This document shows, in pieces, positions 1 through 64,000 of a DNA stretch of 64,000 nucleotides. Numbering within the stretch: position 1 is the first letter of the stretch; every line of letters starts with the position of its first letter. The notes under the pieces are model-generated. The model did not search any database, had not been told where the DNA came from, and was given only the letters and a program-made list of their open reading frames with translations. The stretch lies in NCBI RefSeq assembly GCF_921293095.1, contig NC_060252.1, positions 38,192,881 through 38,256,880 on the forward strand, read 5' to 3'. This DNA comes from Ischnura elegans (Eukaryota; Arthropoda; Insecta; Odonata; Coenagrionidae). Made by a program: the position numbers and the translations under genes.

Positions 1-42
1 ACAATCGATGCCTTTCGTTTTCTTTGATGAAGTAAACTACCC
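1..42. repeat. Right end of the MITE family seen at 39.5 and 58.7 kb
   Basis: The first 42 bases match the last ~40 bases of the two longer elements at 39549-40214 and 58711-59380 (shared word TGCCTTTCGTTT, then GTAAACTACCC). The terminal CCCTATT has become CCCGATC here, so this copy is diverged or truncated. The rest of it would lie left of the window. Confidence 0.6.
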
Positions 43-624
43 GATCCACAGTGTATCGGATTGAAGTCACATATCCCATTCTTTTTCTTTAAAATTGCAA
101 TATCATTTCGTAGCGTAAATTTATACATCACAATGCTCCTTGTATTTTTAGATAGACAAGAATCCTCCTCTTATAGTTAGCCTCCTAAATAAGCCTTTTT
201 ATTATATTAATTTAACTGGATTGATGCTAAATCTCATATGTTTGAGGGATGGGTCCAATTCCCCACACACAAATCCTATAATAGTTGGTATTTTAATGTA
301 AAAGCCGTGATTGCTATCGCTTTCATTCTACGCTTCCGCGTATCCGTATCTGGCTCCATGGTGCGTCATGAGCTCTTGCAGATTTTTGTTTCGACGGATG
401 AATGAGAATTTGATTCATCCAATTTCTGCGGGTGGGTGCGTATTTATGGGTCATTACTGCGCCATTAAATCTCACATCTTTGATTTGCAAGCGGGCGGAT
501 GTTTACAAGTTGGCAGAATAATATATCCTGTGTCAATCCTTCCGCCATGGCAACCGAATGACGTCACGAATAAGCGCGTAGGATGTAGTGAGCGCTGAAA
601 GTGTATCGTCAGGGACACTACAGA
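43..624. other. Unannotated AT-rich sequence
   Basis: I see no gene or repeat structure. The open frame at 311-598 has low-complexity-like composition and no recognisable domain, so I treat it as chance. Confidence 0.4.
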
Positions 625-860
625 AACCTAATTTGCACAGAAAACGATGCGCGGTCGAATTTCATTTGTTTGCGTCAAAATATCGCGATTTTTTGTAATG
701 AAAAGCATTTTTGTATCTCCATATCCCTCAAGTTACCAGTTACCATTGGTCACATAATTCCTTCCTCATCCGTATTCCGACTATCATTATAAAAGTGTAT
801 ACATTTTATATCTCATGGACTATAATTTACGTTATTCTTCCAACTCCAACAGATTTTTCA
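625..860 (+). repeat. Dispersed repeat A, copy 1
   Basis: About 235 bp align with 8712-8943 in the same orientation. Shared words include CCTAATTTGC, GCGTCAAAATATCGC, TCTCCATATCCCTC, CACAATTCCTT-type sequence and AACAGATTTTT at the end. Divergence is roughly a quarter of positions plus small indels. No reading frame is conserved, so this is probably an old non-coding transposon relic. Confidence 0.6.
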
Positions 861-1072
861 ATGAAATATTTATAACGAATGAACCCAGATGATAGCTAGT
901 TTATGTTTCTTCATTTTCTTCTAAAGGTTTCCCTAGTTACCTTCTTCTAACAAACATTACAGTCTGCTTGTACTACGTGTCATTGCAATTTGCAAGAGTT
1001 ATTCCGAATTACATCGCCAATTCCCAAGTAGCGTATTAATAGACGTGATAATTTCTATGCAGCGTACAGCCG

Positions 1073-1310
1073 AAGCCACTTTAATTTTTATTTAATGTAT
1101 GGTATATGCACTCAAGTATACTGAGAGAGGTGTGATCTTTTTCATCCATGATATTCCGTATAAAGTTATGGTATACGCACACATGGGTACTAAGAGAGAT
1201 GTGAATTTTCTGTCCTGGCAAGGCTTTTGTTGTTCTTGGCCGTCCTCCCTGTCTTTTACCGAGAATTGTTTCATCCGTGATATATAGTGTGAAGTTATCG
1301 CGCCTGACAA
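1073..1310 (+). repeat. Short internally repeated segment, related to 3131-3180
   Basis: A unit beginning ATGGTATATGCAC is repeated about 70 bp later as ATGGTATACGCAC, each followed by a CTGAGAGAGGTGTGA-like string. A TTTCATCC(A/G)TGATAT string also occurs twice. The first unit with its upstream T-rich lead matches 3131-3180. The family is unknown. Confidence 0.4.
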
Positions 1311-1529
1311 GTGTTAGATGAACTTTGCTATTCTCATTTCGGTGTTTATTTGCCTATAGTTCTTTCTGAATGGACTTTCTTTAGTTATTCAAGTGAAAGG
1401 TAGTTGCGCTTTTCCGCAATTATTTCATGTGTACGATACGTTTCGGCTCCCAGAGTCATCATCGGATAAAAGATTCTAACTTCCATTATATCACGCCTGA
1501 ATCGGTTGAAGTTTGTTTAGCTAGTTTCT

Positions 1530-1822
1530 CTGCCGGCCCACCTAGTTCTTGTGACCCTCCTCCAAAGCTGCGTTCCTGGAGCTTCAATTTCGGTCATTTT
1601 ATTTAGTCACAAGTGTCCATTTGTATCCATGCTGCCTCTACATTAAGTGTGCGATGATTAAATTATTTATTTAACGATTTAAATAAAATAAAGAGAATTT
1701 ATTTGTGTAATGATTTGAATAAAAAAGAAGGAATAAATCGAATCAACGCACAATTTATGTGGAGGCGGCATAGATACACATTGACGCTAAGGAGGTTTTA
1801 TAAGAATTAGGTGGGCCGGCAG
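1530..1822. mobile_element. Foldback (long terminal inverted repeat) MITE
   Basis: The ends are inverted copies: CTGCCGGCCCACCTAGTTCT on the left matches the reverse complement of the right end with one change. Inverted similarity continues inward through a TGTATC(C/T)ATGC(T/C)GCCTC block to an AT-rich centre near 1690. There is no coding capacity. No TSD could be fixed, so the superfamily is open. Confidence 0.7.
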
Positions 1823-4442
1823 AAAAAAACGAGAAGGAACTGAACAAAGTTTATACAGAAAAAGAATTATAATTCTAATTAATAACTCGGCTAATTCTGT
1901 AATGAGAAAAAGTAAAGTTCTATTAATACTGATTGTTCAAATAAATATTGCTTTAAAATCAGAAGAACAAATGTAACCGTGATGGAGTAGAATTTTTTCA
2001 AATTCAAAGAAGCATGAAGGAGACTTCCCTAATTAGAATGCTGACGAAATTTAACTCACAATTACGAAGGGAAATGCATTTTTTTAATTCAATCAAATTT
2101 TCCACGCGCTAATGGGATTGGCTGTTACAAGTTTAATGCCTTGTGAGATACGCATATTGCAAGCATTTTACATAGTACTTCTATAGAATCGGACTGAGAC
2201 AGGATTCGATGGAAAAGTGGTCAGTTTTTTCGGCGATACACTAGGAAAAAATAAGAAGCAATTAACTGCTATGAAAACTTGTCATAATTATAAAACATTC
2301 AGTATGTTTCTGTTCGCACAGTATGCGGTAAATAAAAAGAAATGGGCTTCGGCTGAATTTTTAAAATCGATATTGCTACGTAATCTTCAATGTACAATGA
2401 AACCATTTTGCACTTTGAAGATGATGTGGTACCATCGGAACCTAGGTCTGGAATATAAGTTTATAATCGTGGAAAATTGCAAGCGTTTCTTTCAATAATA
2501 TTGCTTGAACGTCCGACCAAAAAATCCTCCACGCACTACGGAAGGAAACAAGGCCACACTCCCCTCTTGAAAATGAACCAGAACAGCGAGGATAATCGAA
2601 AAATTGGCATCAAAGAGAGCGGGTTCCATTACTCCTCCTGGACATAATGAATGCACCGCGGCGAAGCCATTCCATCGCAGCCCGAATGCGCGCTTCCTGT
2701 GCTCCCATATTATGCACGCAACGCTCACGCGTGTGCGTCCCGATCCCTCAAAAGGCTTTTCCCCGACCGATATGGGCCCGATGGGAACTGCCCCCCGTCG
2801 CCGCATTCATTTGGCCGGAATTCCTTTTGATAAAGTGATGAACTCTAAATGAATTTCCCTTCGGCGAGAGCGCGTATGGACTGCGATTATCGAGGGGTTG
2901 GGGGGGTTGGGTTGGGTAATCCTCTTGAGCCGCCTCGCGTTAAAAGCCATAACCAGCGTGAGATTGACGTTCGGCCGAGTGCCGATACACTATGCAACGT
3001 TTTCTCTTTCCCTCGTGATGAATATTGTGGGTTTTTTTTGTGTTACTCGGCTCGTTCATTTCTCCAGTACCCAAAGGTCTGTACAAATGGCGTATTATAG
3101 CACATTTTAATTTCTTTGTTGCTCACAGTCAAAGCCAATTTATTTTTATTTAATATATGGTGTATGCGCTCATACTGAATGTTTTATCATAATGAAAAGT
3201 TTTCATAATGATCAGTTGCTTCTACCGATTTCTCGATGTGTATCGCTGGAAAAAGTTATTACTTTTCCATTGAATCCTATCTATGTCCGATTCTATGGTA
3301 GTACTGTGTTTATGTTTACAATATGCGTACCTTCATAGTAATTTAACTTAAACGTCAATCTTATTCTTACCAACAATCAGTAAAAACTTTTAATGCAATC
3401 AAGAAATAAGAACATATTGAGCATGAATAATTAATTGACAGTGCTTTGAAATGCGCCGATGGTTTTGTTAATTCGATTTATCTGAGTTTACTTGGAAATT
3501 TATCCGAGAAAAACTCATGGCCATATTCTAGAGTCTGTTTCAATCCTGAGTTCTCTATTTATCTCGGTGATTAAGATCTCTGAGCCAAGTTCATTTTGAG
3601 TTTTAGTTTGTAGTTTAGGAGCTAACTTCAGCTCATCTCGCTTGAGTAATTGTGGTTTAATTTCCAAAATAATTCCTTTACCTGAAGTATTTTCATTCAT
3701 GGTCTCTTGCCCATCATATGCTAGCATTGCTGGAGTACAATATCACACGTTGAAGAATTTTTACGAGAGGTATTTCATTTTTAAAACGCGAAGCGATGAT
3801 GGCGGACATATTCCAATATGGCGACTCAATTTGAGTTGGCACTCAAGTGAGGTCTCGCAACGGGGACGTATGACCGAGTCAATTTTGATTAGGGATCGAG
3901 ACTTGAGTGACGATCTGGAATACGGCCCTCGGTGTTTTTAATCTCAAGATACTAAAACCCGGGTATCTTACGTCACGACTTGTGGGTACGTCATGACTTG
4001 CCTTGACTCGTGCCTGCCCTAACCTAACGTAATAGCCTCACTCCCTCCCTTTTTGTCTCGGCAGGTGTCTTTCACTTCACCCTCCCACGAGCCGTTCCCC
4101 TTCTTTTTTTTTGTAGAATTCCGCCGTTTCCGCATTCAATCGGTCAGTCGTGGAAACTCCAAAAGTGTAGCCGCGGGAAGGGAAGAGGATTGGGAAAATG
4201 ACTCTAGTGCTTCTTCACTTACGCCGCGCTATACGCCCAATAAGGCTCCCTGCCTCGGGTGGGGTGCGAAAAGGAGAAAAGAGCGTTAAGGAGGGGTATG
4301 GAAAAAACAACATCAGATCATTCGTACACCGAGAAGAGGGCGCAATTTATGAATAAACATGTACATAATTCAAGCGATGGATATGATTATTTCCCTGGTA
4401 TAAGGGGAATTTAGTTTTAAAATTTCCGGCTGTATGAGAGCA
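1823..4442. other. Mostly unannotated stretch with one small repeat
   Basis: Apart from 3131-3180 (copy of the 1.1-kb repeat) I see no supported feature. A GC-richer patch at about 2.5-3.0 kb and another at 3.95-4.3 kb give short overlapping frames without recognisable domains. Confidence 0.4.
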
Positions 4443-4736
4443 TTACGAGGGCAACATTTTGGAAGACAAGTAGTTCCTGAACTGGCCGCATTCAGACGCC
4501 AATAAGCTTTGCATTAACTTTTTCCACCACTCTACGTAAACGTTGTCTTCAATCAATCCCCATAGGAAAAGTTCACAGGGTGTCAAATCCGGTGACCGTG
4601 GAGCCGAGTTGGGACATGCTAAGTCACCAGCTCATTGACGACCAATTCAACGGCTCGGTAGAGTGTCATTTAGATATTCACACACTTGGCGACTCCAGTG
4701 AGGGGGTGTCCCGCATTGTTGAAAAATAAACTTGAC
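4443..4736 (-). pseudogene. Tc1/mariner-type transposase C-terminal fragment
   Basis: One minus-strand frame reads about 98 codons ending in TAA at 4443-4445. In order it shows FQQ-C-G-T-P-P-HWS, then YLNDTLPSR, then RSPDLTPCELFLWG, then VY. This order is diagnostic of the DDE_3-like transposases of Tc1/mariner relatives (FQQDGAPPHW, then SPDLTPxDFFLWG). Two in-frame stops lie between the motifs, and the aspartate expected after FQQ is cysteine, so the copy is dead. The N-terminal half is missing or too decayed to read upstream of about 4740. A neighbouring minus-strand open frame at 4889-5155 is not recognisable. Confidence 0.75.
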
Positions 4737-5424
4737 TGTATACAGCCTCGGAAACAACCGAGGCGCAACGATCGCTAGTTTGGACAAAATAAAACTTTGT
4801 CCGAGGCTTATTCATAAATTTAGGACCGTTTGGTCTTAGGAAAAAAATATACTCAAGTGAAACACATTTTGTTGGCACTTTTAGTTAGCTATAGTCTGTT
4901 CACTTTATGTCTGCGGGTGAGCTTTCGTGAGTGCCCGGACACTCTCGGATGGCTTTGCTGATAGGGGAGGGGTAGTACCGAGAGAAAGAGAGAGAAAGGA
5001 GGAGCGAACTTAACGTTGCCAAATGTACATAGCGGCCCTACTTTGTCACTGAAAACGTGTGTCATGGGTGGCCACAGGTATTTTGGCCCCGGCGCCGAGA
5101 CAATATACCTACTCATTTGGAAGATATTGGGGATAATCCTTTCACAGAATCCCATGACATGAATGCGCTAAATGAGGCACCGTTGGTGGAAGACACCTTA
5201 GCCATATGCAAGGAGAGCGCGTGAGGTTTGGCAACACTGCTCTACGAGCAGATTCAAGATGTTCACTCAGCGGAGGTCTGAGAGCGACTCACTGAGGCCA
5301 CGCCTACTGTTTGCTGATTGGTAAAGGCAAAGTCACATGTCGAGAAACATTCCCTCCCCTCGTCTCCACTTGCTTTGGCCACACCAGCTCACTCTCAGAG
5401 ATAAAATGAACATAGTATAGAAAC

Positions 5425-5725
5425 CTATTTCACTTCTCTGCATAATTTGTTCTCTCTGCTCTGCTCGCCGTTCGCTTGTAAGAATTTTTCGCACCGCTGC
5501 ACCAGCTTCTTTAACCCCTCTTCGTAGAAGCTCGCTGCCTGAGAGTTGAAACAATTGACAAAGGCGTTGAGTTCCTCTTCGGTTTCCAAATGTTGTCCAC
5601 CGAGCCACTATTTCAAGTACAAGAAGAGTGTCGCTAGGTGCAAGGTAAGGACTGTACGGTGGGTGGTCAAAGAGATCCTGACGAAAACCTTGAATTTTTT
5701 CATTGGTTTTGACAGCAGTATGAAC
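5425..5725 (-). pseudogene. mariner (DD34D-type) transposase fragment, minus strand
   Basis: The frame from about 5725 reads HTAVKTNEKIQ, then LFDHPPYSPYLAPSD, the signature block of mariner transposases. Near 5630 the frame shifts, and the new frame reads FVNCFNSQAASFYEEGLKKL and then CEKFLQANG, the usual mariner C-terminus, ending in TAG at 5425-5427. The aspartate of YSPDLAP, the third catalytic residue in this family, is tyrosine. There is also an in-frame stop just after the frameshift. The copy is therefore inactive. Upstream it stops abruptly near 5730, where an opposite-strand fragment of the same gene family begins. Confidence 0.8.
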
Positions 5726-5751
5726 CTGTGGCGTAGTCCAATTGGTACAAC

Positions 5752-5850
5752 TCTAGAGCGGCGAGCTTCCATGCAGAGGGGTTAAAGAAGCTGGTGCAGC
5801 CGGACGAAAAATGATTATAAGTGAGCGGCGATTATGTATAGAAGTGAAGT
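5752..5850 (+). pseudogene. mariner transposase C-terminus, plus strand
   Basis: The plus strand reads SRAASFHAEGLKKLVQ and then VSGDYV with stops between, the same C-terminal block as the minus-strand fragment at 5425-5725. About 45 bp around the GLKKLVQ codons are inverted copies of each other. Two mariner 3' ends thus lie in opposite orientation about 200 bp apart. Confidence 0.7.
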
Positions 5851-7182
5851 AGGTTTTCGGCCAACTAAAATCACCAATAAAATGTTTTTCATGTGAGTAT
5901 ATATTTTCCTGTGACCAAACAGCCTTTACTTTATAAATCTACCTCGTATTACGTACGTTTGAAATACAGCATATTTTCTCATCTATCACGAGCCATTAAA
6001 ATACTCGGTTCCTTTTTTAAAAATTTTACAGTATAATATCCAAATTTTACGATAATAGAATACGTCTCGGTCATTTCTCTTAATATTTGCATAGGTATTG
6101 AAAATTTTATCGCATAAGACGTTAACATTTTTTTAAGGAATCTAGAAATATAATTACTAAACAAAAGAAAACTGTCCGTAGGAAAACTTTATTCTGTTTA
6201 TATTTGATGTAGTGAATCAAACACTCCCTGTGCCTTATAATTAACCGAAATTGTAACACTTGTCTCACATAAAATGTGGTTATACCTACTTTTCGGTGCT
6301 TGGAACTTAGGATTGGTTGTAAGCTTAGACCTCATTTTTAACCCCGTGTTTTCTTTTTGTAATTATTATGAGATGGCATATTTCGGTACGTCATTACCCG
6401 ATGAACACAATCGTTTATTCTACAGAAATAACGAAGATGAAAGATATTACTAAATGTAATATCTGTTTAAATCAGTTTTTTTTATTTACCAAAGTCTGTT
6501 TGTTTATTTATTTTAGACTTATTTTAGCTAAACCAGTCTATAAGTAGCATTAATTTTCGAACATAGATATGCTTCATTTTTGAAATTTTTAATAATAATT
6601 ACATAAATTTAGCATCGATTCCTGTATACTTTTAAGTGAAATATATTATATTACTACCAGAAACTGTCACATAAAATAAAAATTATTAATGATCAGACAA
6701 ATTAACAAGAAACGTTGTGTGTTACGTTTTCTCATTTCTTCTTCTGTTAATTTATTACCAGAGTTTTCAGTAATTAAATCTGTGTGAAACAATAACCACT
6801 CAATGGTTTGTACTGACTATCAACTTTCAGTACTATATTCTAAATTAAACTCAAATTACAGCCCAAGACAAGTTATTGTAAACAAAATTAGAAAAAGAGT
6901 TTCATTAAAAAAAAACATTCTTTGCCTTGCGTGACCTAGCGTTGCCTAAATACGCATCCATCGTGTTAGATTATAGCATGTTGAGCCGAAATTATGTGCT
7001 AGTAAGTTAAAAATTGCGCGCCCACTTACCAAATGGCTCCTCATGTCTGGTCTGACACATTCTGTGAATTACTTTGGCCATTGAGCGGTGAAATGCCCTT
7101 TCTTCCAAGGGTGTACGACTTCATATCTCCGAGCAAATGGATCGACGAAAAATGAGCCCCTATATTACTTGCGGAGAACCGT
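5851..7182. other. Unannotated AT-rich sequence
   Basis: Very AT-rich with no frame above about 60 codons, no RNA gene and no repeat that I can match elsewhere in the window. Confidence 0.45.
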
Positions 7183-7190
7183 GAGCCAGA

Positions 7191-7464
7191 CAGTGGTGTA
7201 GTCACGGGGGGCGGGGGGTTTCCGGGTTACAATCCCCCCCTTGATCCTTTAAAAGAGGCGCCAAAAACGAGTAAGATTGTCTCGAAGAATAAAAAAGTAC
7301 TTTCTTTAAACAAATACGCGTACAAAATTACTGTTCTAGTCTTAAAAATCGCGTCTACAACACCAAAATTCCCCGGACCACCCTTTGCCTTCGTGTGTTT
7401 TCCATACACCCCGAAATCTCCGGTAACCCCCCTCCCCCATTTCAAAATCATGGCTACGCTATTG
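7191..7464. mobile_element. hAT-type non-autonomous element (MITE), copy 1
   Basis: Starts CAGTGGTGTAGTCACGGGG and ends with the imperfect inverse ATGGCTACGCTATTG. The flanking octamers gagccaga and gtgccagg agree at 6 of 8 positions, as expected for an aged 8-bp hAT TSD. The G/C-homopolymer interior and the word GGCGCCAAAAAC match the copy at 40561-40844. No transposase is encoded. Confidence 0.75.
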
Positions 7465-7472
7465 GTGCCAGG

Positions 7473-8711
7473 TCGCTCTCAACCAAATCACGCAGTCGTT
7501 CGGGGAGAAGGAATTTATTGCTATTATTCCCGCGAAGGTTTTCATGCTGCAATCACATGAATTCTCTTACTACTTCGATTTTTGGTGTAGCTACTCGCGT
7601 TTATAATTATGTTCGCACAGAAACATTACTTTAACTGCCTCAAGAAGTGGGTAGAAGTACTCTTTTTTCTCACGTTCACGAGTGTATATTTCACAGTTAT
7701 TTCGTTTCATACACACAAGGCGAACCTGCACTCACCTTCTCTGACATACAAAAAAAGCTACCCCTCTATGTGTGTGTTTTTTTCAAAGTTCCCAATGAGG
7801 ACTAAGTTATATTTTTGCATAGGGCAATAATGGCTTTTCAGGCGCGTAAATATGTTAGGCTTTCTTCGCCGGTTGAGTGGGGTGCCGTGGAAGAATTCAG
7901 TTTGTGCACGGTGAGCGAGATGAGTTCACCAAAATGCGCTTATCCGTCTCGGGCGTGCTCTTATGGCTTCTTACGTGCGATGCATCTGGCCGGGTGCTCT
8001 TTCACCACGAGGCAATGACGCGGAGACGGAATATCGCTTAACCACTTCCCTCTGGCTGCCCTACTTATCCCACTCATTCACACAGCATCCTCTAACACCT
8101 TTTTCCGTTATTGGTAATTACTCCATCATAATGGCTGAAGTGCCGGCGGAACTCAACGGATGTGATTGTAATAGGAAGTAGAATTGCTGCTGTATCCCTT
8201 AATTACCTCAAATATAAATTTAGAACGAACTTTTCCTTCAAACTGTTTATTTTATTAAGTAAATAGATTTTTTTCAAGTGAACTTTTTCCGTCATATATT
8301 TTGCAATACCAGAATAGAAATATTCTCTTATCGTGAAACCAGGATATAATACCATTCATTACGTGCATAAAAAGTATTGAGAGAAAAAATAATAGGTGTT
8401 TATGCTTGAAATCAAGGCTTATTACTAATTATTCACTATGCATTATGTATTAGTACCATGTGAAGCCGTTACCACAGTTACTAGGGAAAAATGTGGTTGA
8501 TGAGGATTATTTTAATATCCTGTTCTATGAATTTAAACCAAACTTTCTGAAATTAACAAAGCGTCGACGAAATTTAATGAAATTTCAGCTATGGATTTTA
8601 AAAAAGAATTTTGTTAGAAATGAGTGAGGAGGAGCCTGAAAGGTGAGTAAGGATTGGCACTCTTTCCATGGTATACAATGGATGATAGGTTACCATAAGG
8701 GTCTCCTAAGC
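7473..8711. other. Unannotated sequence
   Basis: Short overlapping frames of 67-79 codons occur but show no domain or conserved motif. No supported feature. Confidence 0.4.
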
Positions 8712-8943
8712 GGCCTAATTTGCGTAGTAAATAATGCGAAGTTGAATTTCACCTGTAGGCGTCAAAATATCGCAATTGTTGTTGCTAAAAAGCTTGATCA
8801 TTTCTCCATATCCCTCTAGTTCACAATTAACTCACAATTCCTTTCTCGTCCATATTCTGACTACCGTTCGAAAAGTGTTAACGTTTTCGCTGTATCGTGG
8901 ACTTGAATGAACATTATTCTTCTAACTTTAACAGATTTTTAAT
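8712..8943 (+). repeat. Dispersed repeat A, copy 2
   Basis: Same-strand diverged copy of 625-860; see that entry. It ends about 60 bp before the RTE-like fragment, so the two might belong to one composite element. Confidence 0.6.
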
Positions 8944-9002
8944 GCCGTGAGAAAATTATTTTTTTATTAACTCAATTCCCTAATTCAACTATTCAGTTAA
9001 TG

Positions 9003-9580
9003 GGCAGTACATAAGCGGAAAACGAATACAGCAGCAAGAACAACAGGAAGAGAATTGCGTTAGCAAAGGAGGCGTTGATGAACAAGAAGGACCGTTTTAA
9101 GAGGATCGTTATGTGTCTATGCTATGAATGGTTCGTGAAGAGTCATCATCTGGAGTATAGCTCTTCATGGTGCGGATACATGGACACTTAAGAAGGACGT
9201 CCAGAGAAGACTGAAGGTGTTCGAGATGTAGGTCTGGAGAAGAATGGAGAATGCGAAGTGGACAGAGAGGAAGAGGAATGACGAAGTGCTGGGCATGGTG
9301 GGTAAGGAGAGGCAACTTCTAGATGAGATACGGAGGAAACAGTAGATAAATATGGAACGATTACTGATCGAGGAGTGGATATTGAAACCAGTGTTAGGAA
9401 GTAGAATGTTGGGTAAACGAGGGACAGGAAGGGAGAGAATAGGATTTTTAGATAGAATGAAAAGGAGTATTCCTTATTAAGAATTGAAGAGGTAAATACG
9501 TGAAGGGAAGATTGCAGGAATACTTCTTAATACCCTATGGAAACCTACCTCGATAACTAGAATTCTTAAATAATAATAAT
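9003..9580 (+). mobile_element. RTE-like non-LTR retrotransposon 3' end, copy 1
   Basis: This is the decayed 3' part of a reverse-transcriptase ORF of the endonuclease-RT (RTE-like) type. Read across frames it gives AKEAL-like residues, then FVKSH(H)LEYSSSWCG, then WTLKK and FEMWVWRR(M)-like residues, then W-T-E-R, then NDEVL and MVG. Three other fragments of the same family occur in the window (21435-22003, 31925-32372, and inverted at 47015-47261). Many stops and frameshifts are present. The end is a short ATA/AAT tail at 9565-9580. A second tail-like piece (GGAAACCTACCTC and an AATA run) follows at 9690-9735. Confidence 0.7.
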
Positions 9581-9889
9581 GATTTCTTACTTACAGGGTT
9601 TTATCCTCGAGGAAGGAACGAGAATGACTTTTACTAGCATTCCAGTAATGAAGACATTGATGTTGACCCACAAACGCCAACATTGATGTTGAACATGGAA
9701 ACCTACCTCAACAGAGTAGAATACTTAATAAATAAATTAGTGAAATTGAATATCTGAATATACTTTCCATAGTGTAGCCTTGATGGAAAATTTCATGTAT
9801 TCGGTGAACTCAGCGCGTCATCGTTCATGAATCTTGGTAAATTTTACGGTAGACAGGTAGGGATGAAAAAAACTATTAACCTTGCGAAG

Positions 9890-10560
9890 CGCTGACCACC
9901 GCCGTAGACAGCGACGTGGTGCGGATCGGAAAACCGCTCCCATTTCGCAGGAGCCGGCCAGTCGCTCACCGTCTGTGAAATTGCCCTCCGGAAGGTCTTT
10001 TAGGATTCGTTCCGATTCCTGCGGAAGACCGATCGACTAGGTTGGCGGATCCCATTGTGCTCATGCCGAGCGCAATTCTCAAAAGACGGGGGGACGGGAA
10101 GGAGACGGGAGAAAAACAGGACACAGTCAGACGGATCCCCCGCCGAGTTAATTTAATCGAAGCCAAGTCAGCGAATTCGGAGTCGTGCCGTTCTGCGCGT
10201 CGGCAGCCTTTTAAATGCGGAGGCGCCGCCTGGAGGTTGATGGAAGGGAAGAATATCCTCCCTTTTCGGATTCGTCTTGAGGTCTTCATTTCCCAGAGTT
10301 TCGAACCGTGTCGAAATCTTGACGATATCCTTTGCTCTACAATCGGATCGTGGTCTTGTGTATCTACGTTTCCTCTCGGTCGACCGAATTGCCCGTGGCA
10401 ACGCAGTGGGATCATCACGTCCTGGGACCCCCAACCAATTAACGTTTCCATCTACTGTTCTCTCCTTTAACGGGAGGATACAAGTTCGGTGTCTTGTCGA
10501 TGTAAAAAAAAAAACTCGGGGAAGGAAGGGAAATTTTTTCTGCAGGTGATCCAATGCAAT
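9890..10560. other. GC- and CpG-rich block with open frames on both strands
   Basis: Base composition rises sharply compared with the flanks. Overlapping frames of 161 (minus), 142 (plus) and 128 (minus) codons arise here, as happens when TAA/TAG are rare. I recognise no domain in any of them. It could be a CpG-rich promoter or 5' exon of an undetected gene, or a transposon interior. The sequence alone does not decide. Confidence 0.3.
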
Positions 10561-10608
10561 TGCTATTGACGATGTAACCTAAGCTTATTTATTAAAATGA
10601 AGACGTTT

Positions 10609-10680
10609 CGGTAGCATAACTGGCCATAGCACTAGGCCGGAAACCGAGGGATCCGAGTTCGAATCCCGGTCAAGGTGAAT
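10609..10680 (+). repeat. tRNA-derived SINE head, copy A
   Basis: An A-box-like GGTAGCATAACTGGCC is followed 35 bp later by a B-box-like GAGTTCGAATCCC, then GGTCAAGGTGAA. The cloverleaf is imperfect, so this is a Pol III SINE head rather than a tRNA gene. A related head lies at 10929-11000 in the same orientation. Confidence 0.65.
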
Positions 10681-10928
10681 AACTTTTCCGCTGTGAAATT
10701 TCGCACATTCGTGCATTGCTGGTGACTCGACAAAATAATCACCGTGGCTAGTCCCGGTATTATAGGATTAGTCGAGAGCCAACACCTGTAGTGTTCAACG
10801 TTCGGGCTTTCCCTCTGGCTGTGGCGAATTGTAGCACAACTTGAACTGATAGTCGCATAATATTCTCTGCAATCCAGACCATCTTGTCCGATAATGTCCG
10901 CATATTACCACCGAGGGGATTGGCGCCT

Positions 10929-11000
10929 ATGTAGCTTCACTGGCTGTATCACTCGGGCAGAAACCGAGATATCCGGGTTCTAATGCCGGTCAAGGCGAAT
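10929..11000 (+). repeat. tRNA-derived SINE head, copy B
   Basis: Shares CACTGGC, ACTCGGGC-AGAAACCGAG and GGTCAAGGCGAATGAA with copy A. The B-box has decayed to GGGTTCTAATGCC. It runs directly into the inverted 366-bp repeat at 11022. Confidence 0.6.
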
Positions 11001-11021
11001 GAATTTTTTCCTCGAATATTA

Positions 11022-11388
11022 CAATAAAGGATCCTCAAGTCGGTCCCTTAATGTGATGTCGTCCAATGCGCATTTAAATGGGTTTACAGAAGTCGCCATT
11101 CGTGTCGCTGGCGGACAAATTGATCCGATTTTGACGGGGAAATAAGGTATAAGTGGGAGTACTAACAGAAATTTACATAAATGATGATTGTGATCCATCA
11201 TATTCATATATTTTCAATGATATTCCTCGCAATCACAAATATTATACCGCAATAAATCGAAAAGAAGGGGATCGCATTACACTCGTCACCGCGCTGCGGA
11301 CATTTTTGTAAACCGATTAAAATGCGACCGAAGTGGCAACAGAAATAAACCTTCTGTGGGATGGAATTGGGCCTCCTCTACGCAGTGC
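11022..11388 (-). repeat. ~366-bp repeat family, inverted copy
   Basis: Full-length minus-strand copy of the unit found in tandem at 49073-49790 and again near 52 kb. Diagnostic words on the minus strand are GAGGCCCAATTCCATCCCA, TCGGTCGCATTTTAATCGG, AATGTCCGCAG and GTGATCCATCAT. A 62-codon frame at 11019-11207 has counterparts in other copies (see findings). Confidence 0.75.
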
Positions 11389-11841
11389 CCTAAGATTTTT
11401 CCTATGTGGAATTTCGCAGAAAGTTCATTGCTTCAGCACCAATAGATGCCGGCCGACCCTCGGTAATTTCTAGCAAAAAATGTAAATATGATAATCTTTA
11501 AAGTGGCTCTCTAGTGAAAGCTTAAATGTCTCCAGCATTCTGCAAGAGTAAAAATAACGATGCATATCTCAAGGCCACTTGTCAACGTACACATGACATC
11601 GAACGCTACGTCGCTCATACATAGAATACGCTGTAGTCTCTGAGCTACTATGGAGGAATGAAAATTAAAAGCATTACTTAAATGGTAAACTTTCCATATT
11701 GCGCGACCAATACCACTGAAAGTAAAGCTCTCATTCAAGGCAGAATATTTCCATCAAAATTAAATCAACAGCAGCGCCACTATATTGGAAAACAAATTCG
11801 TAAAAACGCGCTCAAATCATAACATTGCATAACAATCATAA

Positions 11842-12174
11842 CGATCTCATAATCTGGACAATGAGGCTACCCTCTCTATTTTAAATCTTAAACCGCTATG
11901 TGAGCGGAGAAGGAATCTCGGTATCATATTTTTACATAGGCTAATTATGAGTTCCATAGATGTGCCTGAATTACTACAGGCCATTACATTCAAGGTGCCA
12001 ACCAAAGGTTTGAGAAACCCTGTCATTTTTAGTGTACCACATCACTCCACCAATTATTCTTTCTTTTCACTATTATCAAAATTAATGCGTGATTCTAATT
12101 CCATCCCTAAGGACATCGACTTATTTAGGCTTTCAAGCGACCAGCTCAAGAAGCTTCTGAACAATATTGCATAA
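11842..12174 (+). pseudogene. Non-LTR retrotransposon reverse transcriptase C-terminus
   Basis: An open frame of 110 codons without a proper start ends in TAA at 12172-12174. It contains LKPLCERRRNLGIIFLHRLI, then DVPELLQAITFKVPT, then HHSTNYSFFSLLSKLMR and finally DIDLF. This is the usual end of arthropod non-LTR (Jockey/CR1-like) reverse transcriptases, where an RR-x-L-FL segment precedes F-x-VP, TNY and a terminal DIF motif. The catalytic palm lies upstream and is absent, because a stop at 11839-11841 and the preceding sequence do not continue the frame, so this is a 5'-truncated copy. An AT-rich 3' UTR follows. Confidence 0.75.
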
Positions 12175-12400
12175 TATTAAAGACATATTCATTTGGTGTA
12201 ATTGATAGTCTTAGATTTTGGAGTGAACTTTATTTTTCAATTTATGTTCAATATAATTTTAATTATTTTCTTCATTAAGATTGATAATTTTTCTCTGTGT
12301 GTTGCATGATGTTTATGTAAAATTCTGTACTTTCAATACGTTTGAAATGGGTTATCAATACCCGTCAAAAAATATTATTATTATTATATTATTATTATTG
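12175..12400 (+). mobile_element. 3' UTR and ATT-repeat tail of the same retrotransposon
   Basis: AT-rich sequence ending in an (ATT)n-like run at about 12370-12400, the typical microsatellite tail of a target-primed non-LTR insertion. The TSD was not identified. Confidence 0.55.
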
Positions 12401-13524
12401 CTGTTTTTAAGTATTCCAGAAAATTTTAAATGAAAACGCTTCACCGATACACCACGGTTGTTTGGAAGCTAGACTTGACAAGTATAACAGGTATTCGTAA
12501 ATGGTTATAAAAGATATGTGAAGAGAAAAATATAGAAGTTTATAGAGCCATGTACATATGCTTTGATTGGTTGAGTGATTAAAATGGTTGACGAGATATA
12601 TTCCCTCAAAAATGGTGTCAGATTTATTCTTCACATGATGCACTGATCGAGCAGATAACACGCTGCACCCCTTTTTTTCCTGGCTCTGAAGCGGATAGCG
12701 GTCATGAATATTATTTTCCTGCCAGGCCATCGGACATGGCGGCCTCTCTAAAGAGATAACGCCCCGCGCTTGAAAAGTTGATAGTCGCAAATTAGTATCG
12801 CATTTTCGGCTCAAAGGGCTCCATTTGCATCCATTGGTCGTTTCCTTTGCTCAATAGCGTGTCTGTGAATGAACCAGACTGTTAAACGCGAATTCTCACT
12901 CACGAAACTTATATACATGGACATCGTGTTTTTCATTTGTTTTTTTACCTCAATGATATGCCAATTTAACGCGCTTAGGAGACAGACATCCAAAGATGTT
13001 CATTTCTTTGTGCACCGCTCCTGAGTTTATTCCATCGCATGACAATATCAGGCTTCCGAAGTTTCCAGGCATTTCCAGGAATATCATGTTGCCAGAAGTT
13101 ATGACGGAACTATCTTAAAACCTATTTAAATTTCAACAATTAATCGTTAACCTTAAAATAGCTATTAATTTTCTTAAATAATTATTTATGTATTTTCTAA
13201 AAATAGTTATACATTTTATGAAAAAATACGCATACACTTAATGTACTTGAGAATCAAATAATGCAACAGTTATGCAGTTGATAGAATTAGTCATAAATGC
13301 AATGTAAATGCGATGTAGCTAGTGGTAATCATGGACATACCCAGCGAGGGTCATGTGAAGGCAGCTGCAACCTCCCACCCCAATGCAATACAGAATTGAT
13401 TGCACTATGAACGGAGTCGATAATGAAAATGGGTTTGAATACTAAAAGTGAGGTAACATTGGTATTTAGAAGGCAAAAATTGATGTATCAAAGATATTAG
13501 AAAAATAAAGTAAATATTAATATA
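12401..13524. other. Unannotated sequence
   Basis: A 135-codon minus-strand frame (12407-12814) has no recognisable domain and irregular composition. I do not call it a gene. Nothing else is supported. Confidence 0.35.
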
Positions 13525-13880
13525 TGAAATGCACGGGTGAGGACGAGGCAAAAATTCAAGAATATACTGATGACCAAGGAAGTTAACAAGTATTTGGTAG
13601 CAAAGGAGTCAAGTGTTAATTTGAAAAGAAAATTTAATTAATTCCTCCACCGCATTGAAATGCGTTACTGCCATCCAAATTATAAATAATCCCCTTCGAA
13701 AATCCTTCCGATTCCTAAAAACAAGCTTTATAATTCCGTTCTTTTTCCTTCTAACATCACAAAATATATAAAAGCAGCCAAAAAAATTTGGCTATGGATA
13801 AGAGGGTTGGCTGCAGCAGTTTTTTCCTCTTCCTAAAATGCGAATTTTTCGATCCTACAGAATACTTACTTTTCTAAAAA
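13525..13880 (+). repeat. Local duplication, copy 1
   Basis: Aligns with 15518-15895: TGCAxGGGTGAG-ACGAG, AAGGAGT(C/G)AAGTGTTAAT, TGCCATCCAAATTA and GAATTTTTCG are shared in order. The similarity resumes at 14690-14740, where CAGTGTACGTACAGGATATTC matches CAGTGTACGCACAGGCTATTC at about 15970. Copy 1 therefore contains about 800 bp of extra GC-rich sequence. Confidence 0.55.
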
Positions 13881-13959
13881 AGAATTAAATGACTCAGGAC
13901 TGAGCGGCTAAATAAAAAGGCGGTGAGCGCTTTTAAAAAAAATCACATAATGTCTTTTT

Positions 13960-14620
13960 TTGGACGTAAATATTGATGTTTCGGTTATGGCATTCAACTG
14001 TATGGTAGGTAGGTACATTCTCTGGAGGTCACTACTCCTGCTGCATTTTTTCTGGAGATTCGAATTCGTTTTAAAACCCGCGTGCCGATATTTTTTTTGT
14101 GATGATTCACGCTCAAATGCGATACCCTTTTCCTCGCTCCGTCTCTTGACTTCGTTTTACCCTTACTTTTCCCAATTTATCTGCGCATGCTCCGCTTTCG
14201 GAGGAGAGAAAGGGAGGAGGATACGTCGGCCAGGGACGGAGTATGAGGGCGGGATACAAAAAAAAAAAATGAGAAAAACAAACGAGCTCTAGCGAGCGCT
14301 CCGCGCTCGGCATTTGTCTTCCGTTTCTTCGGCCCCCGCGAGTCGTCGGCGGGGCGCTCTACTTCCGCTTCCGGGTTCACCCGTAACCATCGATCCCCCC
14401 GGAGTCCACCCCCTTCAACCCCCTTCCCACCCATCCCATTACTCCCCCAACTTACCCCCTTCGTTCGCAAATCTATCCCCATCCCTCTCATCTCGCGACC
14501 GCCTACCCCTCTCTTATCGCATCTAACGGCCTACGCGTATTCTCGAACGAGCTCGCGCTATATTGCGCCCGAGTTCGTGGAACAAACAGCTCAAAATCTC
14601 CCGCAGCTCCCCCGGGGGCA
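13960..14620. other. GC-rich block without recognisable gene
   Basis: C/G-rich and polypyrimidine-rich. Frames of about 70-110 codons on both strands overlap and show no domains. It contains a perfect 7-bp hairpin CGAGCGC-TCC-GCGCTCG at about 14292-14308. It interrupts the local duplication. Confidence 0.35.
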
Positions 14621-14760
14621 TTGATTGCTTTCCTCTCTTCCTAACCCTACTCCCCGCGTCCCAGCTACTCATAGAGCGTGATCGTGCTTTACATTTATTC
14701 AGTGTACGTACAGGATATTCATTTCTCTATGTGCATTAGAAAATAAAGTGAAAAAAGGTT

Positions 14761-14843
14761 GGTATTGTATTTAGAGGAGGCGACCGACAGCCGAGGTCAT
14801 ATGCGCCCGTAGGGAAGGAAGGGTGGAGAGAAACCCGGCGTCG
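14761..14843 (-). repeat. SINE family B, 3' fragment
   Basis: Matches the non-tRNA end of the SINEs at 15221-15500 and 60331-60630: GGAGGCGACCGACAGC, GTCAT-TGCGCC and GAAACCCGGCGTCG. The tRNA-like head is missing. Confidence 0.7.
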
Positions 14844-15220
14844 TTTATATCACTTTCACTCTTTCTCCAACCGAGTCTCAAGTATGTAACCTCTGGAACT
14901 CGGAAAAATAGTGTCTTTCTCCGGCATATATGTTTGATTTCAACAGGAATAGAATTTCCGGGGGAGTTAGCTATGGAGGTTATTACAAATTAATTATTCA
15001 ATACGTTAAACTAATTTTACAAGGAGAATTTTTGGAGTTATCCCAACCTGTCTCTCCGCCCTAATTGGACTTTCTTTTCAAATCAAAACTACGCCTATTC
15101 CCTTTCATTATAACTAAAAATGCACAGTTTTACGGACTACGCGAATTCCCTCCCCGCTAGGTACTCATTCCATCCAAAAGCCCCCGTGAACTCCGAATTT
15201 CCTCTAGAAGTAACCTCTCC

Positions 15221-15500
15221 TTGGGATGGTACTTGGAGGAGGCGACCGACAGCTGATGTCATTTGCTCCATAAGTAAGGAAGGGTGGAAGAAACCCGGCG
15301 TCGGCATTAGCCTGCTCTTAACGATAGGCACCAAGGGGACCACGGCTTAACGTTCTATCCGACAGATGTTGCGCTTGAAATGCCCTCCACAAAGCAGGGA
15401 TCGGGCAGTCTCTGATAATTCTCTGCCTGTGCAGGGATTTGAACCCGAACCCATGGGGTGGGAAGCCAAAACTCTAGCCACCACACCAACCCGATCTCCA
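15221..15500 (-). repeat. SINE family B, full copy
   Basis: On the minus strand it starts with a tRNA-like head (GGTTGGTGTGGTGGCTAGAG as A-box region, then GGGTTCAAATCCCTGC-like B-box). The body ends in GACGCCGGGTTTCTTCCACCC and GCTGTCGGTCGCCTCC. It is about 280 bp and aligns throughout with 60331-60630. Pol III SINEs are mobilised in trans by LINE machinery. No intact partner LINE is visible here. Confidence 0.75.
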
Positions 15501-15517
15501 ATTAAAAAGAATTAATT

Positions 15518-15895
15518 AAAATGCAAGGGTGAGAACGAGACAAAAATTTAAGAAAATGCTGATAACTATGGAAGTCAAAAATTATTTGGTACAGTAAAGG
15601 AGTGAAGTGTTAATTAAAAAGGTAAATTCACCTAATTTCTTTAGAATTAAAAGGTGATAATGCCATCCAAATTAGAAATAATCTTTTCCTTCATCCTCCT
15701 TGATATATATCATGTTTTCAGGCTTCACTTTTTTGCACTACTTCGTATTTTTTTCGCATTACTTTACTGTTTCTTTCTCACTTCACTTAGTATAAATAAA
15801 ACAGCGAAAAGCTGTGACGGTGGATGAGTGGGTTGGTGGGAGGCTTGTTGAGTTTTTACAAAAAGAGAATTTTTCGCTACTGCCAAATACTTACT
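15518..15895 (+). repeat. Local duplication, copy 2
   Basis: Counterpart of 13525-13880. Similarity continues at 15960-16010 with the segment matching 14690-14740. Confidence 0.55.
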
Positions 15896-16019
15896 TTAAA
15901 CAATTATGGAATTACTCCGTGAATCTCCACCCTACACGTCCGAGCCACTCATTTAGGGTGCTTTACATTTATACAGTGTACGCACAGGCTATTCATTTGT
16001 GTATGTGTACAGTTTAAGT

Positions 16020-17785
16020 TTTTTTTTATCTTATACGTGGGCGACATCAGATTAATTTAACTAGTACGTGCCATCAATGGCATCGCGTGGTTAGTTTAAA
16101 AAAAATCTATATTTCCCCTTAGTCAGTCTATCTGAGAAGCATTAAATGCGCAACAAAAGCTAATTAGTCCAATTATGTGTAAAAAAGAATACTCAATGAT
16201 TTTTCCCTGTTTTGGTCAAATTATAATAATTACCCATCTAAGGGCCCAGTATGACCGTGAGTATTTGAGTAGGTAGTGATTATTCTCTGCTCAGAAAAAC
16301 CGAAGTTTTCCGAAAGAAGGATTAAGGTTGTATCCTTGAAATAAGAAAATCATTAGCAATATAACTGTGTAGTTTTATCAGTTTGTTATTATATTATTTG
16401 GTGATGGCAATTCTTACCGCTGGATTGGTCCATAGCTTTGATCTTTTAGAATAAGGAGCCACTGCTTCCTCTGTCTCTCTCTCTCTCAGATCATGGATTC
16501 AGTTCATGATTTTGACCATTTTTTATATCTCCAATGGATAGTCCTGGTGGAAAATTATATTTATTTATTTCCCAATCCATTTCTTTCCTGTGTAATTTAC
16601 TGTTCGTTTTATGTTCGTACGTTTAGGAAAATGTTTTAATTGATATATTTTGCATTCACCAATGAAAGAAAAGTCATGGTCTATACTTACAGAGACATAT
16701 TTGAAAGACAAAGTATCCTCTCCTATGGTACAGCGCGACCTTCTGAGAAAAATTTTCATGAGTATATGATACCTTTTTGGGTTGAATACCTTTTTCATAG
16801 TCATTCCGCATTTATTTTATTTATTTAGAGCCTAAAATTACCTCATAAATGTTTGCTATGACTTCTTCATCGGTAATTAAATCTCTTCCACTGTGCATAA
16901 ATATTTCCTAGCATAAGATGAGAAGAAGTTATGATAATTTCCTAGCTATGGTACAATCATTCAAATTCTCATGGGACTCATGGGTCAAATTTTTCTCTTT
17001 AAATCGCTGTGGTTCATTCTTTATTTTTAAGTCCGTCTTGTGCACTGGTATCATAACCTTTTCCGTAAGGCCCGTCTAACAGAACCCCAGGAGTTCTAAA
17101 ACTAAAAGTTTACGAGAAGATCGAACTCATACAAGCCAGCCTGAGAAGAAGCGTCGGCTGTCATTAATGTTGCAAGCCCCGCTAACTTTTGGAGGATGCC
17201 GCGAAATTTTAATTAGATGCTTTCGGAGCCAACGGAGCTTCGGGATAGGGGCTTGGTATTCACGAGGCCTGCTACGACGCAGATGAAGAACCGAGCTGCA
17301 AGTTGCTCAGAAAGTGGTAATTAAAACGAGGTAATTCATTATTTTGTGCATGTAAATGATAACCTATTAGCAGATATATGGCTGCTCCATAAAAAAAATT
17401 GACTAATCGAGCTCATAACGGTTTTTTTTTCGTTTTTTCTCTCGCGACTTTCACGATAAAAGAGTGATATGCTTTTTTGTCTTGGCTAAGCAAATACTGT
17501 AGTTTTATGTGCATCTAGCAGGCCATCCGGCGTTGATCGGGAAGGATTAGTACCCAGAGAAGTAGTAACTTTGGAGTTTGGAATTAATAGTCACATGGCA
17601 GCAATTTTCGGTAAAGGAACAGAGCAGGTATGATGATTATAAACAAATGTAACAGCAAACAATGGAAAAAACGATTTCCGTTTACAGCTCACGGGATCAG
17701 CTTATACCTTGCTCGACAACATTGGATATTATTTGCGTACCTACTTGCGTAGACCAAAAACGTTTGAACAAACAAAAAGGTTTGC
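16020..17785. other. Unannotated sequence
   Basis: No supported gene or repeat. A short CT microsatellite lies near 16475-16490. Confidence 0.4.
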
Positions 17786-17789
17786 ACTG

Positions 17790-18290
17790 ACAAGGAGACG
17801 TCGCCAAAGTGATGTTCAGGATCTGGATATGGATGTTATTTTCTGAAACTATATAGGTAAGGTAGAAAAAGTGTCACGGCTTTCTTCCACATAGGCCCGG
17901 GTTCGAGAAATATTCGCTTGTAAAGACTTCGCGCAACATGACATCCCTTGAGTAATCGCCGTGGTAAGGCACAATTCGGAGTTTCGTTTAAAATCCATAA
18001 ATTGATATTATATTTAAAAAATCGCGAAGTACCTAACTAAAAAAACGAATGGGGATAAAATGTAACGGTGATTTCAAAAGTTAGAAGAGAGAAAAACACG
18101 GCCATAGTTAAGAGGTAGCGATTACTCAAGAGATGTCATGATGCGTGAAATCTTTACAAGCGAATATCTCTCGAACCCGGGCCTATGTGGAAGAAAGCCG
18201 TGACACTTTTTCCACCTTGCCTAAATAGTTTCATTTAATAACATCCGCATGCAGATCCCGAACATCACTTTGGCGATGTCTCCTTGTAAG
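17790..18290. mobile_element. Large palindromic MITE, ~500 bp
   Basis: The arms 17790-17955 and about 18113-18290 are inverted copies. ACAAGGAGACGTCGCC at the left edge pairs with GGCGATGTCTCCTTGT at the right. Long near-perfect blocks follow, such as TTCCACATAGGCCCGGGTTC with its inverse. The loop is about 160 bp of AT-rich sequence. It has no coding capacity. The structure fits a foldback or Tc1-like MITE; I could not assign a TSD. Confidence 0.75.
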
Positions 18291-18414
18291 AGGAATAATA
18301 TTTAATTGTGGAATCCTATGAGTTATGTTTGCCCTCAGATCGTGTCACGAGGTGTGCCTACCTTGAAGGATGTCAAATCGCAGAAATTGTATGACTTGAA
18401 TTAACTGACGGTAA

Positions 18415-18560
18415 TAAGAAAACGACGCAAAAAAAGCATCCCACACAACCAAAAGTATCACTACGAGGTTCAAGAGCATGATATGCACCTATGTCCTAAC
18501 CTTGGTTGTAATCCGTCCAGCATTATGGAAATGCATAGCGGACAGACAAACAGTCATCCC
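18415..18560 (-). repeat. Dispersed repeat C, copy 1
   Basis: The minus strand aligns with 31402-31555 (plus): GTTTGTCTG-CC-CTATGCATTTCC, then GCATATCAT-CTC, then TAGTG-TACTTT-GGTTG and finally CTTTTTT-GTCGT. About 150 bp match with roughly a quarter of positions changed. Confidence 0.6.
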
Positions 18561-18576
18561 CTTTTATATAAACAGA

Positions 18577-21059
18577 TTATGCTGCCATTTCTGCTAAATC
18601 GTCAATCAAAAAAGCAGTAGGTGCTTCTCTAAAGCGAAAACGTGCTCCCTAACTTAGATAAAATAATACAAGGGTGCGCACAATGGCTGCGTAGTAACCA
18701 AGACCCGAGTCCATGGTAGAAACCCAAGATTTAACATTAAGGGTAATGGAAGCAATTGGCAAAGTAATTGATCATACACAGATTTTTTAATACCGATATT
18801 TTTTCTTGCATATGAAAATTTAATTTAACAGAAATAAAATGACCAATAGAAATAAATAACGTGAATCCGAACGTTATCGTCCAATTCAGACATCACGAAC
18901 CCATCAAATCTGTCATATTCCATCTAAGACTTTATTCATTTGATAATTTTTCATTTGAAAATCTCTTCAATATAATCATAGTCATTGAGAACCTTCGCTG
19001 TCTTACATATTGTGGTATTTGTACAAGGCATATTCTGCCTGTATTTTTAGGTACGCTACGTCCGTTGCTGCAACTTAACAACAACCTCACGATAATGCTC
19101 GTGGAAAAAATTCTTAATGTTGATTAACAGAATGACCGAGACCTTAATATTTTAATTTACATTTTGTAACTATTAGCCTTCAATAGTTTTCCTATTTATT
19201 TAGATTGATTATTTGCAAAATGATTTTAATTATAGTTCCCAAGTTATTGAAATGAATGTTACCTACTGATTTTAATTTAAAATGTATCTCAATAATTGTG
19301 TGCTTTTTTCTGAAATCCCAAAGCACAAGGTCGGTGAAAGCGGGGTTGCGTTTGCGAGGATGGTCGGAGGCGCTCAAGCTATTCTTTAAGACTTCTCATG
19401 TTTGAAAAATTTAAGAAGTTAAGATCTTTGAGGCACCTTTACCTCTTTAAAATGCAGCCGGTTGATGTGCAATATAAAACCATAATTATAAAGCAAATAA
19501 AATCATTATGGATTTTTACAGTTTCATGCATATAATTGAAACAAGATTGAGTAAGATAACTATTTTGTATTGGATTATGGACCATGTCGATTGCATATAT
19601 TTTTTTAAATTTCTTCCAAGCTTGATCGTTTGTTCTCTCTTCATCACCTCTTTAGTTGTTTTCATCATTTTTGTTCTTCATCATCATTTCTATTTGATCA
19701 TTTTGAGAAATATTTTTATAAATATTGAATCCCCGCCAAAGGTGTTTCGTTATTCTTTTTTTTGACTACGTAAGTCAAATTTTCGCAATGCCGCACGTGT
19801 CCCGGTGCCTTGAGCAGGCAGACAGCCTTAAGGCGTCTTATTATGGAATAATTATATCCGAGAGTTATTCCTTTTGTTTCGTTATTAATCATCAAACTGA
19901 AGTTTTTGTTTTCATTATCATGATCCGCCTAATCCGTTGGAGTCGAATCTAGTGTCTTTCGCTTATAATCATCTATTCTTTTTTTTCGCGGCTACTTGCA
20001 TCTCTTCTGACTTCGGACGGGTAGGCGATATATGAGTGTGTAGTTGGGGTTGTGTTGATTTTGATGATCAGGGTTGTGAGAACAAGGTGAGCGAGGCAAG
20101 GGCGCAAGCAGGCAGGAGATAGAAGGGTATGCGACGGGGTTTTTGGCCCCCGGGGAATCGATGTTGGTGTGGCAGGGCCCCCTTAAAAATCAACCCTGCC
20201 TCCGCCCCCCCCCCAACCCCTCAAGGCCCTTTAAATAAATCGGCATTTCCGGTTGGCGCGTGGCTCTCACCACCACCCCAAAATTCTCCTCCCCCCTCTC
20301 TCCACTCCGCAAATCGACCCCACCCTCTTTGCCGCCCCCCACCGGGTCGAAAATCAATTACAACCATCCCCATTCCCCGGTGTGTTTACGCGTGGGATGT
20401 GGTCGTAGGAAGTATTGCGGGTGAGGAGGAGGAGGTGGAGAGTTGGTGGTCGATGGGGGGTGGGTTTATTCAGGGGTGGCTGAGTCGGGAGCCGGGTTAT
20501 GCAAACAGTCCCTCTTCCCCCCCTCCTGTAGGATTAGTCCCCTGTGTTGTCACTCGGCGGAGAAGTCTGATATGATGGTCTCAGGGGGATACCAGTCGCA
20601 TCAGGCATCAGTGCAACAGAGGTGTTTCTCGAGCGATGCATTATTATTTCAAAAACAATATATTTAAAATACGTATTTGAAATACATTCGTAATTAGTTT
20701 TTGGTGCCTCAACTACACGAGCTGAATGTATCTTGTACTTTGTGTTTCAAATACAGTTTTTTGGGATTTTCCCATTATAAAAAAATAATACATTTGTAAA
20801 ATACTTATGGAATAATTCTGATAAAATTTCTGTAGCATTATGTTTCAGAGATCACTTCGTTTTCGTTATTATCATTTTCTTCACGATTTCAACTATTCTT
20901 AATGTGCCAAGGCAGGTTATATTGTTTTAAGATTTCATAGTTTCCATACAAATGTATTTTGTATTTTTATAGGTTTTAAAAATACTATTTTGTACTCATT
21001 GGGAAGGAATGGGTTAAAAATCATATTTATCATTTAATATATCATCAATCAATTTGAGG
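18577..21059. other. Unannotated sequence, including a GC-rich patch
   Basis: AT-rich except for 20.1-20.55 kb, which is C/G-rich with homopolymer runs and gives spurious frames of up to 148 codons. No recognisable gene. Confidence 0.35.
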
Positions 21060-21423
21060 GCGTAGAAGCTTATGCCAGTAGAATCTAAAATTACCATTGA
21101 TGTTTTGGTCGAAAACTCACCATTTTTAAACTGCAGAAACTTTGCACCTAGCGCTGAGATTGGCCGCGATTGTGTCTTGTTGCCATATGCTCTCTGCAAC
21201 TCACGACCTGCCGGAGATCGTGATGCATCCAAGGCTGCCTGCTAGCTCGCAAGCCTGGTAGCGCGGCAACTGGGCAAACTCTCGGCTAATGGGAGAGCTG
21301 GACACAAATTTTCTGTAGATTCAAAGTGGTCCATTTTTGACCGAAGAATCATTAGTAATTTTGCTTCCTACTGGTATCAATCATCAAAGGTCAAAATTTC
21401 GTGACACAATTTTTCTTCACCCT

Positions 21424-21434
21424 GTATACACCAA
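21424..21434. repeat. 11-bp TSD, left copy (GTATACACCAA)
   Basis: Identical to 22004-22014. The pair brackets the RTE-like fragment, and one copy is absent from the empty site at about 42 kb, where only one diverged GTATATGCCAA occurs. Confidence 0.85.
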
Positions 21435-22003
21435 ATTTTGGCAGCACATTAGAGGAAAACGGATACAGTAGTAAGGACATCGGGAAACGAATTGCATTAG
21501 CAAAGGAGGCGTTCATGAACAGGAAGGAGCTTCTGAGAGGATCGTCATGTAAGAGTTTAAAGAAAAGGTTTGTGAAGAGTTTGATGTGGAGTGTAGCTCT
21601 CTAGGGCGCGGAAACGTGGACACTAAGGAAGGAGGACGACAGAAGATTGGAGGCATTCGAGATGTGGGTACGGAGAAGGTGAAATGGACGGAGACGAGGA
21701 GAAACGACGAAGTGCTGGACATGGTGGGTGAGGAGAGGCAGCTTTTAGATGATATACGGAGGAGACAATGTATGGATGGAGGGAGTACTTAGCGGGGAGG
21801 GATGTTGAAAACGGTGTTAGAGTGTAGAATGCTCGGTAAACGAGGGAGGGGAAGGAAGACAATAGGATTTTTAGGTAGACTGAAAGGGTGTAGGCCTTAC
21901 AGTGAATTGAAGAAGGCAGTGCTGGATTGAAAGGGTGGCTCCCAGATTACTTCTTTAGTACTCCATGAAAACCTTCCGTAATCGGTAGAATACTATAATA
22001 ATG
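21435..22003 (+). mobile_element. RTE-like non-LTR retrotransposon 3' end, copy 2
   Basis: A 5'-truncated insertion of 569 bp. Its frames give RIALAKEAFMNRKELL, then KRFVKSLMWSVAL, then TLRKEDDRRLEAFEMW, then KVKWTE and NDEVLDMVGEERQLLDDIRR. This is the usual tail of endonuclease-reverse transcriptases of the RTE type, found after the catalytic palm. A stop lies near 21602 (the Y-G-A-E-TW region) and a small deletion removes part of the VWRRM segment. The element ends in a TATAATAATG tail. The TSD GTATACACCAA flanks it at 21424-21434 and 22004-22014. Confidence 0.85.
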
Positions 22004-22411
22004 GTATACACCAAGAATGAAGTTCGCCATGAAAAAATATTTGGCTCAACCGGGATATAAACACGGATTTCCTGATTGTCAGTCAGTTAGCCACTTACAC
22101 CACCAAGCCACCTTTTCAGACCAAACTTCGGGATGGATTTCACCTAACAGGGTGTGATTCTCGAGTGATGCAAAACTGTAGGATGTTAACCCTCTAATTT
22201 TTAGTGCCGCGAGACGATATGTCGGCTTTTGCCTCTCAACCGGAAACAGCCACGAGCCGAAATATCGGCCTTGAGGTAGTAAATTGTTCAAATTAATAAT
22301 TATGGATTAACTAAATTCTTAACTAAAAAAATCAGGATTAAATATCAAGTTAAAAAAAATCAGTGTTGTAAAAGTGCAATTTCAAAAATATATTGCTGAT
22401 ATACCAAAAAA

Positions 22412-22910
22412 TTACTTCTGTAGCGGCATAAGAAAACTAAAAACGGCATGGCAAAGAGAGGTAGAAGAAATGGATTGAGGCATTCGTTTCTTGTCGACCA
22501 AGGTTGAGAAAAATCGGTTTAGTGAGACCTGGCAAGTAGTGTGGGGTGGGTTTCCACCTCTCCGGGTTGGAAATAGCAGTAGGAACGTGGGAGAGAGGAG
22601 AAGGAACGCATATCGATCAAGAAAAAGGAGAAAGAAATATATAAGATGATTGAGTACTGATTCCTCCTCCATCCCCCCTTCCTCTAACTGAAATCCTCTC
22701 TCCAACCTCATTTTCCCATAACGTGACTCCGGGACAATGTTCAGATGGGATCTCCAAACGATTTTAGGGGAAAAAGTTGCTCTAACCCTTCTTGTGGTAA
22801 TGGCGTTGATTTCGACTTCATTGCCTTGTTGGTCTTCCAATTTGATGATTCTGCTGAAGTCGGGACCGGAGTTTGAGATCAGGACTTCCCGCTTTGAATC
22901 CTGGCTATCC
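22412..22910 (-). other. Unidentified open frame, possible exon
   Basis: The minus strand is open for about 166 codons from 22910 to 22412, after a stop overlapping a TTTAG that could serve as splice acceptor. The first 75 codons look protein-like (REVLISNSGPDFSRIIKLED, then NAITTRRVRATFSPKIVWRS). The rest is low quality and hydrophobic. I do not recognise the family. It could be an exon of a cellular gene, an old transposon coding piece, or chance. Confidence 0.2.
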
Positions 22911-25430
22911 TAAATGATTTTGATAAATGATTCATCCATATCTGACGATTTTTCGTAAATGCTTCTACTCGGGGTAGAAAGAGAATGAAGTATCTGTGGG
23001 TATTTACCACAGAAATTCACCGATGCCATTGCTAATTATGAATATTATTTGAAATATAATTTTGATTCTGTTATTGTAATTGATATCGGCTTCGCCTGGT
23101 AGATGTTTTTGTTATAATGTAAGATATAGCACCTCTCTTTTACTTTCTCATCCGAAAAAAAAAAATGTTTAATTGTCGCAAGTGCTCTCTAATGGATGAC
23201 GGTGGAAACATATGTTACAAACGCGCAATGTTGACAACAAACAAATATGTTTGAGTTGCTCTATTTTGTGCATGATTTACAGTCGTAATTTAAGTTTAAT
23301 AAATATTATTTAGCGTTTAAAACTCGCTATTCTCTTTGAAAGGCATGCTACTTCGTTATACTACACGACATGAAGCTGTGGGAAAACAGTTTTATGGCTA
23401 GGCATGGGAGTGGCATGTTGAGGAATGTTGTGTGAGACCCACCTCATTTCCCCAGTTTAAATACAACAGATCAAACATCCCCTCCCCTACTTTTCCTCCC
23501 CCCATTCTTTTGCATCCCCCTCCTCACTTCCCCCCTCCCACGCACACCGGATCTGCGTCGATCCAGCGCCGGAAATAAGGGAGCGGAAAGCCCGCCTCTC
23601 CCCCCTTCCCACCTTTTATGCACCCCTCCTTCCTATAACCTTTCCCCACCTCAGCATCCCATACAGTATCCAACCATGGCTTATTCTCTTAGTTTTGCTA
23701 TATCGCCATACGAAGAAAAGTTGAAATTTGCAAGAGCAATCTTAAGTACATGAAAATGTTGACAGTGGTCTCATTTTCATGCCCTGAAAACATAGAATAA
23801 AATAGTATTTATTTTAAGAACCTAGTCCCTCGGACTCAAGGTTTTTTTCATGTATTACAGTTGTTCTCTCCCTGATGAAATATTAAACAGTCACTTCCAT
23901 GCAGCACAAGTAGGCTATTACAGAAATAAAGAGTGACATATAAGAATTAACGAGTGAACTGTTGGTCTGGGTACCACAAATAATAACAATTATCGTCACC
24001 TAACTCCATCATACCAGCCGCCAAACTAATTGGTATTACTTTCTGGGTGGACCTTTTAAGTTTCCACATTTTGGAGATATTTTGTGGTGTACTTACGTAT
24101 TACTGTTACTTGCGAGTACGCCAGATGATAGTTATGTGCATGACAACTTAACTATTGAACTATAATACGTCATCAAAAAATACTGATCCGTAATAAAGGG
24201 TCGCTATGCGGGTAAGACGCGGTTGGCACTGTGTGAGATGTGTGGTTATTGTGTGTTAAGGAGACAAGTCATTTTCAGTTGATCAGTTTGTAGTTTCATT
24301 CAAGTCTTAAGCTATCATACAGACGTTTTCAGGGTACATAGAATAGTCCATTTTAACCACTTTTTTGTATTTCAAATTTGAAAATTTTATCTGATTATTT
24401 TCTCCTGTGTCTATTATTAATCATATTCAACAAATCATATTGGATATGCAAAAAATAGGTCTTAATGATTTGCTCTACGCCACATTTTCGTCGTCGGAAT
24501 AAAATTGTTGACAATTCTTTGCATTTTTAGATAAAATGCCCTTTCATCGGTACCATTGTAATTAACAAAATTCTGAATGATGAATGATGTGGAAAATTTG
24601 TATTCAAGCTACCAATACGAGTTCTTGAAAAATCAAACTATTTTCTTTAGATTATTTTAATACTGAACCTAACTAATCTGTTGGCTAGCTTTATGGTATA
24701 ATTTTTGTGTTAGCAGAACTTTCACTGAAACAGATATTTTTAAAAAATTCAAAAGAACAATCATACGAAAGCAAGGCCACTGACATGTTTAAATATTGAA
24801 TTAGAATGAAAGTATATACCATTTGCTTCCTAATGAGATAGATATTATTACAGTGCCTGCATCCTTAATGCTCTTTAGATATACACTATCAACGTCTTGG
24901 TTTTATATACCTCATTCTGATAAAGTAATCGTGTTCAATTGAATCCCTCATTATCACGCGAGCATTAAGACAACGATTCTGAAAATGTATGATACATTAT
25001 TTTGCTCAAACACTAGCTTGAATAAGTTGAATTATATTTTTATGTGATATAAAATGAAATCAAATCTAATGGGCGATAGAATTAAGTTTTGGGTTCCATG
25101 TATCCTGCAGTGTACGCAATACCCATAATAGCTTACCCTTTATGCGTTCATACGGATGCAATCTGCCTAAAAAATCATCGCCATCACCTTGTTGGAAAAC
25201 AAAGATAATGTCGTCATAAATTGCATAAATTATTTCCGAAAATATTTTGTCGCGATTAACACGCTCGTGCATTAACGGTTAATTCCGAGAATGAGGTCGA
25301 ACATTGGGCGCATGATGTTTGCTCGACCAATTTTTCATTCATCCACATTTTGCATTTAAAGATGGTTCATATGTAATCCATATTTGGTGATGTATCGTAT
25401 AAAATTCGTGTATTATATTTCCCGGAAACA
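22911..25430. other. Unannotated AT-rich sequence
   Basis: No frames of note, no RNA gene and no repeat found elsewhere in the window. A polypyrimidine patch lies at about 23.46-23.65 kb. Confidence 0.4.
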
Positions 25431-25435
25431 TGGAC

Positions 25436-25700
25436 AGGGATGCCAACTTACAAAAAATATTGGGGGAACCCAAACCGGGGATCTTGCCCCGGGAAATTTT
25501 ACAAGTAGTAAGTTTTAAGTTTTTTTTAGCATTTTACAAGAGTCATATGATCAACATTAGAACCCTGATCACTCGAATCTCAATATCTGGACACTCCAGG
25601 GAAAATCGAAAAGCCTGACACATTTTTTCTCACACCCATAACGAATTTTTGAGGGGGCTCGGGACCCCTCAGGCCCCATGGAGTCGGCGGAAGGTTTAAT
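25436..25700. mobile_element. Possible further hAT-like MITE
   Basis: Begins CAGGGATGCCAACTTAC followed by a G-rich run, and closes with a C/G-rich run and GGCCCCATGGAGTCGGCG, a layout like other GC-homopolymer MITEs here. The ends are not a clean inverted pair and no TSD is evident. Confidence 0.3.
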
Positions 25701-26687
25701 TGCCAGCCCAGTAAGGGTTGTTTTTAGTATTAGCGATATTGAGGTAACTCTGACCCTGTTTTTTCATAGTACTCCCTATTAAGAATACGTTATTATGTAA
25801 GTGTGCATAGCTACCATATAACGTCAATGAAATGTAAAAAAATATGACGTTTTCAACCTTATTTCATGTGTTCGAATTAGTCTAATTTTATCGACCCACC
25901 CGAATGTGCAGTGCACAATTAAAAGCAATAGATCTGACGTATTTGGTCTATTATATCAAGAAAAGAACTAAGTTATACTCCACTGGAAAAAATAGTGACC
26001 AAATTTAAACAAAAATCAAATTTAAATTATTTACATTTCTAACGTTTTTCGTTAAAATTTTCGAAATTTCAAGACAAAACGGTGAACAGAAGATATTAAC
26101 CGATTTTGAAAAAAAATCATATCTGTAATAGCCACCCGGGTACGCAACTTTTGCCGGGTATTACGATTCGCTCCTTAAAAAAAGTGGCAAAACGAGGCAC
26201 CCTAATGTGTACGTCTATAAACGGTACATTCCTCATGGAATTTTAATGAATGTTAAATTAGTTCTGCCTTTTTTAGGGTAATGTCCCTATTCAGAATACT
26301 TTCATGGGATAGAGTAATACAATGGAAGAGTAATTCATTTTTTTATTGAAGAGAGGAAGTTTTGATATACTCATCATAAATATTTAAAGTCAACCTCCAT
26401 TAGTTTGAAAATGTATGCAAACGGGCAACGTTGACTTGCAGTTTAAATTTACAATTATTTGTCTTTCATAAACGTAAGTTTTCATGTTATCTGTGAATTA
26501 ACTTAAGAGTTGTAGATGTATATAACTACACGTGGACACGCTCAAATTTCAGATGCTTCAAACTTACTGATTCCTAACTTTTCCACTAATTGGTACGTGT
26601 AATACTATTAAATATGGTATTGTTCATTACTATTAAATTTGGGTAAATATCCCTAGCTAGTCACAAAGACGGTCGGGTTAGGGTCGA

Positions 26688-26830
26688 AGAAATCTCATGG
26701 AATGACCGTATTTTTACCTGTTGAATATGCGCAAACATATTTGCCACTCACCATAGTTTGTTAGAACATCTAGAAGGGAAAAAATCGAGATATCGTTTTT
26801 TATATTTTCCTTCTATTTTTCACTACACGT
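26688..26830 (+). repeat. Direct repeat flanking the tRNA pair, left copy
   Basis: Matches 27722-27858 in order: AAATCTCATGGA-TGACC, TTTACCTGTTGAAT, CAAACATA, CTCACC-AGTTT and ATATTTTCCTTC. Together they bracket both tRNA-Ala genes. Confidence 0.65.
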
Positions 26831-27095
26831 TGAAATTATACATTTTCCATTAAAATGGCTAATGCCAAGATAATCTTTATCATATCCAAACGGAACAGTA
26901 CACTTTACCACATAAGTTTAACCGTTATAGGCGAAATATGGTGGAACAACATGATGTACGAATGAAATAAAACTTTTATCTGTCCTCTTTTTAAATTGCG
27001 AAAATTTTGAACCATAACGCGGTTTCACACATGGCGTAATCATTGAGTCGATTATATCATCTACGAAACGGAGTTCATTGGCCTAATCTGGACAT

Positions 27096-27167
27096 GGGGA
27101 TGTAGCTCAGTGGTAGAGCGTTCGCTTTGCATGTGAAAGGTCCCGGGTTCGATCCCCGGCATCTCCA
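27096..27167 (+). tRNA. tRNA-Ala (anticodon TGC), copy 1
   Basis: A complete 72-nt cloverleaf. Acceptor GGGGATG pairs with CATCTCC with discriminator A; D-arm GCTC/GAGC; anticodon stem TTCGC/GTGAA (one G-T pair) with loop TTTGCAT giving anticodon TGC at 27128-27130; a 5-nt variable loop; T-arm CCGGG/CCCGG with TTCGATC loop. There is no intron and no encoded CCA. Internal A- and B-boxes are intact, and a T-run Pol III terminator follows at about 27171. It decodes GCA and wobble alanine codons. Being a perfect tRNA, it is a gene rather than a SINE head. Confidence 0.97.
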
Positions 27168-27171
27168 TATA

Positions 27172-27177
27172 TTTTTC
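27172..27177 (+). terminator. Pol III T-run terminator of tRNA-Ala copy 1
   Basis: Five T residues start a few bases after the mature 3' end, the usual RNA polymerase III stop. Confidence 0.75.
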
Positions 27178-27516
27178 CCGCTTTGGTAGCGATGGGTAAA
27201 TCTTATTTGTGGTCCGTATAGTTGGTAGTAAATAGGTAAGGTTTAGTTATAGATGATATTTTTTTCGTGGCAGTAGGTGCGGGATTTTAATTATCAATCC
27301 TTATCAACTTTCGTATGGTTTACCAACATCGTTTTTTTGTTTGCGATGACGTTTTTTAATTAGTTGTTTTTATTATAATTCGCATTGTATTTCGTGCGGA
27401 AATGTTTAAGGAATCAGAGGCTATTACGTTTATCCAAACATTTCTTTTCTGTGCAGTTGGCCCATAGGAACCGCGATTGCCGACAAATCGGGTTTAATCT
27501 TCTAAATGAAGTAGGT

Positions 27517-27588
27517 GGGGATGTAGCTCAGTGGTAGAGCGTTCGCTTTGCATGTGAAAGGTCCCGGGTTCGATCCCCGGCATCTCCA
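27517..27588 (+). tRNA. tRNA-Ala (anticodon TGC), copy 2
   Basis: Identical to copy 1 over all 72 nt, anticodon at 27549-27551. The downstream leader also matches copy 1 (T-run, then C-rich, then CTTTG-GGCG/AGCGATGGG-like sequence), so the duplication included flanking DNA and not only the tRNA. A longer T-run (27591-27597) terminates transcription. Confidence 0.97.
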
Positions 27589-27590
27589 CA

Positions 27591-27597
27591 ATTTTTT
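27591..27597 (+). terminator. Pol III T-run terminator of tRNA-Ala copy 2
   Basis: Seven T residues directly after the mature 3' end plus CA. Confidence 0.8.
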
Positions 27598-27721
27598 TCC
27601 CACCTTTGTGGCGGTGGGGAAACACCCTCCTGTAACCAAGAGTTCGCGTGTTTTAAGTCAGCCCAGCTGAGATTACACCACTCAGGGCGTGGGTGTGCAT
27701 GAACTATCTAAATGTAACCCA

Positions 27722-27858
27722 GGAAATCTCATGGACTGACCTTATTTACCTGTTGAATTTGCACAAACATAGTTATCCCTCACCTCAGTTTTTAAGTAGC
27801 TCTAGAGAGAGAAAAATCAGGATATTGTTATCTATATTTTCCTTCGATTTTTACTACA
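27722..27858 (+). repeat. Direct repeat flanking the tRNA pair, right copy
   Basis: See 26688-26830. The spacing between the copies is about 1,034 bp. Confidence 0.65.
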
Positions 27859-28566
27859 TTAGGGCTCCTTAGGCTTCATTTCGCGAGATAAATATATACG
27901 ACATAATTATTACATCTTTACAACTTACTGCTAGTACTCTACTAGTAATCACCTTTGCTTTTGGTGTCATAAATGTTCTCAAGTACAGGGAGATCGTCTT
28001 CCATAAATGAAATATATCGACGGCATTTAACGCTACTCTGAAAATTCATAAACATGAATGATAATTTACAGGTAGCATAATGTGGCGTTAGCTTCCGGGG
28101 AGCTTGGATGAAGGGTACATCGTCTTCAATGAAGGGTATCTAGACCACCGCGTAAATGGAGACAATGCCCGGTATCCTTCGAGTCTTCGAATAAAACAGT
28201 CTTGGTTAAAAGCTAATACCCTCGTCTTTAATGTGACATTGCTCATGGATACTTAGTATATTTGTACCAATCGCGGCTCTCGAAGAGAGACCGAACTTTT
28301 ATAAAAGACTACGATGTTGGGCGTGATCAATGTACTTTAAGCATAAAGACACTCCTAGGATACCGGGTGAAACTCTTGTCACTACCAACATGTCCTCATT
28401 GGGAGCCAAAACAAGTACCATTTAACACTTTTATTGCCGTGGGTCGATAATAGATGCTTTTGCTTCTTATCCGATAAGTGTCACGTGTCGATTTTTGGGG
28501 AATCTTATTAATAATTATCCAGCTGCTAAAAGTTTGAAGAAATGATCAAGATAACATATTATGAGA
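27859..28566. other. Unannotated sequence
   Basis: No supported feature; one 62-codon frame at 28262-28450 shows no domain. Confidence 0.4.
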
Positions 28567-28754
28567 TCTTTCCATTCTTGTGACTCACGCGTCGACTAGT
28601 GTCGCCTCACGGTAACTGGTTATAACTCCAATTTCCAGCGCATAATCGTTTATTGACTTGTGTCACAACAGTCAGCGACTCACATAGAATGGAACACGAA
28701 AATCGCGACTAAGGTCGAATTGTGTCGACGTGTGTCGATGAATGGAAGGAACCC
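28567..28754. mobile_element. Possible short TIR element (~188 bp)
   Basis: The left edge CTTTCCATTCTTGTGACTCA and the inverse of the right edge CCTTCCATTCATCGACACA share TTCCATTC, and both continue into ACGxGTCGAC and a TTCGAC/GTCG word. The inverted repeats are imperfect and no TSD was found. Confidence 0.35.
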
Positions 28755-29904
28755 TATGAGGTCAAGGATTGATTTTTATATGAGTGAAAATAAAAGAATA
28801 TCATGTGGATAAGTATACCTAAAAATGACATTACAGAATATTTTTATTCAGAGGCGTTGATTTTCACATACACTTCGCATTCTTTATGAAGGCTTTTCTG
28901 GGTTGATGTAAATTAAAATAAAGATCTTCCGGGATTGTCTTTTCATTTTCCCTCTGGACAAAAGCTTTGTCGACGTTGTAAACGGCTTCTTCAGGTCACT
29001 GAAATAATGATGAGTTCAATTCAATTCAATATAGGTTTATTTCCATTGCTACCAGAGTGCATGGATATTTCAATAGTATTGGCAGTTTTTCGATGCATTT
29101 TTATTGTATTTGCTCGACCCATCTTTTTCCGAATCACAAAATTATTCCCTCGGTCCCTTTTTCCATCGTTTATTTTAAAATCTTTCCGTAATTTCAACTG
29201 TTATTCAATTAAAAGCCAAGCGTGTCTTTATAATCTTTGTCAGTGGCCGTGCGTTCTGATCGGCTGAAGGATGGTGCCAGCGATGGTTTAAGCGACGGAA
29301 AAAAGGACGTACCGAGTGATGGAAAAAGGGATGTGATTTCCATCCCTTGATCCATCGCAGAATGTGACCGCGTAAATCGGTCATTTTTTCACCGTTGGAG
29401 CGATCGCTGGGAACTATCCCTCGAAAGGCATGGACAAAATGATCATTTGATTCAGGCTTAACTTCTTCGCTTGAATAATACGTCATACCCCTTTCACCAT
29501 GCCACCAAGTCCAGATCTACGAGGCATTTTCCTTAGCTATCCTGTGGAAATCGAGGAGTAGGTCCTGATAAATAACAGAATAGGTAAGTAATATCATTTT
29601 CAGATCACACCGCCTTTATATCGATCTTCAAAATTCTTGAGGATGTTCCTGTCGGTGAAAATTCTTAATTTAATTTTATTGCTCGTAAAACGCCCAATTC
29701 TATTTATACTTACCTGCTGGGACCAAGATACAATTATCTTAATAGGATTATAAAACACGATCTACTATTATGACACCTTTTATAAGTGACTACTAGTACA
29801 AGTACTTATAATGACACATTTTATCATTTTATGCGTCTGTATTTTATTTTATGCCTGCGGGAATGGAACAGTTTCATTAAAGAGATCCTATAACAGTAGT
29901 TTTA
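28755..29904. other. Unannotated sequence
   Basis: A plus frame of 110 codons at 28935-29267 is hydrophobic and unrecognised. I see nothing I can support. Confidence 0.35.
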
Positions 29905-30485
29905 TTCACTCAATCTATCTCATTTTTCATTTATCATGCAAAGAATATTTATTGTTTACATTATGAAATATCTTTCCCGGACTCACGATTCCGAAGCCTA
30001 CCATATTCCTTAAACTACAGTTAATTATGAGTCATGAGAAGGATTTTTAAAAATTTTATCCAACAATGCTAAATTGGAATTTTGGCCATAATTTACCTAT
30101 TTTCACTCACCGTGCTCAACTATTCAAATGGTTTAAGTCCACGCATAAATGATAACTAATTAAAGTAAAATTTTACATAAAATATTTTATTTGTAAAAGG
30201 TAAATATTAACAGTAAACCATCCGAAAGCAGTCCAGACCGCGACAAACTGTTTAGACTTTGGAGAAAAAGACTATAATATATTGTGAATATATGCAATTT
30301 AATAAGGATTTTTACAAAAACGATGACTAAAAAGAATTACATAGTCATTTAGGAAATCAGAAAACTGGCTTTTTATTCACTCCTAATTCTATCTCATTTT
30401 ACATTTATCGTGAAATATTATCATTATTGATTGCAAGGAATCTGTGGACATTAAGGAATATATTTTCCAAACTCACGATTTCTGG
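29905..30485 (+). repeat. Direct repeat pair about 467 bp apart
   Basis: 29905-30000 and 30372-30485 share TTTATTCACTC, ATCTCATTTTxCATTTATC and ACTCACGATTxC in order. Family unknown; probably an old local duplication. Confidence 0.45.
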
Positions 30486-31300
30486 GACGACACCAGTTTA
30501 TATTGAAAAGGAATTGAGCTGCTATCGTAATTGCCACGCATATTATTGATCGGAAGAAGCTAAACCGACCTTCGAATTTTTTTTCCCGATCCTTAATCAT
30601 CCATCCGAGGTAATATTGGAAATAAATGCAATCCAATCTCCACACACTCCCGCACCTGTTCACCAATGGCGAGGCCGTGTTTTCCCAGACAGTGGGTGGG
30701 GAAACGGAAATGGCTGCTCTTTACGCTGACCGTTTAGTCAATGCCCTTTAATAAAACGCATGATGCGCGGTTTGCGACTACTATCATGTTCGAAATCAGA
30801 ACGAGGGCGCATTATGTTATTTTTTTTCTCCCATTCTCTCTCCCCTCAATCGCATTTCAGTCCTGTCTTTTCTCGCTCCCCCTGAGAGCAAAAAAAAGAG
30901 AATATAACGTATACTCCTCCCTTCTCCTCATTCTTGGCTTCCGCGCGCCCGGAGACTTCCGTTCCAAATTCGATTTTCCCTCCAACGGCTTTATATATTT
31001 TTTTGTCCGCTGAGGCGCTTTCCAATGACCTCTCCGACATGCTCGTTTGTCGCGGAGGAACGGAAGGAAGACGGCAATTGTTTCTTTTTTTTATACATGT
31101 ACGCGATCACCTCTCCCCCTATTTTTCCCAGTATCCAATCCGTTTCTTGTTTTTCTGTTCCCTCGCTTCCATTCTTCTTTCCATTACCGCTCTGTTTCAG
31201 TTTGTTTCATTCTCCTCGTTCATCAATCTCATTCCTTTCTCTTTCCCTGTTCGTTCCATCTCAGCTCATAATCTCGCTGATCGCTGAAGGCTGAGGATTC
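30486..31300. other. Polypyrimidine-rich block without recognisable gene
   Basis: 30.84-31.28 kb is strongly CT-biased on the plus strand, so three overlapping plus frames of 74-117 codons stay open. They are rich in F, S, L and P and look like composition artefacts. Confidence 0.35.
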
Positions 31301-31401
31301 AAAAAAATATTACAGTAAAACTCGCTCATAACGAATTTTAGTTGACCATCGTTCTAATTTGTTTTAAATGGGTTTCATTATATCTATGTGAATAAAAGAG
31401 G

Positions 31402-31555
31402 GTGCTTGTTTGTCTGCCCACTATGCATTTCCTTACGGCTGCATGGATTGCGGCCAAAGTTAGTATCTTTAGCGCATATCATACTCCCAAAGCCAGTAGT
31501 GCTACTTTCGGTTGCGTCCAACGCGTCTTTTTTGTCGTCGCTTCATTAATGATTT
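31402..31555 (+). repeat. Dispersed repeat C, copy 2
   Basis: Plus-strand counterpart of 18415-18560. Confidence 0.6.
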
Positions 31556-31924
31556 TTACTCAGCCATAAGACTTCTTCGGTCGGACATCCTGCCGAGTAG
31601 GCACTCCTCTTGACACATTCAAAGAGAAAACATTAAAACCCTACATAGGTAATCAAGAATTCCGAGTACCAAGTATCCCACTTCACTGGGTACTATGCTT
31701 CCGAGCATCACCGGGTGTCTTGCTTGTCCATAATAAAGGATTTTGCCCTAGATGCATCACAGGATTCCCGGCTAATATACAGTAAATCGTTAAGTCGTCT
31801 TTAAGCAACAGATCCTTAACAATTAACCATCATCCCACCCTTTCCATAAAACGGCTGTAAAAGGAAGGATTTTAAGATAAACAGTAGGATTATGTGGTGA
31901 TGGTCACACTTGAGACCAACTGAT

Positions 31925-32372
31925 GATATGGAAAGGAACGGTTACAGGAAAGATTAGTGAAAAGTCTTATCTGGAGTATAGCGATTTACGGTGCGAAATA
32001 ATAGACACTTAGGAACATAGACACTTAGAGACACTTAGACACATAGGAAGGAGGACGAGAGAATACTGGAGGCATTCGAGATGTGGGTGTGGAGAAGAAT
32101 GAAGTGAGAAGAAAGAAAAGGTGAAATGGACGGAGAGGAGGAGGAACGACGAAGTGCTGGACATAGTGGGTGAGGAGATTCAGCTTTTAGATGGGATACA
32201 GTAGAAACAGAAGGATGTATGGAAAGAGTACTTAGCGGGGAGGGATGTTGAAAACGGTGTTAGAGGGTAGAATGTTAGGTAAACGAGGGAGAGGAAGGAA
32301 AATAATACTGAATACTGACTTTTCACTGAATAGTGTTACTGTGAATTGAAGAACTTTAATAAATAATATATG
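31925..32372 (+). mobile_element. RTE-like non-LTR retrotransposon 3' end, copy 3
   Basis: Same family as 9003-9580 and 21435-22003. Readable pieces are GRLVKSLIWSIAIYG-like, EAFEMWVWRRM, KVKWTERRRNDEVLD and GEEIQLLD, then KEYLAGRDVENGVRG-like residues. A short expansion of GACACTTAG repeats sits where the TWTLRKED codons should be. It ends AATAAATAATATATGATATGATG. Inactive. Confidence 0.75.
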
Positions 32373-32885
32373 ATATGATGAAGTGGAGTAGGATGTACCA
32401 TTTTATTTATAAGCTCTTAAGTTGATTTTTCGTTTATATTATTCTCCGACCAAAAGACTTTATGATAATGCTATTACAACTGAGGACATCAGCTTTTTTA
32501 TCTATGTAATTTTTGCACTGCAATCTTTCTTCTGGTATGTTATGCCTTTTCTTCAGCCCCTTTATCCCTTTGCTCGTTGATATGGTAAAGGAAATGTGCC
32601 TTGTACGAGGATGGATGGTAAAAAATTGAGCGTTGCGCTGGCGGTGATTTGGCTGAGCGTGAAGTTTCCCGCCTCCCCTCCCAACACTCCCGTCCACCGC
32701 CCTCGCCTGCTCTCCTCCATCTTCCCCTTGCCGCTCTTTCCTAGAATCGGATGTGGGGGAGGGGTGTGATCCTCCCCTGTATTACATACGAAAACAACGA
32801 CATAAATAGACCTTAATACGCTAAAATCAATTCTTACAATTATCTCATCTAATCTGGAACCTGATTTAAATGCAAATAATTCCGC

Positions 32886-33209
32886 GTGCAAGGAAGAGCT
32901 GCCAGGTATGTGAAAGGTCGTTACGATAGTCTTGTTAGTGTAACTGACCTCTTAGATAAACTCGGATGGGAATCTCTGTCGGACCGTAGATTGAAAAATA
33001 GACTAAACCTTTTAGATAAATTCAAGAGCAGTGTCTTTTCTGACGAAGTTAACCATATCTTACGGACGCCAACATACTACGGAAGATCAGATCATATAAA
33101 TAAAATAAGAGAGATAGATTGTAGAGCAGACAGATTCCGAATGTCATTTTTTCCACGATCAATAAGAGATTATAACGGCAGCAATAGAACTCGTAAATAC
33201 ATTGCATGA
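32886..33209 (+). pseudogene. CR1/Jockey-like non-LTR reverse transcriptase C-terminus
   Basis: The frame from about 32888 reads RAARYVKGRYDSLVSV, then LLDKLGWESLSDRR, then IDCRADRFRMSFFPRSIRDY-N, ending in TGA at 33207-33209. This order (AARFV-x-Y, LGWxSLxxRR, CRTDxxKxSFFPRTIxxWN) is the conserved C-terminal tail of many arthropod non-LTR reverse transcriptases. The frame is open through about 107 codons, but the catalytic palm and endonuclease are missing. The sequence before 32888 looks unrelated, so the copy is 5'-truncated. Confidence 0.85.
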
Positions 33210-33435
33210 CTTGTAGTGTAGCCTACTAACCCATGTAAAAATTAATGCATGTTTCTTAATTCAATTATTATTTCTAACAGCATATAGTAGTATAGTTTGT
33301 TAGTATACGGGACGTTTTTTGGACGATGTGGTGTGCATGTGGGAGTCCAAATGCATGCTGCATGCTGGTGATTGATCACCCCCTGCCAAACACCCTAGAG
33401 GTGGCTCGCAGGGTATTATGTAGATGTAGATATGA
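33210..33435 (+). mobile_element. 3' UTR of the CR1/Jockey-like element
   Basis: Contains CACCCCCTGCCAAACACCC, GGTGGCTCGCAGGGTATTA and a terminal TGTAGATGTAGA. The same succession closes the fragment at 34940-35302, which defines the family's 3' end. Confidence 0.75.
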
Positions 33436-33637
33436 AATTTTGAAGTCAAAACGACAGTATCATTTGTCACACTTATTTGATTGCATAAAACTAAAGTCAG
33501 GATTCTATTAAGTTTACCCCGATTTTTTCCAGCAAGATATTTTTTTCATGTCTGTACCCTAAAGTTTTGAGGAAATTAAACTATTCGCACTGATTTATTT
33601 TTTTATGCCTTCTGCCCGCGTAAATGATGGAAATATA

Positions 33638-34096
33638 CGAGGGGAGTTCAACAAGTAATGCAACACATTTTTTCTGAAAAAAGATGTGTTTTATGCATCA
33701 TTCAAATACACCATGCTATTCCTCAATCTTTAAGCTGTACATCATTATTTCTCGACGTAATCTTCAAGGTGACAGCATATAGGAGGCCCAATTCCATCCC
33801 ATAGAAGGCTGATTTCTGTTGCCACTTCGGTCACATTTTAATCGGTTTTCAAAAATGTCCGCGATGCGGTAATGAGTGCAATGCGATCCACTTTTTTTCA
33901 AATTTTTTGCAGTATAATCCTTGTTATTGCAACGGGAACGAAACTTTTGAAATTTTGCTGTTTTGACTGTCGTTTCGTTTCCCTGCACAGGACAAAGCGG
34001 AATTTTTTAAAAGTGTTTTACAAGAAACGCCAAGTTTTTTCAGCCAAAATTGGCCGAGAAAGAAAATGTGCTACATTTCTTATTGAACTCACCTCG
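33638..34096. mobile_element. mariner-type MITE, TA target site
   Basis: The ends are inverted: CGAGGGGAGTTCAACAAGTA on the left, and CGAGGTGAGTTCAATAAGAA as the inverse of the right end, both followed by ATG-A-CACATTTT. Both are bordered by TATA, compatible with TA TSDs. The pattern matches mariner TIRs. The 459-bp element encodes no transposase. Its interior 33783-33925 is a partial 366-bp-family unit. Confidence 0.75.
33783..33925 (+). repeat. ~366-bp repeat family, 5' partial copy inside the mariner MITE
   Basis: Matches the first ~145 bp of the units at 49 and 52 kb: GGAGGCCCAATTCCATCCCA, CTGTTGCCACTTCGGTC and GATGAGTGCAATGCGATC-like words. Confidence 0.7.
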
Positions 34097-34939
34097 TATA
34101 GTGTAGCCCTTACATTGAGAAGTTTGGGAACCCTGTGTTAAGCTATCCGCTTCTCTTTATCCCATAGCGCCTCATTGGTCGCCCTCTTTGCTCCTTCCTC
34201 GATTCCCTTCAATTTTTCCACTTGCCGCTCCGCCAAGAATCGGATGTAGAGGGGATGTGATTCCCTCTCCCCGCGGAACGGAGACGGTCAATTCGAAGGC
34301 AAACCGCCTTGTGTTTGTGTGCGAGAACTGAGAGGGGGGGGGAAAGGGAAGTCAAGGGGAGATCCCTCATGTCGTTCACGCTTGGGAATACGTTGTAATG
34401 GCCGAAGCCGAGATATTTTGATCGATTCATGCGAGCGAGATTCTACTTCATTATTTTTTTTTATTTGCGACCGTGCATCAGTCTTTTCCGCGATTTTATT
34501 ATTTCTTTTGTTCATTTTTTATTAGGATTATGTGCAATCTGGAGTGATTTAGAGGGAAACGAGAGTTGGTGAATAAGGGTGTTTTTCGGTTTTGCATTGA
34601 GAGATTTCAAGTTCTTGACTGTAGAGAGAAAGAGAGATAGAGACAATTTCCGATCATCTGATATGTTTTTCTTTTACTATTATAATAATGTTTATTATTC
34701 CATATCATAAAAAAAGACATAGGTAAACAAAGTATTTGGAGCTTTAGGTACCCTGGAAGACGAAGCTTTGTTTAGGTCACCATAATTCAATAATTATCTT
34801 CCATGCGTTACATAGTGAAAAAAAAGAACATGTACCAACAATAACAAAAATCTTTGAAAATGAGAAAATTTTCGCGAAATTGTCTGTCTTCGTAGTTTTT
34901 GTGTGCACTTACATAAATCAAAAACTATTACGGGCGTAG

Positions 34940-35302
34940 AGTAAGTGTTTCACCAATGTTAAGGGAATCAGACCGGCAGCCGCTAGAGACTCTTATGAGG
35001 CTGCTCGCTACGGTTAGATTGCCTGAGCAATTAAGACTTTAAATATCTTTAAGAGCGACGTGGAGAATATCGTATAGCCCCAATATATTTCCAGGTCCGA
35101 CGAAAGCGATTGATTAAGAGAAGTATTTTGCCGAACGGATAGATATAGGAAATCGTTTCCCCCCGGACCATAAAGGACTTAAATGCTAGTCGTCATTTCC
35201 TTCGAGCACTTTTTTATGCGTAAACGGCTGGTGTCCTAACACCCCCTCCCACACGCCTTTTAGGCGGCTCACAAGAGATTATTTAGATGTAGAAATCATC
35301 AA
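34940..35302 (+). mobile_element. CR1/Jockey-like non-LTR 3' end, second copy
   Basis: Decayed. CRTDRYRKSFPPG remains readable at about 35130-35170, the counterpart of CRADRFRMSFFPR at 33.1 kb, with stops before and after. The 3' UTR AACACCCCCTCCC, GGCGGCTCAC and TTAGATGTAGA parallels 33345-33435. Confidence 0.7.
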
Positions 35303-36792
35303 CGCACTCCGGGACCGACGTATAATGAGGAATTGCTGCTGTGAAGTACTGGTATTCCGATTTGTTTTGAGGCGTATGATAGATAAATGAGGTGTCTTCA
35401 AGTGCATAGCCTCAATCATTGTTGACCGATTAAGTTTTATATTGTTTCAATTGCTTAAATCACATTGAGATGCGATGGTGTTTGTTCAATCACTTGAAAA
35501 TAGCTCCATTTCATTAATTTTTGTGTTAAATTCAAGTTAACTCGTATTAAGTTCACACGAGTTTGTGAAACTAGTAAAATAATCCATGTGAACGAACCTT
35601 CAATGAAGCGCACCCGAATATGGGATTCCAGGATTATGTACTCCTAACCCATCTTTTCTGACCTCATCAGCGCCCTAAATATATTTAAAAAATTGAATGC
35701 ATTGGGAACATGGATTACATTTGTTGAAATGGCGTCTTTTTTCTCCACGTGTTAAGGTGGTGAAAACTATACTCCCCCATAGGTACGCCACTGCTCCTCC
35801 CTTCTTGTTACATGATTAAGCCACCTTATCCTCCTACTTCTTATCACAGCCACATCCGTATTTCTGTACGAGTTCCTAAGACCTCTCTCTGTTGTTCAGT
35901 ATTCTCCATAGCCGTTCTTCAATGTATCCATCTCAATAATTTATTTCCAAATCTTATATACTTCTTCTGTTTCTGTTTTTTTTTGTGTATGGCTGTACAA
36001 TGACTGTGTATATTCTAATTCTTTAGTCATTGGTAGTAGTTCACTCGCTATAAATTTTGATTGGCTTCAGTAACATTTATCAGCTGAATTTAACCTCATT
36101 TCACTCTCTTCTTCTATTATATTTTTATATAAAAAATGAAAATGCTTTCCCATGCCTTTGTTTTCCTTCTATTCCGTACCTCTCCGCGTCTCGCTCTGCA
36201 CCCGTTTTTTTGTCTACGCCGTCATTTTTTCATGGTTGTTTTATTTTATTTTGTTTTGCGGTGAAAATTAGAAAAAAAAAATGAAATGGCGGCTGACCAA
36301 TCTCAAAAGTGGTCTTACCTCGCCAAATAACCCAATACCCCAATCGAATGCAATTTGGGGGTTGAAAACTGATAGAAGCCATAAAGTAGAAAAGAATGGT
36401 GGTTGAAGCTGAACCCTTGATAATGACACAGTATGCATCGAATTCAGTTAAGTGAATGTGTGGCAAATTAATCAGTCGTTCTTACTCTCATCATAATAAC
36501 GAAATCCCACAAAGCTGGGCCAGCAACTTTAGAATAATTAGGTAATAAAATGTATTCATTGACAAAGCCAAATCAAAAATACACAGAAAAGATTTTTGAA
36601 AATGCAAAAAGTAATGTATTCAGTATCTCAGAATTGTTCTTAAAAATAAACTAAATTTAAAGTCAATCACGGTAGTTTGAAATTAAATAATGGAAATATC
36701 TTTGCATTTCAATACATTTGTTTCACTCGTAAGGTTTTACAACCAAAATTCTTTTTAACTGCGTAACTTAAGTATAGATGGAAATGTATTTT
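35303..36792. other. Mostly unannotated sequence
   Basis: Only a fragment of an hAT-type MITE end is visible: CCCCCATAGGTACGCCACTG at 35774-35793. The open frames here (62-78 codons) are AT/CT-rich and unrecognised. Confidence 0.4.
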
Positions 36793-36802
36793 GACCTTCA
36801 AC

Positions 36803-36869
36803 AGAGTCCTCTAGATTGCTCTCTCAACACTACTCTCTATAGTTATTATATGGCAAAATAGAGGACTCT
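36803..36869. mobile_element. Tiny TIR element (67 bp) with 10-bp TSD
   Basis: AGAGTCCTCTA at 36803-36813 and its exact inverse TAGAGGACTCT at 36859-36869 enclose an AT-rich loop. The decamer GACCTTCAAC stands on both sides (36793-36802 and 36870-36879). A 9-10 bp TSD suggests Mutator-like mobilisation, but the TIR is too short to assign. Confidence 0.65.
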
Positions 36870-36879
36870 GACCTTCAAC

Positions 36880-37208
36880 TGCAGGATAAATTGGCTACGG
36901 AACTATGTAGCCAAATCATCGTCTTCAAGGCTATTTTCTCCGACTCCACGTATTTTGTAACTTCCACATCACATACTATTCCTCTTGGAGCCTTCTTTAT
37001 AGACACCCAAATGGATTTTCTATGTAGGATATTTAGTTAATCTCTTGGGAAAATCGAGGTTTTTCCTCAATATAAGATCTAGTGCTTTCCCGTCGCACCC
37101 AGTAAATATAAATTTCTCGGGTTCTACTCCGGGTAGATAATTCCATCTCTGCCGAATGGGCTCCTTTACTGTCGGGTGAGTTCTTCCATCGCAGCCCACC
37201 AGATACAA
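36880..37208 (-). pseudogene. Unidentified gene-like fragment
   Basis: Two minus-strand frames look protein-like: LYLVGCDGRTHPTVKEPIRQ to FIFTGCDGKALDLILRKN (about 37210-37020), and KSIWVSIKKAPRGIVCDVEV to KTMIWLHSS (about 37018-36890) in a shifted frame. Upstream, at about 37370-37270, another piece reads KDSAEKTGVEFFSENIPEML before a GT that could be a donor site. I do not recognise the family. It may be a broken multi-exon cellular gene or transposon coding sequence. Confidence 0.3.
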
Positions 37209-37665
37209 AACCCGAGAGATTTTTTTCTAAAAATTACTGCATATTTGTAATAACCAAGTTAAATATACCTACAAATGCCGCATACTTTGGTTGACACCAC
37301 TCAACATTTCAGGAATATTTTCACTGAAAAATTCGACCCCGGTTTTTTCTGCTGAGTCCTTTGAGATTTGAGTGCGATTTTAGCGTAATTGCTACTACTT
37401 AGTTTAGTTTCAACTAGTATCATAATATCTAGTATAGGTGAGTTCTTTCATCATAACCTTGGTAGTCATGAAAGAACGCATCAGATGCAAAACCTTACAG
37501 AATTTTTACTAAAAATATATGCTTAAGTGTCATAACAAATTAAATAATATTTGCGTTTATCGCATACTTAGTCTTATTGACTTAATTATTCGACTCAACA
37601 TTGCAGTGATCATTTCACTAAAAATACCTCCCTTGTTTTTTTATGCCAAGTCCTTTGAGAGACGT
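37195..37665. repeat. Tandem duplication of the gene-like fragment's upstream part
   Basis: 37195-37375 and about 37470-37665 align in order: GATxCAAAACC, TTTTTxCTAAAAAT, CCGCATACTT/TCGCATACTT, ACTCAACATT and GTCCTTTGAGA. Between them lies GTTCTTTCAT...ATGAAAGAAC, a 10-bp inverted repeat. Confidence 0.5.
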
Positions 37666-39548
37666 TTTTAGTCATGACACAATTTGAAGCTTATTTATTT
37701 ATTTTACCACCAAAAACGGCACTAAGGCTTTTATATTGGCTGTTTACGTAAATAAATGATAGCTAAAAGATAACACATTAAATAAAAACTAACAGAAAAC
37801 AATTTTTTTTACATAAGATGGGCCACTATGGATTAGACAGCGGTGAATTATTCAGATGGCATTTTAAGGAAGATTTGTAACTAGTGACAGAGGAAAAGGG
37901 GTTCAGGGAAAGGACGTTTGAAGCAATGGAGTTAAATAAGGACGGGATTCGGTAGAACAGAGAGCGTTGAGATACGGAAAGACGGAATCGCGGAATTTAA
38001 AGCAGAGAGTTATAAATTAGTTCCTATACATCGAGCAGCCTATGATAGGGGCTTCACCGGCTGTTGCCGGGAGAGGATTTAAGTTGATGAGAAGCGTTTG
38101 AAATTCGAGGCAAAGCATAGCTGGGTGACCTTGTGCGGTTCGAAAAAAATATTAATGATAAAACAGCAGAGCGACGACGTGCGCTTCCTTGTATTCGGTG
38201 GCATCACTTTGGCGCCTGAGAAACTTCATGCTTGCCACGTTTGGTCAGCGTAACGATGGGCAGTCGAGGGGGCAGGATCGCGTATCTTTTTACCTGCTTC
38301 GTAAAATGACCGAAGAAAGGGCTATACCTACCCGTGGCATTCGGCCGGCGATGAACTTCCCTTCTTTACCTAAACATATATCCCCGCGTGCCTCGAAGAA
38401 GACTTTTCAGTGCTTGAAGGATGTCAACAAGAGAGAAATCTACCAGCCCACCCGCACCCAGTCGCCTATTTTTATTATGCACGGAATTTTTTTTTATACC
38501 CCTTAGACAACTTCGGTCGAGTCGTTCCTTTTTAAAGCGTTTTTATAAACTCGATTTTTTCTTTGCCATCTTGCCCGTGTCTAATCTTGCAACTCCACTC
38601 AAGCCCAATTTTCGATTGTTTTTCAAGCCGAAATTTTGAGGCTAACGCAGAACCATGACAATGTCATATTTTAACACTATTATTATGATTTTCACTGTAT
38701 CTCGATTGTTTTCAGAATTTAAAACTAAGCACGAAGATTAGTGTAAAAAATGGCTACCAAAATCAGATTGTAGCGCTGCGATCATTTAAAGGAACGAATT
38801 ATCGAACGAGTCATAGCAACAAATTTGTTTACACTAAAGATATTTGAAAAATTGATTAATGAAAAATTTCCTGGCAAAAGAAGAAGGAGAGGCTAAAACA
38901 AAAAGAGAAGACATGTAAGGTAGGAAATTTGCATTTTATTTTTGAAAAGTCAAACTCCTCCTGGCTTGTGTACGTATGAACAATTCCACGCAGAAAAATT
39001 TGTTGTTTTAATCACTTTAAACCCAACATTCCCTTTTGTGCCGTCATTTCTATTTACTGAAACTATGCTCGCGTATACATTTCGCCGAAGACTATCTAAA
39101 TTAAACAGCTTGATGGATAAATTATTATAAAAACGTTTTTATAAGCATTAATTTTTATTTTGTATTATTATTTATGATGCATGAAAACATTTTATTTGTA
39201 TGCCCCTGAGACAACTTCGGTCGAGTTCGATAATTCCTATGTTCTTCATTCAAAATATCGCCCATCTTTTGGCCGGCAGCCTCTTTCGTTGGCTTGCTCT
39301 TCGACGCTGTTAAAAGTCCTTGCCAGCTTCGCCACCGGAAGTGGGGTGGGGCGTCGCACAAGGAGGAGGAGGTGGAGAAACATACGAGCATCGCCACCCG
39401 GTTCATGGACGTGAGGACACCTGTTGAGCGGAGAGCGGTCCCTCGTAGAAGATAGGTATGATTATCGGGAGTAGAGTCAACGAGGTGATCCCTAGGCGAT
39501 CCGATCGAAAGGCTATTTACCCCAGCAAGTCCTTTTGCACTCGTGGAG
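37666..39548. other. Mostly unannotated sequence
   Basis: A ~30-bp direct repeat (AGACAACTTCGGTCGAGT with a preceding CCCCT) occurs at about 38500 and 39210. The frames at 38189-38506 and 39155-39414 are not recognisable. Confidence 0.4.
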
Positions 39549-40214
39549 AATAGGGTGGCTTCCTATTATTTTTTTATTGCCTAAATCGAAAGATTATTAC
39601 TCCTGGAGTACGTATTTCACGCTTTTAGATTTTTAAATGACAATATCTATTTTTCGCGATTAAATGAAAAGTGAAAATTTTCAAGCGCGCGAAAACGCGA
39701 CGCGTAAGTATGAATGCCGGTAAATCTCTCCGTGTGACGTATTTCTGGTTCCCGCTGCCGCCGTGTGAGGTGACCTTGAGGCGAGGCTTACCGCTGATAC
39801 GACGCAAGCTGCTAGCGGGTAGCGGAGTACCCTGCTGGCTGGTAGCGCTTGGCTTAAATAAGGATTATTAATACCTTATCAAACAAAGAAAACTTTCCGA
39901 CCTTAGCCAGTTTTAATAGGCGATTATTAAGACATGTTTCCCTGAGCTCTGCGCCTCATGCATGCATTGATAACCTCAGACAATGTATAACTCCTATCTT
40001 CTCTAGAAACTAGGTCCCTGTGACGTCACATGGAGTGGCATCGCATGGGCGCCAATCTAGCCCTTTTCAAATGAGGATAAAAATGGACCATTGCCATTCG
40101 TCTAAACCGGTATTTCGAAAACGAAATAATTGGTATATTATGAATACAGTAATGGTGGGTAACGAATCGCAATCAATGCCTTTCGTTTTCTTTGATGGAG
40201 GAAACTACCCTATT
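39549..40214. mobile_element. ~670-bp MITE, copy 1
   Basis: The ends are inverted: AATAGGGTGGCTTCCT on the left and GGAAACTACCCTATT on the right. It aligns over its whole length with 58711-59380, including GCGCGCGAAAACGCGAC, CTAGGTCCCTGTGACGTCAC and GGTGGGTAACGAATCGCAATC. No coding capacity. Its class is unassigned because no TSD is clear in either copy. Confidence 0.75.
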
Positions 40215-40302
40215 ATTTTTTTTATAAATGTAAATGATAGTTTCCACAGGTCTCTGGAGCGGGGCTTCGAGAGATAACTATGATTTACATTTATCAAAAA
40301 AA
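40215..40302. repeat. Perfect-arm hairpin next to the MITE end
   Basis: TTTTTTATAAATGTAAATGA and its inverse near 40278-40302 form arms of about 25 bp with two differences. The inner TCTCTGGAGC/GCTTCGAGAGA part can pair further. It begins directly at the MITE's right terminus and is absent after the 59.4-kb copy. Confidence 0.6.
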
Positions 40303-40560
40303 CAATTCTGCGCGAGTGCAAAAGGACTATGTTTCCCGTCACCAAGTTTCGCCAAATATCGCCATCAAGCATTAAGTTTATTAGAACTCTTACGTTAATG
40401 AAATAAGTATGCCGTTCATGAGTGACCCAGGCCCAGTTAAAATGACCACTTATAAAATCATAACAGCCACCATGTATAAATCGTATTACAAATGGGATCA
40501 TCATCGTTTATTTTCGTGTATTTCATGAAGACTCGGATATTATATATTATCACTGCTCCT

Positions 40561-40844
40561 CAGTGACGTAGCCACGGGGGGGGGGGGTTCTCCGGGTTAC
40601 AACCCCACCCCCTCCTCAACCTTAATAAAAAAAGGCGCCAAAAACAAGTTGGATGGTCACATCAAATAACTTTTAATAAACACTCGTACAAAATCACTGT
40701 TTTTGAGTCTTAAAAACATCAAAATCCCAAACTTTTCCTTGGGAGGACCCCTATATGCCCTGGTGTGTTTTCCATACACCCCGGAAGGGCCCCGAAATCT
40801 CCGGTTAACCTCCCCTCCCATTTCTAGTCCTAGCTACGCCACTG
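40561..40844. mobile_element. hAT-type MITE, copy 2
   Basis: Starts CAGTGACGTAGCCACGGGG and ends CTAGCTACGCCACTG. The interior matches 7191-7464 (CCGGGTTACAA, GGCGCCAAAAAC, GTGTGTTTTCCATACACCCC). Flanks share GCTCCT, a partly decayed TSD. Confidence 0.8.
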
Positions 40845-40899
40845 CAGTGCTCCTGGGCGCCTAGTTCGTGAAGTTCTGGGATACAGATATACAGAGGGT

Positions 40900-40945
40900 C
40901 GCGGATTGGCGAAACGAGGCGAAACCCTCGTATCGCCAATCCGCG
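40900..40945. repeat. 46-nt near-perfect hairpin
   Basis: CGCGGATTGGCGA (40900-40912) pairs with TCGCCAATCCGCG (40933-40945). After one A-A mismatch, ACGAGG pairs with CCTCGT around a 6-nt loop CGAAAC. Nineteen paired bases out of 20 positions is far above background. The function is unknown. Confidence 0.8.
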
Positions 40946-41119
40946 CCAAAAGGCCCTCTACCAAATATCATACCAACTTTTCGCTAGAAAAAAAAGGGTG
41001 CGTCCACCTGCTTATACTGTCGGAATTTCACGTACCTACCTATAATATACATTACACCTCTCTGAATATTTCTATTATATCCCAGGAAGAAGGATAGCAC
41101 TAGGGTCTAAGAGGGTTAA

Positions 41120-42319
41120 AAAGACATGTTTTTGTTTTTAATTTTTATAATTCAGCATTTTTTTACTCATTTCACATTTCGTAAAATCGTGAAATCGCAC
41201 AGACGCTGCTGAAAAAGATTAATTTTAAGCAACAAATTTAGACGAACGATTTCTCACGGCAACTTTCACTTTCGCATATTGAAAGCAATCAAACATTATG
41301 GATGAGATAGAGCTTCTATGCCTTCTAAAGACGTCACGACAGTGCAGAGAATGTATAACAGGTTTAACCACGGTATTAATTCAGGGGGAGTGAGCGGAAT
41401 TGAGACATTTCATTCTGCAACGGTAGGCATACAGATTAAAAGCTCATCAAGTTAAAAGATCCTCACGAATCGCGTTGCTAATGCTTTGAGGTTTCTGAAA
41501 AGCAGGTCAACTCGCTCACTAACGGTCTGCAGATATATCATTCCAACAAGGAAAGTAAAGGGGAAACGAATTTTATAAGAAGGGGATGTGATTTCTCTCT
41601 TTCTATCTGCTATCTAATTTCCGCCGTACAAAGGGAACAATTCTGAAAATTTGGCGCCGTCATCAGAGAGTCAGGTGATGAAGTAACCTGCTCGGAAATT
41701 CTCGGAAATAATGAGCCAAGACGCTGTTCTGTTCCATGTGAAATAAAATTTAATTTTAAATTCCAAAATACATTGCATAGCATTCCAGCAATCCTCGATA
41801 CCGTAACCAGGTTTCAGGTCATCCATCACTTAATTGCTAATATAATGGTATTGGAAGACTCCAGCCCATTTCTATCGTTTCCATCGAGTGACTCTTCGTA
41901 GTAGCTGTGAATGAATTGTCTTCCGTTTAAGAGCTAACCCTATCTAAACTGATAAAGATAATTTTTTCCGAACGGGTAGGTATAGTGATGCGCTTTTCTT
42001 ACATTAAATGCATAATGACAATGCCCTAAATTTCATATTAAATGAGAATTAAGTGTTTTCACGTGGAACAACCAAATATCTCTGATCGTCACTATTCTAA
42101 AAAAACCACTACCGACCACCGACTGATACAAATATTTGGGGTGAACGAGACGAGAAACGACAAAAAAAATTCAATTGAACCCCCTCTATAGTAGTCAGAA
42201 ACCCTAGAAAAAATTGTCGAAACATTACATTTTCCATATATTTAAACGTTGCCAACTGCATTTATGCCTCTACTTTGGTTATATAGGGTGGAGGAAAATT
42301 ATGTATGGAACTTTTTACT
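41120..42319. other. Unannotated sequence
   Basis: No supported gene or repeat seen. Confidence 0.4.
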
Positions 42320-42750
42320 CTGGATAGCTGTTGCCAATAGGAACCAAATTCACTATTGATATTTAGGTCGAAACTGCACCATTTCTAAACTAAAGGCACT
42401 TTGAGTCTAGAGGCCCGTTTACCCGCTAGTTTTCCTTGTTTCCGGATGCTCTGAGCAAAGTGTGACTTTAAATGCTCTGCCTGGTAAGGTCGCGATGCAT
42501 CCAAGGGAACCGGCAACAAGGCAAATTCGTGGCCAATCGGAGGCTCAAAGTTTCTATCTAGTTTAATAATGGTGCGTTTTCGACCTGAACATCATTAGTG
42601 ATTTAATAAAACTGGCATCACCTATCCAGGATAAAAATTGTATGACCTAAATTTTCTCCGCGCTGTATATGCCAAGCGTGAAATTCACCATGAGATAATC
42701 ATTTGGCATAGCCGGAATTCGAACTCGGATCTCCCTGTTTTCCCTCGAAT
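42320..42750 (-). repeat. SINE-like repeat D, uninterrupted copy
   Basis: Counterpart of the split copy at 21060-22115. The minus strand carries a B-box-like GAGTTCGAATTCCGG near 42720. It serves as the empty-site reference for the RTE-like insertion. Confidence 0.65.
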
Positions 42751-43385
42751 TCCCTCGGATCTCTCCATTCACCCTTGGTGTTTACAACCTTGCACCCGTG
42801 CGCGTTACTGCGTACTAAGTTACTTATTCTACGCAGTGCTTTGAATATAAATTGGTGTTGTTAAAAAACTATCAGCGGGAAAAGAGGTGTTTTTCCTCCA
42901 TTTGTACCCGATTCCAAGTCAAAATCAGCCTTTCGGCTAGATGCTCGGAACATTTCCCGTAAGTCGATGGGGTACTTTTTTTGCAGTAATATTCTTGTGA
43001 ATCCGTCAAATTTCCGCTGCGGGAATTCCAATTTTCGTGTGCTTTTCGCAGTGGGCCTTCACACCTCATGAATGATGATGGAAATAAAATCCATACCCAT
43101 TCACTGCTTGATGTCTTCATCATTGCTGCTTCTTGATGTTTCCTCTAAGGTTTTTTTTTCTTTCCGCAACAGCACACACAACGGGCCTACGCGCTGAACG
43201 TGAGACTCTCGAAATGTGGAGCCTGGGAAACCACCGCAAGAACTATGGCGGAGGTGCAAGATTGGAGCGGAAATGGTCATCAGCAGTCGGGATGTGGAGG
43301 GATAAACGTTGGTGCACCTCCACATTATAGTGTGCTCCTTTAAAATTATTATTGAAAAAAATATACCGGTTAGTTATACAGGATT
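42751..43385. other. Unannotated sequence
   Basis: Overlapping frames on both strands at 42872-43330 are short and unrecognised. Confidence 0.4.
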
Positions 43386-43393
43386 CCTTGAAA
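43386..43393. repeat. 8-bp TSD of the hAT-type MITE, left copy (CCTTGAAA)
   Basis: The right copy is at 46378-46385, displaced by the later Transib insertion. Confidence 0.9.
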
Positions 43394-43664
43394 CAGTGGC
43401 GTAACTAGGAATATGCTTTGGGGGGACCTGGGGGGGAACCTAGGGGGGGTCCGTGAAAATTTTTGAAAAATGCCTCATCTCAATGAATCAAATGACTTAC
43501 TGCCATGATATTTATAAATTGTATTCATCTTTAATCAAATGCAGTTATGACATGTCAAAACTGGTCAATAGTTAAAAAAATATTTTTATTTCTCTGATCC
43601 TCTGGGGGGGGGGTCTAACCCCTCATCTCCCCCCCCCCTCCCCCCCCCCATAGTTACGCCACTG
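43394..43664. mobile_element. hAT-type MITE, copy 3, host of the Transib insertion
   Basis: CAGTGGCGTAACTA at the left end and TAGTTACGCCACTG at the right end are perfect 14-bp inverted repeats. The 8-bp TSD CCTTGAAA follows hAT rules. The interior has the G- and C-homopolymer runs common to the family. The last five bases (CACTG) are also the Transib target site. Confidence 0.9.
43660..43664. repeat. 5-bp Transib TSD, left copy (CACTG)
   Basis: These are also the terminal bases of the hAT-type MITE. Confidence 0.9.
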
Positions 43665-46372
43665 CACAGTGGTCCCAATCGCTAATCTAGCGGGACAAAA
43701 GTCAATTTTGCAACTTTTAAAAATAAAGTCGCCGTAGGTGTCGCGATATCCGCAATTAAATGCTTCATCATGATTGGTAACTTTTACAACGTTTATATAA
43801 GTTATAACAATGTTATGCAGCTGCAAAGTCACGCATTGAGATTGCCTACCATCCGCCTACACCCAGACGGTGGCTGACTCGCTAGCATTAACACGTACCT
43901 GCTAGATAGCAATAACGCAAGGAACGACAATTTCTAACGGGATCTTATAGCCATCGGTATATAGCATTATTTAGAGTGATTTTTCTTCAAATATAATTGC
44001 TTTAAAATACTAGATTTCAAATGGCAATCTCTCAGTCTTTAAAACCTCGTTTTTTATCGACTTCAATTGTTTAAATTGACTTATAAAAAATATATGTCGA
44101 GGTAGGATTGCGAAACCTTCAAAGGCATGTGGAAACGTCCTTATAGTTATAGATACTTTAATCACATTTTGCGCCTACTTGCGCTTTGTGACAATAATGC
44201 CCTTTTTGTTCCATGAAGTTAACAAACGAGAACCGTTGAGACGCGGGACTGGGGGCATTTCCTCGGACGACGCCTGGAATATCGGGATAAATTACGCTAT
44301 TATAGAGAAGAAATATTTGTAATTTTAACTATTGCAGTTTTGTACTGTATAAATTTTTATTAATATTTATGGTATAGTTATTACATGGCTTACAATTGTT
44401 TACATTTTTATATCGATAGGGAAAATCATGTCGCATTCAGAGCGATTCAAGGTACCGGCGGTAAATCACATGGAATTGTCATAATTGCTGAGGGAAAACA
44501 GACTATAGATGATTTATTAAATGCGTAGAACATAAATTAGGATTTGAAAGTCGTAATGAAGATACCTCAAAGGACATCAGGAAAATTGTGATGCTATTTT
44601 AAAGTAATTTTGATAAAAAGTAAAAACAGTGCTCCAGAAAATACGACAGATTTTGGTATATGTGAACAGTCTCTTTTGAAGGATATATCGAAAATAGAAC
44701 CTTGTTTTGCAAGCCAGATTTCATTGCCAAGCTCTGGGAAAAAATATGCGGCTGCAATTATAAAAGACATAACTGAAAACATACCAAAGAGAGCTACCAA
44801 CTATAGGAAGGCTTAATTGTCTTCACCTTTGATTCAAATACCATATTCATCATCAGAAGCTTTGTCCTTTTCCAGGGAAAAAACCTGCCAAGCAACAGTG
44901 CGTAAACATCAGAAGAGAGGCCAACCAGAGACGGTGCGATATTTATCTCTCATACAAGATAAATTTGAACTCAAAGTTGTCTTGCTATCCCCCATCACAA
45001 GAACTGACCATTACTGATACTTCCGCCGAGGTCAAATTACTGGCTCTCGTGAATAACACTATTTTGGCTCAGAGAGATGTTGTCGCCGCTTTCCTTCGGT
45101 CTGGTAATGAATTCAAACTAACGATGATATTTAAATGGGGTTAAAATGGGAGTGACGGGCACAAGCAATATAAGCAAAGATTTGTATTTCGGAAGGAATT
45201 ACGTCCAGTGGACGATTCCTATATGTTTTCCATTTCTATGTCAGCTAAAATCAAATGATAAAAACAACATCTTATTGCAGAATACTAGGCCATCTTCGAT
45301 CAGGTATTGTAGACCCATTAAATTATTTCTGGAAGATCAAAGTTAGGAGATAACTGTGAAAGGAGTGCAAAAGATAGAGGCGCAGATCTCTCTACTGATG
45401 CCCTTGGTCATCGAAATAAACGGGAAGAAATTGTACATAGTATCAGAATTTTGACATTAAAAGAATCCTGAAATTTCATCAGGCATTAATGGAGTAGGGG
45501 TGGAATTATTTCAGTGGTTTGGAGCAATTCATAGCGCACTTTCCTGTGGTTTCTCCATAATTACAAGTGTATTTGAGAAGTATGCTCAAAAAACAGAAAA
45601 AATATACATGCGTCATACTCATGGTATTATATGCCTTTCACGGTACATGAAATATAATTCATGAGACAAAAGTGATTGATTACCCCCATTGCATTGCATT
45701 AGTTCACATTGGAATGCTTTCCGAAGAGGCCCAAGAAGCAAGCATATTCGTAAATTCAAAGAAAATCACGCGCAAAAATAATCAAGAAAGGACACAATTA
45801 GAGATGTTTTTAACCTACTATTAGTCACATCTGATCCTTATGTTTCCAATATTAGTTCGCTGCACCCAAGGCATTGTTATTCCCTCTCGATGGATGTCAG
45901 ACAGCTTCTCAGGGAACCAATGTTACCTGTTCCTAATGAAATGAGTAATGTTGAAGAGATGGAGGACGTGGAGTCGGTAAATTTCGGAGATGAAGGTAGT
46001 TGGGAGAGTAATAATGATGAAGGTGACTAATATTCCGCAGTTCACATCCGGTGAAAAACGATTTTATGTGTATCTCCAGTGTTTAGGAGTATATTTTTAA
46101 AGTAATCAGTTCATTAAATTAAGAATAGCGCATTACTATAGATTTTTAAAATGATTTTCTGCATATTTTTCTAAGTGTTGAGTAAAACGAAATTTTTTTA
46201 TAAATAAAATTTTAATTTTTTCCATAAAAACCACCTTGAAAAGACCTATGATAGTGTTATTTTGTGTTTTTTGTCTATAATTAGGCAATTCTAAATGTTT
46301 TCACGACAAAAGCTCTAAGTTTTTTGGGAAAAATAATTTTGTCCCGCTAGATTCGCAATTGGGACCACTGTG
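43665..46372 (+). mobile_element. Transib-superfamily DNA transposon with 23-RSS-like ends
   Basis: A 2,708-bp element. The left end reads CACAGTG (43665-43671), a 23-bp spacer, then ACAAAAGTC (43695-43703). The right end, inverted, reads CACAGTG (46366-46372), a 23-bp spacer and ACAAAATTA (46334-46342). The two spacers match at 21 of 23 positions. The 5-bp TSD CACTG lies at 43660-43664 and 46373-46377. Transib elements are known for 5-bp TSDs, for TIRs resembling V(D)J recombination signal sequences, and for a transposase related to the RAG1 core. The interior carries such a transposase, decayed. Outside the TIRs the left 700 bp is non-coding. Confidence 0.93.
44600..46030 (+). pseudogene. 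Transib transposase (RAG1-core-related), decayed
   Basis: Readable blocks, in family order and spread over three frames: GKKYAAAIIKDITENIPKRA (44.75 kb); YSSSEALSF; then a long frame from about 44850 with VNIRREANQRRCDIYLSYKI, LNSKLSCYPPS, TDTSAEVKLLALVNNTI, FLRSGNEFKLTMIFKWG; GHKQYKQRF; NTRPSSIRYCRPIKLF (45.3 kb); a QISLLMPLVIEINGKKLYI block; GMLSEEAQEA (about 45720); and DTIRDVFNLLLVTSDPYVSN, ending in TAA at 46028-46030. The WGxDGS motif, which holds the first catalytic aspartate in this family, reads W-G-stop-N-G (stop at 45142-45144). The DGK motif expected near 45.45 kb is lost. The glutamate-rich block that holds the third acidic residue survives. The product would be a DDE cut-and-paste recombinase; this copy is dead. 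Confidence 0.9.
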
Positions 46373-46385
46373 CACTGCCTTGAAA
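46373..46385. repeat. Right Transib TSD (CACTG) followed by right hAT TSD (CCTTGAAA)
   Basis: 46373-46377 repeats 43660-43664, and 46378-46385 repeats 43386-43393. Removing the Transib element plus one CACTG restores a MITE with perfect ends and a perfect TSD. Confidence 0.92.
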
Positions 46386-47014
46386 CATTTTGTGAATTAT
46401 CACGGCCTGTATCCCTTCCAAAACTAGGCATACCTGATTAATTCTCAATGAAGCCTACTCCATTTCATTTTTACCGTATATACTTTAAAATTTAGGGGAT
46501 CGTAAAATGCTTTAGCTACATTCTTAAAAATTGGAAATTGTAACCAAAAAACAATTTTTTTCTCTGTATTTTCTGGTTATCCTCGCTTGCAGTTCGACCG
46601 TAAAGTTCGAAAGTAAAGACCACAAGGTGTGGCAGAAATTCAATATATTGATAAACTCTCGTTTTGGTCGAAAAAATTCTGAAATGAGTGCTGCATATTC
46701 TTAACTGTCCCATTTCTCCAGTCGTATTGGACAATTAAAGGAAATGGCACACAGGCCAATTACTTCAACCGATTATATTTTCAGATAAGGAATATTTCTG
46801 TTTCCTGAAATGTTTTGAAGTGCAAGCTTACTGTAGCCATTCATTATAAGCATCGTTCAGTCGTATAAAAATATATTGTGGTGTAGTAAATTCGTAGCTT
46901 TGGCATCACTGCCGTCCCAGCTGGTTATATATAAAGATCCAGCATTTATATTTCACGAGACTGGAGCATTGATGTTTGCAGTGCTACGTTTGCAGTTTGG
47001 AGCGTCTTGTTTAT
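46386..47014. other. Unannotated sequence
   Basis: No supported feature. Confidence 0.4.
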
Positions 47015-47261
47015 TTATTATTATAGTACTGGTTAAGGTAGGTTTCCACTTAAGAAGAATTCTAGGAGCCTCCCCTTCCTTCAAGAACTTCCCTCTTCAC
47101 TTCGCAATAAGGCCTACTCCCTTTGATTCTATCTAAAAAAAATCCGATTCTTTTCCTTCCTCTCCCACGTTTACCTGACATTCTTCCTTCTAACACTGTT
47201 TTCAGCATCCTCTCCCCGCTAAGTACTCGCTCCATCTATACCTTCTGTCTCCTCCGTATCT
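47015..47261 (-). mobile_element. RTE-like non-LTR 3' end, inverted copy 4
   Basis: The minus strand reads the end of the same family as at 9.0, 21.4 and 31.9 kb: GAGTACTTAGCGGGGAGA, AAAACAGTGTTAGAAGG, GTAAACGTGGGAGAGGAAGG and GGAAACCTACCTTA, then a TATAATAATAAATAA tail. Only about the last 250 bp are present. Confidence 0.75.
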
Positions 47262-47434
47262 TAGTGTGCTTAATTATTCATTTAAATGTTAATAAAATCG
47301 GCAGATGGCCAATTACATACGAATTATAGCACACAAATAAACGTAAGTTCATTTTTACAAATGAAATATTGGATGAAAGTGATCTTTGCATTTTTTTGGG
47401 TTCTCCCTGTGTCTGTTGGCTTTTGTTGAAAAAA

Positions 47435-47448
47435 CATTTAGGCGTACA
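47435..47448. repeat. 14-bp TSD of the Penelope-like element, left copy
   Basis: CATTTAGGCGTACA, identical to 48198-48211. Confidence 0.85.
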
Positions 47449-47495
47449 AAAAAGGCTATTCGGGCTTCCAGCCGGGTGGTCTCCCTCCATTCTGC

Positions 47496-47535
47496 CGACG
47501 TTTCGGAGCACGAGTCGGGTTCCATCCTCAGGGCT
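47496..47535 (-). ncRNA. Hammerhead-ribozyme-like motif in the Penelope-like 3' UTR
   Basis: On the minus strand GCC-CTGAGGA is followed 20 nt later by GAAA, then CGTC and GGC. CTGAGGA fits the conserved CUGANGA, GAAA is exact, and GCC/GGC can form stem I. Stem II would be GGA/TCC with one extra T, and stem III has no loop, so it could only form between two copies. Hammerhead motifs are documented in Penelope-like elements. Activity here is uncertain. Confidence 0.35.
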
Positions 47536-47573
47536 AATGGTGAGTGGATGAAGTTTGCCAGCTTGTTTACTTT

Positions 47574-48189
47574 TCAGTTGGTTGTGAGGTCTAACGTGAT
47601 TGGCTCGGAGGCAGCCAATCTTATTTTCTTAAGTGCCGGTTTCCATGCATTACTCAGTGAATACCCTGTGTCACGATTGAGGGTGTTAGTTGCCAGCCGG
47701 ATCTCGATGGATTCCTTAACCAGTCTTTTCCAGAAATCAGTCTCGCGGCATAGAATTTTCACGTCATCCCACTTTACCCTATGATCGGATTCAATGGCGT
47801 GTTCTACAACCGCGGATTTTTCCGGTTGGCAGAGCCTAAGGTGTCTCTTATGTTCTTTTATCCTTGTATTGATAGTTCTCCCCGTTTCCCCCACGTAAAC
47901 CTGCCCACACTCACAAGGAATTTGGTAGACCCCTGGAGTTTCAAAACCACAAGGATCCTTCGCTTTAAGAAGTAGATCTCTTAGTTTGGAGCATGGTTGG
48001 AAAACGGTGTCAATACTTTGTTTTTTGAGGATCCTTGAAATTTTCCCGGACACCGTAGACACATAGGGAATTTTGGCAATAGCGATGGGCTTTGGTCTTT
48101 CTTCCTCCTTTAAAGAGCCTAGATTTTTAATGCTCCTTTTTAGCCCGAATAGCCTTTTTTGAACATATTCGCCGGGAAAGCATCAGATT
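47574..48189 (-). CDS. GIY-YIG endonuclease domain, partial Penelope-like ORF
   Basis: The frame is open without a stop from about 48189 to the TGA/TAA just below 47574, about 205 codons, and begins inside the element, so there is no native start. It opens with EYVQKRLFGLKRSIKNLGSL and KPIAIAKIPYV, a linker typical of the region after the reverse transcriptase thumb. It then has FQPCSKLRDLLLKAKDP, and the nuclease motif GVYQIPCECGQVYVG with ETGRTINTRIKEHKR. GVY...VYVG corresponds to GIY-YIG, and the arginine and later glutamates (KESIEIRL) to the catalytic set. The domain makes the target nick in full elements. Its intact frame suggests recent insertion or a well-preserved fragment. Confidence 0.85.
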
Positions 48190-48397
48190 TTACTTCACAT
48201 TTAGGCGTACATTGCCGTCAGCGTCTTAATATCGAAGGACCCTCGACATTACCTCAATTTGAGTGAAATCGTGGTCAATAAAAAACAACGGACATGGGGA
48301 GAGGATTTTGTTACCTCTCCATAATGACTTGAAAAGGTCGAAACTAGAATTTTTCTTGGATCATACACTATTACTTATACCACTTCTTTTTTACATA

Positions 48398-48439
48398 GCG
48401 CGACTCGGGTTTCGATGAATTATCATCATCTTCAGACGC
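48398..48439 (-). ncRNA. Candidate minimal type I hammerhead ribozyme
   Basis: Minus strand in order: GCGT (stem I 5'), CTGAAGA (fits CUGANGA), T, GATGA-TAAT-TCATC (perfect stem II hairpin), GAAA, C-CCGA-G (one-pair stem III), TC, GCGC (stem I 3', pairs with GCGT). The cleavage site would follow GTC. The order, spacing and pairing match the small hammerheads of retroelements. The single T between CTGAAGA and stem II is non-canonical and may impair it. Confidence 0.4.
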
Positions 48440-48539
48440 AAATTAATTAATTAACTAGGTACTGTATGGAATATAACAACGTTTATTTTTTGATCTATCA
48501 TGACACCATGCCACGAGGTGAACTCGCGAATCATTGATT

Positions 48540-48990
48540 TCATAGCATGAGTAGTGGAAGATGGAACAGGGCCAGCTTGAATGGTTTGGTTGGAGACAAA
48601 GCGAAGGAAGCGACACAAGAGAGAGAGGGGGGTGAGCGGTCAGGAAGTCGGTACCTCACGAATGGAGGTCAGGCGAAGTGTGGGGTGCGGAAATTTTGGG
48701 CAATACCGTTTCCTGCACGTCGAGGAGACAAGCGGTGAGTGCTATAGTGTAGGGACGTGTTGCAGCGGAGTGGAGAAATCACACACACACTACACGCTGC
48801 TACTCCGTCGCTTCTTTCGCCCCCTCCAAGTCTTTTGTTCATGAATGAATCGGGTGAATGGTCTCGAATGAGACCCGTGAGGGCAAGACTGCCGACGTGT
48901 CGCGGCGTAGGTCCCTCGTCGTCACCGGGAAGTAGGTCTCTTCCCCCTACCCACCCACCCCGCGAATAATCCAACAGGTGAAGTCAATTG
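48540..48990. other. GC-rich patch without recognisable gene
   Basis: Overlapping frames of 63-101 codons on both strands. None shows a domain. Confidence 0.35.
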
Positions 48991-49072
48991 CGCGGTGGCT
49001 GCCCGGCGCATTTCCTGCTCGTTGTATTGGTGTGAATCCAGCGGGTGATTTGACCACGAATATGATCAAGGG

Positions 49073-49438
49073 GACTGCGTAGAGGAGGCTCAATTCCATC
49101 CCATAGAAGGCTAATTTCTGTTGACACTTCGGTCAAATTTTAATCGATTTTCAAAAATGTCCGCGGAGAGGTGATGAGTGCAATGAGATCGAATTTTTTT
49201 ACCATATTTGGCAATATAATGGTTATGATTGCGAGGAATAGCATTGAGAAGTGATATATCACATCATCATGTATAATTATTTCCGTTTAAACCCCAAGTT
49301 ATACCCACCATATTTTCCCGTGAAACTCGGATCGCTTAGTCTGTCAGCAACGCATGTGGCAACTTTCGTTAACCCATTTGAATGCACGGTAGTGACAACA
49401 CATTTAGAGGTAGACTTGAGGATTCTCTTTTGTAATTA
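49073..49438 (+). repeat. ~366-bp repeat family, tandem unit 1
   Basis: Begins GACTGCGTAGAGGAGGCTCA and ends GACTTGAGGATTCTCTTTTG, directly followed by unit 2, which begins GTACTGCGTAGAGGAGGCCC. The 3' third carries a 62-codon frame (49251-49439) with YFPVKLGSLSLSATHVATFV followed by NPFE. Confidence 0.8.
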
Positions 49439-49790
49439 AGGGTACTGCGTAGAGGAGGCCCAATTCCATCCCATGGAAGGCTGATTTCTGTTGCCAATTC
49501 GGTCGCATTTTAATTGGTTTTTTTATAATGTCCGCGGCACGGTGATGAGTGCAATGCGATTCGATTTTTTCCAATATTTTGCATTATTATGTTTGTGATT
49601 GCGAGGGAGATTATGATTGCATTGAGAAGTTATGACTTTGATAGATCACATCATCATGTTTATACATTTCGTTTTGAGCCCCTAATTATACCTTAGGATT
49701 CTCCAGCCCGACTTTAGATGTGAATTCGTCCTCGGCATATTTAAATGGATTCACTAAAGTCGTAACTCGGTTCGCAAATGGGCAGAAATT
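49439..49790 (+). repeat. ~366-bp repeat family, tandem unit 2
   Basis: Head-to-tail with unit 1. The first 260 bp match well; the 3' part is more diverged and the small frame is broken. Confidence 0.8.
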
Positions 49791-51630
49791 CATGGTAAAT
49801 TAGCTATAATTTGGGCTATTAAATGGACTACTTTTTTGTGGTTTCCGGTGATACCTTGTGGTATTTGCTGTACATTTTGAATGGGTAACTTAAGAGGACC
49901 AGGAGTTGACGTTAATCGCTGAAACTATGGTCGTGTTTTAATAATAAATTCTATGGAAAAACAAAGTTTAAATTAAACATTCAAAAAGACCTCTTTTTTG
50001 ATATGACCCTGTGTGCGATTTTAGACGGTCTTCAGATGAGGAATGATCGGGAGAAAATGCGAGAACCTATTTGTGAATTGCGTTTGAACTCAAGTTTTTC
50101 CATGCCAATAAATTAGACATAAATACCTTGAGTTTAGTGAAATTATTTTCTCTAGGGAAAATTCCACCCGGGGAAAGACATTATGGAAGCGAGTCGACTG
50201 GAGGCGCTAACGATAAGTGCAGCGAGACGATCAGATTCAAGAAAAAAAAATGTCGGTTTTAATTCCATCGGAGAGTCATACCAGCGCAGAACAAAGCAAA
50301 AATTCTTTCCTCCGTCCACCCCAGAGCAGAGCGCGAAGAGCACCTGTTCCGTTCCAGCACCTTTTCTCCCATAAGAAGGGACGAGAGAGTTGAAAAGGTT
50401 TTCCATTCCCCCCTCTGAGTTGTTTTTTTATTCTATCAGTCTTTCCATCCGCCGTGGTCTCGAACGCTAAAGACAAAAACTAATTTCCTCAGTGTCGGTG
50501 GACTAGAGATCCACCTCCTTCTCACTCGTTTGTTGTGGCGAAACAAAAAGTGTGCTGAAATGAAAGAATTCTCGGCTTCCGAGTAATGGGACGAGCTTTC
50601 AAGTTAGGATAAAAAATATTAAATGTCGGAGGGAAATAAAAAAAGGTTATGTGTCGCATCTCATTGGCGAGAGGGTTGTGTCGGCGATGTCTCCGTTTCA
50701 AATCCCTACCAGTTGATTCTTTGCCGCTTCCTCGAGTGTTGCTGCTCTGTAAACTTACAAAATGCTTTTTTTTAAATTCACAATCGATCCTGAATACTCG
50801 TCGATATGAAAATTATTATGAAAATGTCCTTTGTTCCGCATCAACAGGGAAAAAATTCTGGTTAACTGTCATGGGAATGCATTCCCCTAAATTTTTATCC
50901 TGAAGAACTACCTAAAAGGGGAGTAGTAGTTAAAATTTATGTTACTAAATTACCGTCGAAAATTACTTCACAGAATTGCAGTAGGGTAGATATCCGGATT
51001 CCGTTCGCGTTGCCATTTTGATGGCGACGTTTCACCTATTGTGCTACTGTGCTGTATGCGTTATCATGCCAGGCAGAAGTGGTGAGCGTTCCTAGGGTAG
51101 ACTCTTGATGCATATCTGAACATTATTGGGCAGTATATTTCATAAAAGTGACATGCATAGATTATATCTTTGGGAGGAGGGGGCCAGATCAATTTAAAGG
51201 TAGATGAGGTAATTTTCGATAAGGTTACCCCTTAATATTATGTTTTTCAAGTAAAATTTTAATAAATAAAAAGGAAGTGCGATAGTACTATTAGGTTGAC
51301 GGGGAGTAATTCGATAGCTCTAAAATATCGTCTCCATTATTATCGTTCTCGTGATCATACGTAGGATTGTAAGCGGAAATCGTGGTGTGCATGCATATAA
51401 GCAATGAGTAGTTCACAACTGTGGTAGCGGTAATGATAATGCATGGTGTTACGGCGCTGTGGCGTTAGCATTGGGAGTGAAAAGAAAAAAGCCAAATTTT
51501 TCCTTAGTAGTTATTTGAGATAACGTGCCACCGCAGAATTATTATTTCCAGCAAATTTCGACAGTAAAAATCCAATCAAAGAGCGACACGTACACATATG
51601 CCATTTTGAAACGTGCTGCTTTTCATTGCC
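49791..51630. other. Unannotated sequence
   Basis: Frames at 50152-50476 on both strands overlap and are unrecognised. No repeat is matched. Confidence 0.4.
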
Positions 51631-51638
51631 CATTGGAG

Positions 51639-51940
51639 CAGTGGCGCAGCAAGGGGGGGTTTTGGGGGGAAAATCCCCCCCCCAGAGCTCAGAGAAAGTT
51701 TTAAGTTTAGTCTATTTTACAAAATTGGATTAATATTACTTATAGAATAGTGTAAGGAGTATTAAAATATCCCTCAGAAGGCCGTAACACTCACCATTTT
51801 AAACCATTTATCTGAAATATTTTCTGGCGGAGGGACCCCGCACATCCTGCTCCCACCCTGGCGTAAGCCATACGCCCAGGCTTCCCAATATCAGTTGCGC
51901 CTGAAACCCCCACTAGCCTTAATTCCTAGCTGCGCCCTTG
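51639..51940. mobile_element. hAT-type MITE, copy 4
   Basis: CAGTGGCGCAGCAAGGGGG at the left and CCTAGCTGCGCCCTTG at the right form imperfect TIRs. The perfect 8-bp TSD CATTGGAG stands at 51631-51638 and 51941-51948. No transposase. Confidence 0.9.
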
Positions 51941-52038
51941 CATTGGAGCACCATGGATTACTGCCGTTGGACGCTTGGTTCAACAAGGTTGTTATCATCA
52001 AAGTTTGCCTGCATGATTTGGACGATCGTGGTGACCAA

Positions 52039-52345
52039 GGGGATTGCGTAGAGAAGTCCCAATTCCAACCCATATTAGGCAGTTTTCTCTTGCCACTTCG
52101 GCCGCATTTTAATCGGTTTTTGAAAATGTCCGCGGCGCGGTGATGAGTGCAGCGCGATCCAATTTGAATCTATATTTTGAAGCACAGTATTTGCAGTAGC
52201 GATGAATAGCATTGAAATTATGAATTTGATAGATCACATCATCAGATATCTAACTTTCGGTTAAAACCGCTTATTATATCTTATTATCCCTTAATACTAG
52301 GATCACTTTGACCGTCAGCGACGCGAGTGGCGACACTGACGCCCA
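52039..52345 (+). repeat. ~366-bp repeat family, unit at 52.0 kb
   Basis: Starts GGATTGCGTAGAGAAGTCCC and follows the consensus through GATAGATCACATCATCA to GTCAGCGACGCGAGTGGCGAC, where similarity stops. Confidence 0.75.
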
Positions 52346-52627
52346 AGAACATGGCGGTTAAGAGGTATACAGTATCTCTTTCCGTTGCCGCGCATTTTAT
52401 TCGGCGGCGCCACTAGGCAGTGGTATCTGTTCAGTGTCACTTTCGTCATTAACGGTAATGGAAGTGGTTTTTTTTTTGCTGGCAATCGTCTCGCATACGT
52501 TCAATATGTGGTGTATATGAATTATTAGTTCTGTGAACTGTTACTGTCGTGTATTTCCTCGTGAAAAGGGGATATCGATGACTGATAGCGCCGCGAGTGA
52601 CAATTTTTGAAATCTAATTTAAATGAT

Positions 52628-52828
52628 TAATTGAAAAGTTATGAATTTGATAGACCACATCATTGTGTATATAAATTTCGGTTAGCACCCCTAATTATGC
52701 CTTATTTCCTCCTGAAACACGGATCACTTTCTCCGTTTGCGACGCGTGTGGAGACTTTTGTGAATCCATTTAAAAGCGCGATGGTTGACAAAACATTTAG
52801 AGGCCATCTTGAGGATGCTCTTTTGTAA
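52628..52828 (+). repeat. ~366-bp repeat family, 3' half
   Basis: Resumes at AAAAGTTATGAATTTGATAG and runs to the unit's end GAGGATGCTCTTTTGTAA. It overlaps the coverage of the previous unit, so it is a separate partial copy. It carries the 65-codon frame 52631-52828. Confidence 0.75.
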
Positions 52829-54303
52829 AATTCGTGGTAGTGACGATAATAATGGAAAGGGCGCGGGCCATAAGAGTCCTTATAACGGGAGGAATGGATT
52901 TGGGCTCCCCTCGTATGCTCTCCTGTTTCGACAAATACTTTTGATTTCCTTCTGCTCTTCATTGCCAGTGGCATCGAGAATGGCCGGTTATGAAGTGATC
53001 CTACTGCTTTAGGGTGAAATTAGGATGGAAATGCCTTTCAATATTTTTACACACTTTTTTCTGATCTCGCTTCGTCTGACTATTTTATCGATGGAATGTC
53101 TATGTCCCACCTTCCATTGTTGCATCGACTTAAATTTTTCCTACTTTTTGGTCCTGATTCAATAACAATTCATTTAAAATTTTGTTCTAATGTGATCTAC
53201 TTAATTCACTAATTTTTCCTTCAGAAAGGTAGTTTTTAATTTTCTTCATAGATGGCGTTACTTATAAATATTTTGGTAGAAATTTCTTTTACAGCTCGGG
53301 TTACATGATTCACCACTAAAAAGTAGGAAATAAAAAATAAAAAAACGCGCTATTTACGCATTTTCCAAATAGAAAGTAAAATTCACTAAAAAAACGGAAA
53401 GAGTTTTTTTCATGATTCGGAGTATAATGCGTGGGTGCTACTTAGGTTAAGTTATCATTACTCCGTATCAGGTTCTTCCTCACTCATGTCTACTTAACCT
53501 TATCACCATCAAATCTGAGTGAGGAAACTGATATTTTTCTCTCTATAATGCTTTGTGAATACAGGGATTGGGAAAGCATGTGATTTTTTATCTCTTTGAT
53601 TCTTATTTTGGTTACTTACTCAGCGAAGTGAGACTATAAGTTTAGAGCAAACATAAGCCCCATCTTCGGGCACTACCCCATCACATTGTCTCAGCATCTA
53701 TGCTTTATGCTTTGAGGGTAAGATTTTTTCTATAATCTTACTCCGTCAGAGTCATGCGACGTGACAATGGACGCTTTCTTTCATTTTTCGACTGCGGTTA
53801 TCCTCGATCCTTGGCCTTGTGGAAAACTCTTCGCGCCCTGGAACGATCTTCTTAAGAAAGCGAATCTCGCCTTTTTTCATCTGGCATAAAAATTGCGTTT
53901 GCAGTGCTTACGATCTGCATCACTTAACCCCTGGTTTTTCTCAGGGCGCTTGAAATTTACTTCGCCGATTTCTCAAGAGCATTACATTCATGCTTAGGTG
54001 ATCCTTGCTCTAAAGAGATCATCAATCCTTTCGACCGGTCGTATTTTGCATCTGAACTCGCTTATCCAAGACAATATCGCGTCCGGATGGATCCGTGGCC
54101 CAAGAGTTGATTGTACTCCTTGGAAAATTAAACATTTTACTTCGAATGTACATTCTGATGAGTCAAACGGGTGCGATTATACTCCAAAGAGATCTTCTAC
54201 ACCTCTTGTCTTTCCGTAAGCCCGGTAAGGAACAAGGGTAGTCCCATGTCCCAACGTTAACTCTGGCTTCAGAGAATAATGTATCACGTGACATAAATCG
54301 CTG
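52829..54303. other. Unannotated sequence
   Basis: Contains a short inverted repeat (ATCAGGTTCTTCCTCACTCA at about 53468 and TGAGTGAGGAAACTGAT at about 53517). Nothing else is supported. Confidence 0.4.
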
Positions 54304-54308
54304 CGGCG

Positions 54309-55252
54309 CACAGTGGGCTAGAATCGAAAAAAGCTGGCCAAAACCTCAGAAACGATTTTTTGAGCAAGGAAGTGGAGGCCATGGATCATCGACGGCTCTT
54401 GCCTAGAAATAGATTTTGTTCGTTACTAAAAGAGTCCGTTTCCCTACTTTAAGCACACGATTTAAGTCCATTCTCCGTAGTAGTATACGGAATGCACTCA
54501 AAGAAAGAAACCATTCAGTGCACCTCTTGTAGTGCCAGGCGATTGCATTATAAGAGTCATTCGTAGCAATATTTATTAATTTTACTTTTTGGTGATTATT
54601 TTCTATCACTATTACATCTTTTATCCACATATAAAAGTGAAAAAGACCATATTGCATCCACACGCTTACCGCGTCGCCGTACTCTCCGCCGCCGCCGCCG
54701 GCTAGAACCGGAGTCGACCGCACGCCCGAAAAAACGAATCAAAATTCGGGGTTGCAAGTTGGTGCGAGGTTACTTTAGATCCACAATTTAAAAGCTTCAT
54801 AGAACGACGTGGTATCAGTCTCTCGGCGGAAGTTTGTGGCAATATCTACTTTTTCTTAACGTTTATGTAAACAAATGGGCTGAAAACAGGTTCCGCCATT
54901 TTGTTATATATTTATGGTTTTTAATTAAACAAAATCTTTAAAAACCCTTCAAATGGAAGAAAAAGAAGTGATAATTAAGATGGTATGACATTTTTGACGA
55001 TACAACTATTCATGAAACCACTGCACGAGAATAAATTTGGCAATTTTCATAAAAAATCGAGGGTGGTCGTTTTTCGCTAAATTTGTTCAACTTTGACCTA
55101 ACATATCCTGTTAACGTGGAAACACAGAAAATAAATAATCTGGAAAATTATGCACAATTTATTTGAGAATATGTATACTAAGTTTCAACTTCCTAGCTGA
55201 AAAAATCGTTTTTGGGGTTTTGGCCAGCTTCTTTCGATTCTAGCCCACTGTG
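54309..55252. mobile_element. Non-autonomous Transib-type element with CACAGTG ends
   Basis: A 944-bp element with ~57-bp TIRs. Both ends read CACAGTGGGCTAGAATCGAA, then (A/G)AAGCTGGCCAAAACC, with about four differences overall. The TSD CGGCG stands at 54304-54308 and 55253-55257; a GC-rich 5-bp target of this kind is typical of Transib. A nonamer-like GCCAAAACC (7 of 9 to ACAAAAACC) follows the heptamer after 21 bp. The interior is AT-rich with one GC patch at 54.66-54.73 kb. The 106-codon minus frame (54403-54723) shows no transposase motif. Confidence 0.85.
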
Positions 55253-55257
55253 CGGCG

Positions 55258-55689
55258 AACTAACGGGGTAGTTCACAGTTCAGTTTAACCATTATCTACC
55301 TTAGCCCGCGCCCGCGAGGATAGCGCCATTGCACGCTAGCGGCTCTTTTGACGCACTTAAATATTTTTTTCCTAAATATAAATTAAAATTTTAGGTTTTT
55401 TTTTTAAACGTATTTGGATAACTTCTAGTAGCTAAAAAGCACTTTAAATATTTTTATCTTTCATTTATAAACAAAAATAAAGCATGTCAAAATGCAAATT
55501 TCTTCATAAATGCTGTGAATGATTTTTCTTAAGGAAATGCAGACGATAATGTCCTTGGTTGAGGAAAAAGTACAGAAAAAGAATACAAAATGGTACCACC
55601 AGTGATCTATATGCAGTCAAAGCGCTATTTTGATTTTCGAAAAATGCTGTAAAATCCCCGCTTAGCGTGTAACTAAGGGTTAAAATTAA
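55258..55689. other. Unannotated sequence with TTAA-bounded look
   Basis: Runs from a TTTAACCATT near 55283 to an AAGGGTTAA near 55681. The inverted match beyond TTAACC is too weak to call a piggyBac-type element. Confidence 0.3.
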
Positions 55690-57490
55690 ATGCATAACAT
55701 AGATATATTTGTTTCGCTAGAGTCTATCTTACCAGTGGAAAAGAATGATGACATATCATCAATGCCATGGGATATATTTAAATAAATATAGGCATTTAAC
55801 TTAGTCATATAGACATTGAGACTATATCTTTTTAGCTTTTTTCCAAAATGTAGCATGCCTAGCCAAAGAGCTAAGTCACAGTTAACAATTATAAGGAGTA
55901 CCATTGACTTCAAAGTATCTCCACCTTGGCATTCCTTTCTGTATTTTCTTTTAAAAATCTAATTTTATTGAAAATAATTAAAATATCTTTCGCTTTCAAA
56001 TTGCTCTGGTATCGATTTTCTGGCGAGTGAACGGATACCTACTTAGTTTATTCTCTTCCTTGTAATGTAGCGATCGTTACTGTTACGCATTTGTTAAGAT
56101 AAAGTTTACGCTTTATGAATAGGTTTTTACATTTATCATTGGAAACTAGTGATGGACATATCATAAATACCATTTCATATGCATTAAATACATATATGCC
56201 ATAAATTGATATCGATAGTATTTGTTTTTAGTTTTTTTTTTCGAAATATAGTGTGACCATCCAAAGATCTAAAACTAGTTACAGGTTTCACTACTAACCT
56301 TGAAATTCCTTTGCGTATTTTCTTTTAAAGGCTAATTACGTTGAAGATAATTAAAATACATATATTTTGATTTTAAACTGCTTGGTACCGATATTTTTGG
56401 TGAGGAAACGGATACGTAGTCTATTCTCTCCCTTACAATGTACCGATCGTTACTGGGACGGCACTAAGGTGTTCGTCAAAGTGTTTTTCCTCTCCCGTGG
56501 TTTTTTGCTCAGTACCATTGAAAATATTTTAATAAGCATATGCATTTAATTTACATTGTTACCGTTTGTTTTAAGAGTTTTTCCAAAACATGGTATGTCC
56601 AACCAAACAGATAAACATGTAACAGGTGTCACCTCTGACTTCAATATATCCCCCTCGATATTTCTCTGTTTATGTTATTTTGAAAATCTAATTTTGTTGA
56701 AGATAATTAAATTATCTTTCATCGTAAAGTGGCAACGTTCGGAACTACTGTGACTATTGTCAGGACATGCATTCACACAGCTAGTTCGGCCAACTATCGT
56801 TAGGACGATCGCTCGGAAAATCGTAATCTGAACGAGGCATAAGGTGTTCGTCAAAGTGTTTTTCCCTCGCCCGCGGTCTTTTTTTGCTCGATGTCATTTT
56901 TCATTGTGCCGCTCCCAGGGATGAGCTGGACCACTTTGAGAATTCGTTTGAGAGATGGGTTAAACCAATCTTAGGGTTGCCGATTGGTGATGACGACGAA
57001 CCTCGGTAAGATATCTCATCAATCTCAGGGCATATAGTTCAATTTAATTGTACCTAAGCTTCGTCTGAGAGGATTTTTTTCGAAGTAGTGTATTTGTACA
57101 TTTACAAAAAGTATTGCTATCCTAGGATTGGAATTCTATAACTCTCCATTTCTCCCTCTCCCTCCCACTCTACCATCAGTTCGTATTTTAGTAGTTTTTT
57201 CCCTCCCTGATACTCATCTTCCCCGTATCCTTCTTGATCTGTCCGAGGTACTTGTCTCTTGGTCTTCCTTTGGAGATTTTCCGTGATTTTTTTCTTTGAT
57301 TAAAATATCTTTCGCTTTTTAACTGCTCTAGTACCGATTTTTTAACGGGTACGTGGTTTATTCTCTCTCCCTTGTAATGTCCCGATCGTTACTGGGACGC
57401 CACTCAGGTGTTCGTCAAAGTGTTTTTCCCCTCGCCCGCGGTCTTTTTTTTTTTGCTCGATCTCAGTTTTCATTGTGCCGCTCCCAAAGG
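55690..57490 (+). repeat. Degenerate tandem array, period about 355-375 bp
   Basis: The anchor GATAATTAAAATATCTTTCG and its variants recur at about 55974, 56349, 56702 and 57300. Each is preceded by TTTT-AAAATCTAATTTT-TTG and followed by GTACCGAT, GGATAC-TA-TCTATTCTCTC and CGATCGTTACTG. The last units also share GTTCGTCAAAGTGTTTTTCC and a CTCGCCCG/CCG-GGTCTTTTTT stretch. About 250 bp of other sequence (56.93-57.29 kb) interrupts the array. Confidence 0.65.
57140..57275 (-). mobile_element. Non-LTR reverse transcriptase tail fragment
   Basis: The minus strand reads GKSPKGRPRDKYLGQIKKD, the G-R-P-R...YL-Q-I-D block at the C-terminus of RTE-like and related reverse transcriptases, followed by KNY and a decayed 3' end. 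It sits inside the interruption of the tandem array. Confidence 0.6.
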
Positions 57491-57784
57491 ATCGCTGCTA
57501 TGGGTGAATTGAGACCCCGATTTCCTTCTCGGTCGGCGGAATTTTTATCGCTCTGGAGTCTGCGGGAATGTCGTCGATGACCCCGTCCCCACGCTATACG
57601 CTTCTCTTACTTCTCTTTTTTTTTCCTTTTCCGCAAGGAAGATGACTCAAAAAGCGGTTGCTCAGGATGATCGTTTCACACTCGAGAGAAATTAGAGGAA
57701 TTAGAAACTCGCCGTACTACCGTTTTTTTTTTCTTTCCCCTCGCGATCGCATCTCTTGTTTCTTTTGTTTCGGTTAGCGGATCC

Positions 57785-58298
57785 CAGTGGCGTAGCCAGG
57801 GGAGGTCCAGGGGGTCCGGACCCCCCCGGAATATAAAAACGCAATTATTTTTCTTCATAAAAGAAAACAAAATATTAAAAAATCACGAATTTACAAATCA
57901 TCATCACTGGTCAGCAATCCTAGGATTGGTTTGACGCAGCTCTCCACTCAGTTCTCCTATCAGCTAATCTTTTTCACACCTACGTATTTCTTCTCTCTCA
58001 CATCGCTCTTTACTTGTTCCATATATTTTGTTCGGGGTCTTCCTTTTCCATTCTTGCCTTCCACTTGTCCTTCGACGATTGTCTTCATCAGGCCATCATG
58101 TCTGAAGATGTGGCCTATAAGGTTGTTCCGTCTTCTTATTAAGGTACAAAATATTTCTTTAACAAATAAAGTTTTTTCGATTATGAGAAGTGTTAAAATT
58201 AGTTTATAACCCATTATTTAGTACCCTGTTTTTCAAAAATTTCCCCCCCCCCCCTGGTTTTGGACCCCCCCCGAACGAAACTCCTGGGTACGCTACTG
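57785..58298. mobile_element. hAT-type MITE, copy 5, carrying an RTE-like tail
   Basis: Starts CAGTGGCGTAGCCAGGGGAG and ends CCTGGGTACGCTACTG. The flanking octamers GCGGATCC (57777-57784) and GCGGATCT (58299-58306) agree at 7 of 8 positions. At 514 bp it is about 230 bp longer than its relatives because of the fragment at 57904-58214. Confidence 0.85.
57904..58214 (-). pseudogene. RTE-like reverse transcriptase C-terminus inside the MITE
   Basis: The minus strand is open from 58214 to 57960: LIRRRNNLIGHIFRHDGLMK, TIVEGQVEGKNGKGRPRTKY and MEQVKSDVREKKYVGVKK. This R-GH-LRH...EG-x-GKR-x-GRPR block is the conserved end of RTE-type ORFs. A GATGATGAT tail follows at about 57900-57910. The catalytic domain is missing. 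Confidence 0.8.
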
Positions 58299-58710
58299 GC
58301 GGATCTCCCAAAGTTTAGCATTCATGCGGCATAAGTAGAATTCATTGGAACTCGCTATTGAACCCGGTTATCTACGCGTGGGAATATTATATCATCGGAA
58401 CTCCAGTATCGATATTAAAGCATATAAAAATTGGATATAAATACAACTATGTATGTGAGAATATCGGAAAATTTTAAATTTTATCTATTATGTCGTATCG
58501 TGGAAAGTTGAAAGCAGCGTAGAAGTCAAGACCGGTAGCATTCGAAATGTTGTGCTACTGAGAGAAAATTGACGATAAAATGGACCGAGCGAGGAAGTAA
58601 TGGGTAAGTGATGAGAAGAGTGGGAAAAAAGAGAAGTCTTTCAAACACCTTAACCGGAAGACGTGATAGCCAAGTTGGCCAGATTATGAAGCGCGTGGCC
58701 TCGTAAAAAC

Positions 58711-59380
58711 AATAGGGTGGTTTCCTATTATTTTTTTATTGCCTAAATCGAAATATTATTACTCCTGGAGTAAGTATTTCACGCTTTTAGATTTATATGA
58801 CGATATCTATTTTTCGCGATTAAATGAAAAGTGAAAATTTTCAAGCGCGCGAAAACGCGACGGGTAAGTATGAATGCCGGGTAAAACTCCGCGTGACGTC
58901 GTTCTGCTTCCCGCTACCGCAACTGAGGTGACCTTGGGCCGAGGCTCTGAGCGCTGATACGACGCAGGATGCTAGCAGGTAGCTGAGTACCATGCTAGCT
59001 GGTAGCGCTTGGCTTAAATAAGGATTATTAATACCTTATCAAACAAAGAAAACTTTCCGACCTTAGCCAGTTTTAATAGGTGATTATTAAGACATGTTTC
59101 TCAGAGCTCTGTGCCTCATGCATGCATTGGTAATCTCAGACGATGTAAAACTCGTATCTACTCGTTAGTATAGAAACTAGGTCCCTGTGACGTCACGTGG
59201 AGTGGAATCGCATGGGCGCCAATCTAGCTTTTTTCATATGCGGTTAAAATTGACCCTTGCCATTCGTCTAAACCGGTATTTCTAAAACCAAATAATTTGT
59301 ATATTATGAATACACTAATGGTGGGTAACGAATCGCAATCGATGCCTTTCGTTTACTTTCATGAAGGAAACTACCCTATT
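58711..59380. mobile_element. ~670-bp MITE, copy 2
   Basis: Left end CAATAGGGTGGTTTCCT and right end GGAAACTACCCTATTG are near-perfect inverted repeats. The body aligns with 39549-40214 throughout. Confidence 0.75.
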
Positions 59381-59660
59381 GTAGAAGGACTTGGAAACTT
59401 GAAAAAATATCGATCCACAAATTTTGACGTCATTATTGCAATTGTCTCTTCCAAAGACCTACCCATCTACATAGTATTCTTAGCATTCGGCGTCCTTTAT
59501 TCTTGTAATATGTCGATAAATATATATTAACAGACAATTAATTTCCATCTATGCCATAATTCCCTATTTTCTTAAGTCCTATAAATGTCTTGTTGTCGAA
59601 TGCATTGGAATCGTGACGAAGGTCAGGTGTTCGTGTTGTCTGGTCCAAGTAGAGAGTTAA

Positions 59661-59882
59661 CCCTTTCTAACCCACAGCTGTTTCTGGGAGAATTCAAATT
59701 TCAAGATTTTTCATTGTGAAAACTTGACATTTTTTCACTCAATCATAATAAATGTGACAGATAAATATTTCGTCATTACCATTTGCACCGCAAAATAAAG
59801 TTTTGTTTACATATTTCCTAAATATAGCTGAAAATTTATACATTTTTGATGTTGCTTAGAAGCAACATTGGGTTTTAATGGG
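59661..59882. mobile_element. piggyBac-type MITE (TTAA target)
   Basis: Bounded by TTAA at 59657-59660 and 59883-59886. The ends CCCTTTCTAACCCA and TGGGTTTTAATGGG are inverted, in the CCC-start style of piggyBac elements. A subterminal hairpin GTTGCTT-AG-AAGCAAC lies at about 59851-59866. At 222 bp it has no coding capacity. Confidence 0.7.
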
Positions 59883-59886
59883 TTAA

Positions 59887-60330
59887 TGTCAGGTGGGGAT
59901 CCATGGCACGCGCTGTCCATTCCCCGCGAAGGAACATATTTCACGCAGCCCTCGCCAACCCAATCTCGGGCTGTTACGGTCGACGTGGAGGTAGTGATCT
60001 CTCTCTTGAGGAATACCTTGGGAATATAATCCATGGTTTTTACCCTCCTCTCGAGCTGAGAGCGACGAGACCCCCTCGTGGATAATGCCCCGGTTGGAAC
60101 AGTCCATAACAGCTGTTCTCCGTCCGAATAACAGCCCGATCGTGAATCTTGCGTTTGCACGCTTTCTCACGGGAGGCGATAGGGTGTGGATCGTGTGTGT
60201 TTCCCGTATATGTACTCTCCTTTCCCTTACTGGCGTAAAATCTATCTGCCTATCGCGGATAAAAGCACGATTTTTTGACGACCCCCCGTGGTTGATGCAA
60301 TTATGTTACGTGCTTAATGATCGTATGGTA
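59887..60330. other. GC-richer stretch without recognisable gene
   Basis: Overlapping frames of 60-117 codons on both strands. No domain recognised. Confidence 0.35.
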
Positions 60331-60630
60331 TGGTATTTGAAGGAGGCGACCGACAGCTTAGGTCATTTGCGCCATGATGGAAGTGTAGGTAAGTAAGGGT
60401 GGATAGAAACCCGGCGTCGGCATTAGCCTGTTCTTAACGTAAGGTGCCAAGGGAACCACGGCTTACCGTCCCATCCGACGGACGGAGTGTTGCCCTTGAA
60501 ATGGCTTCCATACAACATATCAGCAGAGATATGGCAGACTCTGAAAATTCTTTGTCACCGCCGGGATTTGAACTCGAACCAACACGGAGTGAGAAGCCAA
60601 CACTCTAGCCACCACACCAACCCGATCCCG
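60331..60630 (-). repeat. SINE family B, second full copy
   Basis: Minus-strand tRNA-like head (GGTTGGTGTGGTGGCTAGAG, then GGTTCGAGTTCAAATCCC) and the same body as 15221-15500, ending in GCTGTCGGTCGCCTCCTTC. Confidence 0.75.
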
Positions 60631-62230
60631 TCCTTAATGATACCATGGCGATCACTGTATATTAGGCCAGCCCTATTTAGACGCTTTTTCTTAGCTTGCA
60701 TGCTTCGTCTGTTTCATCGATGGAATCTTATAATTGATTTTTTACCCGTTTCCCATAGTTTGATCAGCTATAAATTCTCAGTTCAGATCAGAACTGTATG
60801 AAAATGAATTCTTACACTATTTCTAGGTCTCCAGAGGCAGTATGATACATCTTTTTCGGCAATTAATGTTGTCATTAGCCTGATGGGATCAGGGCTTGAT
60901 ATTATTACTTATATCATTCTTCAGAAAGAAAGGAGATATCTCCTGACGCAACGGTTAACTCGTCTGCCTAGTGGAAAGATGTATTTTTCATGATGATTCG
61001 CCTCCTGGAATTAGCGATTTTTTCCTTATATTTTTACAATTTTGTATACAGCTTGACTTTACGCGTCGTCTATGGTTTTAGGCTTTGCTATAACGCTCTG
61101 TATGTGAGGACGTTTTTGGCAGTCTTATGGAACTTTTGTAAAATAAAATTATGAAAATATCATTATAATTGGTTTAAATACTACTTTTAAATTCCCATAT
61201 ATAGTCTAACTGAAAAGGAGAAAATAAAAATTATGTAATAAATGATTTTAAAAAGCACGCTTTTCGCAAAAACCTTACACAATGCACTAGAAAGTGAAAA
61301 ATTATATTTCATCACTGGGAGAATAAAGTATGGATGTCATCCCTTGCTTAGATATTAGGCTCATTTACAGTTACTTTTAATAAACCTATTCAGCATCCTC
61401 GATTTGTTTTCGGAGTGATGAAAAGCTTACTTTTTTACCTTTTTGTGCATTTTATACAGTTCCTGGAAAAGGCATATTCTTTTAATACATTTTTATTTTT
61501 CATAATTTGAGAAATTTTGAATGTGTTATCACTCTCAAACGATCGAATTGAGGTTCATCTTCACGTGGTAAAATTTGATAAATTTAAAATTAAAAACCTT
61601 TGTACCAAGGGCCCTCAATACTAAGGACTCAAACTTGGATTTTTTTTTTGAATTTGAAAAAAAAACTATCCAATGGATAACGGGAAATTGAAGCTCTTTC
61701 GGGAGAAATTTTATTTGTTTTGACGTATCTTTAATCTCTTATGAGATATGGTCCGAAAATTGAGCGAAATGGCAATAATAAGGCCAAAAAATCAATCAAG
61801 TTAGGCAATGCAGCATTTGCTCCGCCTATTGTAAAGGTCGGCTGCCAGGCTATGTTGCAAGCAAACAATACTCTTCCAATGTACGATTTTTATTATGTAC
61901 AAAAATCGGTTTACACTTGAGGTGGCACAGTTCTCTCTAGCACAGCGTTCTGCTAGCACCTTCTCTTATATTTCTGCCTCTCGCGGTGGCTTCTCCGCTG
62001 GTCTTATATACGCTGGATATACTGCCTTTGGTTCGATGCGGCAGCCTCGCCGCGTTGACCGGGCTCGCCTGGTTGCCCGCGCTGATCAGCGTCGGTGCGT
62101 TGTACTTCCTGTTTGACTCGCCACACTATTTTTGATTTGGATAAGTAATTGGACCATTCCGTAAAGCTCTTACATTTAAGCTCTTGTTCAGCCATAGGAG
62201 TGCTGAACAGAATAGTATTCGATGCCTTAA
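60631..62230. other. Unannotated sequence
   Basis: AT-rich with no supported gene. The 73-codon frame at 61895-62116 lies in a GC-richer patch and is unrecognised. Confidence 0.4.
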
Positions 62231-62420
62231 TTCTAGCAACACGTATCTCAAAATTTGGCCGGTCTGAGTTAATACTGCCAATACTGTTAATAAAAAATCA
62301 AATCTTTGTTTGAAAATGTATGCTTCTTTCTCAATTTTACGTATTTTTGGTTTTTAATGTCAATTGAAATTATTCACGATTAAAAAAATAAATCGTTTTT
62401 TGAGATACGTGTTGTTAGAA
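62231..62420. repeat. Inverted-repeat element (~190 bp)
   Basis: TTCTAGCAACACGTATCTCA at the left and the inverse of the right edge, TTCTAACAACACGTATCTCA, form arms of about 23 bp with one difference. The interior is AT-rich. CTTA occurs beside both ends but with a one-base offset, so the TSD is uncertain. Confidence 0.55.
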
Positions 62421-63302
62421 CTTAGCCATCGATATGAAGGAAAGGGTTGAGCTAGAGTAAGGTGCCGTCCCGATATTTCACCCGACCCATCTTGAAGGCT
62501 TAGGAGAGGGACCGGTTCTCGAAACGGGAAGAAAGATCGTCGGGCGAGAAAGCGAACGTTTGAGCGTCTTCGGAACCCTTCTTTGCACGTGTTCCTTTTA
62601 CACACTATAACGGCCGTGCCTATCTCAGTCTCCTCATCCCTAACTCTCGCCCCCGTTCCAATAGAGCCTTCACGTCTCAGTCTCCCTTCTCCCATTATAT
62701 TCAACCACCTCCCCAGAAATATACAACCCCATCTCGTCGATAGACTCTTTCCCTATCACGTCTGAAAGGGTTTGACGTAAAAATTGAAAAAATCAGTTGG
62801 TGATGTTTTTTTTCGGGTTTGCTCCGGCTTCGTGGCCGTTGCTGGTCACTTTTTATAAGGGAGAAAGGATAGTTTTTCCTTGAGGTTATTTTAGGGCGTT
62901 GCTTATTTTTTAGTTTCTCTCGGATTTTTGATTTCTACCTCTTAAAATATGCTATGGGGGGCAGAATGGATATCCTAAAAATTTCAGCCCAATTGTATAA
63001 CGTCTAGAGGTCGCTCAAAAAGCATAAATGCAATAACGTTAGATTTTCCCGAATTTTTTAAGTTACATCATTTTCAGGGGTAACGCACAATTTTGCGACC
63101 CTTATGGGCCAAAATTCGCTCCATTTTAACGTCCGCTCAACAGTTTTCCAGGAATACAATACTTTTCATGATCAAGTATTCGAGTGATCATGGAGGGAAG
63201 AAGGTTGAAAGAGGAGGGGGTGAAGAATTTTTCATTTTGTTTTTGCATAGCGAAAGAGAGAACTGAAGATTCCGAAGTAAATAAAAAGTTAGTGCACGAA
63301 CA
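62421..63302. other. Mostly unannotated sequence
   Basis: Contains one copy of a ~30-bp direct repeat (AGGATAGTTTTTCCTTGAGG near 62866), repeated near 63477. Confidence 0.4.
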
Positions 63303-63478
63303 ATTATTCAATATTCTCTCAGGTATCCATGTCATTATTAAAGCAGACTTCTCAACGAAATGATAATATATCTTATTCTCCTGTTAATAGGCTTAGACGT
63401 AATTGGAATTTATTACCAGCGAATGTTCGTGTTGAATAACATTATCAGCCTTTAGAGAGTTTTATAAGAGAAAAAGGA
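63303..63478 (+). pseudogene. Non-LTR reverse transcriptase extreme C-terminus
   Basis: The frame reads SLLKQTSQRNDN, then SPVNRLRRNWNLLPANVRVE, a stop, then HYQPLESFIREKG and a stop. The (R/T)-x-WNxLPxxV...LxxFK pattern is the usual end of non-LTR reverse transcriptases. Only about 55 codons are readable. Confidence 0.45.
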
Positions 63479-63848
63479 TAGTTTTTCCTTGAGGCATTTA
63501 TAAGTGTTCATGGAGGGAGAGAGAGAGAGTTTTTATTTCGAGAGTTTTATAGCCACAGATATTTATGTGCTCTTAACATACCTTAAATGAAGCATAAAAT
63601 CTAATTCTCAACATTAATTATTAATTTAATTTCAATTCGAAATGATACGATATGCCTTGCATATTACTAGTTTTGTTCTTAAAAGATCACTAGCCCGTTG
63701 ATTTTGAATAAAAATAAAAGAACTTCAGAGCAGGGTCCCACGTGTGGTTGATTTTTAAGTTGAAGTTCCTATTGAAGCTCTGGCCGCATTTCCTAATTTC
63801 TAATTCCTAGCGGATTAGCCAGGGTTTGAAGTTTTAAGAAGTAAAAAT

Positions 63849-64000
63849 GATGGTGGCCTAGTAGGTAGAGCTCTTGACTGCTGATCTAAGGGTCTCGGGT
63901 TCAAAACTTCGGTAGAGCCTTTGGACACTTCCAAATCAAAACCATTCCATCCCTTGGCGTTAAACGTTTGTCGAGCCAATAAGGCTGGGAGCCACCAGAG
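63849..64000 (+). repeat. tRNA-derived SINE, cut by the window end
   Basis: GGTGGCCTAGTAGGTAGAGC supplies a good A-box and GGGTTCAAAAC a B-box at tRNA-like spacing, then a non-tRNA body with CCATCCCTTGGCGTTAAACG. The anticodon arm does not fold perfectly, so it is a SINE head rather than a gene. The 3' end is outside the window. Confidence 0.7.

Follow-up and report, generated by a model that had tools for sequence, protein, structure and literature searches.

A Transib element and its decayed interior

The window (the whole stretch of 64,000 nucleotides that was analysed) lies on chromosome 7 (contig 7) of Ischnura elegans ioIscEleg1.1 and holds a non-autonomous Transib element of 2,708 bp on the forward strand (43665..46372), delimited by its ends, its target-site duplication (TSD) and comparison with its family. 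The left end consists of the heptamer CACAGTG (43665..43671), a spacer of 23 bp (43672..43694) and, at the nonamer position, ACAAAAGTC (43695..43703; 7/9 to ACAAAAACC), all on the forward strand. The right end, on the reverse strand, has the same heptamer (46366..46372), a spacer of 23 bp (46343..46365) and the nonamer-position sequence ACAAAATTA (46334..46342; 6/9 to ACAAAAACC). Nonamer positions were scored here and below against the RSS consensus CACAGTG / ACAAAAACC as printed in an excerpt of PMC8289069. The direct repeat CACTG flanks the element as its left (43660..43664) and right (46373..46377) TSD. The two ends are 94% identical over 36 bp and make up one inverted repeat, so that they do not represent two independent coincidences; with 23 bp on both sides, the 12/23 asymmetry is absent. 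An earlier note on this DNA had proposed these boundaries, an exact CACAGTG and exactly 23 bp of spacer at both ends, nonamer scores of 7/9 and 6/9, and a 5-bp TSD, and each of these was reproduced from the sequence.

Between the ends lies a decayed Transib transposase coding region (44568..45958, forward strand; located by tblastn with the genome's own transposases), which is spread over several frames and interrupted by frameshifts and stops, and which is the only thing recognised inside the element. Its N-terminal part occupies about 44568-44870. The genome's own transposases match the interior in colinear order, shifting from frame to frame, with E values down to 2e-27. In a search of PDB with two fragments of the interior, the one from 44833-45141 matched HzTransib (6pqn) at E 1.2e-5 and the C-terminal one had no match; Pfam RAG1 matched none of five fragments of the element. 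The decayed Transib transposase that the earlier note had seen is thus borne out by the tblastn and PDB matches, and the interior belongs to Transib, not to another superfamily.

The catalytic triad of HzTransib is D126, D225 and E436 (PMC6941560, in part), residues that fall on KWGFDG, MIDGK and SEEASEAR of chain 6pqn with a common offset of 17. By alignment, the site of the first Asp in the window copy reads KWG*NG (45133..45150, forward strand), that is, a stop followed by Asn; the D225 site is gone, and the E436 site is kept. The MIDGK segment is lost in a gap of 134-147 codons (about 45439..45470, forward strand), whose junction differs with the transposase used: 134 residues are skipped with L081 and L083, 143 with L080, 145 with L082, and 147 with L079 and L085. 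This loss around the second catalytic Asp had escaped the earlier note. Because the DDE triad is not intact, the window copy is non-autonomous, and we regard it with high confidence as an internally deleted Transib of Ischnura elegans that would be moved by a transposase encoded elsewhere in the genome.

Two further features of the window were noted. A second Transib-type element (54304-55257; 944 bp at 54309-55252) has CACAGTG at both ends, the TSD CGGCG, inverted arms (73 nt, 90% identical with the TSDs counted in) and a spacer to CAAAACC of about 22-23 bp. On the reverse strand, 47577-48182 contains a 202-aa open frame that carries a GIY-YIG-like sequence and by eye resembles a Penelope-type retroelement.

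Termini and transposases of other Transib families

Long stop-to-stop transposase frames occur in the same genome, of 550 (L079), 585 (L080), 706 (L081) and 714 aa (L082), and further places exist; the relatives that had been anticipated are present in this form. In L079 the 550-aa core frame is open and the N-terminal domain lies in another frame. A TIR finder and a repeat search did not show the ends of these other families, which were found by comparing near-identical copies and by a heptamer scan. The ends of L079/L085 and of L081/L083 are each supported by a similarity boundary between two copies, and L084 and L080 are each known from one end, with the TSD unread. The L079 family has a spacer of 23 bp at both ends (the right end was read, the left end comes from its place and a pattern match alone) and is 3,841 bp (C5) or 3,843 bp (C4) long, depending on the place.

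We counted ends of other types genome-wide as end-like places, meaning motif matches with a heptamer followed by G and with GGACAAAA at a spacer of 16-28 bp; ends without GGACAAAA are therefore unseen in these counts. The pattern CACAGTGGV (V-type) gave 2,127 places (control 4), CACAGTGGT[AGT] (T-type) gave 107 (control 1), CACAATGG gave 101 (control 12) and CACTATGG (CACTATG) gave 14, which with a control of 6 is near background. V-type spacers were 22 bp long at 1,843 places and 23 bp at 227 (together 2,070/2,127); among the 100 of 107 T-type places listed, 79 had 23 bp, 15 had 22 bp and 6 had other lengths. CACAGTG is therefore the usual heptamer in Ischnura elegans among end-like places with GGACAAAA, and a spacer of exactly 23 bp is no general feature, being a minority length in the larger, V-type set. 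The earlier note had held the terminus to be more RSS-like than a common CACTATGG-type end, a claim that the 2,127 places with CACAGTG against 14 with CACTATG do not support. What stands of its reading is a Transib with 23-RSS-like ends and a pattern repeated across copies; what falls is that the likeness is unusual. In some Transibs the terminal heptamers and nonamers equal those of the RSS, at various spacers (PMC6941560, in part). The RSS likeness is real and a property of the Transib superfamily that has already been published, which makes the window element itself ordinary.

The nonamer position was compared among 23-spaced ends of three families (the left window end, the right end of L079, and L084). 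Heptamers agree at 7/7 positions, spacers are identical at 7-14/23 and nonamer positions at 8-9/9; the right window end agrees with the L079 right end and L084 at 6-7/9 of the nonamer position. Scores to the RSS nonamer are 5/9 in L080 and 4/9 in L083, 7/9 in L081b at a spacer of 22, and 7/9 in the second window element at a spacer of 21. The nonamer motif is thus real and not universal, and two families in which it is weak have long open frames.

These figures bear on a deflationary explanation, namely that the nonamer-like block is simply the inner part of the 36-bp inverted repeat, A-rich by descent or chance, and that the heptamer alone matters. It agrees with Hztransib ends, which hardly if at all resemble the RSS nonamer (excerpt of PMC8289069), with the weak scores of L080 and L083, families with long open frames, at their one readable end, and with L082, whose examined stretch yielded no CACAGTG end. 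Against it, the nonamer position of the three families is conserved while their spacers have diverged, and V-type spacers, free to vary over 16-28 bp, concentrate at exactly 22 or 23 bp. We consider this explanation unlikely, although it keeps more weight than any other that we weighed against our reading of the window element as an ordinary Transib.

In L079-L082 the part equivalent to the HzTransib core is preceded by an N-terminal domain that carries a GR(P) motif; the stretch also matches in L078 and L084, and it is decayed in the window element. A conserved TPTRA block likewise lies ahead of the core in L079-L082. Homology between the N-terminal domain and the RAG1 nonamer-binding domain (NBD) was undetected among PDB sequences, searches of which with this domain matched the HzTransib core and, weakly, one ribosomal protein; the likeness to the RAG1 NBD comes from visual recognition of the GRP motif and from PMC9435367, an excerpt of which describes a GRP-containing NBD for both subgroups of Transib. 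A bolder interpretation is that the damselfly Transib signal is bipartite, with a fixed two-turn spacing and an N-terminal, NBD-like reader, so that nonamers would be recognised without RAG2, and that these ends could be cut as a 23-RSS by vertebrate RAG when paired with a 12-RSS. We offer this as speculation, with a rather small chance of being correct.

It is highly improbable that the window element belongs instead to the RAG-like (RAGL) transposons, as a relative of ProtoRAG that carries RAG1L and RAG2L. The L079 product scores 34.2 bits, above the Pfam RAG1 cut-off of 25, and L080 matches amphioxus RAG1L at 5.4e-7; but L080 is far nearer to HzTransib (E 1.8e-125), L081 (22 bits) and L083 (18.9 bits) stay under the cut-off, L080 and L082 have no Pfam RAG1 match, and the window element has symmetric ends and, as far as recognised, a transposase remnant only. 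Genome-wide searches for the RAG1 family and for the RAG2 family gave no match, and their controls were likewise empty.

Copies of the window element across the genome

A 35-base end pattern with at most three mismatches occurs at 139 + 138 = 277 places in the 1.72-Gb genome, against none for the reversed control, a number well beyond what chance would give. For the family sample we started from the 40 of 308 DNA-search candidates that were scored, from which 39 regions were taken; 11 further distinct loci and the window brought the sample to 51 sequences, with 19 of 30 loci in the second listing and 8 loci in the first dropped as the window or duplicates. L045 and L047, both counted among the 51, are probably halves of one copy.

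The tabulation across copies that had been proposed upholds the pattern of the window element: CACAGTG is present at 89/92 family ends, and ACAAAA stands at exactly spacer 23 in 88/92. Identical 5-bp flanks border 34 of the 42 two-ended copies, with a preference for C-R-N-Y-G (C first in 27/34, G last in 28/34). Eight two-ended copies depart from this: L009 shows a 6-bp repeat, CAGCGC, in place of the TSD; in L024 and L031 an additional C separates the left duplication from CACAGTG; the flanks of L027 differ by one mismatch; the left end of L069 is damaged; and the flanks of L012 and L015 do not match. The eighth, L017 (G000 C8:1978759-1981463), lies between the two arms of a 59-bp inverted repeat and has no direct 5-bp duplication.

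In length, 38 of the 42 two-ended copies measure 2.55-2.8 kb, too short for the missing codons. Each of the 38 is interrupted by a stop within the six codons of the KWG stretch, and in 37 the stop falls on one and the same codon; the first Asp is kept, next to the stop, in 12 and replaced in 26, so that loss of this Asp is not family-wide. The remaining four (L036, L038, L039 and L043) owe their greater length to inserts; this extra sequence resembles other inserted elements and matches transposases at E 0.92 at best. At one shared position, L038 and L039 carry a nested insert, about 650 bp long and bounded by inverted ends of its own; the two copies differ in TSD (CACTA and CACCG), as though the Transib had taken the insert along. 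L043 contains a related one a few bases from that position.

By divergence the copies form clusters of 14, 6, 3, 3, 2 and 2 (mean 1.4, 0.4, 2.4, 0.2, 0.8 and 0.5%, respectively), with eight left ungrouped at the 3% clustering threshold, a distribution that points to amplification in several recent bursts. Some of the low divergence may be due to segmental duplication, because flanking sequence is shared by L073 with L076 and by L045/L047 with L074. That segmental duplication instead of transposition spread the copies in general is scarcely credible, since a comparison of flanks (up to 200 bp per side) found sharing in only these two sets, and the exact 5-bp duplications are of many different sequences.

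We observe directly the 36-bp inverted ends, the GC-rich 5-bp duplications, the Transib coding remnant and the recent amplification of copies that share an interior of deletion size and a stop. Judged from these copies, the family multiplied after the loss of its own enzyme and must have moved in trans; because no family copy among those examined carries a complete transposase, we infer the mobilising enzyme. A Transib transposase from elsewhere in the genome would recognise CACAGTG, as extrapolated from HzTransib and RAG, and would read, at least partly, the ACAAAA block, which lies some two helical turns from the heptamer. The cut would adjoin the heptamer and leave a hairpin on the flanking DNA, where HzTransib cleavage leaves one (PMC6941560, in part), and insertion of the element would then follow with a stagger of 5 bp. 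The shared ancestry of Transib ends and the RSS would account for the RSS likeness of the element's ends.

Comparison with known systems

The Transib superfamily gave rise to the antibody-gene recombinase, and Transib transposases are related to the RAG1 core. Kapitonov and Jurka reportedly gave, in 2005, a Transib consensus of CACAATG / 23-bp / AAAAAAATC.

Against this background, the window element is confirmed as one copy of an ordinary, non-autonomous Transib family, in a damselfly rich in Transibs. Across the three sets (277 + 2,127 + 107), about 2,500 end-like places with the canonical RSS heptamer lie in a single genome, their spacers being 22 or 23 bp long; these ends, together with several transposases in long open frames, are material with which the role of the nonamer and of spacer length in Transib can be tested. 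Hztransib, which shows little nonamer similarity in the excerpt of PMC8289069, does not offer the same test of nonamer and spacer. The strongest new point, of modest novelty, is a nonamer position conserved over diverged spacers with open transposase frames alongside. We found no description of these Transib families in the open-access library searched, which omits most subscription papers, and the word Transib is absent from the main text of a paper on Ischnura genomes (PMC10781644). Elsewhere, autonomous Transibs typically number one or a few copies (PMC4411706, in part), and Transib MITEs amount to 0.19 Mb over 98 insect genomes (PMC5199201, in part).

The window element resembles Transib in its GC-rich 5-bp TSD, its inverted ends starting with CAC, its RSS-like heptamer and its transposase remnant homologous to HzTransib. 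Hztransib is 3,518 bp long with the 5-bp TSD GCTCG, according to a partial account, and Transib spacers are given, in an excerpt of PMC8355894, as symmetric at 20-22 bp, plus some 12/23 (plus or minus 1) pairs; the window element differs in being non-autonomous and in having CACAGTG with a symmetric 23-bp spacer. With ProtoRAG and RAGL elements it shares ends starting with CAC, a 5-bp TSD and a distant kinship of transposases. Amphioxus ProtoRAG, as partially described, has the heptamer CACTATG, spacers of 27 and 31 bp and a RAG2L gene, whereas CACTATG, 27-/31-bp spacers and RAG2L are not seen in the window element. The likeness to the vertebrate 23-RSS extends to an exact CACAGTG and an exact 23-bp spacer, with 7/9 and 6/9 at the nonamer position. 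Unlike a vertebrate 23-RSS, the ends of the window element are both of the 23 type, with no 12/23 pair, and their spacer lies within the 36-bp inverted repeat.
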